Assembly (NCBI GenBank): GCA_905181865.1
Contig: CAJIZG010000001.1
Span: forward strand, 124,001 to 188,000
From: Urechidicola croceus
GTDB lineage: Bacteria; Bacteroidota; Bacteroidia; Flavobacteriales; Flavobacteriaceae
Length of the DNA stretch: 64,000 nucleotides
Direction of reading: 5' to 3'
Below are positions 1-64,000 of this stretch, piece by piece. The notes beneath the pieces are model-generated. The model was not told where the DNA came from. It saw only the letters and a list, made by a program, of their open reading frames with translations, and ran no database searches. The position numbers and the translations under genes are program-made. Positions within the stretch are counted from its first letter, which is position 1, and every line of letters begins with the position of its first letter.

Positions 1-25
1 TAGTTAAACAAAGATAAGAATTAGT

Positions 26-1573
26 ATGAGCAATATACATATTTTATGGGTGGATGATGAAATCGATTTGTTAAAGCCTCACGTCATTTTCCTTGAAAAG
101 AAAAATTATAAAGTAACTACTTGTACCAACGGCGCAGATGCTATTGACCTTATCCAAGTCGAAAATTTTGATATCCTTTTTTTAGATGAAAATATGCCTG
201 GTATATCTGGTTTAGAAACACTTACAGAAATAAAATCTACCAATGCAAATCTTCCAATAATAATGATTACTAAAAGTGAGGAAGAGTATATTATGGAAGA
301 TGCTATTGGGAATAAAATTGCAGACTATCTGATAAAGCCAGTAAACCCAAATCAAATCCTTTTAAGTTTAAAAAAGAATTTAGATCACTCCAGATTAGTT
401 TCAGAAAAAACTACCTCAAACTATCAACAGGAATTTAGAAAAATAGCCGTGGATTTATCCATGGTAAATTCTTTTGAAGAATGGACTGAATTGTATCAAA
501 AGTTAGTTTATTGGGAAATTGAACTTGAAAATATTAATGACCAAGGAATGGTCGAAATTCTTGAAAGTCAGAAACAAGAAGCCAATACTCAATTTTTTAA
601 GTTTATAAAAAAGAATTATCAAGATTGGTTGGAAGGAGATCATAAACCTATACTATCACATACCTTATTCAAGGATTGCGTGCTCCCTCATATTAATAAA
701 AATAAAGGAACTTTATTAGTTGTCATTGATAATTTACGATACGATCAATGGAGAATGATGGAGCCTTTAATTTCAGACTATTATAAAAAGGTACAAGAAA
801 TTCCTTTTTACAGTATTTTACCAACCGCAACTCAGTATTCTAGAAATGCTATTTTTTCAGGTTTAATGCCTGCTGAAATGGAGAAGATGTATCCGAAATA
901 TTGGAAAAATGATACTGACGAAGGCGGTAAAAATTTATTTGAAAAAGATTTCCTTAAGGAGCAAATTAAAAGACTGGGGCTAGACATTAAACATGAATAT
1001 TATAAAATAACAAATTTAAGATCTGGTAAACAATTGGCACATTCTTATAAGTCTACAAAAGATAATGATCTTACTGTTATTGTTTATAATTTTGTCGATA
1101 TGTTGTCACATGCAAAAACTGAAATGGATGTTATTAAAGAATTGGCAGATGATGATAAAGCTTATAGATCACTAACTAAAAGTTGGTTTCAAAACTCCCC
1201 TTTATTAGAAATTATTCAAAAGGCACAGGAGTTAGGGCAAAAACTAATAATTACAACCGATCACGGTACTATTAACGCAAAAATACCATCAAAAATAATT
1301 GGAGATAAAAACATAAGTGCAAACTTAAGATACAAAACTGGTAAAAGCCTTACGTTCAATAAAAAGGAAGTGTATTTCGTAAAGAACCCTAAAGATATTC
1401 ACTTGCCCACCATTAGTATGAATAGTTCATTTGTATTTGCCAAAGAAGATTTATTCTTTGCCTACCCAAATAACTTTAACCATTTTGTAAATTACTATAA
1501 AAATACCTATCAACATGGTGGAATCTCGTTGGAGGAAATGATTATTCCTTGTGCTATTCTAGAACCAAAATAA
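26..1573 (+). CDS. porX: PorX, response regulator with PglZ domain (type IX secretion)
   Basis: A 515-residue two-domain protein. Residues 1-120 form a CheY-like receiver: acidic pair near residues 10-11, phosphoacceptor Asp54 in LFLDENMPG, switch Thr82 and Lys104 in YLIKP. Residues about 200-510 form a PglZ/alkaline-phosphatase-like domain with metal-ligand-like stretches VVIDNLRYD and TTDHGT. This combination is the PorX family, the response regulator that works with PorY and a sigma factor to control the type IX secretion system in Bacteroidota. The next genes, tsaE and ald, follow closely, the usual flavobacterial order, so the three are probably co-transcribed. The PglZ domain here is part of PorX and does not indicate phage defence. 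A full start codon lies 25 bases into the window. Confidence 0.95.
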   Translation: MSNIHILWVDDEIDLLKPHVIFLEKKNYKVTTCTNGADAIDLIQVENFDILFLDENMPGISGLETLTEIKSTNANLPIIMITKSEEEYIMEDAIGNKIADYLIKPVNPNQILLSLKKNLDHSRLVSEKTTSNYQQEFRKIAVDLSMVNSFEEWTELYQKLVYWEIELENINDQGMVEILESQKQEANTQFFKFIKKNYQDWLEGDHKPILSHTLFKDCVLPHINKNKGTLLVVIDNLRYDQWRMMEPLISDYYKKVQEIPFYSILPTATQYSRNAIFSGLMPAEMEKMYPKYWKNDTDEGGKNLFEKDFLKEQIKRLGLDIKHEYYKITNLRSGKQLAHSYKSTKDNDLTVIVYNFVDMLSHAKTEMDVIKELADDDKAYRSLTKSWFQNSPLLEIIQKAQELGQKLIITTDHGTINAKIPSKIIGDKNISANLRYKTGKSLTFNKKEVYFVKNPKDIHLPTISMNSSFVFAKEDLFFAYPNNFNHFVNYYKNTYQHGGISLEEMIIPCAILEPK

Positions 1574-1592
1574 TTCTAAATTATATTTTTAT

Positions 1593-2012
1593 ATGATAAA
1601 GAAAAAATACACGCTAGAATTAATTCCAAAAATAGCCAAAGAAATAATCAAAAATGCCAAAGGAAAAATCTTGCTCTTCAATGGAGAAATGGGAGCAGGA
1701 AAAACGACATTAATTAAAGAAATATCAAAACAACTTGGCGTTAAAGACATTACAAGTTCCCCGACTTTTTCTCTGGTAAATGAATATCAAACCAACCGCG
1801 GTGAAACTATCTATCATTTTGACTTTTATAGGGTAAATGATGAGGAAGAGGCGTATGACATGGGTATTGAAGATTACCTGTATAATGATGCATGGTGTTT
1901 TATAGAATGGGGTGAAAATGTTCAAAATTTATTACCTTTAGAAATTACAAATATCAATATTGATATTGTTAATACAAATCAACGAACCATAGAAATTAAA
2001 ATAGATGGGTAA
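1593..2012 (+). CDS. tsaE: TsaE, ATPase of tRNA t6A37 synthesis
   Basis: 139 residues, normal for TsaE. The P-loop GEMGAGKTT lies at residues 31-39, followed by the family stretch SSPTFSLVNEY and, further on, HFDFYR and FIEWGE. TsaE partners with TsaB and TsaD in adding threonylcarbamoyl to A37 of ANN-decoding tRNAs, in the cytoplasm. The gene starts 19 bases after porX stops and its end overlaps the ald start by 8 bases, so translation of ald is probably coupled to it. Confidence 0.95.
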   Translation: MIKKKYTLELIPKIAKEIIKNAKGKILLFNGEMGAGKTTLIKEISKQLGVKDITSSPTFSLVNEYQTNRGETIYHFDFYRVNDEEEAYDMGIEDYLYNDAWCFIEWGENVQNLLPLEITNINIDIVNTNQRTIEIKIDG

Positions 2013-3207
2013 AAAGACTACTTCTCCGTTTAGCAAAGAACAATTAATGCCTCAAGCTGAAATGCTTGAAATAAAACGTAAAAAAGGAGATTTATTCATT
2101 GGAGTCCCCAAAGAATCCTATACTCAAGAGAAAAGAGTGTGCTTAACACCTGATGCAGTTGCGGCAATAACAGCACATGGTCATAGAGTAATTGTGGAAT
2201 CAGGAGCAGGATTAGGTTCAAATTTTTCAGATATTGAATATTCTGAATCTGGAGCAAAAATAGCGTTTGACCCTAAAGAAGCCTTTGAATGTAATATCGT
2301 TTTAAAAGTTGGACCACCATCCTATGAAGAAATTGAAATGATGTGTCCACAAAGCGCCTTATTTTCTACACTTCAACTCAAAACACAAACAAAGAAATAT
2401 TTTGAATCATTAGCTAAAAAAAGAATTTCGGCGGTAGCCTTTGATTTTATAAGAGATGAGCAAGGCGCCTATCCCGTTGTAAAATCTTTAAGTGAAATTG
2501 CTGGAATTGCCTCCGTATTAATCGCAAGTGAAATTATGAGTTCTCATAAAAGTGGTAATGGCTTATTAATGGGGAATATTAGTGGAGTACCACCTACCAA
2601 TGTTGTAATATTAGGTGGTGGAACTGTTGGTGAGTTTGCAGCAAGATCTGCCCTAGGTTTAGGAGCAAGAGTAAAAGTATTTGACAATTCATTGTCAAAA
2701 TTAAGACATATACAACGAAGTTTAGGTAGTTTAATATACACGTCTACTATTCAACCTAAAACCCTTCAAAAGGCCTTAATGAGATGCGATGTAGCTATAG
2801 GAGCCATGAGAGGAAAAACACGTTCTCCGATCTTAGTTAGTGAAGAAATGGTTCAAAACATGAAGCACGGTGCTGTGATTGTAGATGTGAGTATAGATAG
2901 CGGCGGATGCTTTGAGACCTCAGAAGTTACAAGTCACCAAAATCCTACATTTGAAAAATATGGTATAACACATTATTGCGTACCCAATATACCTTCTAAA
3001 TACTCCAGAACTTCCTCTGTTTCAATAAGTAACATATTTACACCTTACTTATTAAACATTGCCGAAGAAGGAGGCTTTGAAAATGCTGTAAGATTTAATA
3101 AAAGTTTGCAAAAAGGAATGTATTTTTACCACGGAATCCTAACTAATAAATCTATTGCAGATTGGTTTGGATTGCCGTTTAGAGATATTAATTTGTTGAT
3201 TTTATAA
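2005..3207 (+). CDS. ald: Alanine dehydrogenase
   Basis: 400 residues. The N-terminal domain carries IGVPKES (about residue 33) and the NAD-binding domain has the dinucleotide-binding loop VVILGGGTVGE near residue 200, followed by the adenine-ribose acidic residue in KVFDNS. This is the alanine dehydrogenase/transhydrogenase alpha fold; the length and the flavobacterial C-terminus WFGLPFRDIN favour alanine dehydrogenase (L-alanine + NAD+ to pyruvate + ammonia). The N-terminus is about 30 residues longer than classical Ald, as is common in this family. The start overlaps tsaE by 8 bases. Confidence 0.9.
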   Translation: MGKKTTSPFSKEQLMPQAEMLEIKRKKGDLFIGVPKESYTQEKRVCLTPDAVAAITAHGHRVIVESGAGLGSNFSDIEYSESGAKIAFDPKEAFECNIVLKVGPPSYEEIEMMCPQSALFSTLQLKTQTKKYFESLAKKRISAVAFDFIRDEQGAYPVVKSLSEIAGIASVLIASEIMSSHKSGNGLLMGNISGVPPTNVVILGGGTVGEFAARSALGLGARVKVFDNSLSKLRHIQRSLGSLIYTSTIQPKTLQKALMRCDVAIGAMRGKTRSPILVSEEMVQNMKHGAVIVDVSIDSGGCFETSEVTSHQNPTFEKYGITHYCVPNIPSKYSRTSSVSISNIFTPYLLNIAEEGGFENAVRFNKSLQKGMYFYHGILTNKSIADWFGLPFRDINLLIL

Positions 3208-3211
3208 AATC

Positions 3212-3319
3212 GGTCATTACAACGCTGCCGGAATGGAAAACAGGCATAGTGAAACCATTTTATTAAATAGATTACCTCTTGTTTTTTTAGAACATGAAGT
3301 AATGACGCTAAAAAAATAA
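3212..3319 (+). pseudogene. Short coding-like relic between ald and the DUF4258 gene
   Basis: A 35-codon open frame with no convincing start, reading roughly GHYNAAGMENRHSE and ending LEHEVMTLKK before a stop at 3317-3319. Its composition looks like real protein rather than intergenic noise, and a start at the internal ATG (3233) would give only about 28 residues. I do not recognise the family. It could be the last piece of a deleted gene or a genuine small peptide. Confidence 0.25.
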
Positions 3320-3321
3320 TA

Positions 3322-3705
3322 ATGAAGTTTATCCACCGATTCGCCTACTTTTTAATTGGATTAGTCATAGGTTCTATTTTTGTATATTTTATTTGGAATA
3401 AAAAAGATGTTCAATTCGATTACTTTCCCAATTCTCGTGTTTTAAAAAACATAAAGAATGACATCCGTGTTTTTGATTCCAAGGCCTTAGCACAAATGAT
3501 AGAAATAGGTATTGATACCGCAGATATTTCTGATATTCTTGAGTATGGTGATGTTGATTTTAAAAATAGTCTGCCTAGACAGAAGCCTTGTAAAAAGTAT
3601 CTTATTCAAGGGGAGCCTAAAGAAAAAAAAGTCTTAATTACTATTAAAAAATGCGATTCCGTTTCTACCATAAACAACGTAAAACTTATCAATAATGAAA
3701 ACTAG
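3322..3705 (+). CDS. DUF4258-like membrane-anchored protein
   Basis: 127 residues. One N-terminal transmembrane segment (about residues 8-26, [19 protein letters not shown]) is followed by a soluble domain with [26 protein letters not shown] and a basic C-terminal part with two cysteines. This pattern fits the small DUF4258 proteins that flavobacteria keep next to ald. Function is unknown. The reading frame overlaps the start of the arsenite transporter by 11 bases. Confidence 0.6.
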
Positions 3706-4726
3706 GCTTAAGTTTTTAGATAGATATTTAACGCTTTGGATTTTCTTAGCAATGGTAATTGGTGTTGCCCTAGGATACATATTTCCCCATATGGCTCAAA
3801 TAAATGAAAATTTATCGGTAGGCACCACAAATATTCCTTTGGCAATTGGATTGATTTTAATGATGTACCCGCCCTTAGCCAAAGTAGATTACAGCTTAAT
3901 CCCGCAAGTTTTTAAAGATGTTAAATTGATACGTTTATCATTATTTTTAAATTGGATTATAGGTCCTGTTTTAATGTTCTTTCTTGCAATTATCTTTCTA
4001 AGAGACTATCCTGGTTACATGGTTGGTTTAATCTTAATAGGAATTGCACGGTGCATCGCTATGGTAATTGTATGGAATGATTTAGCTGGAGGAAGTCGAG
4101 AATACGGGGCGACTTTAATTGCTTTAAATAGTGTTTTTCAGATTGGAACCTATAGTTTTTTTGCTTGGCTATTTATTACTATACTACCACCCTATTTTGG
4201 GATAGCATCTTCTGAGATTCAAATATCAATGCTTGAGGTTTCTGAAAGTGTTTTAATTTACTTAGGGATTCCATTTCTAACTGGATTTTTAAGTCGAAAA
4301 TATTTAGTAAAATTCAAAGGCTTAGACTGGTATAACAGAAAATTTATTCCTGCAATCTCACCTATAACATTAATTGCTCTGTTAGCTACGATCGTTTTAA
4401 TGTTTAGCCTAAAAGGCGAAATGATTATAGAAGTACCATTCGATGTTGTACGCATCGCAATTCCGTTAATTATTTATTTTGTCTTAATGTTTTTTGTGAG
4501 TTTTTTCACGGCTCAAAAAATGGGTATTGATTATAAGCGAAATATTTCTGTAGCGTTTACAGCTACCGGAAATAATTTTGAGTTAGCAATCGCGGTTGCT
4601 ATTGCCATATTTGGAATTAATTCGCCTCAAGCATTCGCTGGGGTCATTGGTCCTCTAATTGAAGTTCCTGTGTTAATATTATTAGTAAATGTGGCTTTAA
4701 AGTTAAAAAAGAAGTATTACTCTTAG
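3695..4726 (+). CDS. arsB: ACR3-family arsenite efflux permease
   Basis: 343 residues with about ten hydrophobic segments. The conserved cysteine in [13 protein letters not shown] (about residue 120) is the functionally important TM4 cysteine of ACR3 carriers, and [18 protein letters not shown] near residue 290 is the second conserved signature. The protein should export As(III) across the inner membrane using the proton gradient. It follows the DUF4258 gene with an 11-base overlap. No ArsR repressor is adjacent; the arsenate-reductase-like protein is 32 kb away at 36648-37280, so the ars genes are dispersed here. Confidence 0.9.
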
Positions 4727-4858
4727 ATTCGATTTGAGTGCTCGTTAGTTTATCATTGACTAAAGAAAATAGTAAGTTGGTATAACGCAGTGATATCTCT
4801 ATTGCCTTTTAAATTTAAATATTAGAACGAATTTCCTTTCAATTTCTGGTCATGACGT

Positions 4859-5542
4859 TTACTCGATAATACGCTCCTCAAAATACCGTTCCTTAATTTT
4901 ATCAATACTTTTGATGGTTTTCTCCATCCAATCTAATGTCTTGAGTATTTTATCTTCTTCTACTAATTTCCAATCAACTTCAGAAGCACGCAGTCTTTCA
5001 GTTACTGATTGTAAGATAATAGCTGCAGCAACAGAAATATTTAAACTTTCTGTGAAACCAACCATAGGAACTTTTAAGTAACCGTCTGCCTGTTCCATTA
5101 TGGTATTTGAAACACCCTCTTTTTCAACTCCAAAAACAAAAGCCGCTTTTTTTGAAATATCAAAATCGTGTAACAAACACGATTCATTGTGAGGAGTCGT
5201 TGCTATTAACTGGTATCCCTCCGCTTTTATGAAATCGATACAATCTTGCGTGTTAACCTGTTTATCTCGATAATGATGAAAGTCCACCCATTTTTGAGAA
5301 CCTTTACCCACTTGGTTAGACATGTAACTTTTGTATTTATTCTCGATGATATGCACATCTTGAATACCAAAAATATCACAACTACGAACTACTGCACTTG
5401 TGTTGTGCTTTTGAAATAAATCTTCAAGAATTACGGTAAAATGACGCGTTCGATTCTCTAAAACCTTATCAAAAGTATCCTTGCGTTTTTCAGTTACAAT
5501 ATTCGATAATAAATCAAAATAGCCTTGGTCAAATTCAGTCAT
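4859..5542 (-). CDS. trmH: TrmH/SpoU-family RNA 2'-O-methyltransferase
   Basis: 227 residues from the preferred start MTEFDQGYF. All three SPOUT motifs are visible: NTSAVVRSCDIFGI (motif 1), AFVFGVEKEGVS (motif 2) and VPMVGFTESLNISVAAAI (motif 3). The short N-terminal extension and basic C-terminal helix fit tRNA (guanosine-18-2'-O)-methyltransferase TrmH. An upstream in-frame start would add 24 residues unlike the family, so it was not chosen. Convergent with the ACR3 gene and transcribed alone. Confidence 0.85.
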   Translation of the reverse strand: MTEFDQGYFDLLSNIVTEKRKDTFDKVLENRTRHFTVILEDLFQKHNTSAVVRSCDIFGIQDVHIIENKYKSYMSNQVGKGSQKWVDFHHYRDKQVNTQDCIDFIKAEGYQLIATTPHNESCLLHDFDISKKAAFVFGVEKEGVSNTIMEQADGYLKVPMVGFTESLNISVAAAIILQSVTERLRASEVDWKLVEEDKILKTLDWMEKTIKSIDKIKERYFEERIIE

Positions 5543-5632
5543 AAAGCAAAAATAATACGATTTTTCGTTTAATAGTGTTTTTTCGTTTAACATTCTTGTT
5601 AAAACGAAAATCAATCCATCAATAAAACTCAG

Positions 5633-5652
5633 ATTCCTGCTTTCACAGGAAT
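5633..5652. repeat. Short palindrome ATTCCTG-N6-CAGGAAT
   Basis: A 7-bp perfect inverted repeat with a 6-base loop in the gap upstream of the trmH gene. Similar ATTCCTGC...GCAGGAAT hairpins are scattered between genes in many flavobacterial genomes (general knowledge, not checked here). It could also act as a weak terminator stem, but no U-run follows on either strand. Confidence 0.35.
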
Positions 5653-5727
5653 GCCATTTCGTAAATATTTAATATCAAAGTGTTAAAGGAGTGCCAAAGA
5701 ATTCTATAGTTTTCTCTCACTGTCAGA

Positions 5728-6198
5728 TTAAGATATTATTTTAAAAATAGTTTCGTACAATTCCCCGTTAGAAATAGCACTACCCTTTTCTATCAAATCA
5801 AAGACTTCTACGTTACGCTCTTTTAAATAAGGCTTTTGACCTTTAAAATAATCAATTGAAGCCTCTTTAGAATTAGCTATAAACCACTTATAGTCTTCTT
5901 TATTCAAAAAATCGAAATTTGGTCTAGAAACCTTCACCACAATTCGTTGAATATGCTCTTTATCACATCTAAATAAATTTAAAGAATCAGAAGAAAAGTG
6001 TTCCAAATAATTAGTTTTTAATAATACCTTATCCCAAACAAGATCGCTAAAAATATTCATTTCTTCTTCGGCAACTTCTGGTTTACTTTCCTTAATTGAA
6101 TTCCATTCATTAACATCTACTTGCTGCGTTGCTAAAAACGTAGCAAACTCTTGATGTAATTCCTCAAATTGCTCCTTTGTTAGTTGTCTGTATTTCAT
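5728..6198 (-). CDS. Conserved flavobacterial protein (DUF6495-like)
   Basis: 156 residues from MKYRQLTKEQFEELHQEF; a start 7 codons upstream is less likely because flavobacterial relatives begin with MKY. Acidic, cytoplasmic, no signal peptide or membrane segment. Features are WNSIKESKPEVAEEE near residue 35 and the aromatic stretch FDFLNKEDYKWF in the second half. I believe this is the DUF6495 family, found beside the rplI operon in this group; its function is unknown. It lies downstream of the rplI terminator on the same strand. Confidence 0.65.
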   Translation of the reverse strand: MKYRQLTKEQFEELHQEFATFLATQQVDVNEWNSIKESKPEVAEEEMNIFSDLVWDKVLLKTNYLEHFSSDSLNLFRCDKEHIQRIVVKVSRPNFDFLNKEDYKWFIANSKEASIDYFKGQKPYLKERNVEVFDLIEKGSAISNGELYETIFKIIS

Positions 6199-6225
6199 CG
6201 TGTCTAATAAATCAATCAAAAATAA

Positions 6226-6260
6226 AAAAAACCGTTCTAAATAAATTAGAACGGTTTTTT
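6226..6260 (-). terminator. Rho-independent terminator of rpsF-rpsR-rplI
   Basis: A 15-bp perfect inverted repeat (arms 6226-6240 and 6246-6260, core AACCGTTCTAA) with A/T runs at the outside, so the minus-strand transcript ends in a run of U. It sits 21 bases after the rplI stop. Confidence 0.85.
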
Positions 6261-6281
6261 AATAAAGTTTACCTATTTATG

Positions 6282-6731
6282 TTATGCTCCTCCAACAACT
6301 TCAAATGTTAAGTCTACAATTACAGCTCTGTGTAATCTTACAGCTGCATTGTATTTACCTAAACGTTTTACATTGCCACCTTCTACTTTGATAAATTTCT
6401 TATCAATAGTTTCACCCGCTTTTTCTAAAGCTGCAGCAACATCAATATTGTTTACCGAACCGAATAATTTACTTCCGTCTCCAGTCTTAGCAAGAATTTT
6501 AATCTCTAATGCTTTTAGGGCATCTGCAACTTTGGTCGCATCTTTGATTAATTTTTCTTCTTTAAAGGCGCGTTGTTTTAATGTTTCAGCCAATACTTTT
6601 TTTGCCGAAACAGTAGCTAAAATAGCGACACCCTGAGGGATCAAGAAATTACGACCATAACCGTTCTTAACAGTAACTAGATCGTCTTTAAATCCTACGT
6701 TTTCTACGTCTTGTTTTAATATAAGTTCCAT
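6282..6731 (-). CDS. rplI: 50S ribosomal protein L9
   Basis: 149 residues, standard for bL9. The N-terminal signature MELILKQDVENVGFKDDLV with GYGRNFLIPQG binds 23S rRNA; a long connecting helix and a C-terminal domain ending HRAVIVDLTFEVV follow. It is the last gene of the rpsF-rpsR-rplI operon, 11 bases after rpsR, and is followed by a strong terminator. Confidence 0.98.
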   Translation of the reverse strand: MELILKQDVENVGFKDDLVTVKNGYGRNFLIPQGVAILATVSAKKVLAETLKQRAFKEEKLIKDATKVADALKALEIKILAKTGDGSKLFGSVNNIDVAAALEKAGETIDKKFIKVEGGNVKRLGKYNAAVRLHRAVIVDLTFEVVGGA

Positions 6732-6742
6732 CTTCCTCTAAA

Positions 6743-7039
6743 TTATTTTAATAAATCTCCTACGTATGGCATTAATGCTAAGTGACGTGCTCTTTTAATA
6801 GCAACAGAAACTTTACGTTGGTATTTTAATGAAGTACCCGTTAAACGACGCGGTAAAATTTTACCTTGCTCATTTACCAAATACATTAAGAAATCTGCAT
6901 CTTTATAATCGATGTATTTGATACCATTCTTTTTGAAACGACAATATTTCGCTTCTTTCTTAGTCTCAATGTCTAACGGTGTTAGGTACCTAACGTCACC
7001 TTGTTTTCCTCCTTTTGCTGATTGTTCTATATTTGCCAT
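6743..7039 (-). CDS. rpsR: 30S ribosomal protein S18
   Basis: 98 residues from [12 protein letters not shown]; an upstream in-frame start overlapping rpsF was rejected. It carries [16 protein letters not shown] and [28 protein letters not shown], diagnostic for bS18, which forms a heterodimer with S6 on the platform of the small subunit. It begins 4 bases downstream of the rpsF stop, consistent with coupled synthesis of S6 and S18. Confidence 0.98.
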
Positions 7040-7043
7040 GATC

Positions 7044-7385
7044 CTATTTTTTAGAAGATTTAACGCGCGCTTTTCTTTTCTCAGCCCAAGCAGCAGCATG
7101 TTTATCTAATTTTACAGTCAAATAACGCATAACGCTATCATCTCTTCTGAATTCAAGCTCAAATGGAGCAAGAGCTTCACCGTCTGCTTTGTATTCAAAC
7201 AAGTGGTAAAAACCACTTTTTTTGTGTTGGATTGCATAAGCTAATTTTTTTAAGCCCCAATCTTCTTTGTGGATCATTTCGGCACCTTTGGAAACAAGAT
7301 AGTCCTCGAACTTCTTTACTGCTTCCTTTATCTGAGTTTCAGATAAAACGGGATTCAAAATGAAAACAGTTTCGTAATGATTCAT
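7044..7385 (-). CDS. rpsF: 30S ribosomal protein S6
   Basis: 113 residues. [16 protein letters not shown] and [18 protein letters not shown] are typical for bS6, as is the basic tail. First gene of the rpsF-rpsR-rplI operon; a consensus Bacteroidota promoter lies 33-62 bases upstream. Confidence 0.98.
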
Positions 7386-7417
7386 AATTAATAATTTTAG
7401 TTTTACTTTTAAGGCTG

Positions 7418-7447
7418 CAAATATACAGTTATTAAGTTAATCCGCAA
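7418..7447 (-). promoter_or_regulatory. Consensus promoter of rpsF operon
   Basis: On the minus strand: TTG (7447-7445), 19-base spacer, TATATTTG (7425-7418). This matches the Bacteroidota sigma-70-type consensus TTG-N19-TAnnTTTG exactly and lies directly upstream of rpsF. Confidence 0.85.
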
Positions 7448-7597
7448 GTACATTTCATATTAAATAAAGCCGATAAAAAAATCTCTTAACCTTGGACTTT
7501 TTAAACTTAATAAAAGCTAAAAATTTAATAGTGTATAATGACAATTGTCATGAATTCATAAAAATTGTTTCAAGTATCTTTACAAAAAATATCAGCT

Positions 7598-7890
7598 ATG
7601 AATAAAGCAGTATATATTTCAACGAGTGAACCCAATAGTGGAAAATCAATAGTTACTCTAGGTTTAATGAAAATTATTCTAGGAAACACGGCTAAAGCAG
7701 GTTACTTATGGCCTATTATTGATGATATTTTGGGCGACAAGAAGGACAATCATATTCAAACTGTTATTTCGCATTTTGATATTCCCATGGAACATGATGA
7801 CGCTTTTGTTTATACCAGAAGTGAATTCGTAAAAAAGAGAAATCTAGGTGAAGACGGAGAAATTATTGATGCCATTATCCAACAATATAA
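7598..7890 (+). pseudogene. pta: Remnant of pta (phosphate acetyltransferase), N-terminal 98 codons only
   Basis: Begins normally with MNKAVYISTSEPNSGKS, the P-loop of the N-terminal AAA_26-type domain of long bacterial Pta, and continues through AKAGYLWPIIDD and DNHIQTVISHFDIPM to about IIQQYKRL. Then it runs out of frame into acetate kinase sequence. Family members are about 700 residues, so roughly 600 residues including the whole catalytic PTA_PTB domain are gone. The start region is intact, which points to one internal deletion rather than slow decay. Confidence 0.85.
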
Positions 7891-8558
7891 GCGTTTATCA
7901 TGGTTTTCATGGAACAAGCCATAAATATGTTTCTAAAAAGGCTATTGACCATTTACAAATAGATTCCTCTAAAATTATCTCCATCCATCTTGGTAATGGT
8001 TGTAGCATGACCGCAATAGAAAACGGAAAAAGTATAGATCATACCTTAGGGTTTAGCCCAGTTAATGGTTTAATTATGGGAACTAGAAGCGGCGATATTG
8101 ACCATTCACTCGTATTTTATTTGGTTAACAACCTTCAGTATTCACTTGATGCTGTGAATACGATACTTCAAAAAGAAAGTGGAATGCTGGGATTAACTGG
8201 GTTTAGTGATTTAAGAGACCTTCAAAATCAAGCAGAAAATGGAAATAAAAAATGTAGCCTAGCCTTAGAGATGAATGCCTACAGAATTCAAAAATACATA
8301 AGCGAGTACACGGCTATTATGAATGGTTTAAATGCTCTTATTTTTATAGCAGGAATTGGAGATAACTCCATTATTTTGAGAAAAATGACCTGTAATAATC
8401 TTACTTATTTAGGAGTAGAACTTGATAAATTAAAAAATAATTTTCGCCCAAAGTCATTGACCGAAATTCAATCTCAAAATTCAAGGGTAAAAATTCTAGT
8501 TATTCCAACAAACGAAGAGATAGAAATTACCAAACAATGTTTTGCGGTATTGCACTAA
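7885..8558 (+). pseudogene. ackA: Remnant of ackA (acetate kinase), C-terminal part
   Basis: From about 7888 the frame one base over encodes VYHGFHGTSHKYVSKKA, the start of the acetate kinase C-terminal half, then IHLGNGCSMTAIENG, DHTLGFSPVNGLIMGTRSGDID and IFIAGIGDNS, and continues to a normal stop. About 220 of some 400 residues survive; the N-terminal half, with the substrate-binding Asn and Arg residues, is missing. The junction with pta at about 7885-7895 is out of frame, so no fusion protein is made. Conserved AckA motifs remain, so the event is probably recent. Confidence 0.88.
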
Positions 8559-8720
8559 GTTTCTAATCTTTTGAGAAATTATCGGTTTTCAAATAAACTT
8601 TTTGAGCAAACTGCTATACCCTATTTGGAAAATATATTAAACAAAACACTTTTATATATTACAGTACGCTCATTCGTTTTTTTTCTAAGCAAAAAAGGAA
8701 TTAGATAGTTTTTCTATAAT

Positions 8721-8851
8721 TAATCAAAATATTGTTGCTGTTTCAGATTATATCTTCTTCTAAAAAAAAAGCCTTTTCCCTTTGTATAGAGCACTAGTTT
8801 AGCATCGTAACCATAAAACCAGTTGATAAATTGGATGTACCCCCTTTTTAG
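8721..8851 (-). pseudogene. C-terminal coding relic of unidentified gene
   Basis: Within the 301-base gap after ackA, the minus strand has an open frame reading YIQFINWFYGYDAKLVLY, then TKGKGFFFRRRYNLKQQQYFD and a stop at 8721-8723. It has no start and looks like the tail of a real protein left after deletion. I do not recognise the family. It lies just downstream of lhgO on the same strand. Confidence 0.35.
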
Positions 8852-8859
8852 AGAAAAAT

Positions 8860-10047
8860 CTAATTAAATCGATTTACGATTTCATCTGCAATAGCCAAAC
8901 AAGAAGTGGCTGCGGGTGAAGGAGCATTTAAAACATGAACACTTTTGCCATTCTCAACAATCTTAAAATCATCAATTAAATTTCCTTGAGCCCCAAGTGC
9001 CTGAGCTCTAACCCCTGATTTTGAAGGCTTCACATCATCCATTGTAAGGGATGGCATCATTCGCTGTAATTCTTTAACAAATAATTTTTTAGAAAAGGCT
9101 CTTTTATATTCCATTATTCCTTTTCTCCAATGCTTAAAGAATAACTTCCAAGTTCCTTTATATGTGAGGGCCTCAAAACTATCTCTAAAATTAAAACTTG
9201 TAGTGGTATATCCCTCTCTTTTAAAAGAAAAAACAGCATTTGGACCGCACTCTACCCGGCCATCTAACATTGGTGTGAAATGAACTCCTAAAAATGGGAA
9301 ATTGGGGTCTGGAACTGGATATACCAAATTATTGATTTTCGCTTTGGATTCTTCTGTCATTTCGTAATAATCACCTCTAAAGCCTACAATTTTCATTTCT
9401 GTTTTAATATGATCTTTTTTAGCCATTCTATCTGCAAATAATCCTGTACAAAAAATAACTTTTTTAGCATTAAAATTACCTTTAGTTGTTTCCAAATTAT
9501 TTTCAGAAATACGATTTACTTTACATTCTAATATAAGTTTACTCTGAGAATTTATTTTTTTAATCTGATTTACAAATTCGAAACACAAGCCTACGTAATC
9601 AATTATTCCTGCAGTTGGCACCCAAACAGCTTTTAATCCAATGATGTAAGGTTCTTTTTTCCTTATTTCTTCTTGATTTAAATATCGAATACCTGGAGTT
9701 TCATTTTTCAATCCTTTCTTATAAATTGAATTTAGAATTTCAACTTCATCCTTTGTAGTAGCCACAATTATTTTCCCACAAGTACGATGCTTCACCTCGA
9801 ATTTTTCGGAAAATGAAATTAACTGATCCCTACCGTTTTTACAGTTTTTTGCTTTATAGGAATTAGGGGTATAATAAATTCCAGAATGAATTACTCCAGA
9901 ATTTCTCCCAGTTTGATGTAAACCAATTTGTTTTTCTTTTTCGAGAATATATAGTACCTTTTTGGGAAATTTTAATTGTAACTTATATGCCGTAGCTAAT
10001 CCAACAATCCCTGCACCGACAACTAAAAAGTCAACTTTATTCGACAT
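8860..10047 (-). CDS. lhgO: L-2-hydroxyglutarate oxidase
   Basis: 395 residues, usual for LhgO. The FAD-binding loop VVGAGIVGLATAY is at residues 9-21; GRNSGVIHSGIYY and a C-terminal GVRAQALG...LIDDF block match the family within the DAO oxidoreductases. It oxidises L-2-hydroxyglutarate, a by-product of 2-oxoglutarate metabolism, to 2-oxoglutarate and passes electrons to the respiratory chain. Starts 3 bases after the M48 peptidase gene on the same strand, so the two are probably co-transcribed. Confidence 0.92.
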   Translation of the reverse strand: MSNKVDFLVVGAGIVGLATAYKLQLKFPKKVLYILEKEKQIGLHQTGRNSGVIHSGIYYTPNSYKAKNCKNGRDQLISFSEKFEVKHRTCGKIIVATTKDEVEILNSIYKKGLKNETPGIRYLNQEEIRKKEPYIIGLKAVWVPTAGIIDYVGLCFEFVNQIKKINSQSKLILECKVNRISENNLETTKGNFNAKKVIFCTGLFADRMAKKDHIKTEMKIVGFRGDYYEMTEESKAKINNLVYPVPDPNFPFLGVHFTPMLDGRVECGPNAVFSFKREGYTTTSFNFRDSFEALTYKGTWKLFFKHWRKGIMEYKRAFSKKLFVKELQRMMPSLTMDDVKPSKSGVRAQALGAQGNLIDDFKIVENGKSVHVLNAPSPAATSCLAIADEIVNRFN

Positions 10048-10050
10048 ACT

Positions 10051-10866
10051 TTACCGCGAAACCGCTTCTTTATTGATCCTTTCTGCATGTGCTTTTGCCT
10101 TAGGAAGGTATGCTCTTAAATTTTCTATCCTAGTTTGATTTGAAGGGTGAGTGCTTAAAAATTCTGGAGGAGTCTTTCCTTCAGCTCTTTCACTCATTCT
10201 AATCCAAACATTCACTGCTTCTTCCGGCTTGTAACCTGCCATTATCATAAAAACCATTCCTAATTTATCCGCTTCATTTTCATGCAACCTACTATATGCT
10301 AACATTCCAACTTGAGAGCCTACACCATAAATCGTATTCCACAAAACTTGAGATTCTTCAGTCCCCCCAGATGTTCCTACTGCCATCGCTAAACCTCCAA
10401 GTTGCTGGCCATAAGAACTTGTCATTCTTTCCTGACCATGTTTTGCAAACGCATGCGCAACTTCATGGCCCATAACTGCTGCAATGCCATCCATATTATT
10501 ACAAATCGGTAATATTCCTGTAAAAAAAACGACTTTACCTCCAGGCATGCACCAAGCATTTACTAATTCGTCTTCAACAAGGTTAAACTCCCATCGATAA
10601 TTATCTGCTTCTTTCTCCATTCCATTTGTGCGCATAAATTTATCTACCGATTTTGAAATTCTTTGTCCAACATCTCTTATTTCTTTAGTTTTAGAAGGAC
10701 TCGATGATAACTTATTCTCTTTAATAAACCCTTTATATTGCGCAAAACTTGCGGGTAAAATCTCGGTATCAGATACTATATTTATTCTTTGCCTATTTGT
10801 TATCGGTACCCTACTGCAACCAATAAATAGAAGGACTATAATACTACTGGAATAAAAACTTTTCAT
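10051..10866 (-). CDS. M48-family metallopeptidase lipoprotein
   Basis: 271 residues with a lipoprotein signal (VLLFIGC at residues 11-17), so exported and lipid-anchored. The zinc site is visible: HEVAH inside VMGHEVAHAFAKHGQERM, and the third-ligand region LHENEADKLG downstream. This fits the periplasmic M48 peptidases related to LoiP/YcaL and the catalytic domain of BepA, which act in outer-membrane protein quality control. No TPR domain follows. First gene of a two-gene unit with lhgO. Confidence 0.88.
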   Translation of the reverse strand: MKSFYSSSIIVLLFIGCSRVPITNRQRINIVSDTEILPASFAQYKGFIKENKLSSSPSKTKEIRDVGQRISKSVDKFMRTNGMEKEADNYRWEFNLVEDELVNAWCMPGGKVVFFTGILPICNNMDGIAAVMGHEVAHAFAKHGQERMTSSYGQQLGGLAMAVGTSGGTEESQVLWNTIYGVGSQVGMLAYSRLHENEADKLGMVFMIMAGYKPEEAVNVWIRMSERAEGKTPPEFLSTHPSNQTRIENLRAYLPKAKAHAERINKEAVSR

Positions 10867-10998
10867 AGTTTTAATGTTTATAAAATAAATGATAGAACAA
10901 AGTTAATTATTTAACAACAGTTAAATACATGTAAGCATCGAAAATAATTTCGTCAAATTATTTAACCTTATTATTTATACTATTTAAATATTCAATAA

Positions 10999-11490
10999 AT
11001 GAAAAATTTTATTCTCATAACCTTATTTTTATTCAATGCGAGTTACGCGATTAATGCACAACAAAAATCAGAAAATCAATCAAATGCTAAATTCATGAAA
11101 AAAACAGATGCTGAATGGAAGAAAGAACTATCTCAAGAACAGTACTATATTTTAAGACAAAAAGGAACTGACAGGCCGGGTGATGGAGGTTACACCAAAC
11201 ATTTTGAGAAAGGCACCTATCTTTGTTCTGGTTGTAATACTCAATTATTTGAATCAAATAGCAAATATGAGAGTCATTGCGGATGGCCTTCATTTGACGA
11301 TGCAATTAAGGGGACAGTTAAACAAACATCAGACTTTTCACTTGGTATGATTCGTACAGAAATCACTTGCAATACCTGTGATGGTCACCTCGGTCATATT
11401 TTTGACGATGGGCCAAAAGACACAACAGGAAAGCGCTATTGTGTAAATACAACTTCTATCAAGTTTATTAAAACAGAAGATGATAAGTAA
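10999..11490 (+). CDS. msrB: Exported peptide-methionine (R)-S-oxide reductase
   Basis: 163 residues. An N-terminal signal peptide (residues 1-21, ending NAQQ) suggests a periplasmic or secreted enzyme. Structural zinc cysteines are in CSGCNTQLF and CNTCDGHLGHIFDDGP, and the catalytic cysteine in RYCVNTTSIKF. It repairs methionine-R-sulfoxide in proteins. Divergent from the M48 gene and transcribed alone. Confidence 0.93.
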   Translation: MKNFILITLFLFNASYAINAQQKSENQSNAKFMKKTDAEWKKELSQEQYYILRQKGTDRPGDGGYTKHFEKGTYLCSGCNTQLFESNSKYESHCGWPSFDDAIKGTVKQTSDFSLGMIRTEITCNTCDGHLGHIFDDGPKDTTGKRYCVNTTSIKFIKTEDDK

Positions 11491-11634
11491 ATTGTGGCCT
11501 TGTCTAAAGAATCTGAAAATTTATAATTGAGATTTGTACTTTATTACAATATCAAATGAATTTTATTTTTATTTTAAAAATCAATTCCTTAGTAATTACT
11601 TTATAATTCTCATTTCAAACTTCAAACTTTTGAG

Positions 11635-11642
11635 TATCTTTG
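11635..11642 (+). promoter_or_regulatory. Probable -7 element of ffh
   Basis: TATCTTTG fits TAnnTTTG and lies 29 bases before the ffh start. The expected TTG position 19 bases further upstream reads TTT, a weaker match. Confidence 0.5.
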
Positions 11643-11670
11643 TCACTTCTAAAATTTTGATGAAAGATTT

Positions 11671-13002
11671 ATGTTTAATAATTTAAGTGACAAGTTAGAT
11701 AAGGCGTTTCATGTATTAAAGGGCCATGGAAAAATTACAGAAGTAAACGTTGCAGAGACTTTAAAAGAAGTTCGAAGAGCATTGTTAGATGCCGATGTTA
11801 ATTTTAAAATAGCCAAAGAGTTTACCAAAAGAGTTAAAGAAAAAGCCTTAGGAGAAGATGTACTTACTACATTGAATCCGAGTCAATTGATGGTGAAAAT
11901 CGTTAAAGACGAGTTAACCGAATTGATGGGTGGAGAAACCGTAGGTATTGATTTATCTGGCGCTCCAACTGTAATTTTAATGTCTGGATTACAAGGTTCT
12001 GGTAAAACAACTTTTTCCGGAAAGCTTGCCAATTACTTAAATAGTAAAAAATCTAAGCAAGTTTTATTGGTTGCATGTGACGTTTACCGTCCTGCTGCTA
12101 TCAATCAATTGCAAGTTGTTGGAGAACAAATTGGCGTTGAAGTATATGCAGAAATTGGAAATAATAATCCGGTAGAAATTTCTCAAAACGCTATCAAACA
12201 TGCAAAGGCTACGGGTAAAAATGTAGTGATTATAGATACCGCTGGTCGTTTAGCTGTTGATGAAGCAATGATGATCGAAATATCGAATATTCACAAAGCT
12301 ACCGAGCCTCAAGAGACCTTATTTGTTGTGGATTCAATGACAGGTCAAGATGCGGTAAATACAGCTAAAGCATTTAATGATATTCTTAATTTTGACGGAG
12401 TTATTCTTACAAAATTAGATGGTGATACCCGTGGTGGTGCTGCTTTATCTATAAAGTCTGTTGTAGACAAACCAATTAAATTTGTTGGTACTGGGGAGAA
12501 AATGGATGCTATTGATATTTTTCACCCAGATCGTATGGCAGAGCGTATTTTGGGAATGGGTGATGTTGTATCCCTTGTAGAACGTGCTCAAGAGCAATAC
12601 GACGAGGAAGAGGCTCGAAAAATTCAAAAGAAAATTGCTAAAAATCAATTTGGTTTTGACGATTTCTTAAAGCAGATTCAGCAGATTAAGAAAATGGGTA
12701 ATATGAAAGACCTTGTTGGAATGATACCAGGTGCTGGAAAAGCAATGAAAGATGTAGATGTTGATGATGACGCTTTCAACGGAATTGAAGCAATAATTCA
12801 TTCAATGACACCTTCTGAAAGAAGCGCTCCTACAACAATAAACGCCAGTAGAAAAAAACGAATAGCAAAGGGATCTGGAACCAGTATCCAAGAAGTAAAT
12901 CAATTGATGAAGCAATTCAATCAAATGAGTAAAATGATGAAAATGATGCAAGGTGGTGGCGGTCAAAAGATGATGCAAATGATGAAAGGAATGGGTCAAT
13001 AA
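11671..13002 (+). CDS. ffh: Signal recognition particle protein Ffh
   Basis: 443 residues. N and G domains carry GLQGSGKTTFSGKLA (P-loop, about residue 109), DVYRPAAINQL, DTAGRL, TKLDGDTRGGAALS and a GTGE motif. A methionine-rich M domain binds 4.5S RNA and signal peptides, ending in KMMKMMQGG...KMMQMMKGMGQ. It targets nascent membrane proteins to FtsY and SecYEG. folD follows 24 bases later on the same strand. Confidence 0.98.
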   Translation: MFNNLSDKLDKAFHVLKGHGKITEVNVAETLKEVRRALLDADVNFKIAKEFTKRVKEKALGEDVLTTLNPSQLMVKIVKDELTELMGGETVGIDLSGAPTVILMSGLQGSGKTTFSGKLANYLNSKKSKQVLLVACDVYRPAAINQLQVVGEQIGVEVYAEIGNNNPVEISQNAIKHAKATGKNVVIIDTAGRLAVDEAMMIEISNIHKATEPQETLFVVDSMTGQDAVNTAKAFNDILNFDGVILTKLDGDTRGGAALSIKSVVDKPIKFVGTGEKMDAIDIFHPDRMAERILGMGDVVSLVERAQEQYDEEEARKIQKKIAKNQFGFDDFLKQIQQIKKMGNMKDLVGMIPGAGKAMKDVDVDDDAFNGIEAIIHSMTPSERSAPTTINASRKKRIAKGSGTSIQEVNQLMKQFNQMSKMMKMMQGGGGQKMMQMMKGMGQ

Positions 13003-13026
13003 CCCGAAATAAATTATACGATAAAA

Positions 13027-13899
13027 ATGATTCTTTTAGACGGTAAAAAAACATCGCAAGACATTAAAGTAGAAATTGCTCAAGCAGTTTCGAAAATAAA
13101 ATTAGAAGGTGGAAAAACACCTCACTTAGCAGCAGTTTTAGTTGGAAGTAATGGAGCAAGTATGACCTATGTTGGTGCAAAAGTAAAGGCTTGTGAATTC
13201 GTTGGATTTAATTCAACCTTAATAGATCTTCCGGAAGAAACTTTAGAGGAAGAATTATTAAATCAAATTGACGCATTGAATACTAATGATGACATTGATG
13301 GGTTTATAGTACAACTTCCCTTACCAAAACATATCGATGAACAAAAAATCTTAATGGCTGTGCACCCAGATAAAGATGTAGATGGTTTTCATCCAATGAA
13401 TGTCGGAAAAATGGCGCTGGATGTGCCTACTTTTTTGCCTGCTACCCCATTTGGTATCATGGAATTACTAGAAAGATATAAAGTTGAAACTTCGGGAAAA
13501 AATGTAGTAGTTATTGGTCGTAGTCATATTGTTGGTCGTCCAATAAGTATATTAATGAGTCAAAAAAGAAAAGCGGGTGATGCTACGGTAACAATTGCAC
13601 ATAGTAGAACTAAAAACTTAACTAAAATCACTAGAGAAGCAGATATAATTGTTGCGGCTTTAGGAATTCCAGAATTCTTAACGGGTGATATGGTTAAAGG
13701 GGGTGTCACTATAATTGACGTTGGAATTACAAGAGTTGACGATGCAACTAAAAAACGTGGATTTAGATTAGCAGGCGATGTACATTTTGAAAGTGTAAGC
13801 GCTAAATCTGCTTATATTACTCCGGTTCCTGGAGGTGTTGGTCCAATGACCATTGCAATGTTATTAAAAAATACATTATTGGCGTGTAGTAGAAGATAG
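13027..13899 (+). CDS. folD: FolD bifunctional methylene-THF dehydrogenase/cyclohydrolase
   Basis: 290 residues. Active-site Lys and Tyr lie in MTYVGAKVKACEFVG; VQLPLPKHID, DVDGFHPMNVGKM and VVIGRSHIVGRPIS (NADP binding) match the family, as does TPVPGGVGPMTIAMLL near the C-terminus. It interconverts 5,10-methylene- and 10-formyl-THF, the formyl donor for purines and for Fmt (encoded at 53619-54563). Probably co-transcribed with ffh and ends at a strong terminator. Confidence 0.98.
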   Translation: MILLDGKKTSQDIKVEIAQAVSKIKLEGGKTPHLAAVLVGSNGASMTYVGAKVKACEFVGFNSTLIDLPEETLEEELLNQIDALNTNDDIDGFIVQLPLPKHIDEQKILMAVHPDKDVDGFHPMNVGKMALDVPTFLPATPFGIMELLERYKVETSGKNVVVIGRSHIVGRPISILMSQKRKAGDATVTIAHSRTKNLTKITREADIIVAALGIPEFLTGDMVKGGVTIIDVGITRVDDATKKRGFRLAGDVHFESVSAKSAYITPVPGGVGPMTIAMLLKNTLLACSRR

Positions 13900-13917
13900 T
13901 AATTTTAAAAAATACAT

Positions 13918-13956
13918 AAAAAGAACGCCAGATACAATGTATGTGGCGTTCTTTTT
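13918..13956. terminator. Bidirectional terminator between folD and sterol desaturase gene
   Basis: A 13-bp perfect stem (AAAAAGAACGCCA, 13918-13930; partner 13944-13956) with A-run before and T-run after. It lies between convergent genes and can serve both strands. Confidence 0.85.
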
Positions 13957-14904
13957 TTAGGCGGCTTTTGTAAGTGCTGCTAACTTTTCTAACTCAGCTT
14001 CTTTCTGAACTTGTTTAATAGTTTTTGTACTACCATCATGACTCCAGCCAGGAGGTCCAAATATGTACATGAACTTATGTCTCCAATTTCTCGATTTTTT
14101 CATATCCTTCCATATATCCGAATATTCATGTGTTAATATAATCAAAGGATTGTACGAATCGGGTGCATGTGTAACCCCATATTTAATTTCAATAGATTCA
14201 TCTAATTCTTTCCAAGTACCAAATATTTTATCAAAAGCGTTTAAAAACCCTCCGTGATTCATATCCATATACTCAATATTCTGAGCGTGGTGTACTTGAT
14301 GCATTGTATGCGTATTAAATATTTTTTCAATAAATCCCATTTTAGGAATGTAACGCGTATGCAATTGAAACTGCCATAGGGATTCAATACCTAAGCAAAC
14401 TACCAGCATTTCTGGTGGAAATCCAATCGCTACAATCCACATGTAAAAAAAAGGTTTGTATAAAAGTGTAAACCAACCATTTCTAACTGCTGTCCCTAAA
14501 TTAAAATTCACCGAAGAGTGATGTACGATATGAGCTGCCCAAAAAAATCGAACCTTATGATTCTGTCTGTGAAACCAATAATAGCTAAAATCGTCCAACA
14601 ATTGGCAGATTAACCAAATATACCATGCATAGCCAAACGATTCCCATCCAAATATATTCATCCTTATTCCATTTTCAAGAGGATTGAAAACTTCGTAAAT
14701 AAAATTAAAAAGCACGATTGCAGCAATTGTTTTTGTAAGAGGTGCAATTATGGCAGAACCTATACCCATCGCTAAACTTGCACCCAAGTCTTTCCATTGA
14801 TATAAATTTTTACCTTTTTTACGTGATTTACTATAGGATAACTCTACTAAAATTAAACCTAAAAAACAAGGTACACCATATATAAGGGGGTTTGTAAAAT
14901 CCAT
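13957..14904 (-). CDS. Sterol desaturase / fatty acid hydroxylase family membrane protein
   Basis: 315 residues with four to five hydrophobic segments. The di-iron histidine clusters are visible: WFHRQNHKVRFFWAAHIVHHSS (HxxxH and HxxHH) and HTMHQVHHAQN further on. This is the FA_hydroxylase superfamily, membrane oxygenases acting on lipid chains or head groups. The substrate cannot be read from sequence; hydroxylation of a fatty acyl or sulfonolipid chain is possible given the capnine genes elsewhere in the window, but that is inference. Confidence 0.85.
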   Translation of the reverse strand: MDFTNPLIYGVPCFLGLILVELSYSKSRKKGKNLYQWKDLGASLAMGIGSAIIAPLTKTIAAIVLFNFIYEVFNPLENGIRMNIFGWESFGYAWYIWLICQLLDDFSYYWFHRQNHKVRFFWAAHIVHHSSVNFNLGTAVRNGWFTLLYKPFFYMWIVAIGFPPEMLVVCLGIESLWQFQLHTRYIPKMGFIEKIFNTHTMHQVHHAQNIEYMDMNHGGFLNAFDKIFGTWKELDESIEIKYGVTHAPDSYNPLIILTHEYSDIWKDMKKSRNWRHKFMYIFGPPGWSHDGSTKTIKQVQKEAELEKLAALTKAA

Positions 14905-14974
14905 CTATTTTATTTAAGAAAAGGGTGAAAACTCACTATTGTCAAAGATAGGTAATTATTTAAGTTCTTAATCC

Positions 14975-15547
14975 TTAATTAAACCAAATCGTCAAATATT
15001 TAATTTTTGCTAAATCAGGAATTTGCTCTACTGTAATTTCCTTAGTACTGAACTGATTTAATCCCAATTCTTTTTTATCCAAAGAAATCGTAGCGTTTAA
15101 TTCATCTATATATAAAGTAGCTGAAGAAAGCGATGGCTCAATCTTGTTGATAAGATAATTGACATTAATATCCTTAAATGGAGAATTTAAATTAATACCT
15201 TTTTCAGTCTTAAACTGAGGATTCATAATTTCTACATATTTGACAGTCGAGGTTGACTCGTGCTGAATTTTAGGCACAATAGTCATTAAATGTTTACCTC
15301 TTTTAGAAAAAATCAAGTATTGATCGTTCTCTTGGATATATTTAGTGTCTCTTCCTCCCATCTCACCTTCACTTATATAGGTCACTATGGAATCATTTTT
15401 AAATATTTCTTCAATATTTCCAATCAAATCTATATTCGAAATTAATCCCACTCTATTCTTTTCAATTAAAAAAGGGTCTTTCCTTGAACATTGAATCGTA
15501 ATTAAAACAATAATTAGTAACGTAAATACTCTCTTTATTTTTGACAT
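14975..15547 (-). CDS. Hypothetical lipoprotein
   Basis: 190 residues from MSKIKRVFTLLIIVL; a start 22 codons upstream would spoil the signal peptide. The lipobox-like LITIQCS puts the lipidated Cys at about residue 20. The mature part is mainly beta-strand-like with no enzyme motif I recognise; it includes YISEGEMGGRDTKYIQ and YIDELNATISLDKKELG. Not assigned to a family. It stands alone, minus strand, downstream of the region facing queE. Confidence 0.6.
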   Translation of the reverse strand: MSKIKRVFTLLIIVLITIQCSRKDPFLIEKNRVGLISNIDLIGNIEEIFKNDSIVTYISEGEMGGRDTKYIQENDQYLIFSKRGKHLMTIVPKIQHESTSTVKYVEIMNPQFKTEKGINLNSPFKDINVNYLINKIEPSLSSATLYIDELNATISLDKKELGLNQFSTKEITVEQIPDLAKIKYLTIWFN

Positions 15548-15738
15548 GGATTCGTTTAGGATTAGTTGATGGTTTCTTAACGCAAGAATACTATATTTTA
15601 TTTTGATTCTCATTATTGAACTAAGATATTATATGCAAAAATTATACCACAAATTAGGACAAACATAAGTAACTGTTAAAATTTCTAACAAAGTAAAATA
15701 TTTCCAATATTATTAAAGACTAACCTTTAAAGAAGCGT

Positions 15739-15746
15739 TACATTTG
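15739..15746 (+). promoter_or_regulatory. Probable -7 element of queE
   Basis: TACATTTG fits TAnnTTTG, 16 bases before the GTG start. No clear TTG at the -33 position. Confidence 0.4.
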
Positions 15747-15762
15747 CCAAATATTTTAAACA

Positions 15763-16392
15763 GTGGATACACAAACAACGAAATTGGTTAATGAAGGTAA
15801 AATGCTTCCTCTTATGGAAGAGTTTTATACCATTCAAGGAGAAGGATACCATACGGGAACGGCCGCTTATTTTATTCGAATTGGCGGGTGTGACGTTGGT
15901 TGTCATTGGTGTGATGTTAAAGAAAGTTGGAATGCTAATTTACATCCTCCTACTTTAACTTCAACAATAGTTGAAAACACAAAAAAATATGCTAAAATAG
16001 CGGTTATTACTGGTGGTGAGCCCTTAATGTGGGACATGAGTCGAATAACAACGTTATTACAAAGTCAACAAATTAAAACCCATATTGAAACTTCTGGAGC
16101 CTATAAATTAACTGGTGAGTGGGATTGGATTTGCCTATCTCCAAAAAAAATGAAATTACCAAATGAAGAAGTCCACAAAAATGCGGATGAATTAAAAATG
16201 ATCGTTTTTAACAAAAGTGATTTTAAATTTGCAGAAGAACAGGCAGCCAAGGTAAATTTAAACTGTGAATTATTTTTACAAGCCGAATGGAGTAATAGAA
16301 GTAAAATGACTCCATTAATAGTAGCGTATGTTTTGAAAAATCCAAAATGGAAAATTTCAATTCAAACGCATAAATACCTAAATATTCCTTAG
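15763..16392 (+). CDS. queE: 7-carboxy-7-deazaguanine synthase QueE (radical SAM)
   Basis: 209 residues from a GTG start; the first ATG (15802) is possible but would drop the region before EEFYTIQGEGYHTG. The radical-SAM cysteines are in CDVGCHWC (CX3CX2C, the form used by QueE), with the SAM-binding ITGGEPLMW after. QueE converts carboxytetrahydropterin to carboxydeazaguanine in queuosine synthesis. Its pathway partners queC, queD and tgt are not in the window. Confidence 0.92.
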   Translation: MDTQTTKLVNEGKMLPLMEEFYTIQGEGYHTGTAAYFIRIGGCDVGCHWCDVKESWNANLHPPTLTSTIVENTKKYAKIAVITGGEPLMWDMSRITTLLQSQQIKTHIETSGAYKLTGEWDWICLSPKKMKLPNEEVHKNADELKMIVFNKSDFKFAEEQAAKVNLNCELFLQAEWSNRSKMTPLIVAYVLKNPKWKISIQTHKYLNIP

Positions 16393-16419
16393 CCATTTTT
16401 AACTTTAAGAATACTTCTT

Positions 16420-17109
16420 TTATTTTAATCTGGAAGAAACTAAGCTGTAAACGCGCTCAAATTGCTCCTTTAAACCCATGTCTGAATTGTTTATTTCAAT
16501 AGCGCCATTAGCTTTGATTAGTGGGGAATCCTCCCTCGTAGAATCAATGTAATCTCTAGACTCTAAATTCTTTAGTACACGCGCATAAGAAATGTTTTTA
16601 TCTCCTTTATCTACTAACTCCTTATATCTGCGCTTCGCTCTAATATCTGAGTTTGCCGTCATAAAAAATTTTAAATCTGCATCCGGAAAAACAACAGTTC
16701 CAATATCTCGACCATCCATAACAATCCCCTTATTTTTCCCCATTTCTTGCTGTTGCTCTACCAGTTTAGTTCTGATTTTAGAAACAGTCGCCACTTTGCT
16801 AACAAATTGAGAAACCGCCAAGGTTCTAATTTTATCCTCCACGTTTACACCATTTAAAAATACTTCTGCAAATCCTACATTCTGGTTAAAAACAAAATAG
16901 ATATTAATTTTATCAATATTTTCTATTAATTTTTCCTTCTTAAAATAATCAACAGTAATCATTTTTTGTTGCATGGCGAACAAGGCAACTGCTCTATACA
17001 TGGCACCCGTATCGACATATATATATTGCAATTTATTTGCTAGTTGTTTGGCCAAAGTACTTTTCCCTGTAGAAGAAAATCCATCAATTGCAATTGTAAT
17101 TTTTTTCAT
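16420..17109 (-). CDS. cmk: Cytidylate kinase
   Basis: 229 residues from MKKITIAIDG. P-loop AIDGFSSTGKSTLA at residues 6-19, nucleotide-binding VDTGAMYRAVALFA, and DGRDIGTVVFPDADLKFF with RAKRRY (lid). It phosphorylates CMP and dCMP. A start 7 codons upstream is possible but not family-like. Downstream of the amidohydrolase gene by 38 bases, same strand. Confidence 0.97.
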   Translation of the reverse strand: MKKITIAIDGFSSTGKSTLAKQLANKLQYIYVDTGAMYRAVALFAMQQKMITVDYFKKEKLIENIDKINIYFVFNQNVGFAEVFLNGVNVEDKIRTLAVSQFVSKVATVSKIRTKLVEQQQEMGKNKGIVMDGRDIGTVVFPDADLKFFMTANSDIRAKRRYKELVDKGDKNISYARVLKNLESRDYIDSTREDSPLIKANGAIEINNSDMGLKEQFERVYSLVSSRLK

Positions 17110-17147
17110 GTTCCTAATATTTAAGTTCAATAAAATAGTATTAAATA

Positions 17148-18239
17148 TTAATTTGGAAATAAACTTTTATCCAAGCCTGGAATTAAATTCAAGGCGTTTT
17201 TATAATAAACTTTTTTTAGCACTTCATCCGCTAAGTCTAATCCATACATCGCCCAAAATGCATGATATTTTTTATGATAAGGAAAATATTCGTCGTCCGT
17301 TTCTAACACTCTAAAATACGTTGGAAATTCCTCAGGCTTCCAACTATCCTTTCCAAATAATATTCTATCCTGATATTTTTCAAAAAATTTCTTTGCAAAT
17401 CGTGGCTGTCTACCTAATTCAGCAATTATAGCACCAATACCTACATTCATATTTGGAATTTCATCCAATAATTCTCCTAATTTCCTCAAATCATTCGAGT
17501 ACCACCCCATATGTGCATTAATAAAATTGGTGTTTGAATGCTTTTTAAACATATTGTGCTGCTCTGTTATGATCTTTTCCCAAGAAACTGGATCTGTATC
17601 ACTTCTTTTTCTTCTTGGATGTGTTTTTAATTCCAACCAACGTTCATTATCCTTGTCAAAATCATCCCAAAATGATTTTGGATCAGCGGAATGAATTAAA
17701 ACAGGAATTCCCATTTCTCCACATGCAGCCCAAATAGCATCCAGTCTGTCGTCATCAATAGCAACTCTTTTCCCAACCTTATCTTTATTACGCATTCCTA
17801 AACTTTTATATACTTTTAATCCTACAGCTCCATTAGCAACGTCCTCCCTTAGCTGATTCACCGTATTTTCAGTCCAATTATTGCCCCCTACACCATCAAA
17901 ATTAATATTAGCGAATACTACAAATCGATTCGGATAATGATCTTTAATGTTCTTTACAGACTTTTTTAAGTCTTCTCCAGAACGGCCACTTAAATTAACC
18001 ATAATTCCCATATTCAAAGAATCCATTGCGGCTATTACTGGTGATAAATCTTGATTAGACATTTTATACTGATGACCGTGAACATCTATAAAAGTGAATT
18101 TCGCTATTTTCACCTCATGTTTGGGAACTACTAACGTGGATCTTGGATTGTATTCTTCAAAAGATACGTCTTGAGTATAACATAATACACATAATAATGT
18201 CATAATTAAAGTAATGAAACTTTTAAATGGGTTGTTCAT
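17148..18239 (-). CDS. Exported amidohydrolase-family (metal-dependent TIM-barrel) protein
   Basis: 363 residues with an N-terminal signal peptide (about 1-22, LIMTLLCVLCYTQD). The amidohydrolase-2-like fold shows the first metal motif FIDVHGHQYKM, a strand-4 lysine in VGLKVYKSLG, His in VLIHSADP, FINAHMGWYSND, and an Asp in LFGKDSW. Substrate unknown. The signal peptide makes a periplasmic or outer-surface location likely. First gene of a possible pair with cmk. Confidence 0.75.
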   Translation of the reverse strand: MNNPFKSFITLIMTLLCVLCYTQDVSFEEYNPRSTLVVPKHEVKIAKFTFIDVHGHQYKMSNQDLSPVIAAMDSLNMGIMVNLSGRSGEDLKKSVKNIKDHYPNRFVVFANINFDGVGGNNWTENTVNQLREDVANGAVGLKVYKSLGMRNKDKVGKRVAIDDDRLDAIWAACGEMGIPVLIHSADPKSFWDDFDKDNERWLELKTHPRRKRSDTDPVSWEKIITEQHNMFKKHSNTNFINAHMGWYSNDLRKLGELLDEIPNMNVGIGAIIAELGRQPRFAKKFFEKYQDRILFGKDSWKPEEFPTYFRVLETDDEYFPYHKKYHAFWAMYGLDLADEVLKKVYYKNALNLIPGLDKSLFPN

Positions 18240-18420
18240 AAGTGATCTATTTTAGAAAGTAAAAATAAAAAGATTCTTTTACATTCATTCTTTATATTGA
18301 AATATTAATTAAACTTCTTTTTTTATATATTAAAATTTAAAAGGTAACATATATTTAAATAAATATTTGCGTATATCCTAATAATTCGTAATTTGGTAGA
18401 CATATAATTTAAGTTACCCA

Positions 18421-20196
18421 ATGAACGTTTCGCGACTATTTGATTTCCCATATTACCAATTAGAAAATAAACCTTTATCCAATTCAATTGTCTCCAAGGT
18501 AAATGGAAAATGGGTTGAAACCTCCACTCAAGAATATATTAATAAGGCAAATACAATTAGTAGGGCATTATTAAAAATGGGTGTCAAACCAAATGACAAA
18601 ATCGCTATTATTTCATCTTCCAATAGGACAGAATGGAATATACTTGATATAGGAATTCTTCAAACTGGCGCGCAGACAATTCCTATATACCCTACTAGTA
18701 CTAAAGAGAATTTTGAGTATATTTTAAATCATTCTGAAGTAACTTATTGTTTTTTGTCTGATGCAGCATTATTTGATAAAGCAAAATCTATTCAACATAA
18801 TGTACCAACTCTTAAAGAAATATTCTCCTTTGAGGATATTACAGGCTGTAAACATTGGGATGAACTTTTTGATTTGGGAAAAGATACATCAAATCAAATA
18901 GACGTAGAAGAAAGAAAAAATAATGTAAAAGCTATGGATTTAGCAACAATTATCTATACTTCTGGAACAACTGGAACCCCAAAGGGAGTAATGCTCTCCC
19001 ACCATAATTTAGTTAGCAATGTACTTGACAGCACATCGAGACTTCCTTTAAAAGGAGATGATATCAAAGTACTTAGTTTTCTGCCATTATGCCATGTATT
19101 TGAACGTGTGCTAATATATATCTATCAATATTGTAGTCTGTCTATTTATTATGCCGAAAGCATTGAAAAGATGCCGACAAATATCAAAGAGGTTCAGCCA
19201 AATTTTATGAGTGTTGTTCCTCGATTATTAGAGAAAATTTATGAAACTATAATAGCCAAAGGCGGAGAGTTAACAGGTTTAAAAAAATTACTTTTTTTCT
19301 GGGCAGTTGAATTGGGTCATAAATATGAGCCTTATGGGGCTAACGGATGGTGGTATGAGAAAAAATTAGCCCTTGCCCGAAAATTAATATTTATAAAATG
19401 GTGTGAGGCCTTGGGCGGAAACATAAATACCATGGTTTCTGGAAGTGCAGCGTTACAACCTAGGCTAACAAGAATATTTACAGCCGCAGGTATGAAAATT
19501 ATGGAAGGATATGGTTTGACGGAAACCTCTCCTGTCGTTTCAGTTAATATGTATGCGGATGAAATGTTTAAAATAGGGACCGTCGGAAAAGAGATTCATA
19601 ATGTTACGGTTAAAATTGCTGAAGATGGAGAAATATTAATAAAAGGGCCAAATGTAATGATGGGCTATTATAAAAATGAAAAAATGACTTCTGAGGTTAT
19701 GTCTGGAGACTATTTTCATACGGGAGACAAGGGAGAAATTGATAGTGATGGTTTTTTAAAAATTACAGGGCGTAAAAAAGAAATTTTCAAAACGTCTGGC
19801 GGAAAATATATCTCTCCTGTTTTATTGGAAAATGAAATGAAGCAATCTCGTTTTATTGAACAAATTATGGTTGTAGGAGAAGGCGAGAAAATGGCGGCGG
19901 CTATTATTCAACCAAATTTTAATTTTATTAAAGAATGGGCTTTAATCCATAAAGTAACCCTTGGTGATTCAAATAATGACATCATTACTAGCAAAGAAGT
20001 AAATGAGAGAATTAAAGAAGAAATTGAAAAATACAATAAGATTTTTGGTAAATGGGAAACAATCAAATGTTTTGAGTTGACGCCAGAAGTATGGAGTATT
20101 GAAAATAAACTCCTTACCCCTACTTTAAAACCAAAACGTTCTGTCATTAAAGAAAAATACATAGATTTATATAACAAAATGTATTCTAATTCATAA
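18421..20196 (+). CDS. Long-chain fatty acid-CoA ligase (AMP-forming)
   Basis: 591 residues of the ANL superfamily. AMP-binding motif TIIYTSGTTGTPKGVMLSHHNL (about residue 178), GYGLTETSPVVSVN, and YFHTGDKGEID with the hinge GRKKEIFKTSGGKYISP. Closest to the FadD15/long-chain acyl-CoA synthetase type; it activates fatty acids to acyl-CoA on the inner face of the membrane. dnaX follows 29 bases later on the same strand, a neighbour by position only. Confidence 0.9.
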   Translation: MNVSRLFDFPYYQLENKPLSNSIVSKVNGKWVETSTQEYINKANTISRALLKMGVKPNDKIAIISSSNRTEWNILDIGILQTGAQTIPIYPTSTKENFEYILNHSEVTYCFLSDAALFDKAKSIQHNVPTLKEIFSFEDITGCKHWDELFDLGKDTSNQIDVEERKNNVKAMDLATIIYTSGTTGTPKGVMLSHHNLVSNVLDSTSRLPLKGDDIKVLSFLPLCHVFERVLIYIYQYCSLSIYYAESIEKMPTNIKEVQPNFMSVVPRLLEKIYETIIAKGGELTGLKKLLFFWAVELGHKYEPYGANGWWYEKKLALARKLIFIKWCEALGGNINTMVSGSAALQPRLTRIFTAAGMKIMEGYGLTETSPVVSVNMYADEMFKIGTVGKEIHNVTVKIAEDGEILIKGPNVMMGYYKNEKMTSEVMSGDYFHTGDKGEIDSDGFLKITGRKKEIFKTSGGKYISPVLLENEMKQSRFIEQIMVVGEGEKMAAAIIQPNFNFIKEWALIHKVTLGDSNNDIITSKEVNERIKEEIEKYNKIFGKWETIKCFELTPEVWSIENKLLTPTLKPKRSVIKEKYIDLYNKMYSNS

Positions 20197-20225
20197 CTTT
20201 GTTTTTCTGATTTTTAAAGTATTTT

Positions 20226-21941
20226 ATGGAACATTTTATCGTATCTGCACGAAAATATAGACCTCAAACATTTACGGATGTAGTTGGGCAACAATCCATT
20301 ACGAATACTTTAGAAAATGCCATAAAAAATGATCATTTAGCACAAGCGCTATTATTCACTGGACCGCGCGGTGTAGGAAAAACTACTTGTGCGAGAATAT
20401 TGGCAAAAAAGATTAATCAAGATGGACAAACGGAAGTAAATCCAACTGAGGATTTTTCCTTCAATATCTTTGAATTAGATGCAGCATCTAATAATTCTGT
20501 TGATGATATAAGAAGTTTAACCGATCAAGTCCGTATACCGCCTCGAGTTGGAAAATACAAAATTTACATTATTGATGAAGTACACATGCTATCTCCATCG
20601 GCTTTTAATGCCTTCTTAAAGACTTTAGAAGAACCACCGGCACATGCTATATTTATCTTAGCTACCACTGAAAAACATAAAATAATTCCAACTATTCTTT
20701 CGAGATGTCAAATTTTTGACTTCAAAAGAATCACCGTTATTGACGCTAAAAATTATCTCAAAGAAATTGCTGTCAAAGAAAATATCAAAGCAGATGATGA
20801 TGCTTTACACATTATTGCTCAAAAGGCTGATGGAGCAATGCGTGATGCCCTTTCAATTTTTGATAGAGTTGTAAGTTTTTCTGGCAACAATTTAACACGA
20901 CAAGCCGTTACTGAGAATTTAAATGTTTTAGATTATGATGAATACTTTAAAACAACAGATTTAATTCTAAGTAATGATATTCCACAGGTATTGGTCCATT
21001 TCAATAGTATTTTGGCTAGAGGATTCGACGCACATCACTTTATATGTGGACTGGCATCTCATTTTAGAGATTTGTTGGTTGCTAAAGATAAATCTACCAT
21101 ACCACTGCTAGAAGTTGGCGATAATGCCAAGAAGAAATATTTAGAACAATCGAAAGTCGCTTCTCTACCTTTCTTATTAAAGGGAATCGATAAGGCCAAT
21201 GATTGTGATTTAAACTACAAAACTAGTAAGAATCAACGACTACTTGTTGAATTAGCGCTTATGCAACTTTCCTCTATCACTTTTGATGGAGAAAAAAAAA
21301 ATGATAAAAACTTCATAATTCCTGCTAAGTTTTTTCAAAGCATCATTGTAGCCGAGAAAATTGATGTTTCTGACAAACAAATTTCAAAAGTCACGGAGCA
21401 AAAAAGTAATTATCAAAAAGCACCAGTTCCTGCTAAGAAAGAAAACGAGACTATAAAAGCACCCATTTTAAAAACTGTAAGAAATCGAAATTCTGCGTTA
21501 TCATTAAAAAGCATTACACGTAAAAAGGAAAAGGAAGAAACTGAAGTTGAGGTTGTTGACCGCGACAGTATGCCGAAAACCGATTTTACTGAAGTCCAGT
21601 TTTTAAAATTGTGGAATCAACATTACGATGACTTAATTAAAGATGGTAAAAAAATTATTGCCTCTATTATTAAGGCAGATCGACCGCGATTAGACGGGTT
21701 GATGATTCATTTGACGCTTCCTACAGACAACATGAAGTCTCAATTAACAAGTCATAAACCAAAACTATTAAAATTTATTAGGACAAAACTTAACAACTAT
21801 AGTATTGATTTGAGTATTGAAGTTAATGAAATAGTTGAAAAAAAGTATGCTTACACTTCACAAGAAAAATTTACTAAACTGCTAGAAAAAAATCCTTTTT
21901 TAGGAGAATTTAGAAAAAAATTAGATTTAGACTTAAAATAG
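20226..21941 (+). CDS. dnaX: DNA polymerase III gamma/tau subunit
   Basis: 571 residues. AAA+ clamp-loader: FTGPRGVGKTTCARILAKK (P-loop, about residue 44), FELDAASNNSVDDIR, IIDEVHMLS, KTLEEPPAHAIFILATTE and the SRC arginine finger in ILSRCQIFDF. The four-cysteine zinc module that E. coli DnaX has between P-loop and FELDAASN is absent; only about 25 Cys-free residues are there. The C-terminal 150 residues correspond to tau. Convergent with the permease gene, with 3 bases between stops. Confidence 0.95.
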   Translation: MEHFIVSARKYRPQTFTDVVGQQSITNTLENAIKNDHLAQALLFTGPRGVGKTTCARILAKKINQDGQTEVNPTEDFSFNIFELDAASNNSVDDIRSLTDQVRIPPRVGKYKIYIIDEVHMLSPSAFNAFLKTLEEPPAHAIFILATTEKHKIIPTILSRCQIFDFKRITVIDAKNYLKEIAVKENIKADDDALHIIAQKADGAMRDALSIFDRVVSFSGNNLTRQAVTENLNVLDYDEYFKTTDLILSNDIPQVLVHFNSILARGFDAHHFICGLASHFRDLLVAKDKSTIPLLEVGDNAKKKYLEQSKVASLPFLLKGIDKANDCDLNYKTSKNQRLLVELALMQLSSITFDGEKKNDKNFIIPAKFFQSIIVAEKIDVSDKQISKVTEQKSNYQKAPVPAKKENETIKAPILKTVRNRNSALSLKSITRKKEKEETEVEVVDRDSMPKTDFTEVQFLKLWNQHYDDLIKDGKKIIASIIKADRPRLDGLMIHLTLPTDNMKSQLTSHKPKLLKFIRTKLNNYSIDLSIEVNEIVEKKYAYTSQEKFTKLLEKNPFLGEFRKKLDLDLK

Positions 21942-21944
21942 TAA

Positions 21945-24146
21945 TTAATCTTTCATTGTTAATCGTAATACAGAACAGGCCGAATTGTAAGCAAATTTGT
22001 CTTTTCCATTGCCAAACAGAACGTTACGCCAATTATCCTTTTCAGGAGTTCCCAATACCATTAAGTCATAATCTGCAGAAAAATTATAAACTGTTTCAAT
22101 GGCATTTTTCGATTTTATAATTTTTAAATTACCCGGTGCAGTCACTTTAGATAGTATTCTGTTGGACACCATTTCCATTTCTAAAATAAGCTCATCCGAA
22201 GTGTTTTCTGGCACAATATGAAGTAAGGTAAAGGATCCATCATAAAATTTACAGATACGATCTACAACAGCCACAAAGTTTTTATCCTTTCTCCCAGGAC
22301 GCAAAGCCAATAAAATTCGACTAAAATTACGCACCCCATTATCTTTAAACAAGGCAAAATCAGAGTTAATGTGTGAAATCAACCATCCTAACGGATTTCC
22401 AACAAATATTCCATTATGCGCTCTACCATCCCAGCCCATAACTAACCAATCACAATGTGTTTGATCACTTAATTCATGAATAGTATCTTTAATTTCATGG
22501 GTTGCAACAGACTCAAAATCAACATCCATACCGCGCATTTTTGCGAGACCAGATAACCGTCTCGCAATCGAATTTACTCTTGGGCTATCATCCAAAACAG
22601 CGTCTAAAAATGTCTGATTTGGAACTTCTTTAATATCTACAGCGAGTAATTTAGTCCTTCTATTGATTGCTGCACCAATTTCTACCAACATCTCTGTGGA
22701 TTTTTCATTCCCTAATAATGGAACTACAACTCCTTCTTCAGAACTAAACTCGCCATCCAAAAAAGCAGGATTCACACTTAATTTTTTCTTCCGAACTCTT
22801 CTTGATGCTTTCGTTTTTTTATAGAGCAAATAAGATGCTGGTCTGTGTCCATATAGTTTTAATACCCCAGTCCGAGCAGATTTGGTACCATACATATAGT
22901 AAATCAAAATTCCCAATAGTACCAATGCAAAAACAGCTAGCATAGGAATCATTCCTAAAAACACTAATAACACAGCTCCGCTAACCACTCCAAACAATTG
23001 AATGAATGGATACAGAGGCGATTTATACGTAGGTTCGTACCATTGCACTCCTGTTTCTCTTAAAACAATGACACAAAGGTTTACGAACATAAACGACACG
23101 ACCATAAAGGCACTTGCCAATTTTGCAATTCGTACAACATCTAAAAATAAAATTGCTATGGACATTAAAATACAAGTCATTACAATGGTTACAACTGGCG
23201 TCAACTTTGTTGGGTGAATTTTACTCATATACTCAGGAAACAACTTATCTCGAGACATCGCAAAAGGAAATCTAGAAGCCGCTAAAACTCCTGAATTTGC
23301 CATAGATACTAATGTTATCACACCCAAAACAGCAGCGGCATAACCAATATACTCCCCGCCTAGTTTGAATGCCAACGAATAAATAGGCTTTAAATCCGTT
23401 CCTAATTCTTCCAATGGAATATTTCCAACAAGCATAAAAGCAATCGATACATAAAGAATTCCCATGATTACTAATGAAAGTAACATTGCTAATGGAATAT
23501 TCTTTGTTGGGTTTTTAATTTCTCCCGCAATCGCGGCTACTTTCGTGACCCCAGCATAGGAAATATAAACAAAGGCAATGGTACTTATTAACCCATAATT
23601 TCCTTCTTTAAATACAGGTTCCAATAAATCTTGGCTTACATTAGGTAAACCAAAAATTAATAATAAAAATAAGCCAGTAAGACTAAAACTTACTACGACC
23701 AATTGTACTTTTCCTACTTTTTTTACGCCGTAAATATTCAACAACATGATTAAACCTAAAAAGAAAATAGCAATATATTTAATGTAGCCAAAATCTATAT
23801 CGACCAAAACCGATAAATATGCCCCAAATCCAACCAATGCAAAAGAACTTTTTAACAATAAAGATAGCCAAAGTCCAATTCCAGAAATAGTCCCCATTAC
23901 AGGTCCAAACGCTCTTTCTATATACACGTATGTCCCTCCAGAAGATGGCATCGCTGTTGCTAATTCAGATTTTGATAAGGCGGCTGGTAAAATACAAATC
24001 GCTGCTAATAAATATGCTAGCCAAACAGATGATCCTGTTTTTGCTGCTGCTAAACCTGGTAAAACAAAAATACCACTCCCTAGCATTCCTCCAATGCTAA
24101 TAGCGATAACCGACGATAAATTTAAACTGCGTTGTAATTTTTTCAA
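21945..24146 (-). CDS. APC-family amino acid permease with universal-stress-protein domains
   Basis: 733 residues in two parts. Residues 1-420 have about 12 transmembrane segments and the APC signature ISIGGMLGSGIFVLPGLAA near the start. Residues about 460-733 are cytoplasmic and contain two USP-like halves, with nucleotide-binding-type DWLVMGWDGR and DLMVLGTPEKDNWRNVLFGN. Such fusions suggest transport gated by adenine nucleotides. The substrate is not predictable. Stands alone. Confidence 0.88.
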   Translation of the reverse strand: MKKLQRSLNLSSVIAISIGGMLGSGIFVLPGLAAAKTGSSVWLAYLLAAICILPAALSKSELATAMPSSGGTYVYIERAFGPVMGTISGIGLWLSLLLKSSFALVGFGAYLSVLVDIDFGYIKYIAIFFLGLIMLLNIYGVKKVGKVQLVVVSFSLTGLFLLLIFGLPNVSQDLLEPVFKEGNYGLISTIAFVYISYAGVTKVAAIAGEIKNPTKNIPLAMLLSLVIMGILYVSIAFMLVGNIPLEELGTDLKPIYSLAFKLGGEYIGYAAAVLGVITLVSMANSGVLAASRFPFAMSRDKLFPEYMSKIHPTKLTPVVTIVMTCILMSIAILFLDVVRIAKLASAFMVVSFMFVNLCVIVLRETGVQWYEPTYKSPLYPFIQLFGVVSGAVLLVFLGMIPMLAVFALVLLGILIYYMYGTKSARTGVLKLYGHRPASYLLYKKTKASRRVRKKKLSVNPAFLDGEFSSEEGVVVPLLGNEKSTEMLVEIGAAINRRTKLLAVDIKEVPNQTFLDAVLDDSPRVNSIARRLSGLAKMRGMDVDFESVATHEIKDTIHELSDQTHCDWLVMGWDGRAHNGIFVGNPLGWLISHINSDFALFKDNGVRNFSRILLALRPGRKDKNFVAVVDRICKFYDGSFTLLHIVPENTSDELILEMEMVSNRILSKVTAPGNLKIIKSKNAIETVYNFSADYDLMVLGTPEKDNWRNVLFGNGKDKFAYNSACSVLRLTMKD

Positions 24147-24291
24147 ATATTATAATTTTTCTCTAAAATAGGCTAATTTTAATAACTATGAAATTGGAAG
24201 TATGTATTTTATAAAAATAAAAGTATGCCTTTTTTTTTTGCTTTTAAGTGCGAAATTCATTAACAATTTTAACACTTAAAATTATTATTTT

Positions 24292-24396
24292 ATGCTCGTA
24301 CTTCAATTTGAAACCCAAACTTCTTGGTCTGAGGTTGCAAAAGACGATTTATAACAAATTTTAACAGATCATGCCTTTGCTGAACAAAAAGCATGA
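24292..24396 (+). pseudogene. miaE: N-terminal relic of a miaE-like tRNA hydroxylase gene
   Basis: Starts with ATG and reads MLVLQFETQTSWSEVAKDD, a stop, then QILTDHAFAEQKA and a second stop. The block around ILTDHAFxEQKA is the N-terminal metal-ligand region of the flavobacterial tRNA-(ms2io6A)-hydroxylase family (recognised from memory). Two stops within 35 codons and loss of the rest make it a pseudogene. Confidence 0.5.
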
Positions 24397-24616
24397 ACTA
24401 TTGCTAAAAATAAAACCTCTAAAGAAATTTACGATGCCTCTTATGAATTAAAAAACGGAACGTCAATCATTCAAATCTATATGTCACATAAGAGAAAAAC
24501 TCCGTTTTTAGAACAAAAATACTTGGAGCGATTGCTATGAGTTCTTTGTAGAAAATATGTCCAAATTTGAATTGTTTTTTTAGGAATATAAAGTTATTAT
24601 CAACCGAGCCTTATAA
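24397..24616 (+). pseudogene. Unidentified coding relic upstream of mnmE
   Basis: Protein-like frames follow the miaE-like fragment: KNGTSIIQIYMSHKRKTPFLEQKYLERLL, then after a -1 type frame change WSDCYEFFVENMSKFELFF, a stop, and EYKVIINRAL. The mixture of frames and stops shows decay. It does not resemble the MiaE C-terminus I remember, so it may be a different gene joined by deletion. Together with 24292-24396 it fills most of the 518-base gap before mnmE. Confidence 0.35.
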
Positions 24617-24664
24617 CCCGCAATCGGTTATCTTTTATAACTACTTAGTACTTATATTTGCAAG

Positions 24665-26065
24665 ATGATTCAGAACGATACTATCATTGCACTTGCTACT
24701 CCTTCTGGAATGGGAGCGGTTGCCATCATTCGCTTGTCTGGTAAAGAAGCTATTTCTATAGTTTCAAACCAATTCAAGTCTAAAAAGAGCGAAAAGGACT
24801 TAACCCATGTCAAATCACACACACTTCATTTGGGAAATATTATGGATGGTAAACGTGTAATTGATGAAGTTTTGGTTTCTATATTTAAGAACCCATATTC
24901 TTATACTGGTGAAAATGTAGTGGAAATTAATTGCCATGGCTCCATTTATATCCAACAAGAAATTATACAATTGTTCCTAACCAAAGGTTGTAGAACTGCC
25001 ACTAATGGTGAATTTACACTGCGTGCTTTTACCAATGGTAAAATGGACTTAACTCAGGCAGAAGCCGTTGCAGATTTAATCGCTTCTGATTCTAAAGCAT
25101 CACATCAAATTGCCTTGCAACAAATGCGTGGTGGGTTTTCGTCTGAAATAGCAGACTTAAGAGAGCAACTATTAACTTTTGCTTCTTTGATAGAATTAGA
25201 ACTAGATTTCTCTGAAGAAGATGTTGAATTTGCAGATAGAACTCAGTTTAAAGAATTGGTAACCAAGCTTTCTTCCATTTTAAAAAGATTGATAGACTCT
25301 TTTGCTTTGGGAAATGTGTTCAAAAATGGAATTCCAGTTGCTATTGTAGGGGAACCTAATGTAGGGAAATCTACATTACTCAATTCGCTGTTGAATGAAG
25401 AACGCGCCATCGTATCAGATATCGCAGGTACCACTCGAGATGCGATTGAAGATGAAATTGCAATTGGTGGGGTGACTTTTAGATTTATAGACACGGCTGG
25501 AATTAGAGATACGAAAGATGTTATTGAAACTATTGGGATAAAGAAAACATATGAAAAGATTGAGCAGGCACAGTTAGTTGTCCAAATGTTAAATGCTTCT
25601 AAGCTGTTAAATAATGATACGCAGCTGAAAGAAGTTCAGCACACTAGTAAAGAACTTCAAGAGAAATACCCAAATAAAAGGATTCTTACTATACTCAATA
25701 AAGTTGATTTAATTTCGGATGAGCAACTCTCAAATCTCAAAACTCGAATTTCAAATACCATTGAATTGTCCGCTAAAAACAAAACAGGTATTAAATTATT
25801 AACCAGTGAGTTAACCAACTTAGTTAATATTGGAGCTTTAAGTAATAATCAAACAATTGTGAGCAACAACAGACACTTCGAAGCCTTAACATTTGCCTTA
25901 GTCGCTATTAAAGAAGTTGAAAATGGAATGGCGGTCGATATTAGTTCTGATTTGTTAGCCATTGATATTCGTCAGGCCTTATTTCACTTAGGTGAAATTA
26001 CTGGGGCTGTTACAACTGATGATCTACTAGGAAATATCTTTGCTAATTTCTGTATAGGAAAGTAA
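24665..26065 (+). CDS. mnmE: tRNA modification GTPase MnmE
   Basis: 466 residues, full length. N-terminal formyl-THF-binding domain (TIIALATPSGMGAVAIIRLSG), then an inserted G domain with GEPNVGKSTLLNSLL, DIAGTTRD, DTAGIRDT and NKVD, and the essential C-terminal FCIGK whose cysteine is required for activity. With MnmG it makes the cmnm5 wobble-uridine modification. The last six codons form the left copy of a 25-bp direct repeat; the gene's own terminator seems displaced to 28122-28148. Confidence 0.98.
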   Translation: MIQNDTIIALATPSGMGAVAIIRLSGKEAISIVSNQFKSKKSEKDLTHVKSHTLHLGNIMDGKRVIDEVLVSIFKNPYSYTGENVVEINCHGSIYIQQEIIQLFLTKGCRTATNGEFTLRAFTNGKMDLTQAEAVADLIASDSKASHQIALQQMRGGFSSEIADLREQLLTFASLIELELDFSEEDVEFADRTQFKELVTKLSSILKRLIDSFALGNVFKNGIPVAIVGEPNVGKSTLLNSLLNEERAIVSDIAGTTRDAIEDEIAIGGVTFRFIDTAGIRDTKDVIETIGIKKTYEKIEQAQLVVQMLNASKLLNNDTQLKEVQHTSKELQEKYPNKRILTILNKVDLISDEQLSNLKTRISNTIELSAKNKTGIKLLTSELTNLVNIGALSNNQTIVSNNRHFEALTFALVAIKEVENGMAVDISSDLLAIDIRQALFHLGEITGAVTTDDLLGNIFANFCIGK

Positions 26066-26072
26066 CCACTAC
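26048..26072. repeat. Left copy of 25-bp direct repeat (attL-like)
   Basis: Begins TTCTGTATAGG and ends AACCACTAC; spans codons FCIGK and stop of mnmE plus 7 bases. Identical to 28075-28099. After one mismatch, AAAC also matches, giving 29 of 30 bases. Confidence 0.95.
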
Positions 26073-26340
26073 AAAACAAACAGAGAGAAAACAAAATATT
26101 ATTGAAACTATAAATGAAGTTGCTACACCAACTGAAGATACCCGTACTTTAAAAAGAAAGGTGGCCATTGCTCGATTCTCTAATGAGACAAGCTATGCCA
26201 AAGGTCTTTTCTATGACAAAAATAATGATCCTATAGGCAAGCAAGCAGTGGATATTCTTTCAACTAAACTTGCATCTTTAGGAAAATTTATATTACTAGA
26301 GAGACAAGATTATCAATTAATTAATTTGCTATTAACTTGA
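26073..26340 (+). pseudogene. csgG-like fragment (curli assembly/transport component)
   Basis: An open frame without start reads through TPTEDTRTLKRKVAIARFSN, ETSYAKGLFYDKNNDPIGKQ and LGKFILLERQD, then stops at 26338-26340. This is the conserved N-terminal part of CsgG-family outer-membrane lipoproteins; the signal peptide and the pore-forming C-terminal part are missing. It starts inside the left 25-bp repeat, so it was probably brought in, or truncated, by the insertion event. Confidence 0.7.
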
Positions 26341-26390
26341 ATAAATTTGATTAATTAAATATATTGATATAGATAAAAGAAGCCAACAGT

Positions 26391-27518
26391 TTAATCGAGT
26401 TCTAATACAGTTACTTGTTCCTCTCTTGTTTTCAACATAAAATCGTCAAATTCGAGATAAAAGTTCTCCAAAGAAATACCATAATAAGCTTCAAAAGCAT
26501 ATTTATACCCTTCTCCATAATGGGTTCTTTCTAATTCCGCTAGATTGATAAAATAATCAAAAATTAAATTATTTAATGTCGCGCGCCCTGTTTTTAGCAG
26601 GTATAAATGGGCTATTGCACCACCTGAATATTGATATGCAAACTTTCGAGAAATTCCTGTTGGATTGTTTGAGGATTCTACTCTTCGAATATTATCACTC
26701 GTGTTATAATCTTCGAGATGAACAATATCACTTCTCGTCATTGCATCTTCAATTACCTCTCTCGCATCATCTAATACGCTTGTAAAAAAAGGCTTTAATT
26801 CTATCCAATCTTCCTCAGAAGACAGCATGATCGCAGCAAAATCAGCACCTCCTTCTTCTAACCAAACTGGTCCCACAAAAGGGATGTAGTCTAGTGCACT
26901 CCTGTCAATGATTCTATCTATATTCCAACCAAAATTCTTAGTTTCTTCAAAATAAAATTTATGAGAATTTTGATAAATATGAAAGAATTCGTGATATATT
27001 ATTTTTTTGGCTTCCCCTAAAGGAAAGTCAGGTTCAAAAAAACCTTGAGCCAGTTCTCCTTGACCTCCGTTATGCAAGTTTGAAAAATCTACTCCGGCTG
27101 CCGCCGTATAATCTGAAGGATCGAAACCTTCTGAAGTCATCTTTAGCGCTTTCCAATTATTCATAACTAACTCTAGGTCAGAGATGCCATTGTAATAGGC
27201 CGTAATATTAATAGGTACCAATTGCCCCAATCGGCTCGATGCTGCTTTTAAAACTTCATTTATTATATTTTTAGATTGCTCTGAAACCCCCGCATAGCTA
27301 TTTACACAAAGCTTCTGCATTCCTTCTTCTGTCTGCCAAACATATGTATAATAATCATAGTTATTCTCAGAAGAATCAGGACTTGGCATTTTAGGATAAA
27401 AGGGGGTATTGCATTCAAATGACGATTCTATTGGAGGAATAACCGGTGTAATAGTGTCGTCTGAAGCGCAAGAATACATCACAAAAAAAAGAATTATCAA
27501 TTTATTAAAAAATTTCAT
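26391..27518 (-). CDS. Putative zinc metallopeptidase lipoprotein
   Basis: 375 residues with a lipoprotein signal (FFVMYSC, lipidated Cys about residue 17) and a Pro-rich linker after it. A gluzincin-type zinc site is visible: HEFFH inside KKIIYHEFFHIYQNSHKF near residue 170, and a downstream WLEEGGADFAAIML with the likely third ligand Glu. Not assigned to a named peptidase family. It is the only intact gene inside the candidate element at the mnmE end and is transcribed against mnmE. Confidence 0.6.
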   Translation of the reverse strand: MKFFNKLIILFFVMYSCASDDTITPVIPPIESSFECNTPFYPKMPSPDSSENNYDYYTYVWQTEEGMQKLCVNSYAGVSEQSKNIINEVLKAASSRLGQLVPINITAYYNGISDLELVMNNWKALKMTSEGFDPSDYTAAAGVDFSNLHNGGQGELAQGFFEPDFPLGEAKKIIYHEFFHIYQNSHKFYFEETKNFGWNIDRIIDRSALDYIPFVGPVWLEEGGADFAAIMLSSEEDWIELKPFFTSVLDDAREVIEDAMTRSDIVHLEDYNTSDNIRRVESSNNPTGISRKFAYQYSGGAIAHLYLLKTGRATLNNLIFDYFINLAELERTHYGEGYKYAFEAYYGISLENFYLEFDDFMLKTREEQVTVLELD

Positions 27519-27663
27519 AAGTAAAGGATTATAATATCAAAAAAATTTGTAACTTCTTAGAGCACCTAATATAAACACTATTATATTCTTGACTATTAAT
27601 TATGAATGGCTTTTGGTATGGAAATTCATTTCCCTTTCCTTGCATCTGTCATGTTTTATATTT

Positions 27664-27785
27664 TCATTCAAAATCAGAACCTCCAGAGTCATATCTCCAA
27701 ACTTGAGCACCGACTTGAAATAAAGACGTTACAAATTGTAATAATAGAAAATTTTGTTGTGTTAGGTTCTTTAAAAGTTTGATTG
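27664..27785 (-). pseudogene. C-terminal coding relic inside the element
   Basis: On the minus strand an open frame reads LTQQNFLLLQFVTSLFQVG, AQVWRYDSGGSDFE and a stop at 27664-27666, with no start. It looks like a protein tail left after deletion; family not recognised. It lies upstream of the metallopeptidase gene on the same strand. Confidence 0.35.
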
Positions 27786-27838
27786 TAATACAAAAGTACA
27801 AAATAATAAAACCTATCTCTTATATTAAAGTGATAATT

Positions 27839-27974
27839 AGTTCACTTTTTGCTGACGTTATACAATGGTTTGTTTCTTTTGTGTTTTCATAATTTATCAA
27901 ATTTAAAGATTTTGAAAACACTCTCTATGAAATTGTCTAAATCAGTCCACTTTTTGCTGACGACTTACAATTGG
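27839..27974. repeat. Pair of imperfect 30-bp direct repeats, 105 bp apart
   Basis: Copies at about 27839-27868 and 27944-27974 share the exact core CACTTTTTGCTGACG (27843-27857, 27948-27962) followed by similar TACAAT(T)GG ends. No gene explains them; they lie in the right part of the candidate element. Confidence 0.7.
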
Positions 27975-28019
27975 AAAGCGCTGTTAATTTACTTTATTAT
28001 TGAATGTCTCGTACTAAAA

Positions 28020-28041
28020 TGTACCTTATTTGTACCTTATT
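28020..28041. repeat. Tandem 11-bp repeat TGTACCTTATT x2
   Basis: Two perfect head-to-tail copies (28020-28030, 28031-28041), 34 bases before the right 25-bp repeat. The TGTACCT core recurs in the dyad at 28209-28241. Spacing and position fit recombinase arm-type binding sites, but this is inference. Confidence 0.7.
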
Positions 28042-28074
28042 TTTTTAAAGCCCCATAAACAATAGTTAATTACA

Positions 28075-28099
28075 TTCTGTATAGGAAAGTAACCACTAC
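28075..28099. repeat. Right copy of 25-bp direct repeat (attR-like)
   Basis: Identical to 26048-26072, but without the mnmE coding sequence in front. Followed after 22 bases by a rho-independent terminator. Confidence 0.95.
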
Positions 28100-28121
28100 T
28101 AAACATATCAAAAAATACTAT

Positions 28122-28148
28122 AAAGCCTTTTAATTAAGGCTTTTTTAA
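28122..28148 (+). terminator. Rho-independent terminator, probably the original mnmE terminator
   Basis: Stem AAAGCCTT / AAGGCTTT (28122-28129, 28136-28143) with a 6-base loop and a T-run. No plus-strand gene precedes it directly; the sequence just before it is a copy of the mnmE end, so it most likely belonged to mnmE before insertion. Confidence 0.75.
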
Positions 28149-28208
28149 TATTCTGAAGTTAATATTTACTTTGTAATGATATGTGTTTTCTAAGTGCAGA
28201 TTTGTATC

Positions 28209-28241
28209 TTTTCTGTACCTCGAATGATGAGGTACAGAAAA
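28209..28241. repeat. 13-bp perfect inverted repeat with 7-base loop
   Basis: Arms TTTTCTGTACCTC (28209-28221) and its exact complement (28229-28241). No T-run follows on the plus strand. The arms contain TGTACCT, also found in the tandem repeat at 28020-28041. Could be an operator-like or recombinase site. Confidence 0.8.
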
Positions 28242-28242
28242 C

Positions 28243-28362
28243 TCATTCAGAGACTCAGGAGCCATAGAAATCTTTAAAAGAACACTTTATGACGCCAACT
28301 TGTTACCAACCTCTTCATTTCGAACCGATGATTGGGAAGAGTCCACTCAAAATTTAGATTAA
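28243..28362 (+). pseudogene. Unidentified coding relic before the IS3 fragment
   Basis: A 39-codon open frame without start: SFRDSGAIEIFKRTLYDANL then LPTSSFRTDDWEESTQNLD, stop 28360-28362, one base before the transposase ATG. Composition looks like protein; family not recognised. Not typical of IS3 OrfA. Confidence 0.3.
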
Positions 28363-28998
28363 TGTATCGTATTGAAAAAATGTGTAAAGTATTAAAAGTG
28401 AGTAGAAGTTTTTATTATAGATGGTATTCTAGAGGTATTTCTAAACGAGAATTAGGAAATATTGAATTTACCAAACTCATAAAAAAGATATTTCATGAAA
28501 GTAAATAGCGGTATGGAAGTCGCAGAATACGAACAAAATTGTGTAAACAAGGTTATTTAATATCAAAAGTACGCGTGTCTAAATTAATGAAGTTAAATTA
28601 TTTAAGGAGTATGATGAAACGAAAAGATAGGGTTACAACGAATTCCAATCATACGTTTTCTATTTCTAAGAATCATTTAAATAGAGCGTTTATATCTGCA
28701 ACATTGAATGAAGTTTGGGTATCAGACATTACATATATGAGAACCGCCCAAGGATGCCGGTATTTAACTATAATTATTGATTTGTATGATCTAAAGGCAA
28801 TCGGATGTACAGTGAGCAGTAATTTAGTAACAAAAGAACCATTATACCTGCTTGGAGAATAGCATTGTCGAAAAAAAATATAACAAAACTATTGCTTTTT
28901 CATTCAGATAGAGGTGTTCAATATATAAGTAGTTTATTCCGAAAACACTTAAGAAGCAACGATTTAATTACTCAAAGTATGAGCAGAACTGCCGAGCA
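28363..28998 (+). pseudogene. IS3-family transposase OrfB relic
   Basis: From ATG the frame reads CKVLKVSRSFYYRW, an amber stop within the usual GRYGxRRI motif (seen as SK*RYGSRRIR), VWVSDITYMRT with the first catalytic Asp, IIIDLYDLKAIG, then near 28835 a one-base frameshift to TIIPAW, LLLFHSDRGVQY with the second Asp, and LITQSMSR. After that the catalytic Glu region is missing. IS3/IS150-type integrase core. Clearly inactive; no OrfA or terminal inverted repeats were found. Confidence 0.85.
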
Positions 28999-29200
28999 CA
29001 TCACGAATTCCATAATTTAAAATAAGGAATAATCTTATACCTACCCGTTACCTACAACCCCCTTATAATAAAAAAAAATTATATATTTAATTGGAGATGT
29101 AGAACTGTTTTCTTGACATTTTTATTAGTTGTTTTGAATACTCATTAATACTTTTACAAGCATTAATGGCTAGTATTTACACATAAAAACATAATAAAAA

Positions 29201-29560
29201 ATGAATAGAAAGGAATTAGTTGGAGCGTTTAGTATAATTGGACGTAATCAAGATGAAGAAGGTTTAGCCTATAAAGGAACGCTAGATTTATCATTAGATG
29301 AGAATAATAAAATCAACGCTAAATGGCTTATAAATGATACTCAAATTCAATTAGGAACTGGGTTTTTTAAAGATAGTATTTTGGTTGTTAATTTTAATTA
29401 CAAAGGAGACAATGAAATAATCTTTAAGGGCGTTGTGGTCTATAAATGTATTACTAAAGATCTTTTAGATGGCTTTTGGTCAGAAAAACATGGAAACCCA
29501 CTTTATCTTGGAGAAGAACGTTGTTTTAGAATGGGTGAGCAAAAAGAGCTGATTCATTAA
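29201..29560 (+). CDS. Hypothetical small cytoplasmic protein
   Basis: 119 residues, no signal peptide or membrane segment. Alternating polar/hydrophobic pattern suggests a beta-rich, lipocalin-like sheet (LVGAFSIIGR, YKGTLDLSLDENNKINAKWL, DGFWSEKHGNP). Family not recognised. It stands alone between the IS relic and a 910-base gene-poor stretch, so it may be accessory DNA. Confidence 0.55.
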   Translation: MNRKELVGAFSIIGRNQDEEGLAYKGTLDLSLDENNKINAKWLINDTQIQLGTGFFKDSILVVNFNYKGDNEIIFKGVVVYKCITKDLLDGFWSEKHGNPLYLGEERCFRMGEQKELIH

Positions 29561-29842
29561 AACTTGATTCAAACTTATCTCATTCAAAGACGCAAAATTC
29601 TCTCTAAGTTACTGTAATTTATTATCTTAAATATTTGCTTGTTTCATTTCGCTAACTTGTTTTTGTAACAAAAAATACTGAAATTATCATGATTTGAAAT
29701 AAATAGTCTGATTAAAATCTACAATCGGCTCATTTGTTTTAATTAAGAATAAATACGTTTACGTTGATAAAGTTAGAACAATAAAGTAGTTATCTCCGCA
29801 TTGGCTTTATGCAAAAGATTGTAACCGCAAAATATCTTTAAT

Positions 29843-29917
29843 CTACGTTAAAAGACCTAAAAGCAGAAATAGTATTACAAATAATAAACCGAATAAAATA
29901 CTTCTTTTAACACTCAT
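29843..29917 (-). CDS. Possible 24-residue hydrophobic membrane peptide
   Basis: MSVKRS followed by ILFGLLFVILFLLLGLLT and a stop: a positively charged start and a single 18-residue transmembrane stretch. It lies in the 29561-30470 gap, where I see no other gene. AT-rich DNA can give such ORFs by chance, so it is only a candidate. Confidence 0.25.
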   Translation of the reverse strand: MSVKRSILFGLLFVILFLLLGLLT

Positions 29918-30339
29918 CTCTATGAATTTAACTACAAACATCATTGCTTGCTCATTTTTTTATGCAATAAACTTAGCGGGGTGTAATTAATAAAAAAATG
30001 CATAATTCTAAAGGTACGATATTTCGCAGTAACCAGCAAATTTTTTACATCAAAATACTGATACTCAGTTTCGTATTAAAACTGACATTTGCGTTGAAAA
30101 ATAAGTGTTTTTGAATACGTTGGCTACTACGTATTTAAAAAAGCAATATATCGCCTAAAAAACTATCTTGATGGGTATTAACACTATTTTGAGTTAGCTA
30201 AACTGCCCTACTGAGTCAATAAATAGTATGAATATGTCAATAAAATGTAAAAACGACTGATCTGACTGCGAATTTAGACCCTGATAAACTTTTAGCATAT
30301 ATGTGTCAATTTTATGAGTTTCTTTAAGGTGATTGTCTT

Positions 30340-30347
30340 TATCTTTG
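30340..30347 (+). promoter_or_regulatory. Possible -7 element of the MFS gene
   Basis: TATCTTTG fits TAnnTTTG and lies 123 bases before the chosen MFS start. No clear TTG 19 bases upstream. Confidence 0.35.
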
Positions 30348-30470
30348 CCACATATTTTTACTGAAAAATGGCCAATATCACTTCTTATCAAGACTCGTTT
30401 ACACCTTTTTTGTACCTCAAAAACAGAACGTACCTGTTTACAAGAATTACATTTTGTATTCGAAAGTAAT

Positions 30471-31616
30471 ATGAACATTCACAATCGACAACGCGTTGCC
30501 CTAAATATCTACTTTTTTTTATCTGGCGTATGCTTTGCTTCTTGGGCTTCTAGAATTCCAACTATTAAAGATTTTTTTAATTTTAATGATGCTGTTTTAG
30601 GAAGTGTTCTATTTGCTATGCCTGTAGGTTCTATAGTTGGGCTACCGATATCGGGATGGCTCGTTTCTAAATTCGATAGTCGAGTTCCTCTTATCTTCTC
30701 TTTTATTTTATTTTGTATTTGCTTAGCAATCATTGGCTTTGTACAAACACCTTTTGTTTTAATTATATGCCTTATTGTATTCTCATTCTGTATGCGAATC
30801 ATAGTTATTTCTATTAACACCCAATCCCTAGCCATCCAAAAGAATTTTCAAAAAAGAATCGTTGGGTCTTTTCATGCTGTTTGGAGTACTGGAGGAGTTC
30901 TAGGTATATTGATCACTACCTTAATGATTCGGCTAGATATCAGCATGCAAACGCATTTATTAGCCGTAGCAATCATCACAATTTTAGTTTCACTAATTAC
31001 TTATAAGTACACCATTAGAAATGACAAATCTCTCACGGGAAATAAAATTATTTTTGGCAAGCCAGATCTTTTCATACTATATTTAGGAGTAATTATTTTT
31101 TTTTCTGCACTAGTGGAAGGCGGAATGTATGACTGGAGCGGAATTTATTTTAAAGAAGTAATAAATGAGGATATTTTTACTTTTGGGTACCTTATTTTTA
31201 TGAGTTGTATGGCATTTTCTAGATTTTTTACAGATAAACTTGTTGAAGTTTTAGGGATGTTTAAAACATATGTTTTAAGTGCTATTCTTATTGCTTCTGG
31301 AATTTCTTTAGCTATATTATTCCCTTATTTTTGGACTGCCCTTATCGGCTTTTGCTTGGTGGGATTTGGCACATCACCTATTTTTCCTATGACTTATTTA
31401 TTGGCCGGAAATTCAAAAAAATATTCACCGGGAATGGCTATTTCTATTATCTCTACCTTTTCAATAGTTGGTATGTTATTGGGGCCACCATTTATAGGGT
31501 ACTTATCACACGCTATCGGATTAAGATTAGCATTTATAGTTTTTATAATAGCAGGTCTTATGTATATCCCTATATCAAAACATTTTTTTAATTTAGACCA
31601 AAATAAATCGTCTTAA
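30471..31616 (+). CDS. MFS transporter
   Basis: 382 residues from MNIHNRQRVALNIYFFLSG; an in-frame upstream extension of 46 residues is not hydrophobic in the MFS pattern and was rejected. About 12 transmembrane segments with the loop 2-3 motif GWLVSKFDSRVPL near residue 60 and CFASWASRIPTIKDFFNF in TM1, typical of the small bacterial MFS group related to YbjJ/FucP-type carriers. Substrate unknown. Followed by the HAD gene 26 bases later, possibly one unit. Confidence 0.85.
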   Translation: MNIHNRQRVALNIYFFLSGVCFASWASRIPTIKDFFNFNDAVLGSVLFAMPVGSIVGLPISGWLVSKFDSRVPLIFSFILFCICLAIIGFVQTPFVLIICLIVFSFCMRIIVISINTQSLAIQKNFQKRIVGSFHAVWSTGGVLGILITTLMIRLDISMQTHLLAVAIITILVSLITYKYTIRNDKSLTGNKIIFGKPDLFILYLGVIIFFSALVEGGMYDWSGIYFKEVINEDIFTFGYLIFMSCMAFSRFFTDKLVEVLGMFKTYVLSAILIASGISLAILFPYFWTALIGFCLVGFGTSPIFPMTYLLAGNSKKYSPGMAISIISTFSIVGMLLGPPFIGYLSHAIGLRLAFIVFIIAGLMYIPISKHFFNLDQNKSS

Positions 31617-31642
31617 GAATTACTTTAGTTTAAACTTATTTC

Positions 31643-32446
31643 ATGAATATTAAATGTATTTGCTCAGATATTGATGGTACTTTACTCAACAAGGATCGAG
31701 AGCTTTCTTGTGCTACTATTGAACAAATACAAAGGTTATCTCATATACCGTTTATATTGATTTCGTCTAGAATGCCAAAAGCAATGAGGCATCTCCAAAA
31801 AGAACTTGATATTTTACATGTACCACTAATTGCATATAACGGAGGTCTTATTATTGATAATGGTGAAATCATTGATACTACGGAAATAGAAATTTCGATT
31901 ATTGAAAAACTTTTTGATTTTATCTCCAAGACATCGTTGCATTTCAGTTTGTATCATCGTGATGAATGGTATGTCCCTTCTATGGATTATTGGGCTAAAA
32001 GAGAATCAAATAACACAAAAGTCACACCGTTGATTCAACCGATTCAAAACACATTGAAAAATTGGAAAGCTGAAAATAAAGGTGCTCATAAGATTATGGT
32101 AATGGGCGATGCCGATGAGTTGGATACTGTTGTTTCCCTTATTGCAGAAGTTTTTGATGACGAAATAATAGGGTATCGCTCTAAGGATACCTATTTAGAA
32201 ATAGCCCATAAATCTATTTCAAAAAAAACCGCTATAGAAATATTATTGAATAGTCATTATCCAACATTAAATTTAAATGAGGTATTAGCATTTGGCGATA
32301 ATTATAATGATATTGAAATGCTAAAATCAGTAGGAATCGGTGTTGCAGTTGAAAATTCAAATGAAGCTGTTTTAAAAATTGCCAATGTTATTACAGCTTC
32401 AAATAAAGATGACGGTGTTGCTAAATATCTGTTAAATCATTTTTAA
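31643..32446 (+). CDS. HAD-IIB (Cof-type) phosphatase
   Basis: 267 residues. HAD motif 1 SDIDGTLLN (residues 8-16), motif 2 serines in FILISSRMP, motif 3 Lys in HKSISKKTAIEIL and motif 4 FGDNYNDIEML. The C2B cap marks the Cof/YidA subfamily, which hydrolyses sugar phosphates or cofactors such as FMN and PLP. Start of a possible short operon with the small basic protein and rlmF. Confidence 0.93.
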   Translation: MNIKCICSDIDGTLLNKDRELSCATIEQIQRLSHIPFILISSRMPKAMRHLQKELDILHVPLIAYNGGLIIDNGEIIDTTEIEISIIEKLFDFISKTSLHFSLYHRDEWYVPSMDYWAKRESNNTKVTPLIQPIQNTLKNWKAENKGAHKIMVMGDADELDTVVSLIAEVFDDEIIGYRSKDTYLEIAHKSISKKTAIEILLNSHYPTLNLNEVLAFGDNYNDIEMLKSVGIGVAVENSNEAVLKIANVITASNKDDGVAKYLLNHF

Positions 32447-32447
32447 A

Positions 32448-32597
32448 ATGGGTAAAGATGAGAACACTAAAAACAAGGGGAAACATGCTAAGTTAATGAA
32501 TCATAAAAAGAATAAACTTAGAAAGCATAAATTAGCTTCGGTAGAACGAAAAAAAGAATTAATTCAAAAAATGAATGCACAACGTAAAACAGCATAA
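32448..32597 (+). CDS. Small basic protein, 49 residues
   Basis: Reads MGKDENTKNKGKHAKLMNHK and continues with KKNKLRKHKLASVERKKELI to a stop whose last base is the first base of the rlmF ATG (TAATG). Very rich in Lys, with few hydrophobic residues, so probably a nucleic-acid-binding peptide. The tight junctions on both sides (1 base after the HAD gene stop, overlap with rlmF) argue that it is real and translationally coupled. Family not recognised. Confidence 0.65.
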   Translation: MGKDENTKNKGKHAKLMNHKKNKLRKHKLASVERKKELIQKMNAQRKTA

Positions 32598-33505
32598 TGA
32601 CTAAACAAAGAAACGAAACTAATTTACACCCCAATAATATCCATCGTCATGGATACGATTTTGAAAAATTGTGTACCGAAAACCCTGATCTATCTACTTT
32701 TGTATTTGAAAACAAATACAATACAAAAACCATAGATTTTGCAAACCCAAAAGCCGTTAAAGTATTAAACGCTGTGCTTCTAAAAAGTTATTACACTGTT
32801 ACAGATTGGGATTTTCCTGAAGAAAACTTATGCCCTCCAATTCCGGGCAGAGTAGATTATATTCATCACCTGAATGATTTATTGAACGATTCGGGAATTA
32901 TAAATAATACCCGTATTCTCGACGTTGGAACAGGAGCAACTTGTATTTATCCAATTCTAGGTCATGTATTATTTAATTGGTCTTTTCTTGGGAGTGATAT
33001 AGATGCTTCTTCATTAGAAAATTCTAAAGCGATTATTAATAAGAATAATTTTGAAGCATCTATAGAATTATACCATCAAGAAGATGAAACTATCATACTA
33101 AATAAAGATTTTTTTAAAAATCCCTTTTCAGCAAGTATGTGTAATCCTCCGTTTTATGCTTCACAGTATGAAGCAGTCGAAGCAAATGCTAGAAAATTAA
33201 AAGGTTTGGGAATTGATAAAACCGCTAGAAATTTTGGGGGTGTTCAGAATGAATTATGGTATAAAGGAGGAGAAAAAGCATTCCTACACAATTACCTATA
33301 TCAAAGTTCTTTGTTCAAAAATGACTGTTATTGGTACACTTCGTTGGTTTCAAAAAAAGAGAACATAATAAGTATGGAGACTTCTCTTAAAAAATTGGGA
33401 GCCATTGAAATTAAGGTAATCCCAATGCATCAAGGAAACAAAATAACACGAATCATAGCATGGACCTACCTAACTAATGAGGAGCGCTCTAAATGGATCA
33501 AATAA
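32597..33505 (+). CDS. rlmF: 23S rRNA (adenine-1618-N6)-methyltransferase
   Basis: 302 residues. N-terminal LHPNNIHRHGYDF and SAM-binding ILDVGTGATCIYPILG (about residue 112), with the N6-adenine motif MCNPPFYAS. These match RlmF, which methylates A1618 in 23S rRNA. The start overlaps the stop of the small basic protein by one base. Confidence 0.93.
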   Translation: MTKQRNETNLHPNNIHRHGYDFEKLCTENPDLSTFVFENKYNTKTIDFANPKAVKVLNAVLLKSYYTVTDWDFPEENLCPPIPGRVDYIHHLNDLLNDSGIINNTRILDVGTGATCIYPILGHVLFNWSFLGSDIDASSLENSKAIINKNNFEASIELYHQEDETIILNKDFFKNPFSASMCNPPFYASQYEAVEANARKLKGLGIDKTARNFGGVQNELWYKGGEKAFLHNYLYQSSLFKNDCYWYTSLVSKKENIISMETSLKKLGAIEIKVIPMHQGNKITRIIAWTYLTNEERSKWIK

Positions 33506-33623
33506 CTACTCATCCTATACTTCTAATCGATAAGTTTGAGTTCTAAAAAATATTTTAAACTAAAATACATTTTATTTAAGCATTCTATTTAATTGCTATT
33601 CAAATAAATAGGGGTTGTAATTG

Positions 33624-33652
33624 TTGGTTTTTAATAAAAAAATGTATATTTG
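33624..33652 (+). promoter_or_regulatory. Orphan promoter in the rlmF-haemoglobin gap
   Basis: TTG (33624-33626), 18-base spacer, TATATTTG (33645-33652), close to the Bacteroidota consensus. No plus-strand gene follows before 35514. Downstream, stem-loops at about 33673-33687 (TTATTA-GAA-TAATAA) and 33712-33733 are followed by a T7 run near 33750, so a short non-coding transcript is possible. Otherwise I see nothing in the 33506-33809 gap. Confidence 0.4.
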
Positions 33653-33809
33653 AAACACGGTTAGAACCTTATTAGAATAATAATCTCCCATTAAAATTCA
33701 GAAGTTACAGATTAACAACTCCAAGTTAGTTAAAAAATAAATAATTTTTTTCGCTTATTAATATGTAATAGTACTAAACATACTTGCCATAGTATGGACG
33801 AGTTATTTT

Positions 33810-34250
33810 CTAAGTAAAGGTAAGATTATTTAGATTTAATGGGGATAGGGATGGCATTTCGGTGTTATTCCTATTTTTTTCATATACCGTATTTAATTGG
33901 ATGGAAGTGGCTACAGATTGAGTTCTCATTTTAGCTAATTCTGCTTTATCTCCTTTAAATAATTTATCGACAGTTTCAAAAAAAAATTTCGTCTAGATTT
34001 GAAAATCTTCTTTTTTTAGTTTATGCAATTGATGCACTATCATACGTGTTTTCATAGGGTTTCCTTTCTAAACAACTTTATGAAAGACTAGCGTTTGCCA
34101 GAAATCATATATTTTAGGTAAATGATGCTCCCAATCAACTTTGGCTATGTTGTTAAAAATATGATTCAAAACATCATTCTCTTCAATACTCGCATAAAAA
34201 CTATTCACCAATAGTTCTATATCTTCTCCACTCTCTAAATCTCTCATCAA
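33810..34250 (-). pseudogene. Truncated haemoglobin (group III) pseudogene
   Basis: The minus strand begins well with LESGEDIELLVNSFYASIEE and WEHHLPKIYDFWQTLVFHKVV, then meets a stop where the family has a GGYKGNP-like loop. The rest is still readable beyond: KGNPMKTRMIVHQLHKLKKE with the proximal His region, a second stop, FFFETVDKLFKGDKAELAKM and RTQSVATSIQL, ending at 33810-33812. The family is about 130 residues. At least two stops disrupt it, so no haem protein is expected. Confidence 0.85.
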
Positions 34251-34287
34251 TCAAAATATTTGTAATTATCGTAAAAATCACCAAAGA

Positions 34288-35427
34288 CTATTTATTCAGA
34301 ATTTCTTTTAAAATATGAATAACAAAGTCAATTTCTTCATGGGTATTAAACTTACTAAAAGAAAATCGAATAGACGTTTTTAGGGAATCTTTTGCAGATA
34401 AAATTTCATTTAAAACATGTGAACCTCCAAGACTTCCACTTTGACAAGCACTACCCCCAGAAACTGCAATACCTTTTAGATCCAACGTAAATAGTAACAT
34501 TTGACTATCTACTGGAAGTCGCACATTTAAAATTGAATAATTCGTGCTTATTTTATCCATCGGAGCTCCGTTTACCTTTACTTCTGGAAGATGGAGTTCT
34601 AATTGTGCTATAAAATAAACTTTCAGACCTCCTATATATTCAGCATCCTCATCCAAGTTCTCACATCCTATTTCCAAGGCTTTTTCCATCCCCAGTATTC
34701 CATGTACATTTTCTGTTCCTGCCCGAGCACCTCTTTCCTGAGATCCACCAGTCAGTATAGGTTTAATCCCAAATCCCTTTTTAAAATAAGCGAGTCCAAC
34801 TCCTTTTGGACCATGAAACTTGTGAGCACTTGCAACCACAAAATCTATAGGAGTTTTTTGTAAATCAACTTTATAATGGCCAATAGCTTGAACGGCATCT
34901 GAATGAAATAATGCGTTGTATTCTATACATAATTTAGAAACACTATCTACATCCAAAATAGATCCAATCTCATTATTCACATACATCAAACTTACCAAAG
35001 TTTTATGTGTGCTAGATTTTAACAAGGTTTCAAAATGTTCCATATTTATAGATCCATCGTCATTTATGTCCACATATACTATTTCAACTCCCGCATCTTC
35101 CTTCAAGATTTCTACTGTATGCAAAACGGCATGATGCTCAATTCTTGAGGTAATAATTCTTTGAACTTGTAGGTGCGAGACTGCATTTCTTAATATCATG
35201 TTATCAGCTTCACTGCCACCTGCTGTAAAAACTATTTCGCTAGCCGTAACATTTAATAATTTCGCTATATTTTTTCTAGCCTTCTCTACCTCAGATTTTG
35301 CTGATCTACCAAACTGATGCACAGAAGACGGGTTCCCGTAAATTCCCAACATAGATTGAGCCATAACTTCAATGACCTCTTCATCCATTGCTGTGGTTGC
35401 TGCGTTATCAAGATAAATTTTATTCAT
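34288..35427 (-). CDS. Cysteine desulfurase (NifS/IscS type)
   Basis: 379 residues. PLP-binding Lys in DFVVASAHKFHGPKG (about residue 197), catalytic cysteine loop AVSGGSACQSGSLGGSHVL near residue 325, and the N-terminal YLDNAATTAMDEEV. Supplies sulfur for Fe-S clusters and thiolated tRNA. Close to the NifS/IscS class I group. No other isc or suf genes are near. Confidence 0.93.
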   Translation of the reverse strand: MNKIYLDNAATTAMDEEVIEVMAQSMLGIYGNPSSVHQFGRSAKSEVEKARKNIAKLLNVTASEIVFTAGGSEADNMILRNAVSHLQVQRIITSRIEHHAVLHTVEILKEDAGVEIVYVDINDDGSINMEHFETLLKSSTHKTLVSLMYVNNEIGSILDVDSVSKLCIEYNALFHSDAVQAIGHYKVDLQKTPIDFVVASAHKFHGPKGVGLAYFKKGFGIKPILTGGSQERGARAGTENVHGILGMEKALEIGCENLDEDAEYIGGLKVYFIAQLELHLPEVKVNGAPMDKISTNYSILNVRLPVDSQMLLFTLDLKGIAVSGGSACQSGSLGGSHVLNEILSAKDSLKTSIRFSFSKFNTHEEIDFVIHILKEILNK

Positions 35428-35484
35428 ACTACAAAGTAACTAAAATTTATCCGTTCTTAGCCCCTTACTAATTTTAAAAACGCT

Positions 35485-35492
35485 TACTTTTG
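35485..35492 (+). promoter_or_regulatory. Probable -7 element of the 35514 lipoprotein gene
   Basis: TACTTTTG fits TAnnTTTG, 21 bases before the ATG. No clear TTG at -33. Confidence 0.4.
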
Positions 35493-35513
35493 TCCCTACA
35501 AAAAAAAGAAAAA

Positions 35514-36023
35514 ATGAACAAAGTTATTGCCTTTTTTTTATGCCTAACAGCGCTTATATCTTGTGATGATGGCGATTTAGAAATTCCAGCATTTGATTTT
35601 GAAGAAGAAGTGCATTATTGTGATACTGAGAATAACGAATATACACTTTTTAGAATGGGTATTGCCGAAGCAATAATAGTAACCTTACCCACTAGTGCTA
35701 TTCAAAATAAAGTAACAATAGAACCTAAAACTGTAAGTATAACCGAATCTAACGTAGTTTATAGAACCTTCAATGAGGAGATTTCTACTGCTTATTTTTG
35801 TGGAAATGTTCCTCCTACAGCCCCCCAAATACTTTCAAATTGGATTGGTATTTCTGGCGGAAGTAATAATATACTGATAGAAACGATAGAAGAATTAGAC
35901 GCTTCAAACAATATTACTGGTTACCGCCACTTTATTAGTTTTCAAAACTTAAAAGTTGAACAAGGTGGTAAACACATCGCTTTTGAGGAAACAGAATTTG
36001 GTGAAATAGTTACCACTATTTAA
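35514..36023 (+). CDS. Hypothetical lipoprotein
   Basis: 169 residues from MNKVIAFFLCLTALISCDDGD; the lipobox ALISC places lipidation at about residue 17, and the DDGD after it fits surface-exported flavobacterial lipoproteins. The mature part is acidic with beta-rich segments (AIIVTLPTSAI, YRHFISFQNLKVE). Family not recognised. Convergent with the Smr gene, overlapping it by 4 bases. Confidence 0.6.
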   Translation: MNKVIAFFLCLTALISCDDGDLEIPAFDFEEEVHYCDTENNEYTLFRMGIAEAIIVTLPTSAIQNKVTIEPKTVSITESNVVYRTFNEEISTAYFCGNVPPTAPQILSNWIGISGGSNNILIETIEELDASNNITGYRHFISFQNLKVEQGGKHIAFEETEFGEIVTTI

Positions 36024-36571
36024 TATATTTTCTTCTGAATAATATAAACCTCCGTTGCACCCAGACCATATTTTTGATAGGATGCTTCTGAAATAATTAC
36101 AGGATATCGACCAAATAAATAATTAAGTTCCTGTTTTAAAACACCTTCACCAACCCCGTGAATAAAAACGATACGTGGCAACCTGTTTTTTATAGCAAAC
36201 TCTAACTTGTGTTTTGCGGTGTCAATTTGATAAGATAAAATATCGAAATTATCCATTCCTCGATTAGACTTCACTAACTTACTAATATGAAGGTCTACTT
36301 CCATAGGGGGTATACTATCTTTATGACTTCTAATTTTAGTCTTCTTCTGTCCTTTCTTATAATCCGTCTTAAAAGATAAGTGATTTGAAATTACGACTCT
36401 CTTAGCAATCTCCGATTGTTCCTCTTTTATATGAACAAGCTCAGATACATTAAACTTCATTAAAAATCCATCTTCAGTTTCTATATTAATTTCATCACCT
36501 TTTATATCAACGACTTTACCTTTAATCATATCATCCAAAACTGCAACAAAATCACCTACTTTATACTTCAT
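36020..36571 (-). CDS. Smr-domain protein (DUF2027/MutS2-like C-terminal type)
   Basis: 183 residues. An SH3-like N-terminal part (YKVGDFVAVLDDMIKGKVVDI) is followed from about residue 92 by an Smr domain: EVDLHISKLV and FIHGVGEGVLKQEL, the nuclease signature with DLH and HGxG. Smr proteins nick or bind branched nucleic acid or stalled-ribosome mRNA. The missing MutS core makes a stand-alone Smr protein most likely. Confidence 0.8.
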   Translation of the reverse strand: MKYKVGDFVAVLDDMIKGKVVDIKGDEINIETEDGFLMKFNVSELVHIKEEQSEIAKRVVISNHLSFKTDYKKGQKKTKIRSHKDSIPPMEVDLHISKLVKSNRGMDNFDILSYQIDTAKHKLEFAIKNRLPRIVFIHGVGEGVLKQELNYLFGRYPVIISEASYQKYGLGATEVYIIQKKIY

Positions 36572-36647
36572 TATTATTAACTTTTTCTTAATATTGAAAT
36601 CTTATAATTTTAACTAAAACAATCAATATTTGTACAAAAATAAAAGG

Positions 36648-37280
36648 ATGGGAGAAACTACAATAATAAATACTGAAAAATTCTTTACGGAAATTGATTT
36701 AAATAATAATTTGAGAGAAAACCGCAAGAAAACGTTGCTTAATATTGTAAACGTGATTATTCATGAATTAAAAAGTTCAAATCAAGTTAACCTTAATTTT
36801 ATTTGCACCCATAATTCGCGTAGAAGTCAATTTGCTCAAGTTTGGGCTCATTATGCTATTGAATATTTCAATTTAGATGGAATTGCAAGTTATTCCGGTG
36901 GAACGGAAGTAACTGCTATGCATAGAAATACTGTAAAATCATTGCGTGATGTCCAATTTAAATTTGACGTCGTAACGTTTTCACATGAAAACCCCGTTTA
37001 TGAAGTAACCTATGAAAACAACAAAAACTCTATTGTCGCCTATTCTAAATTATATGACGACGAATTCAATAAAAAACCTTTTATTGCGATAACGACTTGT
37101 GATTCTGCCGATAAAAACTGTCCTTTTATTCCAGATGCCTTAAAAAGAATTCATCTGGCTTATATAGATCCGAAGGCTTCTGATGATACTCCAGAAATGT
37201 CAAGTTCATATCTCAACACTAGTAAAGAAATAGCGTCAGAAATGTATTTTATTTTTAAAGAAGTTAAAAGTCAGTTATAG
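36648..37280 (+). CDS. arsC: Arsenate-reductase / low-molecular-weight phosphatase-like protein
   Basis: 210 residues from MGETTIINTEKF. The phosphate-binding loop CTHNSRRSQFAQ (CX5R) near residue 56 is that of the LMW protein-tyrosine-phosphatase / thioredoxin-coupled ArsC fold. A second conserved block is TTCDSADKNCPFIP with two cysteines that could serve as relay thiols. Most likely arsenate reductase paired functionally with the ACR3 pump at 3695-4726; a phosphatase role is the alternative. Its last codons are inside a 27-bp perfect inverted repeat. Confidence 0.8.
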   Translation: MGETTIINTEKFFTEIDLNNNLRENRKKTLLNIVNVIIHELKSSNQVNLNFICTHNSRRSQFAQVWAHYAIEYFNLDGIASYSGGTEVTAMHRNTVKSLRDVQFKFDVVTFSHENPVYEVTYENNKNSIVAYSKLYDDEFNKKPFIAITTCDSADKNCPFIPDALKRIHLAYIDPKASDDTPEMSSSYLNTSKEIASEMYFIFKEVKSQL

Positions 37281-37324
37281 TGTTCAGTAAAGTTATTTAA
37301 CTTTACTGAACACTATAACTGACT
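37269..37324. terminator. Perfect 27-bp inverted repeat overlapping both convergent stop codons
   Basis: Arms 37269-37295 and 37298-37324 are exact complements separated by only TT. The left arm includes the last three codons and stop of the arsC-like gene; the right arm covers the gap and reaches the stop of ppk2. No long T-run, but so long a stem should act as a bidirectional terminator or transcript stabiliser. Confidence 0.85.
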
Positions 37325-38108
37325 AAATTTCCAACTCTTTATCGTAAGGTATCGTTTTTAAAATATGTTCAATAACAGCAATTCTAGCCGATGTCTTTCT
37401 ATTAGCTTGAATTATTTTAAAAGGTGAAAATTCCTTTGCTTTGTCAAACATCTTATTTTTATAAAAAGTATACTTGTCCCATAAATCCTGAGCTCTTTCA
37501 TCTACAGCCGTCATTTTCCATTGTTTTAAGGGATCCGATTTTATATCTGTAAATCTCTTTTCCTGCTCTCTTTTAGAAATAGATAAGTAAAACTTTACCA
37601 AACGTATTCCAGACTCTGAAATCATTCTTTCAAAGTCATTTACCTGATTCATAAATATTTCGTGTTCTTGATCACTACAAAACCCATTGACAGGTTCCAC
37701 TACCGCTCTATTGTACCAACTCCTATCAAAAAATACAATTTCTCCCTCTTTCGGGAATTGCTTTATATAACGCTGAAAATACCATTGAGTGCTTTCTTCT
37801 TTGGTTGGCTTATTCAGTGCTATTATTCTAAAATTCCTCGGGTTTATTCTTTCTGTAGTTCTTCTAATTGCTCCACCTTTACCAGCAGCATCTCTACCTT
37901 CAAAAACAATAATAATACGTTCGTCATTCTTAATTGCCCAGGTTTGAAGTCTAACTAATTCTAATTGAAGCCTTTTTAATTTCTTCTCATAGTCTAAAAA
38001 TCGTATTGTCTTTCCAAAATTGATAGTACCCTGAGACAACATAGCAAATAATCCCTTAAATGAATTTAATTTTTGAATGTGCTCTTCTTTTATTTCAAAT
38101 TCTCTCAT
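37323..38108 (-). CDS. ppk2: Polyphosphate kinase 2 family protein (copy 2)
   Basis: 261 residues from MREFEIKEEHIQ. Single-domain PPK2: Walker A FEGRDAAGKGGAIRR (about residue 68), Walker B FFDRSWYNRAVVEPV, and the lid KREQEKRF. These enzymes phosphorylate nucleotides with polyphosphate. The ATG is 2 bases downstream of the upstream ppk2 stop, so the two are translationally coupled. The two proteins are clearly related but diverged. Confidence 0.93.
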   Translation of the reverse strand: MREFEIKEEHIQKLNSFKGLFAMLSQGTINFGKTIRFLDYEKKLKRLQLELVRLQTWAIKNDERIIIVFEGRDAAGKGGAIRRTTERINPRNFRIIALNKPTKEESTQWYFQRYIKQFPKEGEIVFFDRSWYNRAVVEPVNGFCSDQEHEIFMNQVNDFERMISESGIRLVKFYLSISKREQEKRFTDIKSDPLKQWKMTAVDERAQDLWDKYTFYKNKMFDKAKEFSPFKIIQANRKTSARIAVIEHILKTIPYDKELEI

Positions 38109-38109
38109 A

Positions 38110-38982
38110 TTAATCAATTTGAGTATTAGAACGAAAATATCTCATTACAATATTGGGATCTGGATAAAGCGTAGCTTTAGAATTTTTCTTCCCATAATAT
38201 TCAAATTGTGAAAGTACATACCTCATTGCTTCTAATCTAGCATTTTTTTTATCATTAGCCTTGACAATAATCCAAGGACTATAGGTCGTGTGCGTTCCGC
38301 TGAACATCTTATCTTTATAAATTGTATACTCGTCCCACATTTCCTGCCCTTTCTTATCTACTGGACTATATTTCCAACGTTTCAATGGATTCTGAAGCCT
38401 TGATTCGAACCTCTTTTGCTGGACATCTTTAGATATAGAAAACCAAAATTTTATAATATCAATTCCGTCTTCATAAATCATATGCTCAAATTCGGGTACC
38501 TGAGACATAAATTTTTTATATTGATTCGGAGTACAAAAACCCATTACTGGCTCTACAACCGCTCTATTATACCAACTACGATCAAAGAATACCATTTCAC
38601 CAGGATTTGGTAGTTCTTTAATATACCGCTCAAAATACCATTGTCCTCGTTCTATTTCAGTAGGCTTGGTGAGCGCAACTGTTCTTATTGATCTTGGATT
38701 TAAATGCTCTGAAAAGCGACGAATATTTCCTCCTTTACCAGCGGCGTCTCTACCTTCAAAAATAATAACTACTCTTTTTTTATTTTTAGAAATCCATTGC
38801 TGTAATTTCACCATTTCAATATTTAGTTTCCTTAACTCTTCCTCATAATGCAATGACTTAAGGAGTCCTTCTGGTACAATATTTTTTTTAGCAATTATAT
38901 CTAATAATTCTTTCTTTGTTGAAATTTTATTAAAATCTCCTAATTCTATTCTAGAATCTCCTGTATTTAAAGTTTCATCCAT
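38110..38982 (-). CDS. ppk2: Polyphosphate kinase 2 family protein (copy 1)
   Basis: 290 residues from MDETLNTGD; a start two codons upstream is equally possible. PPK2 motifs: FEGRDAAGKGGNIRRFSEH, GQWYFERYIKELPNPGEMVF, FFDRSWYNRAVVEPVMGF and DVQQKRFESR. Longer at both ends than copy 2. Each may differ in preferring ADP, GDP or NMP; sequence alone does not say. First of the pair, downstream of the capB terminator. Confidence 0.93.
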   Translation of the reverse strand: MDETLNTGDSRIELGDFNKISTKKELLDIIAKKNIVPEGLLKSLHYEEELRKLNIEMVKLQQWISKNKKRVVIIFEGRDAAGKGGNIRRFSEHLNPRSIRTVALTKPTEIERGQWYFERYIKELPNPGEMVFFDRSWYNRAVVEPVMGFCTPNQYKKFMSQVPEFEHMIYEDGIDIIKFWFSISKDVQQKRFESRLQNPLKRWKYSPVDKKGQEMWDEYTIYKDKMFSGTHTTYSPWIIVKANDKKNARLEAMRYVLSQFEYYGKKNSKATLYPDPNIVMRYFRSNTQID

Positions 38983-39011
38983 ATTCACAAATATATGAAT
39001 TGTAAATAAAA

Positions 39012-39037
39012 AAAGCCTCTGATAATTCAGAGGCTTT
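39012..39037 (-). terminator. Rho-independent terminator of the capB-like gene
   Basis: 11-bp perfect stem AAAGCCTCTGA / TCAGAGGCTTT (39012-39022, 39027-39037) with a minus-strand U-run, 23 bases after the capB-like stop. Confidence 0.85.
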
Positions 39038-39060
39038 CGTATAATTATTTCAACAAAGAA

Positions 39061-40305
39061 CTATACCATAGTAGCTCCTATTTTTTTATATTCTCCACTT
39101 TCTAATTTTTCTCTAATTGCAGAAAAAGCAATAATTGTTTCTTCAACATCCTCTAAGGTATGGGTTGCCGTGGGAATTAACCTTAAAATAATCAAACCTC
39201 TAGGGATCACAGGGTAAACAACGATGGAGCAAAAAATACCATGATTTTCACGTAGATCTTGTACCATTGCCATCGCTTCTGGAATTTCTCCTCGCAAGTA
39301 AACCGGAGTTACACATGTATTCGTTGCGCCAATATCAAACCCTTTGTCTTTTAGTCCGTTTTGAAGAGCATTTACATTTTCCCAAAGTTTATCCTTTAAT
39401 TCAGGCATGGTCCTAATCATGTCTAAACGCTTTAATGCACCTATTACCATTGTTATAGGTAATGATTTAGCAAACATTTGAGACCTCATATTATACTGCA
39501 AATATTGAACAATATCTTTGTCTCCAGCAAAAAAAGCACCAATCCCGGCCATTGATTTTGCGAAAGTTGCAAAATACACATCAATATCATCTTGAACACC
39601 TTGTTCAAAACCAGTTCCTCGACCTCCTTCTCCTAACGTTCCAAATCCGTGAGCATCATCAACTAACAGTCTAAAATTGTATTTCTTTTTTAATTCTGCA
39701 ATTTCCTTTAACTTTCCTTGTTCCCCACGCATTCCGAAAACACCTTCAGAAATTACTAAAATTCCACCTCCAGTTTTTTCGGCAATTCTTACGGCCCTGT
39801 TAATGTTTTTCTCTAAACTTTCAACATCATTGTGCTTGTATACAAATCGCTTTCCTGCGTGTAATCTAACTCCATCGATAATACATGCATGCGTATCTAC
39901 ATCATAAACAATTACATCATTTTTACTAACCAAAGCATCAATTGCAGAAACCATTCCTTGGTATCCGAAATTCACTAAATATGCTGCTTCTTTATTAATA
40001 AATTCAGCACATTCATTTTCTAATTGTTCATGAAAAGCAGTATGTCCAGACATCATCCTAGCTCCCATTGGATAAGCCATTCCGTATTCTGCAGCCGCAT
40101 CAGCATCTGCTTTCTTTACTTCAGGATGGTTCGCAAGTCCTAAATAATCGTTTATACTCCAAGTTAATACTTTCTTTCCATTGAAATACATGCGGTTAGA
40201 TATTTCTCCTTCCAACTTAGGAAATACGAAATAACCTTCTGCTTGTTCGGCCCAGTTACCTAAAGGACCTTTATCCTTAATTATTCTTTCAAATAAATCT
40301 TTCAT
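39061..40305 (-). CDS. capB: PLP-dependent acyltransferase, probable cysteate fatty acyltransferase (CapB)
   Basis: 414 residues, alpha-oxoamine synthase family. PLP lysine in FATFAKSMAGIGAFF (about residue 245), Asp-Ala-His DDAHGFGTLGEGGRG near 212, and NDYLGLANHPEV at 52. Homologues are annotated as serine palmitoyltransferase or glycine C-acetyltransferase. The gene next to it resembles cysteate synthase, so condensation of cysteate with a fatty acyl thioester to make the sulfonolipid base capnine is the best guess. A serine palmitoyltransferase is the main alternative. Confidence 0.75.
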   Translation of the reverse strand: MKDLFERIIKDKGPLGNWAEQAEGYFVFPKLEGEISNRMYFNGKKVLTWSINDYLGLANHPEVKKADADAAAEYGMAYPMGARMMSGHTAFHEQLENECAEFINKEAAYLVNFGYQGMVSAIDALVSKNDVIVYDVDTHACIIDGVRLHAGKRFVYKHNDVESLEKNINRAVRIAEKTGGGILVISEGVFGMRGEQGKLKEIAELKKKYNFRLLVDDAHGFGTLGEGGRGTGFEQGVQDDIDVYFATFAKSMAGIGAFFAGDKDIVQYLQYNMRSQMFAKSLPITMVIGALKRLDMIRTMPELKDKLWENVNALQNGLKDKGFDIGATNTCVTPVYLRGEIPEAMAMVQDLRENHGIFCSIVVYPVIPRGLIILRLIPTATHTLEDVEETIIAFSAIREKLESGEYKKIGATMV

Positions 40306-40390
40306 TCTACTTCCTATTAATATTCAAAAAAACATTATTCTATGAATTTTTTCCGTTTGCAAAATAACCACTTTTTTACGAGTATATCAA

Positions 40391-40418
40391 ATAAAAAAGG
40401 TGCCGTAATCAGCACCTT
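40391..40418 (-). terminator. Rho-independent terminator after the capA-like gene
   Basis: Stem AAGGTGC / GCACCTT (40397-40403, 40412-40418) with a minus-strand run of U. It lies between capA and capB, so capB may depend on readthrough or its own promoter. Confidence 0.8.
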
Positions 40419-40443
40419 CGTATTATATATCAAAACAAACTAT

Positions 40444-41481
40444 TTATTTAATAAATTCAATAGTTTCTTGTTCTTGTTTAATAGCATCAAAAAAGCCTTG
40501 TTCTCTCATCCAATCATCACTGTAGACCTTACTCATATATCTTGATCCGTGATCAGGAAAAATTAATACTACTTTACTATTTTTATCAAAAGCACCTGAG
40601 GCGGCATACTGCATTGTAGCCTGCATAACTGCTCCACTGGTATACCCCGCAAAAATCCCTTCTGTTAAAACAATTTCTCTCGCTCTATGAGCGCTATCCT
40701 CATCCGACACTTTTTCAAAAGTATCAATCAAATCAAAATCAGTTGCCGTTGGAATTAAATTTTTTCCAAGGCCTTCTATTCTATAAGGATAAATTTCATT
40801 AGCGTCAAATTCACCTGTTTCATGAAATTTTTTCAATATTGATCCAAATGCATCAACTCCCATAATTTTAATATTAGGATTTTGTTCCTTTAAATATTTA
40901 GCAGTTCCGGAAATTGTACCTCCAGTGCCACTTGCTGCAACTAAATGTGTGATTTCTCCTTTAGTTTGTTTCCAAATTTCTGGACCGGTAGACTCATAAT
41001 GAGCATCAATATTCAATTGATTGAAATATTGATTAATATAAACTGAATTTGCAGTTTCTGAATGTAATTTTTTTGCAACTTGATAATAAGATCTTGGATC
41101 GTCTGCACTCACATGTGCTGGACAAACATATACTTTGGCACCCATGGCCTTAAGCATGTCTATTTTATCGTTTGATGATTTTGAACTTACAGCTAACACA
41201 CATTTGTAACCCTTTGTAATACTTACCATTGCCAAACTAAACCCCGTATTTCCTGAGGTTGTTTCAATTATTGTATCTCCCGGTTTTAAAAGTCCTTGTT
41301 TTTCTGCTTCCTCTATTATAAATAACGCTATACGATCTTTCGTAGAATGACCAGGGTTATAACCTTCAAATTTTACTATGAACTCACCATCTAAATCACT
41401 AGTGATTTTATTTAATTTTATCATTGGAGTTTCACCAATAAGTCCAAGAATATTCTGATGAATACTTAAATGTCTCTTCAT
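40444..41481 (-). CDS. capA: Cysteine-synthase-like PLP enzyme, probable cysteate synthase (CapA)
   Basis: 345 residues, fold type II. PLP lysine in the loop [11 protein letters not shown] (about residue 48), where ordinary cysteine synthases have [17 protein letters not shown] near 89 and [14 protein letters not shown] near 180 bind substrate and phosphate. The altered loop and the neighbouring acyltransferase support a cysteate synthase (O-phosphoserine plus sulfite) in sulfonolipid synthesis. Cysteine synthase or cystathionine beta-synthase is the alternative. A TACATTTG -7 element lies at 41509-41516. Confidence 0.75.
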
Positions 41482-41508
41482 GAATTTTACTAATCAATTA
41501 AGAAAGTA

Positions 41509-41516
41509 CAAATGTA
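41509..41516 (-). promoter_or_regulatory. Probable -7 element of the capA-like gene
   Basis: On the minus strand TACATTTG, 28 bases upstream of the start and embedded in the palindrome GTACATTTGTAC. The -33 position is not clearly TTG. Confidence 0.45.
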
Positions 41517-41532
41517 CAATTTTTTTTTAAAC

Positions 41533-43587
41533 CTAAATATGACATTCCAAGTCAATCAAAAATGCATACTCTCTAGCACCATCTTTTAAACTATCAAACC
41601 TCCCCGATGCTCCTCCATGACCAACACTCATGTCGGTGTAGAGTAGTACCTTATTTTTATTTGCATGCTGTTCTCTAATTTTTGCTACCCATTTTGCAGG
41701 CTCAAAATACTGCACTTGTGAGTCATGTAGACCAGTGGTTACTAATAGGTTTGGCATCGGTTTATTTTCCACATTATCATACGGAGAATACGCTTTTATA
41801 TAATTGTAATACTCCTTATTATTTGGATTACCCCATTCATCATATTCACCTGTCGTTAAAGGTATACTTTCGTCTAACATTGTGGTAACCACATCTACAA
41901 AAGGAACCGATGCAATAATACCGTTAAAGTGATTAGGACTCATATTTAAAATAGCCCCCATTAATAAGCCTCCTGCCGATCCTCCTGATGCATACAAATG
42001 CTTAGGGGATGTATATTTTTTGCTTATTAAAAATTCTGCGCAATTTATAAAGTCTGTGAACGTATTCCTTTTATGCAATAATTTTCCTTTTTCATACCAT
42101 TCTCTTCCTAAATATTCACTTCCTCTTACATGGGCTATCGCAAAAATAAAACCGCGATCTAACAAACTTAATCTCGTAGTACTAAAACTATCTTCAATCG
42201 TATGTCCATAAGAGCCATAAGCATACAACAACAGCGGTGTATCTTTAGATAGATTCGTGTCCTTGTGGTAAACTAATGATATTGCAATTTTCTGACCGTC
42301 ATCAGCAGTCGCCCAAATTCTTTCACTTTTATAATTTTCTTTCTTGAAATGGCCTCCTAAAACCTCTTGTTCTTTTTTAATTTCTTTTGATTTATCATCT
42401 AAGTTAAAATCAATAACAGAACTTGGAGTTGTCATCGAATTATATCCATATCGAATTATACTCGTATCAAATTCTGGATTTGAATAAACGCCAACCGAAT
42501 ATGTTTCCTCTTCAAATGGCAGATAATAATCTTCGGTTCCATCCCAACAAATGACTCTAATTTTATTTAGTCCATTCTGTCGCTCTTCTAAAACAAGATG
42601 ATTTATAAAAACAGAAACATCTTCCAATAAAACATCCTCTCTGTGCGGAATTACCTCTATCCAGTTCTCCTTTAAAGTTGAAACTTCAACGGTTTTCATC
42701 AACTTGAAATTAGTCGCCTTATCTTTATTTGTTAAAATATAAAAATGTCCATCAAAATGTGAAATCCCATATTCCAAATCTCGCTCTCTTGGCTGAAAAA
42801 CGGTAAATTCTCCTTCAGGATTGTCTGCTGATAAAAATCTATATTCTGTAGATATCGTATTGTAGCATCCTATTATTATAAATTTTTCTGATTTAGTTTT
42901 ATATACAAAGGTTCCGAAAGTATCGTCTTTCTCATGATATACCAGTACATCTTCAGAAACATCTGTTCCAAAAACATGCTTATATATTTTATCGCTCCTT
43001 AACGTAGTTTCATCTTGCTTTGCATAATAAACCGTTTGGTTGTCATTGGCCCAAGAAGCGGAGCCTGTAGTGTTTTCAATTTGATCAGAATATATTTCGT
43101 TTGTTTCTAAATTCTTAAACTGTAAAGTATATTGTCTTCTACTTACTTTATCAGTTCCAAATACCGCCAATTTATTATTTGGACTTATTGAAACACCCTT
43201 TAAATTGAAATATTCAAAACCTTTTGCCATTTTATTGACATCAAACAATACTTCATCTTTAGCATCTAAATTTCCATTACGCCTAGAATGAATAGGATAT
43301 TGATCCCCTTTCTTATATCTTGAAATATAATAATATCCTTTTTTTTTATACGGAACAGATTCATCGTCTTCTTTAATTCTGGATTTCATTTCAGAAAATA
43401 AATCATCTTGCAACTTTTTTGTGTGACTTGTCATTTTATCAAAATACTCGTTCTCAGCATTCAAATAATCTATCACTTCAGGGTTTTCACGCTGATTTAA
43501 CCAATAGTAATTATCAATTCTAACATCATTATGAATGGATAATTCTTTTGGCTTCTTTTTAGCCCTAGGAGGTATAATATGTGTCAT
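41533..43587 (-). CDS. Oligopeptidase B-like S9 peptidase
   Basis: 684 residues from MTHIIPPRAKKKPKEL. N-terminal seven-blade propeller, then an alpha/beta-hydrolase domain with nucleophile Ser in ASGGSAGGLLMGAIL, Asp near TTGLHDSQVQYFEPAKWVAK and His in SVGHGGASGRF. Cleaves peptides after basic residues; PtrB type. No signal peptide, so cytoplasmic. An upstream start 8 codons earlier is less family-like. Confidence 0.93.
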   Translation of the reverse strand: MTHIIPPRAKKKPKELSIHNDVRIDNYYWLNQRENPEVIDYLNAENEYFDKMTSHTKKLQDDLFSEMKSRIKEDDESVPYKKKGYYYISRYKKGDQYPIHSRRNGNLDAKDEVLFDVNKMAKGFEYFNLKGVSISPNNKLAVFGTDKVSRRQYTLQFKNLETNEIYSDQIENTTGSASWANDNQTVYYAKQDETTLRSDKIYKHVFGTDVSEDVLVYHEKDDTFGTFVYKTKSEKFIIIGCYNTISTEYRFLSADNPEGEFTVFQPRERDLEYGISHFDGHFYILTNKDKATNFKLMKTVEVSTLKENWIEVIPHREDVLLEDVSVFINHLVLEERQNGLNKIRVICWDGTEDYYLPFEEETYSVGVYSNPEFDTSIIRYGYNSMTTPSSVIDFNLDDKSKEIKKEQEVLGGHFKKENYKSERIWATADDGQKIAISLVYHKDTNLSKDTPLLLYAYGSYGHTIEDSFSTTRLSLLDRGFIFAIAHVRGSEYLGREWYEKGKLLHKRNTFTDFINCAEFLISKKYTSPKHLYASGGSAGGLLMGAILNMSPNHFNGIIASVPFVDVVTTMLDESIPLTTGEYDEWGNPNNKEYYNYIKAYSPYDNVENKPMPNLLVTTGLHDSQVQYFEPAKWVAKIREQHANKNKVLLYTDMSVGHGGASGRFDSLKDGAREYAFLIDLECHI

Positions 43588-43681
43588 GTATTTTAATAAA
43601 TTGAAGTGCAAAAATAATAATTGATTCTTAAGCCATGTGAATCCCTTTGTTAAAAAAAGCTAATTTATCTAAAACTTAATT

Positions 43682-45106
43682 TTATTCAAAAGAATCATCA
43701 TTAAATCCAATTAAAAATAATTTTTCTTGAGCTCTTGTTACCGCCGTATACAGCCAGCGAAGATATTCTTTACTTGGTCCATCTGGCAAGTATGGTTGCT
43801 CAATAAAAACCGTTTTCCATTGCCCTCCCTGTGATTTATGACACGTCATAGCATATGAAAATTTTACTTGAAGTGCATTGAAATATTTATTCTTTTTAAT
43901 AGCCAATAATCGCTTATACTTTGATTTCTCATTTTCAAAATCCTTAGCGACTTCTTGATACAGTCGATTTGAGTCGTCATATGACAACGAAGGAGTTTCT
44001 GATGTTAAAGTATCTAAAAGCAATACGGTATCAAATGGCTGTTGATTTTTATAATCAATCATTCTTACTTTTACTTCTGCGAATCGAAAACCATATAATT
44101 CCTTTATACTTCTTATTTCCAAAATTTCACAGATATCGCCATTCGCTATAAAACCAGCTTCAGAAGAATCGCTTAACCAATAATAATTATTCTTTACAAT
44201 CATCACAAAATCTCCCGTGGAAATTTCATTTTCTTGACCTCGAATTTCACCTCTGATTTGCTGATTGTATTGATTTGCTCTTTTGTTTGAACGTACTATG
44301 AATGCGGTGTTCTCTACTCCATTATTATCATAAGCCCTGGTAATTGAATCTTGAATATCATAGCCATCTTCTAATCTCACAATATCAGGATAGTCCAACT
44401 CGAATTTAAAATTATACGAACCATTATTCAAAGTCATCAATCGCAACGATGTGGCGTTACAAAGAATACCCGAATTTGCATGCTGACGCATCACTTCGCT
44501 TAACTCGAGTTCCACAACATCTTTATGATAGTTATAGGCTAGCTTGTTCGCATCAAGCGCGGGACTCATATCTAATTTGACTGGTGGCAATTGCGCCGTA
44601 TCTCCTATCAGAATCAATTTACAACCAATACCTGAATAAACATATGTCATTAAATCATCTAACAAAGAACCATTTTCAAATAATTTAGAATTACTTGTAG
44701 CATCAGAGATCATAGAAGCCTCATCAACTATAAACATGGTGTTTGTATGTTTATTTACTTGCATTACAAAGTTAACACCGCCGTTGGATGCTTTTTTTGG
44801 ATGATATATTTTTTTATGGATCGTAAATGCTTGTCGACCTGCATAATTCGAAATAACCTTCGCCGCTCTTCCAGTGGGCGCAAGCATAACAGATTTTTTT
44901 CCAGTTTTCCATAAATTTTTCACAACAGTACTTATACTTGTAGTTTTTCCTGTACCAGCGTAACCTTTTAATAAAAATAGGTTATCTTTGTTTTTATCAA
45001 AAATAAAACTTGCCATTTGTAATAACAGAAGATTCTGTGTTTCAGTAGGTTCGAAAGGAAATGTTTCAACAAGTTGCTTGTAAAAGTCTGATGCGGATTT
45101 TGTCAT
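43682..45106 (-). CDS. RecD-like superfamily 1 helicase
   Basis: 474 residues. Walker A FLLKGYAGTGKTTSIS near residue 45, Walker B FIVDEASMI, GDTAQLPPV (motif III) and a C-terminal UvrD_C_2 block with AMTCHKSQGGQW and YTAVTRAQEKLFLIG. Conserved in flavobacteria as a stand-alone ATP-dependent helicase, probably in DNA repair. Shorter than RecD2; no OB or HhH repeats at the N-terminus. Confidence 0.88.
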   Translation of the reverse strand: MTKSASDFYKQLVETFPFEPTETQNLLLLQMASFIFDKNKDNLFLLKGYAGTGKTTSISTVVKNLWKTGKKSVMLAPTGRAAKVISNYAGRQAFTIHKKIYHPKKASNGGVNFVMQVNKHTNTMFIVDEASMISDATSNSKLFENGSLLDDLMTYVYSGIGCKLILIGDTAQLPPVKLDMSPALDANKLAYNYHKDVVELELSEVMRQHANSGILCNATSLRLMTLNNGSYNFKFELDYPDIVRLEDGYDIQDSITRAYDNNGVENTAFIVRSNKRANQYNQQIRGEIRGQENEISTGDFVMIVKNNYYWLSDSSEAGFIANGDICEILEIRSIKELYGFRFAEVKVRMIDYKNQQPFDTVLLLDTLTSETPSLSYDDSNRLYQEVAKDFENEKSKYKRLLAIKKNKYFNALQVKFSYAMTCHKSQGGQWKTVFIEQPYLPDGPSKEYLRWLYTAVTRAQEKLFLIGFNDDSFE

Positions 45107-45175
45107 GTATTTATTAAAAAATCAAAGATACAAATTCATTTATGGCTAAAAATTTTTAGCATTCAAAAAAAAATG

Positions 45176-45183
45176 TAAATTTG
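45176..45183 (+). promoter_or_regulatory. Probable -7 element of the 45212 gene
   Basis: TAAATTTG fits TAnnTTTG, 28 bases before the ATG; the -33 region (45153-45156) is TTTT. Confidence 0.5.
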
Positions 45184-45211
45184 CCTAAACCAAAATTAAA
45201 CAATCTAAAAA

Positions 45212-45943
45212 ATGTTCGTATTAGTACTATTTATTGTTGGAATTGTAGTATGTTTCTTTCTAGCAAAAGCCATCTTAAAATTTGTTCCTCGAAAAGTTCA
45301 ACCCGTTATATCAATTCTTTTATATATAATTGCTGGAATATTAATTTGGATGACCTATACAAGTGTCATGACACCTATTAAATTTAACCAAGAAAAAGAA
45401 GTGCGATATGGTGCTGTGATTAATAATCTAAAGGTTATTAGAGATGCACAAAATGCTCATAGAACTGTGACAGGTAAATATTGTGCAAAAGGTGAAGATT
45501 TAGTTAAATTTATTGATACTGCAAAATTGGCTGTAACTACCGCAAGAAATGAAACCAAAACTGTTAATATAGGTGGTGGAATGACCAATGAAGTTGAATA
45601 TAGAGTTATTGATACAACTGGATATACAGATGTAAGAGCAACTTTTGTAGGAAAAGATTATAAAAAAATGATGGATGTTCCATTTACCAATACTCAATTC
45701 ACTTTATCATTGGGTGAAATTGCAAGAACTAATGGAATTATGGCAGCAGTTTACGAAGTAAAAGTTGCAAAGGAATTAGTGTTGAATGGAATGAATGAAG
45801 ATCTTATTAGATTAGACGAAGAAGCATTTGCCGATAATGAAGTTAAAGGTAAATTTATAAGTGTTGGTTCCATAAATGAAGTAAGTGACAAAGGAAACTG
45901 GCCACCTACTTACGATCAAGCTGAAATAAATAAAAAGAAATAA
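45212..45943 (+). CDS. Conserved membrane protein of unknown function
   Basis: 243 residues. Two transmembrane segments at the N-terminus (residues 1-20 and 33-50), then a soluble domain with VINNLKVIRDAQNAHRTVTG and KYCAKGEDLVKFID, pilin-like in style, and a Pro-rich end. No enzyme motif. In flavobacteria this gene typically precedes the DUF3822 gene and rsmD, as here (19 bases and then a 4-base overlap), which suggests one operon. Confidence 0.65.
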   Translation: MFVLVLFIVGIVVCFFLAKAILKFVPRKVQPVISILLYIIAGILIWMTYTSVMTPIKFNQEKEVRYGAVINNLKVIRDAQNAHRTVTGKYCAKGEDLVKFIDTAKLAVTTARNETKTVNIGGGMTNEVEYRVIDTTGYTDVRATFVGKDYKKMMDVPFTNTQFTLSLGEIARTNGIMAAVYEVKVAKELVLNGMNEDLIRLDEEAFADNEVKGKFISVGSINEVSDKGNWPPTYDQAEINKKK

Positions 45944-45962
45944 AGTCATCATAGACTCAGAT

Positions 45963-46757
45963 TTGGAAAATAACCATTTATCCATTCTACTTCGGTCGAA
46001 TGGATTTTCTTTTTGTATTCTTAATAGATATACAAAAGAAATAGATCGTGTTGAACATTTAGAATTTGGAGAATCTAATATAACACCTCAGAATCAGCTG
46101 TTATCGCTTCAGGGATTTTTTAAAGAAAATCTATTCCTCACCAAACAATACAAGTCAGTTTCAGTGACTCATTGTAATAATCTTTCTACTTTTGTTCCCA
46201 ATCCCTTCTTTAAAAAGGATTCCTTGAAAGAATATCTTCAATACACTGTAAAAGTATTACCAAGCGACTTTATCACATATGATCCAATTGAAAGTGCTGA
46301 TATGATAAATGTATATATTCCATTTGTACACTTTAACAACTTTCTATTCGATCAATTTGGAAGTTTTGAATTTAAACATTCATCATCGATTTTAGTAGAT
46401 GAACTATTAAAAAAAAGTACTAATTCTAGAGATCCTCAATTTTTTGTGAATGTAGAAAAGGAATTCTTTCAAATAACTATCATCCAAAATAAAAAATTGA
46501 TATTTTATAATGCCTTCAATTTTAGCACCAAAGAAGACTTTATTTATTACATCCTTTTCACTGCAGAACAACTAAAGCTTAATCCTGAAGTGTTCAAATT
46601 AATCTTGTTAGGTAAAATTGAAAAAGATTCTGAATTTTATGAAATCGTATATACCTATGTCCGACATGTTGAATTTTATAATGCAACAATTCAGAATATC
46701 GAAACTGACGATAAATCAAATCATTCAAACTTTATTCTATTAAATCAGCATTTATGA
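45963..46757 (+). CDS. DUF3822 family protein
   Basis: 264 residues from a TTG start. Soluble; includes LLRSNGFSFCILNRYTKEID at the start and VNVEKEFFQITIIQNKKLIFYNAFNF near residue 160, a pattern like actin/hexokinase-type (ASKHA) folds. Function unknown; linked to rsmD in this lineage. Its stop overlaps the rsmD ATG (ATGA), so the two are coupled. Confidence 0.75.
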   Translation: MENNHLSILLRSNGFSFCILNRYTKEIDRVEHLEFGESNITPQNQLLSLQGFFKENLFLTKQYKSVSVTHCNNLSTFVPNPFFKKDSLKEYLQYTVKVLPSDFITYDPIESADMINVYIPFVHFNNFLFDQFGSFEFKHSSSILVDELLKKSTNSRDPQFFVNVEKEFFQITIIQNKKLIFYNAFNFSTKEDFIYYILFTAEQLKLNPEVFKLILLGKIEKDSEFYEIVYTYVRHVEFYNATIQNIETDDKSNHSNFILLNQHL

Positions 46758-47311
46758 GAATTATTTCTGGAAGTAAAAAGGGAATTAGATTATCCGCTCC
46801 AAAAAAATTACCTGTCAGACCAACCACTGATATGGCAAAGGAGGCCTTATTCAATATTTTAAACAACATCTATTATTTTGAGGACATCTCCATTATAGAC
46901 TTATTCTCAGGTACTGGCAATATCAGTTATGAATTTGCTTCGAGAGGTTCCAAACAAATTACCGCAGTAGATGGACATTTTGGTTGTATCAAATATATAG
47001 ATGAAACTTCAAAAAATCTTGAGTTCACCATAAATTCAATAAAAAGTGATGTCTATAAATTTTTAGAAAGAACTTCACTAAAGTCTGATGTCATTTTTGC
47101 TGATCCACCGTATGATTTTGAAAAAGCACAATTCGAAAAAATTATAGATCTTGTTGTTTCTAGAGAAATACTTTTAAACGAAGGAACTCTAATAATTGAA
47201 CATTCAAAACACACTGATTTATCTGATCATTTAGCATTTAGTTATTCTAAAAAATATGGTGGCAATATGTTTAGTTTTTTTGAACAAAATCGAGAAGAAT
47301 ATCCTCTATAG
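46754..47311 (+). CDS. rsmD: 16S rRNA (guanine-966-N2)-methyltransferase RsmD
   Basis: 185 residues. MRIISGSKKGIRLSAPKKLPVRPTTDMAKEALFNIL is typical, with SAM-binding IIDLFSGTGNISYEFASRG and the catalytic FADPPYDF. Methylates G966 of 16S rRNA. Overlaps DUF3822 by 4 bases and runs 6 bases into the convergent moxR-type gene. Confidence 0.95.
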   Translation: MRIISGSKKGIRLSAPKKLPVRPTTDMAKEALFNILNNIYYFEDISIIDLFSGTGNISYEFASRGSKQITAVDGHFGCIKYIDETSKNLEFTINSIKSDVYKFLERTSLKSDVIFADPPYDFEKAQFEKIIDLVVSREILLNEGTLIIEHSKHTDLSDHLAFSYSKKYGGNMFSFFEQNREEYPL

Positions 47312-48259
47312 CAACGAACTTATTATTTCTTTTTCTGAAACACCTTCGGCTTCTGCCTTATAGTTCTTAACAATTCTATGATTTAAAATTGGAAATGCAA
47401 CTGCCTGAACATCTTCAATGTCAGGAGAAAATTTCCCTTTTATGGCAGCATGTACTTTTGCTGCTAAAATTAGATTTTGTGAAGCCCTTGGTCCTGCTCC
47501 CCAATCTATATAATTATTTACAAGATCTGTAGCGTACTGTGAATTTGGCCTCGTTCTAGAAACTAACTTTACAGCATACTCAATAACATTATCTGCAACC
47601 GGAATTTTTCTAATCAATTGCTGATACTTGTTGATTTGATCAGCCGTAAATAATGATTCAATTTTAACTGAATTTTCAGAAGTTGTATTTTTAACTACCT
47701 TTACCTCTTCTTCAAAAGTAGGATAATCCAAATAGATTGAAAACATAAACCTATCTAATTGAGCCTCTGGCAAAGGATACGTTCCCTCTTGTTCAATCGG
47801 GTTTTGGGTTGCTAATACGAAAAAAGGTTTATCTAGTGTATGATGATGTCCCGCAATAGTCACTGAACGCTCTTGCATAGCTTCTAACAAGGCTGCTTGC
47901 GTCTTAGGAGGCGTTCTGTTAATTTCATCCGCCAAAATGATATTAGAGAAAATAGGCCCTTTAATAAATTTAAATTTTCTATTCTCATCCAATATTTCAC
48001 TCCCCAAAATATCGGAAGGCATTAAATCTGGCGTAAACTGAATTCTCTTAAAATCTAACCCAATAGCTTCGGCAATGGTGTGAATCAATAAAGTCTTAGC
48101 CAAACCTGGAACTCCAACAAGCAAGGAATGCCCACCAGCAAAAATTGAATATAAAACAAAATCAATCGTTTCATTTTGTCCAATAATTACTTTCGCTATC
48201 TCAGCCCGCAATTGCCTATATTTATTTCCTAATTCTTCTATTGCCTTAACGTCTGACAT
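47306..48259 (-). CDS. MoxR-family AAA+ ATPase
   Basis: 317 residues. Walker A LLVGVPGLAKTLLIHTIAEA (about residue 41), Walker B IILADEINRTPPKTQAALLEAMQE, sensor 1 LATQNPIEQEGTYPLPEAQLDRF. MoxR ATPases help mature metalloproteins or envelope complexes, usually with VWA proteins; none is adjacent here. Third gene of a unit with the two SurA-like proteins, 5 bases after the preceding gene. Confidence 0.93.
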   Translation of the reverse strand: MSDVKAIEELGNKYRQLRAEIAKVIIGQNETIDFVLYSIFAGGHSLLVGVPGLAKTLLIHTIAEAIGLDFKRIQFTPDLMPSDILGSEILDENRKFKFIKGPIFSNIILADEINRTPPKTQAALLEAMQERSVTIAGHHHTLDKPFFVLATQNPIEQEGTYPLPEAQLDRFMFSIYLDYPTFEEEVKVVKNTTSENSVKIESLFTADQINKYQQLIRKIPVADNVIEYAVKLVSRTRPNSQYATDLVNNYIDWGAGPRASQNLILAAKVHAAIKGKFSPDIEDVQAVAFPILNHRIVKNYKAEAEGVSEKEIISSLL

Positions 48260-48264
48260 TATAC

Positions 48265-49629
48265 TTATTTCTTTATCCAGTTTTTAGAAAATTCACATGA
48301 ACTATGAATTTCATTAATTTTAATATACGTATCTTTTATTTTATCTTTTGCCCAATCCTCTATCGTTTCTTCTTGTTTTTTTTGTAAAGCTAGAGCTTGA
48401 ATTTTCACGTAATCATTGATATAATCTGCCTTATGAGTTTCTGTTTTAGATTTCAATAAAATGATTTTATACATTTTTTCACCTTCTCTTGTTTCATCAT
48501 AATAAGCTGTTGTTGTTTCCCCTACTTTTAGTTCAGAAACACGCGCATATAAGGTAGGGTCCATTCTAGTTAACTCAAATTTAGAATCTCCTGTATTCGG
48601 ATTTAATAAAACTCCATTATTAAATCGTGTCTTTTCATCTTCAGAATATTTTACAACGGCCTCTTCAAAAGTAATTGTCCCATCGGCGATTCCCTTTTTT
48701 ACTTTTATAAGTGTTTCTTCTCCTTCCTTTAATTTGGCATCATCAATTTCTGGTTGAATTAAAATATGTCGTAAATCTACTTGTTGTCCTTTAATCTTCT
48801 CAACTTGGATAATATGGTATCCGAAATCTGATTTAAAAGGTTCCGAAACTTCACCCTTTTGCAGACTAAAGGCTATTTCCTTAAATTCTTTCACAAACTG
48901 ACTTTGTCTATTAATAGAGAAAAAACCGCCTGCTCCTGGGCCCTGGGAGGATACAGATGGATCATCTGAATTTAAAATGGCCTTCATCTGCATACTAGAT
49001 CCATTTTCTACTTCTTTTTTTAGTTGATTTAATTTTTCAATTACTTGACCAATCTCCTCTTTGGTAGGATTCGCTTTAATTACAATTTGAGAAAGTTCTA
49101 TTTCAGATCCAAATTCTGGTAAATCGCCTCCTTCTTTTAATGAATTGTAATACGTTCTAACTTCATCTGGCGTAACATCAATCTCTACTGTTAAACTTTC
49201 TCTCTCTCCTTGAATTAACATTTGTTCACGACCAATTTTAGATAATTCCGATCTAAATTCAGCCTCATCAGTAAATCCATAAAAACCAGCAACTTTCTGT
49301 AAATCATCCGTTCTTAAACTTTGGCTAAAACTGGCAATATCACTATCAACTTTTTGCTTTACACGCTCATCAGAAACTACAATACTATCAATCACCGCAT
49401 GATGTGAAAGTAATTTCTGCATCATAATTTCTTCTAACATTTCACAATCAGAAATCACCACCTGTCCTTCGCTTCTAAGTTCTACTTCTTTCTTGAAATT
49501 ATCAATATCAGAATACAACACGATGTTCTTTCCTACTACAACAGACACTCCATCTACCTTCACCCTCTCTTGTGAAAAACTATTAACCGTCAGCATTACA
49601 ATAGCCAACATAAGTATATTTTTTATCAT
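48265..49629 (-). CDS. SurA-like periplasmic peptidylprolyl isomerase
   Basis: 454 residues from MIKNILMLAIVMLTVNSFSQ (signal peptide 1-20). N-terminal chaperone domain, then two parvulin domains; the first has GGFFSINRQSQFVKEFKE and EPFKSDFGYHIIQVEK, the second starts LRHILIQPEI. Folds outer-membrane proteins. The start is one base after the preceding gene's stop, so coupled. An upstream in-frame start was rejected because it would bury the signal peptide. Confidence 0.88.
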   Translation of the reverse strand: MIKNILMLAIVMLTVNSFSQERVKVDGVSVVVGKNIVLYSDIDNFKKEVELRSEGQVVISDCEMLEEIMMQKLLSHHAVIDSIVVSDERVKQKVDSDIASFSQSLRTDDLQKVAGFYGFTDEAEFRSELSKIGREQMLIQGERESLTVEIDVTPDEVRTYYNSLKEGGDLPEFGSEIELSQIVIKANPTKEEIGQVIEKLNQLKKEVENGSSMQMKAILNSDDPSVSSQGPGAGGFFSINRQSQFVKEFKEIAFSLQKGEVSEPFKSDFGYHIIQVEKIKGQQVDLRHILIQPEIDDAKLKEGEETLIKVKKGIADGTITFEEAVVKYSEDEKTRFNNGVLLNPNTGDSKFELTRMDPTLYARVSELKVGETTTAYYDETREGEKMYKIILLKSKTETHKADYINDYVKIQALALQKKQEETIEDWAKDKIKDTYIKINEIHSSCEFSKNWIKK

Positions 49630-49630
49630 T

Positions 49631-50491
49631 TTAATATTCTTCAAAATATTGTTTTTTAATCGCATCATTTAATAAATCTACTTCAATTTTTCTTAATAAT
49701 TCCAACTTTCTCTTTTGTAATATAATTTGTTTAATAGTTGGGGTAATATAACTCATTGGCGCAATATCATTACGTTTCAATACCTCTTTTACAGTCACCA
49801 AATATAAACCTAATGAGTCTTCTTTTTGGATAAAATTAGATTTTTTTAATATCTTATTTTTTTCCATATTTCTCAACCCTTCAATCTTAGAAATCACGTC
49901 GTTATATTTTATCCAAATAGAATCATCTAAATTAAACGACCTAAACTCTAGGCCTCTTAAATGCAATTCGTTAATATCCTCCTTCTTCTGAGATTTGAAC
50001 AATTTAACTAACTCTTTTCTATCATTTCGTCCACTATCTGTATGAATGAATTTTAAACGCACCAACTCTTCGTTTAACTTAAAATTATCTCCATTTTCAG
50101 AATAGTAGTTTTGAATTTGAACGTATGTAATGGCCGTATCTAATTTACTCAATACCAATGCTTCTTTATAAGCATTTATATAAAGAGTTGAACGATAATC
50201 TTTCACCAAATTTTCAAACTCAATAGATTTATCTGTTAAGTTAAATTCTGCTTGATGTAATAATAACTGATCCTTTGCCCAAGAATTAATATAACTCTTT
50301 GCGAAAATCACACTATCGAATTCAGACAAACCAGATGGTAATTGTTTATCTAGATCATATTCATATAAAACCTTTTCATAAACTTTCGCAATAGGTCTTC
50401 CTTTATCTCCCTCAACCTTTTTCATGTTTGGAAAATAATCACATGCTGACATTAAAAATAACACACATATATATGTAAAAATGACTCTCAC
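49631..50491 (-). CDS. SurA-N-like lipoprotein, probable peptidylprolyl isomerase relative
   Basis: 286 residues with a lipobox (LFLMSAC, Cys about residue 17). Helical SurA-like N-terminal region (AKVYEKVLYEYDLDKQLPSG) and no complete parvulin domain that I can see. Flavobacterial genomes often place such a protein directly before the SurA-like gene, as here. Likely a periplasmic chaperone partner. First gene of the three-gene unit ending with moxR. Confidence 0.7.
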   Translation of the reverse strand: MRVIFTYICVLFLMSACDYFPNMKKVEGDKGRPIAKVYEKVLYEYDLDKQLPSGLSEFDSVIFAKSYINSWAKDQLLLHQAEFNLTDKSIEFENLVKDYRSTLYINAYKEALVLSKLDTAITYVQIQNYYSENGDNFKLNEELVRLKFIHTDSGRNDRKELVKLFKSQKKEDINELHLRGLEFRSFNLDDSIWIKYNDVISKIEGLRNMEKNKILKKSNFIQKEDSLGLYLVTVKEVLKRNDIAPMSYITPTIKQIILQKRKLELLRKIEVDLLNDAIKKQYFEEY

Positions 50492-50776
50492 TAATACTCC
50501 TTTTATTTTATAGTTTATATTTTTTTAACGCGATAATTCAGCGAAAATTCCAATATTTAAATAACCTGTAAAATCTTTTATCTACTAAAAAGACATCTTA
50601 TTTTAATCAACTCCTTAGAGAGCGTTCGTTTTAACTTAAAACGAAGTTTTATCGACATAAAAGTTACTTCTAAAATTCTTTAATTAGCTATACAAAAATA
50701 GAAATTGAAATCTCGTACGAAGCATTTAATCGTGCCGCAATTTATTTATTCCCTAACTCTTATTGTGTTAAAAAAA

Positions 50777-51058
50777 TTATAAAGAAATTATTCCTTCAAT
50801 TCGGTCTATTTCTTTATATTTTTCAATAATTATTTCAGAATTATCGACTTTAACAAGTATCGACAAACTGATGAATTTTCCTGTTTTAGAACGCTTTGTG
50901 TTTATAACTGCTCCCTCAAAATTAAAGATTTTATGAATTTTCTCAATTTTCAATTTATCATTTGGAACAATAAATTTATACAAATACTTGGAAGGATATG
51001 TTGTCGTATCATCCAAAGTGTTTTTTAATTTCTCATAGAACTCCTCCCTTTCACTCAT
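50777..51058 (-). CDS. DUF493 family protein (YbeD-like)
   Basis: 93 residues from MSEREEFYEKLKN. YLYKFIVPNDKLKIEKI and KSKTGKF-like (RSKTGKFISLSILVKVDN) blocks match DUF493/YbeD, small ferredoxin-fold proteins of unknown function. The 285-base gap upstream (50492-50776) holds nothing I can support. Confidence 0.8.
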   Translation of the reverse strand: MSEREEFYEKLKNTLDDTTTYPSKYLYKFIVPNDKLKIEKIHKIFNFEGAVINTKRSKTGKFISLSILVKVDNSEIIIEKYKEIDRIEGIISL

Positions 51059-51179
51059 AAACAAGTTGTTTTCTACTGAAAAGATTCAGTTTTGTTATAC
51101 TCAATGTTGCAAAATTACTGTTATATTTGATTATATTTAATAAATTACAAAAACATTTTTAAAGCCCAAAAATTGACGA

Positions 51180-51710
51180 ATGCAACAAAAAATAGTTATT
51201 ACAGGAGGTCCTGGTACTGGAAAATCAGCAGTAATCAAAGAATTGGAAAGGAGAAACTATTTTTGTATGCATGAAATATCACGTCAGGTAACATTGGAAG
51301 CTAGAAACGAGGGAATAGAACAATTGTTTTTAGAGAATCCACTATTATTTAGTTCGAAAATTTTAGATAAAAGAACAAAGCAATATAATGCAGCGCATAA
51401 ATTAACGGATGCGTTTGTTTTTTTTGATAGAGGCATACCAGACATTCATTCGTATTTAAATTTCAAAAAAACGACGTTTCCCCTAATCTATGTTAAGCAC
51501 TGCCATGCATACAGATATTCTACAATTTTTTTAATGCCTCCTTGGAAGGAGATTTATACCGCTGATAATGAGCGCTACGAATCTTATGAAGATGCTAAAT
51601 TGATTTATGAATTCATTAAAAATGGCTATATTGATGTTGGATACTCCATTATTGAGATTCCATTCGATTCTGTAAAAAATAGAACAAATTTTATACTTGA
51701 GTCTCTTTAA
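51180..51710 (+). CDS. P-loop kinase-like ATPase (AAA_28 type)
   Basis: 176 residues. Walker A ITGGPGTGKSAVIKELERR at residues 6-24, then HEISRQV and FFDRGIPDIHSYL (Walker B-like). Resembles the AAA_28 small kinases related to NadR/CHP kinases. Substrate unknown. recQ follows 4 bases later, so they probably share a transcript. Confidence 0.75.
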   Translation: MQQKIVITGGPGTGKSAVIKELERRNYFCMHEISRQVTLEARNEGIEQLFLENPLLFSSKILDKRTKQYNAAHKLTDAFVFFDRGIPDIHSYLNFKKTTFPLIYVKHCHAYRYSTIFLMPPWKEIYTADNERYESYEDAKLIYEFIKNGYIDVGYSIIEIPFDSVKNRTNFILESL

Positions 51711-51714
51711 CTAA

Positions 51715-53622
51715 ATGAATAAACAACTTGAAATACTCAATAATTATTGGGGGTTCACTGAATTCCGTTCTCCCCAAGATGAAATAATTTCTAATGTCCT
51801 ATCTGGAAATGATACCGTTGCTCTATTGCCAACGGGTGGTGGGAAATCTATTTGTTTTCAAATCCCAGCAATGTTAACGGATGGGCTTTGCATCGTTATT
51901 TCTCCTTTAATTGCCTTAATGAATGATCAGGTAAAAGCCTTGCGAAATAAAAATATTAAAGCCGTCGCTATTACATCAAAAACCTCTGAGAATGAACTTA
52001 TAAATACGTTCGATAATTTAAAATTCGGGAATTACAACTTTATATATTTATCTCCAGAAAAATTACAAAACTCTTTAATTCAGGAAAAAATAAAACAATT
52101 AAACATACAATTGATCGCCGTAGACGAAGCGCACTGTATTTCTGAATGGGGACATGATTTTCGGCCTGCATATTTACAAATAAATATATTACGAGATATC
52201 TTTCCAGAAGCTCCTTTTATTGCGTTAACGGCCTCCGCAACAAACAAAGTACTTACTGATATTGTATCTAATTTAAACTTAAAAAACCCTACAATTTTTA
52301 AGAAGTCATTTTATAGAGAAAATTTGGCGTATCATATCTACAATATTGAAGATAAACTATCGAAAATTGAACAAATCCTAAAGAAAACAAAAGGCACAAA
52401 AATAATATACACGAACACTAGAAGAAAAACAGTAGAAATATCTAACCAATTAAATTCACTTGGTTTTAACACTTGTTTTTATCATGGAGGAATGTCTTTT
52501 GACCATAAAATAAAAGTGTTTGAAAGTTGGATGTCTGAAAGCAAACCTATTATAATAGCAACTAATGCTTTTGGTATGGGTATAGATAAAGCCAACGTTC
52601 GCGTTGTAATTCATTACGATTTTCCAAAAAGTATTGAAAACTATATTCAAGAGGCTGGTCGTGCTGGAAGAGATGGTAAAAAAGCATTTTCTGTAATCTT
52701 AAAAAACAAATCTGATATATTAACAACTCAAAAAATGTTTATTGAAACAATTCCGTCCGTTGAGTTTATTAAGAAGGTCTATTTCCAATTGAATCAGTAT
52801 TTTCAAATTTCTTATGGAGAACTTATTGATAAATCATTTGTATTTGACATTACAAACTTTTGTCGCGTCTATGACTTTCCTCTAATGACAACATATAATG
52901 GAATTAAAACACTGGAAAAAGATGGGATTCTATTACTAGACGAACAGTTAAATAGAAAGTCTACAGCTAAGTTTATTACAAAAAATAATTATATATATGA
53001 TTATTTAAGACGTTATCCACGTCACGACAAATTAATTAAATTAATGCTAAGAACTTATGGGGGTATTTTTGAGGACACCAAAACAATTAACATCAATTAT
53101 CTGTGTAGTACGTTAAACTTATATAAATCTCAACTGTTAAAACAATTAGAAACCTTACACGAGGATAAAATCATTGAATTTTACAATTCCAATAGTAGCG
53201 CACAGATTACTTTTTTAGTTCCGAGAGAAGATAATAGAACTATCAATATTTATGCAAAGGAAATTGAACAAAGAAATACGCTCAAAATTAGGAAACTAAA
53301 TGCGCTAGTTACCTTTATCGAAAACGATACTATTTGCAGAAGTATACAACTACTCACATATTTTGACGAAAAAAATATTGAAGATTGCGGAATCTGTGAC
53401 GTATGTATCTCTAAAAAGAAAGATAATTATAATAATATCTCCCAAGATATTAAAAATGCTATATCGAATGAACTGCGATCTAATGGTGACCTTTCTTCTA
53501 AAGAATTGGTGATTTTGTTGCATTTTGAAGAAGTAGCTATTATAAATTGTTTACAATTGCTCTTAGAAAAAAATAGAATAAGCGTAACTTCGCAAAATAA
53601 ATATAGGCTTACCATTTCATGA
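51715..53622 (+). CDS. recQ: ATP-dependent DNA helicase RecQ
   Basis: 635 residues. Motif I LLPTGGGKSICFQIPA (residue 37), DEAH box VDEAHCISEWGHDFRP, TASATNKV, and motif VI QEAGRAGRDGK. The RQC part has the zinc-type cysteines DCGICDVC near the C-terminus. No HRDC domain. Its stop overlaps the fmt start by 4 bases (ATGA). Confidence 0.95.
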   Translation: MNKQLEILNNYWGFTEFRSPQDEIISNVLSGNDTVALLPTGGGKSICFQIPAMLTDGLCIVISPLIALMNDQVKALRNKNIKAVAITSKTSENELINTFDNLKFGNYNFIYLSPEKLQNSLIQEKIKQLNIQLIAVDEAHCISEWGHDFRPAYLQINILRDIFPEAPFIALTASATNKVLTDIVSNLNLKNPTIFKKSFYRENLAYHIYNIEDKLSKIEQILKKTKGTKIIYTNTRRKTVEISNQLNSLGFNTCFYHGGMSFDHKIKVFESWMSESKPIIIATNAFGMGIDKANVRVVIHYDFPKSIENYIQEAGRAGRDGKKAFSVILKNKSDILTTQKMFIETIPSVEFIKKVYFQLNQYFQISYGELIDKSFVFDITNFCRVYDFPLMTTYNGIKTLEKDGILLLDEQLNRKSTAKFITKNNYIYDYLRRYPRHDKLIKLMLRTYGGIFEDTKTININYLCSTLNLYKSQLLKQLETLHEDKIIEFYNSNSSAQITFLVPREDNRTINIYAKEIEQRNTLKIRKLNALVTFIENDTICRSIQLLTYFDEKNIEDCGICDVCISKKKDNYNNISQDIKNAISNELRSNGDLSSKELVILLHFEEVAIINCLQLLLEKNRISVTSQNKYRLTIS

Positions 53623-54563
53623 GAGATTTAAGAATAGTTTTTATGGGAACTCCAGATTTTGCGGTGACCATTTTAAGTGGATTATTAAACAACAAGCAAA
53701 ATGTGGTTGGAGTTATAACTGCTCCAGATAGACTAGCAGGTCGAGGAAGAAAATTAAATCAGTCTTCGGTTAAAAAGTTTGCTTTGGAAAAAAATCTTCC
53801 TGTTTTACAACCTACCAATTTAAAAAATGAAGATTTTCTTAAAGATCTTAAAGCATTACAAGCAAACTTACAGATAGTTGTTGCATTTAGAATGCTCCCA
53901 AAGGCTGTATGGAAAATACCAGAATTTGGCACTTTTAATTTACATGCTTCATTATTACCTCAATATAGAGGTGCAGCTCCTATTAATTGGGCAATTATAA
54001 ATGGAGAGAAAAAAACGGGAGTCACTACTTTTTTTATTGATGATAAAATCGATACTGGTGCTATTATTCTTCAATCCAAAATTGATATAAAACCTATGGA
54101 AACTGTTGGAGAATTACATGATTCTCTAATGTATATTGGCTCTAAGCTCGTTGTTGAAACTGTAAAGTTAATTTCAGATAATAAAGTTACTACAAATCAA
54201 CAAACCTCAAATAATCTTAAGTTTGCCCCAAAAATTCATACAGAAACATGTAAAATAGATTGGTCTAATGATCTCAATCATATTTATAATAAAGTAAGAG
54301 GACTGAATCCTTATCCAACTGCATGGACTACGTTAGAGAATGGTGGAGAAGAAATTCAAATGAAAATCTATGATGTACGCATGGAAAAATGTATGCATCA
54401 ATTGGAAAATGGTGCCATTGTTTTTAATAAAAGAGAATTAAAAGTAGCAACCAACAGTGGCTACCTTATTATTGATTCTTTAAAACTTGCAGGAAGGCGA
54501 AAAATGGACACCAAAAGTTTGTTAAATGGTTACTCATTTGACGAAAACGCAAGAACCTTCTGA
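53619..54563 (+). CDS. fmt: Methionyl-tRNA formyltransferase
   Basis: 314 residues. IVFMGTPDFAVTILSGLL at residues 6-23, and the formyl-THF-binding FNLHASLLPQYRGAAPINWAI with catalytic Asn, His and downstream Asp in DDKIDTGAII. C-terminal OB-like domain for tRNA. Uses 10-formyl-THF supplied through FolD. Overlaps recQ by 4 bases. Confidence 0.97.
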   Translation: MRDLRIVFMGTPDFAVTILSGLLNNKQNVVGVITAPDRLAGRGRKLNQSSVKKFALEKNLPVLQPTNLKNEDFLKDLKALQANLQIVVAFRMLPKAVWKIPEFGTFNLHASLLPQYRGAAPINWAIINGEKKTGVTTFFIDDKIDTGAIILQSKIDIKPMETVGELHDSLMYIGSKLVVETVKLISDNKVTTNQQTSNNLKFAPKIHTETCKIDWSNDLNHIYNKVRGLNPYPTAWTTLENGGEEIQMKIYDVRMEKCMHQLENGAIVFNKRELKVATNSGYLIIDSLKLAGRRKMDTKSLLNGYSFDENARTF

Positions 54564-54668
54564 ACCCCTTATTAATACTGGGGTTGTTAAAAACTCTATA
54601 TTTTGATAGTGGTTATTAACATTTTTAATACATTTATTAACAAAACGTGATCTTTTTTAAGCTAAAAC

Positions 54669-54698
54669 TTGTGTAGGCCCTTATTCCGTATATATTTG
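54669..54698 (+). promoter_or_regulatory. Consensus promoter of the HU gene
   Basis: TTG (54669-54671), 19-base spacer, TATATTTG (54691-54698), an exact match to the Bacteroidota consensus, 50 bases upstream of the HU ATG. Confidence 0.85.
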
Positions 54699-54748
54699 TT
54701 AAGCTTTTATAAGCAATTATGTTTAACTAAAAAAATAAATTAAAAATT

Positions 54749-55021
54749 ATGAACAAATCAGATTTAATCGACGCAATGGCAGCAGATGCTGGAATTTCTA
54801 AGGCAGCAGCTAAATCAGCATTAGATTCTTTAACTACAAATGTAACAAGCGCTCTTAAAGGAGGAGGAAAAGTTTCATTAGTAGGTTGGGGAACTTGGTC
54901 AGTTTCTAACAGAGCTGCTAGAACAGGAAGAAATCCACAAACTGGTGCTGCTATTCAAATCGCTGCTAAAAATGTTGTTAAGTTTAAGGCAGGTGCTGGT
55001 TTAAGTGATGCTGTGAACTAA
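54749..55021 (+). CDS. hup: HU-family DNA-binding protein
   Basis: 90 residues, standard. [28 protein letters not shown] and the DNA-binding arm region [22 protein letters not shown] with the conserved NPxTG. Bends and packs DNA. Preceded by an exact consensus promoter and followed by a strong terminator, as expected for a highly expressed gene. Confidence 0.97.
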
Positions 55022-55040
55022 TCAGATAAGTTATTTTGTA

Positions 55041-55074
55041 AAAAAACTCTCTTTTAACGAAGAGAGTTTTTTTT
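55041..55074 (+). terminator. Rho-independent terminator of HU
   Basis: Stem AAAAAACTCTCTT with its complement AAGAGAGTTTTTT and a T-run, 20 bases after the stop. Confidence 0.9.
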
Positions 55075-55115
55075 ATACCATATATTCTTCTATATTTAAC
55101 TTATTATATCTTTAA

Positions 55116-55670
55116 ATGACAGCGCTAAAACCTATAAAAGGAAGATTGTTGGTAGCAGAACCATCAATATTAAATGATCAATCATTTAATAGATCTGTTG
55201 TGCTTTTAACGGAACACAATAAATCTGGAACTGTCGGATTTATTATGAATAAACCGCTAAAGTTTAAAGTACGTGATTTAGTTCCCGAGATTGATTGTAA
55301 TTTCACAGTTTACAATGGAGGGCCAGTATCTCAAGAAAGTTTGTATTTCATACATAACATTCCTAATTTAATTCCTGAAAGTGTTCAGATAGCAGGAGGA
55401 ATTTATTGGGGAGGTGATTTTGATTCTGTTTCTGAATTACTTGTCCAGAAAAAAATTACAGGAGAAGATATCAGGTTTTTTTTAGGATATTCTGGTTGGG
55501 AGGCAAATCAACTTAAAGAAGAATTGATCGAAGATTCTTGGACCGTTATGGAAAATAGTTATCCAAATATACTAATTACAAACGCATCACTTTGGAAAAA
55601 TAAATTAATGGAATTAGGCGGTGAATATCAAATTTGGGCAAATGCTCCTAAAAACCCAACTTTAAACTAA
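55116..55670 (+). CDS. YqgE/AlgH family protein
   Basis: 184 residues. PIKGRLLVAEPSILNDQSFNRSVVLL, GTVGFIMNKPL, YNGGPVSQESLYFIH and FLGYSGWEANQLKEEL match YqgE/AlgH throughout. A cytoplasmic protein of uncertain role. Convergent with the aminotransferase gene, overlapping by 4 bases. Confidence 0.92.
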   Translation: MTALKPIKGRLLVAEPSILNDQSFNRSVVLLTEHNKSGTVGFIMNKPLKFKVRDLVPEIDCNFTVYNGGPVSQESLYFIHNIPNLIPESVQIAGGIYWGGDFDSVSELLVQKKITGEDIRFFLGYSGWEANQLKEELIEDSWTVMENSYPNILITNASLWKNKLMELGGEYQIWANAPKNPTLN

Positions 55671-56491
55671 AATTCAGTTTTTTCTAATAGATCTCTTATT
55701 TCGGAAGACACAATCGTTCCAAATATTTTTTTGCGATAATGTGTTACTGGCTGAATATAAATGATACTATTTGTTAAAAATACTTCATCTGCTTTCTTTA
55801 ATTCAAACGGAGATATTTCTCTTTCCTCAATATTGTATTTATCCTCCTTTTGTAACAACTCAATTATTTTACTTCTCAGCACTCCTTTAATACATCCTTC
55901 AGTGAGCGCTGGCGTGCTAATTGTGTTTCCTTTTACAACAAACAAATTGCTATGAGTAGCTTCTACTAATTGTTTTTTATCATTTATTAAAATACACGAA
56001 TCTAAATCATTCTCTTGAGCAAAAATACTTGCAACAACATTCAATAACCTGTTCGTTGTTTTAATAGTTGACAACAAACTTGCTTGCACATAAAAGTCTT
56101 TATATAAATCAACTTCGTACTTTTTCTTCAATTCTACATTCAGATTTGAAACTTGTATAACAAAGTCAATATCATTTACAACAGGCGTATAAAAGCCTCC
56201 ATCTTTTCGAAAAACTGTTAGCCTTACTCGTGCCTTGTTAATTAAACCATTTGATTTGAGCACTTTTACAACTTCCGATTCAACATATTCCAATGAGAAG
56301 TCAGCAGGTATTTCCATACGTAACATCCTCATAGAAGCCATTAACCTAAAATAATGATCTTCTAAGAAGATAATTTTTAAATCCAACACTTTTAAAGTTT
56401 CAAATACGGCGTCTCCATATTTAAATGCTCTATTGTCAATTGTAAAAATTGAATCTTTCTGATCTATAAGTTTCCCGTTGAAATTTATCAT
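55667..56491 (-). CDS. Class IV aminotransferase (BCAT / ADC lyase type)
   Basis: 274 residues from MINFNGKLIDQKDSI. PLP fold type IV: FKYGDAVFETLK, LNVVASIFAQEND near the Lys region (STIKTTNRLLNVV carries the PLP Lys), EATHSNLFVVKG, TEGCIKGVLRSKII. Could be branched-chain aminotransferase, D-amino acid aminotransferase or aminodeoxychorismate lyase; the short length fits ADC lyase best. An upstream start was rejected. Confidence 0.82.
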   Translation of the reverse strand: MINFNGKLIDQKDSIFTIDNRAFKYGDAVFETLKVLDLKIIFLEDHYFRLMASMRMLRMEIPADFSLEYVESEVVKVLKSNGLINKARVRLTVFRKDGGFYTPVVNDIDFVIQVSNLNVELKKKYEVDLYKDFYVQASLLSTIKTTNRLLNVVASIFAQENDLDSCILINDKKQLVEATHSNLFVVKGNTISTPALTEGCIKGVLRSKIIELLQKEDKYNIEEREISPFELKKADEVFLTNSIIYIQPVTHYRKKIFGTIVSSEIRDLLEKTEF

Positions 56492-56524
56492 TCTAAAAAA
56501 TATATTGAAAACAAAATTAAGCAA

Positions 56525-56550
56525 AAAAGCTCTGAAAAATCAGAGCTTTT
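56525..56550 (-). terminator. Rho-independent terminator of the START-like gene
   Basis: 11-bp stem AAAAGCTCTGA / TCAGAGCTTTT around 56525-56550, U-run on the minus strand, 20 bases after the START-like gene stop. Confidence 0.8.
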
Positions 56551-56569
56551 AACATTTATTAAGTTACAT

Positions 56570-56953
56570 CTAAGCACCAATTCTGTGCTTCAATTCTTCT
56601 ATTTGATTATCCCAAAACATTTTTGAATCCTCTACTTCATCTTTCTCTGAAAAGTCTGTAATCATTAGAGAAACGTCTTTAGTTAACTCATCTACTTCAA
56701 TTCTAAATTCAAAATAAGAATCATCACCTTCACTTTCTAACCATTTAAATCTAATCTTCAAATCCGACTTTTTCGATAAAACTTTCGCTTTTTCTTCGCT
56801 TCCATCCCATATAAAAGTAAATATTTCGCCTCTTGAATTTACATTGTCAGCAAACCACTCAGACAAACCCGAAGAAGTTCCAAAATATTGATACAACATC
56901 TTAGGCGATGCATGAATTGGAAATTCCATTACAATCTTTATTTTCTCTTCCAT
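56570..56953 (-). CDS. START-like (SRPBCC) domain protein
   Basis: 127 residues. EFPIHASPKMLYQYFGTSSGLSEWFAD at the start and FWDNQIEELKHRIGA at the end are the pattern of small Bacteroidota START/AHSA1-like proteins, which bind a hydrophobic ligand in a helix-grip fold. Conserved in this group near the class IV aminotransferase and YqgE genes. Function unknown. Confidence 0.85.
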   Translation of the reverse strand: MEEKIKIVMEFPIHASPKMLYQYFGTSSGLSEWFADNVNSRGEIFTFIWDGSEEKAKVLSKKSDLKIRFKWLESEGDDSYFEFRIEVDELTKDVSLMITDFSEKDEVEDSKMFWDNQIEELKHRIGA

Positions 56954-57083
56954 AAACTATTTATTAAAAGCTCAAGATATTATTTTTATTGAATTAAAAA
57001 AAATTATAAATAAATATTTATGTAGCCTTTTTTAATCTGTCATTTATACTGAAACAAGTCTGAAAATTAAATTGAGAAAGAAT

Positions 57084-57794
57084 TTAATTTTTTACATCAG
57101 GATTAATATCTAAAATATTATTTTTTACATATTGATTCATAAAGGCATCTGTAAAATACTCACTGCCAGTTAATCTATCTTTCTTTAAAAATGTGCGAAT
57201 ATCAATTTTCAAATAGGCCTTTAGCATTTCTCTAGATATAGGTTCATAGGTATAGTGCCACGGCTCATATTTAAAACCTTTTCTGCTTTCATCGTCCGTA
57301 TAAACCAAGCAAAAACCAAATTCACTGGCACGCTCATCCATCCATTTCTTCAATTTTGAATAAACACCTTTTCCTTCAAAATGAATTTCATTTAATACAT
57401 CGCCCTTTGGTCTTTCCATATTTCCATCTATCACATCTACATCCGTTCCCCAGTGATGTCGAGAAGTCCCAGGAATTGTAGAGTATTCTATGATTTTAGA
57501 AATCGCATCTTGTGGAGTCATTCCATCTTTCAAAAACCTATTGTATTTGCGCGTCCATATTCTTTTCTGATGCTCGTAACTTCTATAATCAGAAAAAATT
57601 TCTAATTGCACACCACTTTTTAATGCCTCTTTTTCCATCAAAATGAACGATGCTTTTACTTCATCTTGTAATTCATACCTTTTTTTGTAAAACAAAGGAG
57701 TACTCTTCCCCGTTAAATCATCTACAGAAAATAATTTGCCCTTATCGCCATTCATTGTAAATACTAAACTTACTACTAGAATAAATACTTCCAT
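57084..57794 (-). CDS. M15-family D-alanyl-D-alanine carboxypeptidase (VanY-like)
   Basis: 236 residues, with a weak N-terminal signal (MEVFILVVSLVFT). The zinc site is visible: GTSRHHWGTDVDVID (His and Asp ligands) and EPWHYTYEP (second His), with YRSYEHQ earlier. Trims peptidoglycan stem peptides in the periplasm. Two bases downstream of the GNAT gene stop, so co-transcribed with it. Confidence 0.88.
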   Translation of the reverse strand: MEVFILVVSLVFTMNGDKGKLFSVDDLTGKSTPLFYKKRYELQDEVKASFILMEKEALKSGVQLEIFSDYRSYEHQKRIWTRKYNRFLKDGMTPQDAISKIIEYSTIPGTSRHHWGTDVDVIDGNMERPKGDVLNEIHFEGKGVYSKLKKWMDERASEFGFCLVYTDDESRKGFKYEPWHYTYEPISREMLKAYLKIDIRTFLKKDRLTGSEYFTDAFMNQYVKNNILDINPDVKN

Positions 57795-57795
57795 C

Positions 57796-58227
57796 TTACA
57801 TTAACTTTTTAAACATCACAAAATGAGGTCCTACCAAATGTATCTCAAACTCCTCTCCTACACTAATAAATCCCAATTTGTCATAAAAAGAGAGAGCTGT
57901 TACCCTGGCGTTGCACCACAATACTTCTACATTTCTTTTTTTTAAGATCGCTATACCTTTAAACAATAACTTCCTCCCAACACCCCTATGTTGATAATTT
58001 TGACAAGTTGCCATTCCTCTTAATTGGTATTGAACTCCGTTAAAACTAGAATTCTTATTCTTCATAAAAGTGGCTACTCCAATCAGTTCCGTATTTAAAA
58101 ACATCCCTAAATGAAAGGTAAACTTTTCAAAATCGCCTTCCATCGCTTCTGGCAATGGTAAATTATTTCTTAAAACTTCCTTTCTAACCGAATATGTTTC
58201 TTGTGCTAAAACTTCTCTCACAATCAT
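57796..58227 (-). CDS. GNAT acetyltransferase
   Basis: 143 residues. Acetyl-CoA loop QHRGVGRKLLFKGIAI near residue 82 and SFYDKLGFISVGEEFEIH (motif B). Acetylates an unknown amine. The first gene of a pair with the M15 peptidase; divergent from the second GNAT gene at 58270. Confidence 0.85.
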   Translation of the reverse strand: MIVREVLAQETYSVRKEVLRNNLPLPEAMEGDFEKFTFHLGMFLNTELIGVATFMKNKNSSFNGVQYQLRGMATCQNYQHRGVGRKLLFKGIAILKKRNVEVLWCNARVTALSFYDKLGFISVGEEFEIHLVGPHFVMFKKLM

Positions 58228-58269
58228 AGCGAATACTTCCTATCTTTATGCTGCCAAAAATAGATAAAA

Positions 58270-58716
58270 ATGGAAAACATCACAATAAAAATAATCTCAA
58301 AAGAAAAAATACTTGACATTATACCTTTAATAAAACAATTGAACAAAAAGACGCCAATTTCTCTTTTAAAGTTTAGGGTGCTAGAAATGTCTGAACAAAA
58401 TTACGAGTGTGCAGTAATGTACGACAAGAATGTTTTAGTTGGTATTTGTGGAATATGGTATATGACTCGGCATTATATTGGCAAAAGTATGGAGGCAGAT
58501 CAAGTGGTTATAGATGAATCATATCGAGGAAAAGGCCTCGGTAAAATATTCTTTGATTGGATCTATAAATATGCCCAATCTAAAGGTTGTGAGGCCTCAG
58601 AATTAAATGCTTACTTCAACAATTCATCAGGTCACAAGTTTTACCTCAATGAAGGTTATATCATTAAGGGATTTCATTTTTTAAAAGTACTAAGAGAAGA
58701 TGGTGAATTTTATTAA
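58270..58716 (+). CDS. GNAT acetyltransferase
   Basis: 148 residues. YRGKGLGKIFFDWIY near residue 87 is the acetyl-CoA loop, then SGHKFYLNEGYIIKGFHF. Related only distantly to the neighbouring GNAT. Substrate unknown. Alone on its strand, before tRNA-Gly. Confidence 0.87.
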   Translation: MENITIKIISKEKILDIIPLIKQLNKKTPISLLKFRVLEMSEQNYECAVMYDKNVLVGICGIWYMTRHYIGKSMEADQVVIDESYRGKGLGKIFFDWIYKYAQSKGCEASELNAYFNNSSGHKFYLNEGYIIKGFHFLKVLREDGEFY

Positions 58717-58735
58717 ATTAAATTTAACTTTTTTC

Positions 58736-58765
58736 TTGCAAATACTGAAAGTACATGTATCTTTG
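58736..58765 (+). promoter_or_regulatory. Consensus promoter of tRNA-Gly
   Basis: TTG (58736-58738), 19-base spacer, TATCTTTG (58758-58765); the tRNA begins 11 bases downstream. Confidence 0.85.
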
Positions 58766-58776
58766 CGACAGTTAAT

Positions 58777-58852
58777 GCGAAAGTAGCTCAGTTGGTAGAG
58801 CGTCAGCCTTCCAAGCTGAATGTCGCCGGTTCGAACCCGGTCTTTCGCTCCA
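58777..58852 (+). tRNA. tRNA-Gly (anticodon TCC)
   Basis: Full cloverleaf: acceptor GCGAAAG pairs with CTTTCGC; D arm GCTC-AGTTGGTA-GAGC; anticodon stem TCAGC/GCTGA with loop CTTCCAA, anticodon TCC (58810-58812); T arm with TTCGAAC. Discriminator T (58849) and an encoded CCA (58850-58852). A promoter is just upstream and a terminator after. Confidence 0.97.
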
Positions 58853-58858
58853 AATTAG

Positions 58859-58887
58859 AAAATGCTGTCTTAATTGGCAGCATTTTT
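58859..58887 (+). terminator. Rho-independent terminator of tRNA-Gly
   Basis: Stem AAAATGCTG / CAGCATTTT around a 10-base loop, followed by T's, 7 bases after the CCA. Confidence 0.85.
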
Positions 58888-59016
58888 TGTTTATCTTCAT
58901 TCCTACTAACTTCGCTTAAGATTTTAAAACAGTTGAATTGAATTAGTAACTCTCTCAACTATACATTTTTTACCAAAATAAACGGATACTTTGTAAACCA
59001 TTAAATACCCCTCAGA

Positions 59017-59520
59017 ACGGCTTCAATTCCTAATAATATAGCCAAGGAACATATGAATCAATGGATTTTAACTATTGAACAATTACCCATAAAAATTTAT
59101 AAACTAGTTCATAACTTAACTAAAGAACAATTGGACACTCGCTATAGAGAAGATGGCTAGACAATTAGACAGGTAATACATTATTTAGCAGATAGTCATC
59201 AACAGAGTTATACCCAATTTAAATGGGCGCTTACAGAAGATACACCTGTAATTAAGGCCTATTACGAAGAACGCTGGGCTGAATTAGAAGATGGAAAATA
59301 TGATTTTATAATCCCATCTTTGAATGTAATAACTGCGCTACATACTAAATGGGTTTATTTTCTTAAGACATTATTTTCAGAACACTTAGCCATAGTATTT
59401 GTATATCCTGATGGCAAAGAAAAGATCTCATTAGCTAAAAATATTGGAATTTACGCTTGGCATAGGGAGCATCACTTTGAGCATATCAATCAATTATTGA
59501 TTAAAATAGACTGGAAATAA
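59017..59520 (+). pseudogene. yfiT: DinB/YfiT-like metal-dependent hydrolase (bacillithiol-transferase family) pseudogene
   Basis: Reads IPNNIAKEHMNQWILTIEQL, YREDG, then an amber TAG (59158-59160) where the family has Trp (DGWTIRQ), then TIRQVIHYLADSHQQ, YYEERWAELEDG and YAWHREHHFEHINQLL. The three metal His ligands (HYLADSH and HREHHFEHI) remain. The N-terminal end also lacks a start in frame. One point mutation explains the main break, so it is recent. It fills the gap after tRNA-Gly. Confidence 0.88.
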
Positions 59521-59577
59521 CGTTATCTTATTCCTATTTCTAGTACCCTTTAAAGGGCTTCTCCATGCACAACTAAC

Positions 59578-60135
59578 CTAGTTCTTCCACTTTATATTAC
59601 ACCCAATACTTGGTTTTTGAGCACGTACGTTTTCTAAATTTTCAAGAATACAGTCCAAAGCATTCCTTAGATCATCTCCTGATACTTCGATACTATTTCC
59701 AGGTCTAGAATCATCTAACTGACCTCTATATTTCAATTTCAAATCTTTATTAAAAATGTAAAAATCCGGAGTACAAGCAGCGTCGTAAGCCCGAGCAATC
59801 TCTTGAGAGTCATCATATAAATAAGGAAATGGATACTTACTTTCTAAAGCTTTCTCTCTCATTAAGTCAGGAGAATCTTGGGGTTGTTTTTCCACATCAT
59901 TTGAGGATATTGCAATAAAAGTAACTCCTTTCGTTTGATAAAAATTTGCTAAAACTACTAACTCTTCAATCACATGTATTACAAATGGACAGTGATTGCA
60001 CATAAAAATAATGACCGTCGCTTTCTCTCCTTTTATATGCTCGAGAGACATTTTTTTTTTAGAAATGGTATCCAGTAAATTAAAACTTGGTGCCACCGAA
60101 TTTAAGGGAATCATATTTGAAGAAGTTCTAGCCAT
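59578..60135 (-). CDS. Thioredoxin-fold protein (redoxin/AhpC-like)
   Basis: 185 residues from MARTSSNMIPLNS. Active-site cysteines in MCNHCPFVIHVIEEL (CxxC), followed by GVTFIAISSNDVEKQPQDSP and CTPDFYIFNKD. Matches the thioredoxin family proteins of the redoxin group, probably a cytoplasmic thiol peroxidase or reductase. Divergent from the DUF962 gene 47 bases away. Confidence 0.85.
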   Translation of the reverse strand: MARTSSNMIPLNSVAPSFNLLDTISKKKMSLEHIKGEKATVIIFMCNHCPFVIHVIEELVVLANFYQTKGVTFIAISSNDVEKQPQDSPDLMREKALESKYPFPYLYDDSQEIARAYDAACTPDFYIFNKDLKLKYRGQLDDSRPGNSIEVSGDDLRNALDCILENLENVRAQKPSIGCNIKWKN

Positions 60136-60181
60136 ATTCACTTTTTTATTTGTATTTTTAGATCATCAAAAGTACAACTTT

Positions 60182-60649
60182 ATGAAGACACTAAACGAAT
60201 GGTTTGATGCGTATGCTGAGAGCCATCAAAACCAAACAAATCAACTAATTCACTTCGTTTGTGTTCCTGCTCTTTTCTTTAGTATCGTTGGGTTTCACAT
60301 GTCAATTCCAGTGCATTTTTTATCAGACTTATTAAACTTAAATAATCCATTAATAGAAAATTGGGCTACCGTAACAGTTGTATTTATGCTCTTGTTTTAT
60401 TTGAGGTTGTCTTTTTCTATGTTTTTAAAAATGTTTATATTTTCAGTAGTATGTATCATTGGAAATCATTATTTACCTGCTATTTTGCCGCTTGCGTATA
60501 CATCCCTTGTCATCTTTATCGTTGCTTGGATAGGTCAGTTTTACGGACATAGACTGGAAGGAAAAAAGCCTTCATTCTTTAAGGACTTACAATTTTTACT
60601 AATTGGCTCTGCCTGGGTTATCAAAAAGGTTACTGCTAAAAATGATTAG
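60182..60649 (+). CDS. DUF962 / Mpo1-like membrane protein
   Basis: 155 residues from MKTLNEWFDAYAESHQNQTN; an upstream in-frame start overlaps the divergent gene and was rejected. About four transmembrane segments; YAESHQNQTNQLIHFVCVP and FIVAWIGQFYGHRLEGKKPSF carry the conserved histidines of the Mpo1/YGL010W family, iron-dependent 2-hydroxy fatty acid dioxygenases. Overlaps the OmpA gene start by 8 bases. Confidence 0.85.
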   Translation: MKTLNEWFDAYAESHQNQTNQLIHFVCVPALFFSIVGFHMSIPVHFLSDLLNLNNPLIENWATVTVVFMLLFYLRLSFSMFLKMFIFSVVCIIGNHYLPAILPLAYTSLVIFIVAWIGQFYGHRLEGKKPSFFKDLQFLLIGSAWVIKKVTAKND

Positions 60650-63233
60650 AAAACAAAATCTTTTTTTAGCCTTTTTCCTCATTTCGCTTATAACAAGTAA
60701 CGCTCAACTTATTACACCCACTGAAGTCAGAAATATAGATATGAACTCTCCGTATGCTGAAATTGGAGTGAAATTTATTTCGGATGATTTAGTACTCTTT
60801 GCTTCTTCCAAGAAAAATGAAACTACTGGTAAAAGAGAAAAGCGTAATAATCGTCATATGGGATTGCAGTTATATACCGGATCCTTTACTGAATATGGTT
60901 CTATCATCGAACCAAAACTATTTCAACCTATTGAAGATAATCCAATTTTCGAATCCAATATTACTTTTTCAGCCGATCTTAAAACAGTTTATTTCACTAG
61001 GAACAACGATATCTTAGATAACTATACAACGTTTTTTAAAAGAATAGTACGAGTAAATAAACAAATATTAAAAATGTTTCGTGCTTCCATTAATGATTCT
61101 GGGCAATTATCAAATATTTCTCCAATGCCTTTTAATAGTGACAATTATTCCGTTACTAATCCGCATTTAAGTTTAGATGGTAGAAAACTATATTTCGTTT
61201 CCGATATGAAAGGCTCTCTCGGAGGGTTTGATATTTACGCGGTAGATATTCAAAAAGATGGAACTTTTAGTGCCCCTAAAAACTTAGGAAATAAAATAAA
61301 TTCAGAAGAAGATGAGTTTTTTCCCTTTGTAGATAAAAACGACATATTATATTTTTCTTCCAATGGACATAAAGGATTTGGTGAATTAGATGTATTTAGT
61401 TCCTCTTTATCCGATGACGCTGAAAAACCGGTTAATCTTGGGGCTCCAATAAACAGTAAAGAAGACGATTTTTCTTTGGTATTTAATGTTGAAAGAAATA
61501 TTGGCTATTTTTCTTCGACTAGAAGTGGTGGTTTTGGTAATGCAGATATTTATGTCTTTAAGGGAGGAATATTAAAAGATCAAGAAAGTGATAAATTAGT
61601 AGCCGAAGATTCTAATCAAAATTCATTATTAAAATCAGATGAATTCGAAAATTCTGATAATTCAAATCAATTAAATCAGGGTAATACTAAAACTGACTTT
61701 GAAAATATAGAAAATAATTCAACTGAATTAAACAATACTCTTTTTACTTCATTTGTCGCCTTAAATAAATTAAATGATGATGAGGAGGAATGTACTCAAT
61801 TAGTAGAAGGGTTTATTCTAAACTCAAAAAATATAATTTTAGTAGATGCCACTGTTACATTATACGAAAATGGCGTAAATGTAGGTACTTATAAAATTTC
61901 ACCAGAAGGTAAATATAAATTCGAATTAAAATGTAAAAATCACTATAGAATCGCTGCAAGACTAAATAAGTTTGAAGAGACCTATTTTGACCTGAGAACG
62001 AGTGAACTAGACAATTCTAAGACCATTACAAACATTACATTGGAGAAAACACCTTGCGATGTATTTCTAACTGGTCAATTGACGGATAAAAACACAGAAT
62101 TACCTATTGTTAATGCCAAAATTTACCTCATTAATAAGGATTCACAAATTAAAGCGACGGCCACAAATTCTTCTGGTATATATTCCTTTAAAGTAGATTG
62201 CGAAGAAAACTATAAAATCAACACCGACAAATATGGTTATGAAGACGGATTATTTAATTTTAAATCAGGATCTAATAATAGTGTGGTTGCGTTAAACTCC
62301 GCTATTACTCGTCTTAAATGTCGTCAAATTGTAAATGGTAAAATCACCAACCTAATAGATGGTAATGAGATTATTGGAGCCAAAGTTGAACTCATCAATT
62401 CAAAAGGAATACTTGTACAATCTGTAGGTGCCAATACAAATGGAAATTTTCATTTCAATATAGATTGTAGTGAAAAATATACTTTACGAGTGTCTAATGA
62501 CAATTATATAACAGCTACTTCTAAATTTAAATCAAATGAGATTGATAGACAAATTCAAAGATTGGACTTTGCATTAACATCCAATATCTGTAAACAAACG
62601 ATTACTGGTACTGTAATTAATTTTAAATCGAACAAATTCATGTCAAATGTAATCGTAGACTTAGTAAAAGATAATTCTATTCTTAGTTCTGTAAAAACTA
62701 ACGAATTAGGTTTCTTTGAGTTTTATGTTGATTGCAATGAAAATTATGAAGTAGCTACTCGAAAGTCTAATTATTTTCCAGAATTTAAATCTGTGGTGAC
62801 AAACAACATAAACAATAATAAAAGTGAACTCATATTATCTTTAGAAAGTAAACTTGATTTTGAAATTGTACGTAATCAAAAAATGATACTGACAGGTGAT
62901 ATCGATTTTGAATTGAATCAGTCTGAAATAAGAGAAGACGCTGCAATTGAATTGAATAAAATTACCAGTGCGATGAGTAAAAACAAGAATATTAATGTAT
63001 TCATTGGGGTGCATACCGATAGTCGGGCCCCAGATAATTATAATCTGACTTTGTCTAAAGAAAGAGCGCAGTCTATAGTAACGTTTATCATTTCCAAAGG
63101 TATTAATAAGAAGCGATTGTCTGCCGAAGGACACGGAGAAACTAAACTTTTGAATGGCTGCTCTAATGGCGTTAAATGTAGTGAATCAGAACATTTAATA
63201 AACAGACGAATAGAATTCATTGTCAACGAATAA
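60642..63233 (+). CDS. OmpA-family envelope protein with PD40 and four Cys-paired beta-sandwich repeats
   Basis: 863 residues from MIRKQNLFLAFFLISLITSNAQ (signal peptide 1-22). Residues about 30-320 hold PD40/WD40-like repeats (LSLDGRKLYFVSDMKGSLGG, LYFSSNGHKGFGELD). Then four carboxypeptidase-regulatory-like domains start at Cys about 384, 472, 560 and 650, each also with a second Cys before Tyr or His (KCKNHY, DCEENY, DCSEKY, DCNENY). An OmpA peptidoglycan-binding domain (about 750-863) ends it: HTDSRAPDNYNLTLSKERAQ. Similar to the OmpA proteins linked with PorP/SprF in type IX secretion, but no PorP/SprF gene follows. Confidence 0.9.
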   Translation: MIRKQNLFLAFFLISLITSNAQLITPTEVRNIDMNSPYAEIGVKFISDDLVLFASSKKNETTGKREKRNNRHMGLQLYTGSFTEYGSIIEPKLFQPIEDNPIFESNITFSADLKTVYFTRNNDILDNYTTFFKRIVRVNKQILKMFRASINDSGQLSNISPMPFNSDNYSVTNPHLSLDGRKLYFVSDMKGSLGGFDIYAVDIQKDGTFSAPKNLGNKINSEEDEFFPFVDKNDILYFSSNGHKGFGELDVFSSSLSDDAEKPVNLGAPINSKEDDFSLVFNVERNIGYFSSTRSGGFGNADIYVFKGGILKDQESDKLVAEDSNQNSLLKSDEFENSDNSNQLNQGNTKTDFENIENNSTELNNTLFTSFVALNKLNDDEEECTQLVEGFILNSKNIILVDATVTLYENGVNVGTYKISPEGKYKFELKCKNHYRIAARLNKFEETYFDLRTSELDNSKTITNITLEKTPCDVFLTGQLTDKNTELPIVNAKIYLINKDSQIKATATNSSGIYSFKVDCEENYKINTDKYGYEDGLFNFKSGSNNSVVALNSAITRLKCRQIVNGKITNLIDGNEIIGAKVELINSKGILVQSVGANTNGNFHFNIDCSEKYTLRVSNDNYITATSKFKSNEIDRQIQRLDFALTSNICKQTITGTVINFKSNKFMSNVIVDLVKDNSILSSVKTNELGFFEFYVDCNENYEVATRKSNYFPEFKSVVTNNINNNKSELILSLESKLDFEIVRNQKMILTGDIDFELNQSEIREDAAIELNKITSAMSKNKNINVFIGVHTDSRAPDNYNLTLSKERAQSIVTFIISKGINKKRLSAEGHGETKLLNGCSNGVKCSESEHLINRRIEFIVNE

Positions 63234-63254
63234 AAACCTATAAAATCGATAATT

Positions 63255-63577
63255 ATCTTTGAAGAATTCTCAAAAGTTGACATAAGAATAGGTACAATTT
63301 TGGAGGTTACTAATTTTCTAAAAGCGCATAAATTAGCGTATCAGTTAAAAGTAGATTTTGGTAAGTTGGAAATTAAACACACTCGTGCTCAAATAACCAC
63401 TCTTTACTCAAAAGACGAATTAATAGAGAAAAAAATATAGCAATTATTAATTTTAAAGAAAAGAAAATTGCGAATTTTAGAAGTCAAGTGTTACTTTTGG
63501 GTATTCAAATTGGATCAAATGTCTTTTTACTACAGTCCTCCAAAAAGAATATCACAAATAGAGAACAAATTTGTTAG
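63255..63577 (+). pseudogene. csaA: csaA-like tRNA-binding-domain chaperone pseudogene
   Basis: Reads FEEFSKVDIRIGTILEV, AHKLAYQLKVDFGKLEI and AQITTLYSKDELIEKKI, then a stop at 63438-63440 next to an A-run; one missing base restores AIINFKEKKIANF and SQVLLLGIQ...VFLLQ in the shifted frame. CsaA is about 110 residues, so nearly the whole gene is present but broken. It lies 22 bases after the OmpA gene. Confidence 0.85.
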
Positions 63578-63581
63578 ATTT

Positions 63582-64000
63582 ATGATTAAGCCTGTATTTA
63601 AATTTAATGTGATTCTCTGTTTTCTTATTCTTATAAATTGCTCTGGTAAAAAAGACCTTGTAAACGACAAAACTGAAATTACTTTTGATAAAATAACAAG
63701 CCAATCACATGGTGGGAATCTAGAAGAAAATTTCATATTCGTAAAATCTAATGACGCACTCAAAAAAATATTTGCACAACTTAATATCGCAAGAAAACCA
63801 GGTATCCCTTTGCCTATGATCGATTTCAATAAGGAAAGTGTTATTGTTTTATTTATGGGCCAGCAAAATTCTGGAGGGTATACTATTTTATTAGAATCTG
63901 CAAAATATAATAACACTGGCATTTTACAATTATTCGTAAAGGAAACCAAGCCCAGTGGTATGTCAACTATGGCTATTACGCAACCTTATACCATCTATAA
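63582..64000 (+). CDS. PrcB-like lipoprotein (partial, runs off the window)
   Basis: At least 139 codons and open to the window edge. Lipoprotein signal FLILINCSG (Cys about residue 20). The body FVKSNDALKKIFAQLN, DFNKESVIVLFMGQQNSGGY and KPSGMSTMAITQPYTIY resembles the PrcB C-terminal domain family. Function uncertain; probably periplasmic. Starts 4 bases after the csaA relic. Confidence 0.65.
   Translation, partial: MIKPVFKFNVILCFLILINCSGKKDLVNDKTEITFDKITSQSHGGNLEENFIFVKSNDALKKIFAQLNIARKPGIPLPMIDFNKESVIVLFMGQQNSGGYTILLESAKYNNTGILQLFVKETKPSGMSTMAITQPYTIY

Follow-up and report, generated by a model that had tools for sequence, protein, structure and literature searches.

Remnant of a probable site-specific insertion at the 3′ end of mnmE in Urechidicola croceus, and related islands in Bacteroidota

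The mnmE 3′ end and its repeat

The window is the 64,000 nt stretch of Urechidicola croceus DNA analysed here (GenBank assembly GCA_905181865.1, contig CAJIZG010000001.1, positions 124,001 to 188,000). It carries an mnmE gene, also termed trmE or thdF, whose 3′ end is repeated downstream. The features, in window coordinates, are:

24665–26065, + strand: mnmE, 466 aa, intact (open reading frame; Pfam TrmE_N, MnmE_helical, MMR_HSR1)
26048–26072, + strand: left attachment-like site (attL position), left copy of the 25 bp repeat (sequence match)
26074–26340, + strand: csgG-type gene fragment (PF03783, 7.2e-7 on 26161–26337; full-length 313 aa homologue in genome G015)
26391–27518, − strand: cargo gene, intact, for a 375 aa predicted lipoprotein (open reading frame; HEFFH and WLEEGGA motifs)
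27800–27866, no strand assigned: terminal 65–67 bp of a ∼1.48 kb rve-type IS that occurs elsewhere in the genome, the remainder gone here
28068–28099, + strand: right attachment-like site (attR position), AATTACA arm and right copy of the 25 bp repeat (sequence match)
28122–28148, + strand: terminator-like hairpin 3′ of the right copy (hairpin scan, weak; hairpin itself 28122–28143)
28332–29020, + strand: three short open reading frames resembling a broken IS3-type transposase, possible second unit
29201–29560, + strand: 119 aa open reading frame, ORF119 (homologue with 66% identity at 16660–17016 of the G006 region)
30445–30469, + strand: third, imperfect attachment-like site, just 5′ of the MFS gene (motif match)
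30471–31616, + strand: MFS-type transporter in the right flank, named by eye (58% and 61% identity to homologues that also lie to the right of the G006 element)
31643–33505, + strand: HAD-type hydrolase, small open reading frame and rlmF-type gene, named by eye (close mnmE followers in the emptiest congeners)

The 25 bp direct repeat claimed in a preliminary description of this DNA is exact at 26048–26072 and 28075–28099, and becomes 31 bp (26048–26078/28075–28105) if one mismatch is allowed. The left copy covers the end of the intact mnmE, and the target core consists of the last five mnmE codons and the stop. The right copy has no mnmE sequence upstream, as had also been claimed. No further match to the repeat is found in the 64 kb at ≤3 mismatches, and the degenerate motif TTYTGYATHGGNAARTAR occurs twice in the whole genome, at the left and right copies. 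Membership in a general repeat family, which the same description had named as a finding that would speak against an insertion, is thus not observed; the piece that does recur in the genome is an IS end and not the mnmE end. A chance match, or a conserved regulatory motif, is already refuted as the origin of the second copy, since 25 exact bp gave 0 occurrences in 100 shuffles, and downstream of the copy stand genes that also follow the far copy in a same-genus genome (G006). As for the proposed displaced mnmE terminator, the hairpin at 28122–28143 is present, but the evidence is weak: three sites were found versus 1.9 expected in shuffles, two of the three being this hairpin itself, one per strand.

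The csgG fragment is truncated at both ends: the signal peptide is missing, as is most of the C-terminal part. Its frame is open backwards through the left repeat, where the 5′ end of the gene is missing. The cut in csgG at the left junction suggests that a deletion or recombination took place there later. The lipoprotein gene is the only open reading frame >70 aa in the 2 kb unit. Its product has no match in Pfam, NCBIfam or PHROG, and is presumably a gluzincin-like peptidase, given the two motifs. Relatives that have csgG and the peptidase without a second repeat were not found: among 80 genomes searched, the peptidase gene is present in this genome only, and csgG has one other match, the full-length gene of G015, on a different contig from mnmE. 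A single shared ancestral csgG–peptidase locus is rejected on the same data. Since 40 of 127 candidates were scored, the number of IS copies in the genome is a minimum.

Flanking genes and same-genus genomes

The third copy (30452–30469) has one mismatch to the degenerate motif, lies on the same strand and has AATTACA upstream. Sixty simulated windows at ≤1 mismatch to the motif gave a mean of 0.1 matches and a maximum of 2. This imperfect copy, which we infer to be a real old site, suggests a tandem array, with a second, older insertion (28075–30469) probably standing after the first (26048–28092). Within the possible second unit, the middle IS3-like frame matches rve (PF00665) at 4.8e-5, below its cut-off, and the first has no Pfam match.

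A search of relatives for larger inserts that carry an integrase, as the preliminary description had proposed, was successful, with two within the same genus. In G001 and G006 a small HTH_17 gene and a tyrosine integrase lie directly 3′ of mnmE, the integrase ∼0.6 kb from it; an integrase of this group (A1) is absent at that position in the window. In G006 the mnmE end recurs after 16,544 bp, two of its 18 bp being changed, and this second copy is followed by homologues of ORF119 and the MFS gene, which themselves follow the second copy of the window. The ORF119 homologue has its start immediately at the right-hand repeat of the element. The window unit resembles integrase-bearing Bacteroidota elements in site, repeat and, for G006, right-flank genes, but those elements keep integrase and cargo and the window unit has no integrase.

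Four genus members have conserved genes directly or within ∼0.4 kb after mnmE, and in the emptiest congeners the first gene is the small open reading frame, rlmF or the HAD gene. The same genes start 5.6–6.5 kb from mnmE in the window, and thus more than a 2 kb insert lies between. The predicted direct join of 26072 to 28100 in insert-free relatives was not borne out, as no relative examined shows an exact empty site. Three same-genus genomes (G009, G010, G011) have 5–13 kb of other genes after mnmE and no recognisable second repeat.

Integrases and attachment sites in Bacteroidota

An integrase of the group is present in 43 of 199 family genomes, and in 30 of these 43 it lies within 0.2–0.9 kb of the mnmE end or the mnmE-end motif; of the other 13, three have no motif nearby (G056, G081, G154), one lies at a contig edge (G069) and nine are outside the motif listing (G049, G082, G122, G128, G141, G144, G148, G204, G212). 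In named genomes across Bacteroidota, MnmE is directly upstream in 76 of the best 80 of 556 confirmed integrase loci. Five integrases scanned for domains have Arm-DNA-bind_5, Phage_int_SAM_5 and Phage_integrase. Integrase-bearing elements at mnmE are found in G006, G111, G135, G145 and G165 and at 76 of the loci L078–L157; Psychroserpens damuponensis JCM 17632 (L078) and Winogradskyella sediminis DSM 28134 (L079) are two of the hosts. Restriction systems and an Argonaute are among the cargo, as is a [NiFe] hydrogenase accompanied by a relaxase. DUF6266-type genes were considered as a marker of the site, from naming by eye in G006, G042 and G111, and rejected, as Pfam supports G111 only.

In a tree of 109 of 110 loci (L078–L157 and L161–L190, one with a piece ≤300 aa left out), 13 integrases are without a motif upstream and two more are cut off. 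Integrase and MnmE were compared pairwise for 74 of 80 loci. L089 and L090, whose hosts belong by title to different orders, have integrases of 99.7% identity, while their MnmE proteins match at 45.6% over the last ∼300 aa; the integrases thus appear to have outrun their hosts. On viral contigs the motif is upstream of the integrase in 13 of the best 80 of 138 loci, many being cut by a contig edge. Relatives at <60% identity occur in 19 phage-collection and 26 plasmid-collection records. The comparison of relatives shows the mnmE end to be a landing site for mobile islands in many Bacteroidota.

A TTACT arm (≤1 mismatch) is found 5′ of 16 of 27 non-mnmE copies versus none of 22 mnmE ends, with 2.8% expected; the count includes the two copies of G050 and leaves out G089, G093, G097, G137 and G214. 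Arm and core together form inverted arms, TTACTTT...AAAGTAA. The right copy of the window (28068–28099) has a TTACT-like arm, TTACA, with one mismatch. Most far copies were found with an mnmE-derived motif, so that selection accounts for part of their likeness within the 18 bp, and the crossover point cannot be mapped from copy differences because the search motif fixes those positions.

In the window the repeat extends 13 bp beyond the mnmE stop. All 14 integrase-bearing elements compared show no similarity past the stop (2–5 of 12 bases match), and hence the left junction of the window is not a plain attL. This bears on a rival proposal, in which the mnmE end and its flank were duplicated, or copied by homologous recombination, and other DNA fell between the copies. 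Similarity past the stop is seen in five of 13 integrase-less cases (window, G042, G087, G093, G094) versus 0 of 14 integrase-bearing ones (one-sided Fisher p 0.016, with G087 counted by the best of six pairs), and in G042 it runs ∼510 bp into the flank. However, tandem units with related left ends account equally well for a common flank, the right copies examined have no mnmE upstream, and convergence of the upstream arm on TTACT is not explained by duplication. In addition, G111, G145, L136 and L156 have TTACT-armed second copies with the integrase still at the same spot. Duplication is therefore quite improbable.

Relatives whose inserts carry an integrase support the original proposal of a site-specific insertion at the 3′ end of mnmE. 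The last 18 bp of mnmE would be the chromosomal attachment site of a Bacteroidota tyrosine integrase group. An incoming circle would recombine there and supply its own five codons and stop, such that MnmE stays whole, and a second copy of the mnmE end would be left at the far end of the element. The window would hold the remains of one such insertion, with probably the older one in tandem. Overall, an integrase-less remnant of a site-specific insertion is the best explanation (probability about 0.85), the recombination itself and the role of an A1-group integrase in it being inferred.

Units without an integrase and known systems

No A1-group integrase or fragment is found in the window (open piece ≥30 aa, E ≤1e-3), which rejects a hidden integrase or remnant there, and none of the group is found in the whole genome at E ≤1e-60. 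The best integrase match in the genome is a 142 aa frame on another contig (contig 3). This integrase C-terminus was considered as the lost integrase and rejected, as the 4 kb examined there contain no match to the mnmE-end motif at ≤2 mismatches. The earlier conclusion that the element is decayed because no integrase remains holds in part. In this case the broken csgG makes decay likely, but absence of the enzyme alone is no proof of decay, as integrase-less units are common at mnmE, some with large gene clusters. The window piece is probably a leftover without the enzyme for its own movement; presumably the integrase gene was deleted rather than never present. The window units have no integrase and are predicted to be unable to move by themselves. 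The unit between the two exact repeats has no recognised mobilisation gene either.

Thirteen genomes, 12 of the family (this one included) and one of the order (G027), have units flanked by mnmE ends and no integrase match; the count takes in genomes where a fetched region shows, after mnmE, a second copy that fits the motif exactly, G050 being excluded. Units of 36 kb (G089) and 41 kb (G042) contain B12 clusters, named by eye with three proteins Pfam-checked. A 25 kb unit (G137) has a UDP-sugar dehydrogenase and glycan-type genes, and G021, G027 and G214 have one or two genes each. A single-lipoprotein-cassette pattern (window, G021, G027, G050) was set aside as post hoc, with few cases and G050 not beside mnmE.

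Perhaps such units are passengers, cis-mobilisable DNA with two sites only, moved in trans by resident integrases. The 13 genomes, several with open, apparently complete cargo genes, and tandem segments, three in G087, are consistent with this. However, the window's own csgG is broken. The exact-motif scan skipped decayed second copies, so that preservation cannot be argued, and the divergence of G042 and G089 (cargo 79–85% identical at the DNA level, mnmE 75%) is compatible with old vertical descent. We regard passenger status as rather unlikely. By extension, the mnmE 3′ end in Bacteroidota might be a slow gene-cassette array, with integrase-less units, from a single gene to a B12 pathway, collected in tandem and moved in trans; this too is doubtful.

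CIMEs, or decayed IMEs, are flanked by att sites and have no integrase, and CIMEs are mobilised in trans. The unit of the window resembles a CIME in its two attachment sites and lack of its own integrase. In Gammaproteobacteria, passages on SGI1 and related islands describe insertion at the 3′ end of trmE/mnmE/thdF with an 18 bp target, a tyrosine integrase and excisionase, tandem arrays, and different island families at one site (PMC9035990, PMC8409611, PMC2297512). The window has likewise an insertion at the mnmE 3′ end with a repeat of the last 18 bp. It differs in host phylum, in having no int and xis (no A1-group integrase in 64 kb, the lipoprotein being the sole frame >70 aa), and, judged from open reading frame content, in having no mpsA, traG, sgaC or traN, for which the 2 kb unit is too small. 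A further presumed difference lies in the integrases, those of Bacteroidota having Arm-DNA-bind_5 and Phage_int_SAM_5. The window had been described as a parallel case to SGI1. The site is indeed the same, but this is more than a parallel, as related integrases use it across Bacteroidota. In Streptococcus suis, a Firmicute, a variable defence locus lies between rpiA and trmE (PMC5398294); the likeness is in variable defence genes beside trmE, and the passages on this locus give neither the trmE end nor a repeat of it. A literature search found no published report of mnmE-end islands in Bacteroidota.

What the window holds is ordinary, a worn remnant. Its site, comparable to trmE/SGI1 in Gammaproteobacteria, is a chromosomal island hot spot of Bacteroidota whose target is exact to the base, whose integrases form a recognisable group, and whose cargo includes anti-phage systems, a [NiFe] hydrogenase with relaxase, and B12 synthesis genes. 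For annotators of Bacteroidota genomes, the region right after mnmE is a place for accessory load. If use of the same 18 bp arose independently in two phyla, a good landing site would be a coding end that is conserved and that an element is able to restore.

The repeat-bounded unit and its right flank

The 25 bp direct repeat, reported as perfect in a preliminary description of this region, is exact at 26048–26072 and 28075–28099, and there is no further match with three or fewer mismatches in the 64 kb window. It extends to 31 bp if one mismatch is allowed. The features in and beyond the repeat-bounded unit are, from left to right:

26048–26072, left repeat copy, in which intact mnmE ends
between the repeat copies, csgG-type fragment (basis PF03783)
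between the repeat copies, minus strand, 375 aa predicted lipoprotein (HEFFH and WLEEGGA motifs read by eye)
27800–27866, terminal piece (65–67 bp) of an insertion sequence (IS)
28075–28099, right repeat copy
beyond the right copy, terminator-like hairpin (weak evidence)
beyond the right copy, short open reading frames from a broken transposase (one weak rve match)
29201–29560, plus strand, ORF119 (119 aa), before the third copy
30471–31616, plus strand, MFS transporter gene, named by eye

The csgG frame stays open upstream through the left repeat, and a full-length homologue in genome G015 has 313 aa and a signal peptide predicted by eye. Thus the window csgG has lost its start at the repeat, plus most of its C-terminal side. 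The 375 aa lipoprotein has no match in Pfam, NCBIfam or PHROG. The IS piece is an element end, all that is left in the window of ∼1.48 kb. The identical 65–67 bp recur at no fewer than 17 further sites in this genome, and seven fetched copies (L002–L008) have ∼1.48 kb in common at ≥99.7% identity, with an rve transposase. A terminator had been claimed after the right copy; a terminator-like hairpin is indeed present there, but the evidence that it acts as one is weak.

A third copy lies 2.4 kb past the right copy. It has one mismatch to a degenerate 18 bp motif drawn from the mnmE end (last five codons and stop), and is again preceded by AATTACA; simulation gives 0.1 matches of this type per 64 kb. 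We infer that the third copy is an older site, and the window would then hold two tandem units. The window probably represents a worn, integrase-less remnant.

The mnmE site in the genus

mnmE was located in 12 of the 13 other genomes of the genus (G001–G013); the sole match in G008 is weak and is to another GTPase. Inserts with an integrase, which the preliminary description proposed to look for in relatives, are present in G001 and G006, where the integrase directly follows mnmE. G002 has a 356 bp unit flanked by two copies. A conserved small open reading frame, a HAD gene or rlmF lies directly or within ∼0.4 kb after mnmE in G003, G004, G007 and G012. In G009, G010 and G011, mnmE is followed by unrelated genes over 5 to 13 kb, with no recognizable second copy. 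The contigs of G005 and G013 stop too early after mnmE.

In G006 the second copy is 16,544 bp from the first and differs from it at two of 18 bp; homologues of ORF119 (66%) and the MFS gene (58%) come after it. Thus the right copy in the window precedes the same genes as does the end of an integrase-bearing element in a congener.

Integrases, probable attachment-site core and cargo

Seven integrases were present in the first regions fetched, and domain scans of five of them each gave Arm-DNA-bind_5, Phage_int_SAM_5 and Phage_integrase. A small HTH_17 protein is encoded between mnmE and the integrase in G001, G006, G015 and G111, but not in G145; that of G111, the one run against NCBIfam, matches an excisionase model. 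A search with an alignment of these integrases gave 556 confirmed loci; among the best 80 of these 556 that were kept, all from named genomes, MnmE is directly upstream in 76. The remaining four comprise L110 (motif near a contig edge), L130 and L155 (beginning at an edge) and L120 (no motif). Among the hosts are members of Flavobacteriaceae, Weeksellaceae, Crocinitomicaceae, Sphingobacteriaceae, Saprospiraceae, Chitinophagaceae, Cyclobacteriaceae, Spirosomataceae, Prolixibacteraceae, Dysgonomonadaceae, Tannerellaceae and Prevotellaceae.

At E ≤ 1e-60, 43 of 199 family genomes have an integrase match; 34 of these were placed by coordinates (30 beside an mnmE end or motif, three with no motif nearby, one at a contig edge). 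In a phylum sample, matches at E ≤ 1e-100 occur in 30 of 395 genomes, and the motif is upstream in 18 of the 30 fetched loci. An integrase tree (n = 109) has 94 members at mnmE, 13 with no upstream motif and two cut off there. The mnmE label changes eight times on the tree versus 14.3 times when shuffled; the target is therefore clustered, yet does not define one clade. Recent integrase spread is seen in two metagenome-assembled genomes, titled Saprospiraceae (L089) and Sphingobacteriales (L090): identity is 99.7% between their integrases and 45.6% between their MnmE ends. In viral contigs (L191–L270), the motif is upstream of the integrase in 13 of the 80 loci kept, and some predicted phages may use the mnmE site.

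TTACT, with at most one mismatch, directly precedes the motif in 16 of the 27 copies outside mnmE and in 0 of 22 mnmE ends (expected 2.8%). TTACTTT and AAAGTAA form inverted arms about the motif middle, an arrangement that the core of a tyrosine-recombinase site should show. The right copy in the window carries TTACA before the motif.

Cargo varies. The G006 element (L043) has a type III restriction-modification system adjoining a prokaryotic Argonaute, that of G111 a type IIG/PglX-like protein and an SNF2-type helicase, and that of G135 an Eco57I-type enzyme. The 19 kb G145 element (L071) carries an integrase, [NiFe] hydrogenase genes including the large subunit, and a MobA-type relaxase, and is possibly a mobilizable hydrogenase island.

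Integrase-less units and the wider use of the site

Units flanked by mnmE ends and with no integrase match at E ≤ 1e-3 occur in 13 genomes: that of the window, G002, G018, G021, G027, G042, G087, G089, G093, G094, G097, G137 and G214. Those of two genera, G042 (L063–L065, 41 kb) and G089 (L276–L278, 36 kb), hold a B12 synthesis cluster (three proteins checked by Pfam) that is 79–85% identical between them at the DNA level, versus 75% for mnmE. The flank after the stop is alike at two copies in 5 of these 13 genomes versus 0 of 14 integrase-bearing elements. We take this to reflect either duplication or a tandem series of units whose left ends are related, which would also explain why the window repeat runs beyond the stop. 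G087 (L059–L062) has four mnmE-end copies in 64 kb, i.e. three tandem integrase-less segments, and its copies 1 and 3 have 80 bp after the stop in common. In G027 (L058, 94–1731), three copies lie within 1.7 kb, with one small gene per interval.

In G050 (L077, 2020–2584), two mnmE-end-like copies, with no mnmE before them, bracket a lone gene for a 153 aa predicted lipoprotein. In G018 (L041, G018:C3:189759–189935), a stretch of ∼59 codons resembling the MnmE C terminus is present 42 kb downstream of mnmE, past the second mnmE-end copy. It ends in FCIGK yet reads on without a stop; perhaps it is an older displaced gene end.

In the open literature, the papers that could be linked to integration at the mnmE end are on Gammaproteobacteria (PMC9035990, PMC2297512, PMC8409611; PMC5704250 and PMC4482086 were also consulted); none was found there for Bacteroidota, and an earlier description is possible. 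In Streptococcus suis, the interval from rpiA to trmE is reported to hold a variable defence locus, in passages that do not say which end of trmE it adjoins (PMC5398294), a hint that the trmE neighbourhood is in use in Firmicutes too.

The repeat pair first described in the window is real, and its reading as a site-specific insertion largely right. It had been likened to SGI1 as a parallel case; the site is in fact used across Bacteroidota, by a group of related integrases. The mnmE end is a phylum-wide landing site with integrases of its own.
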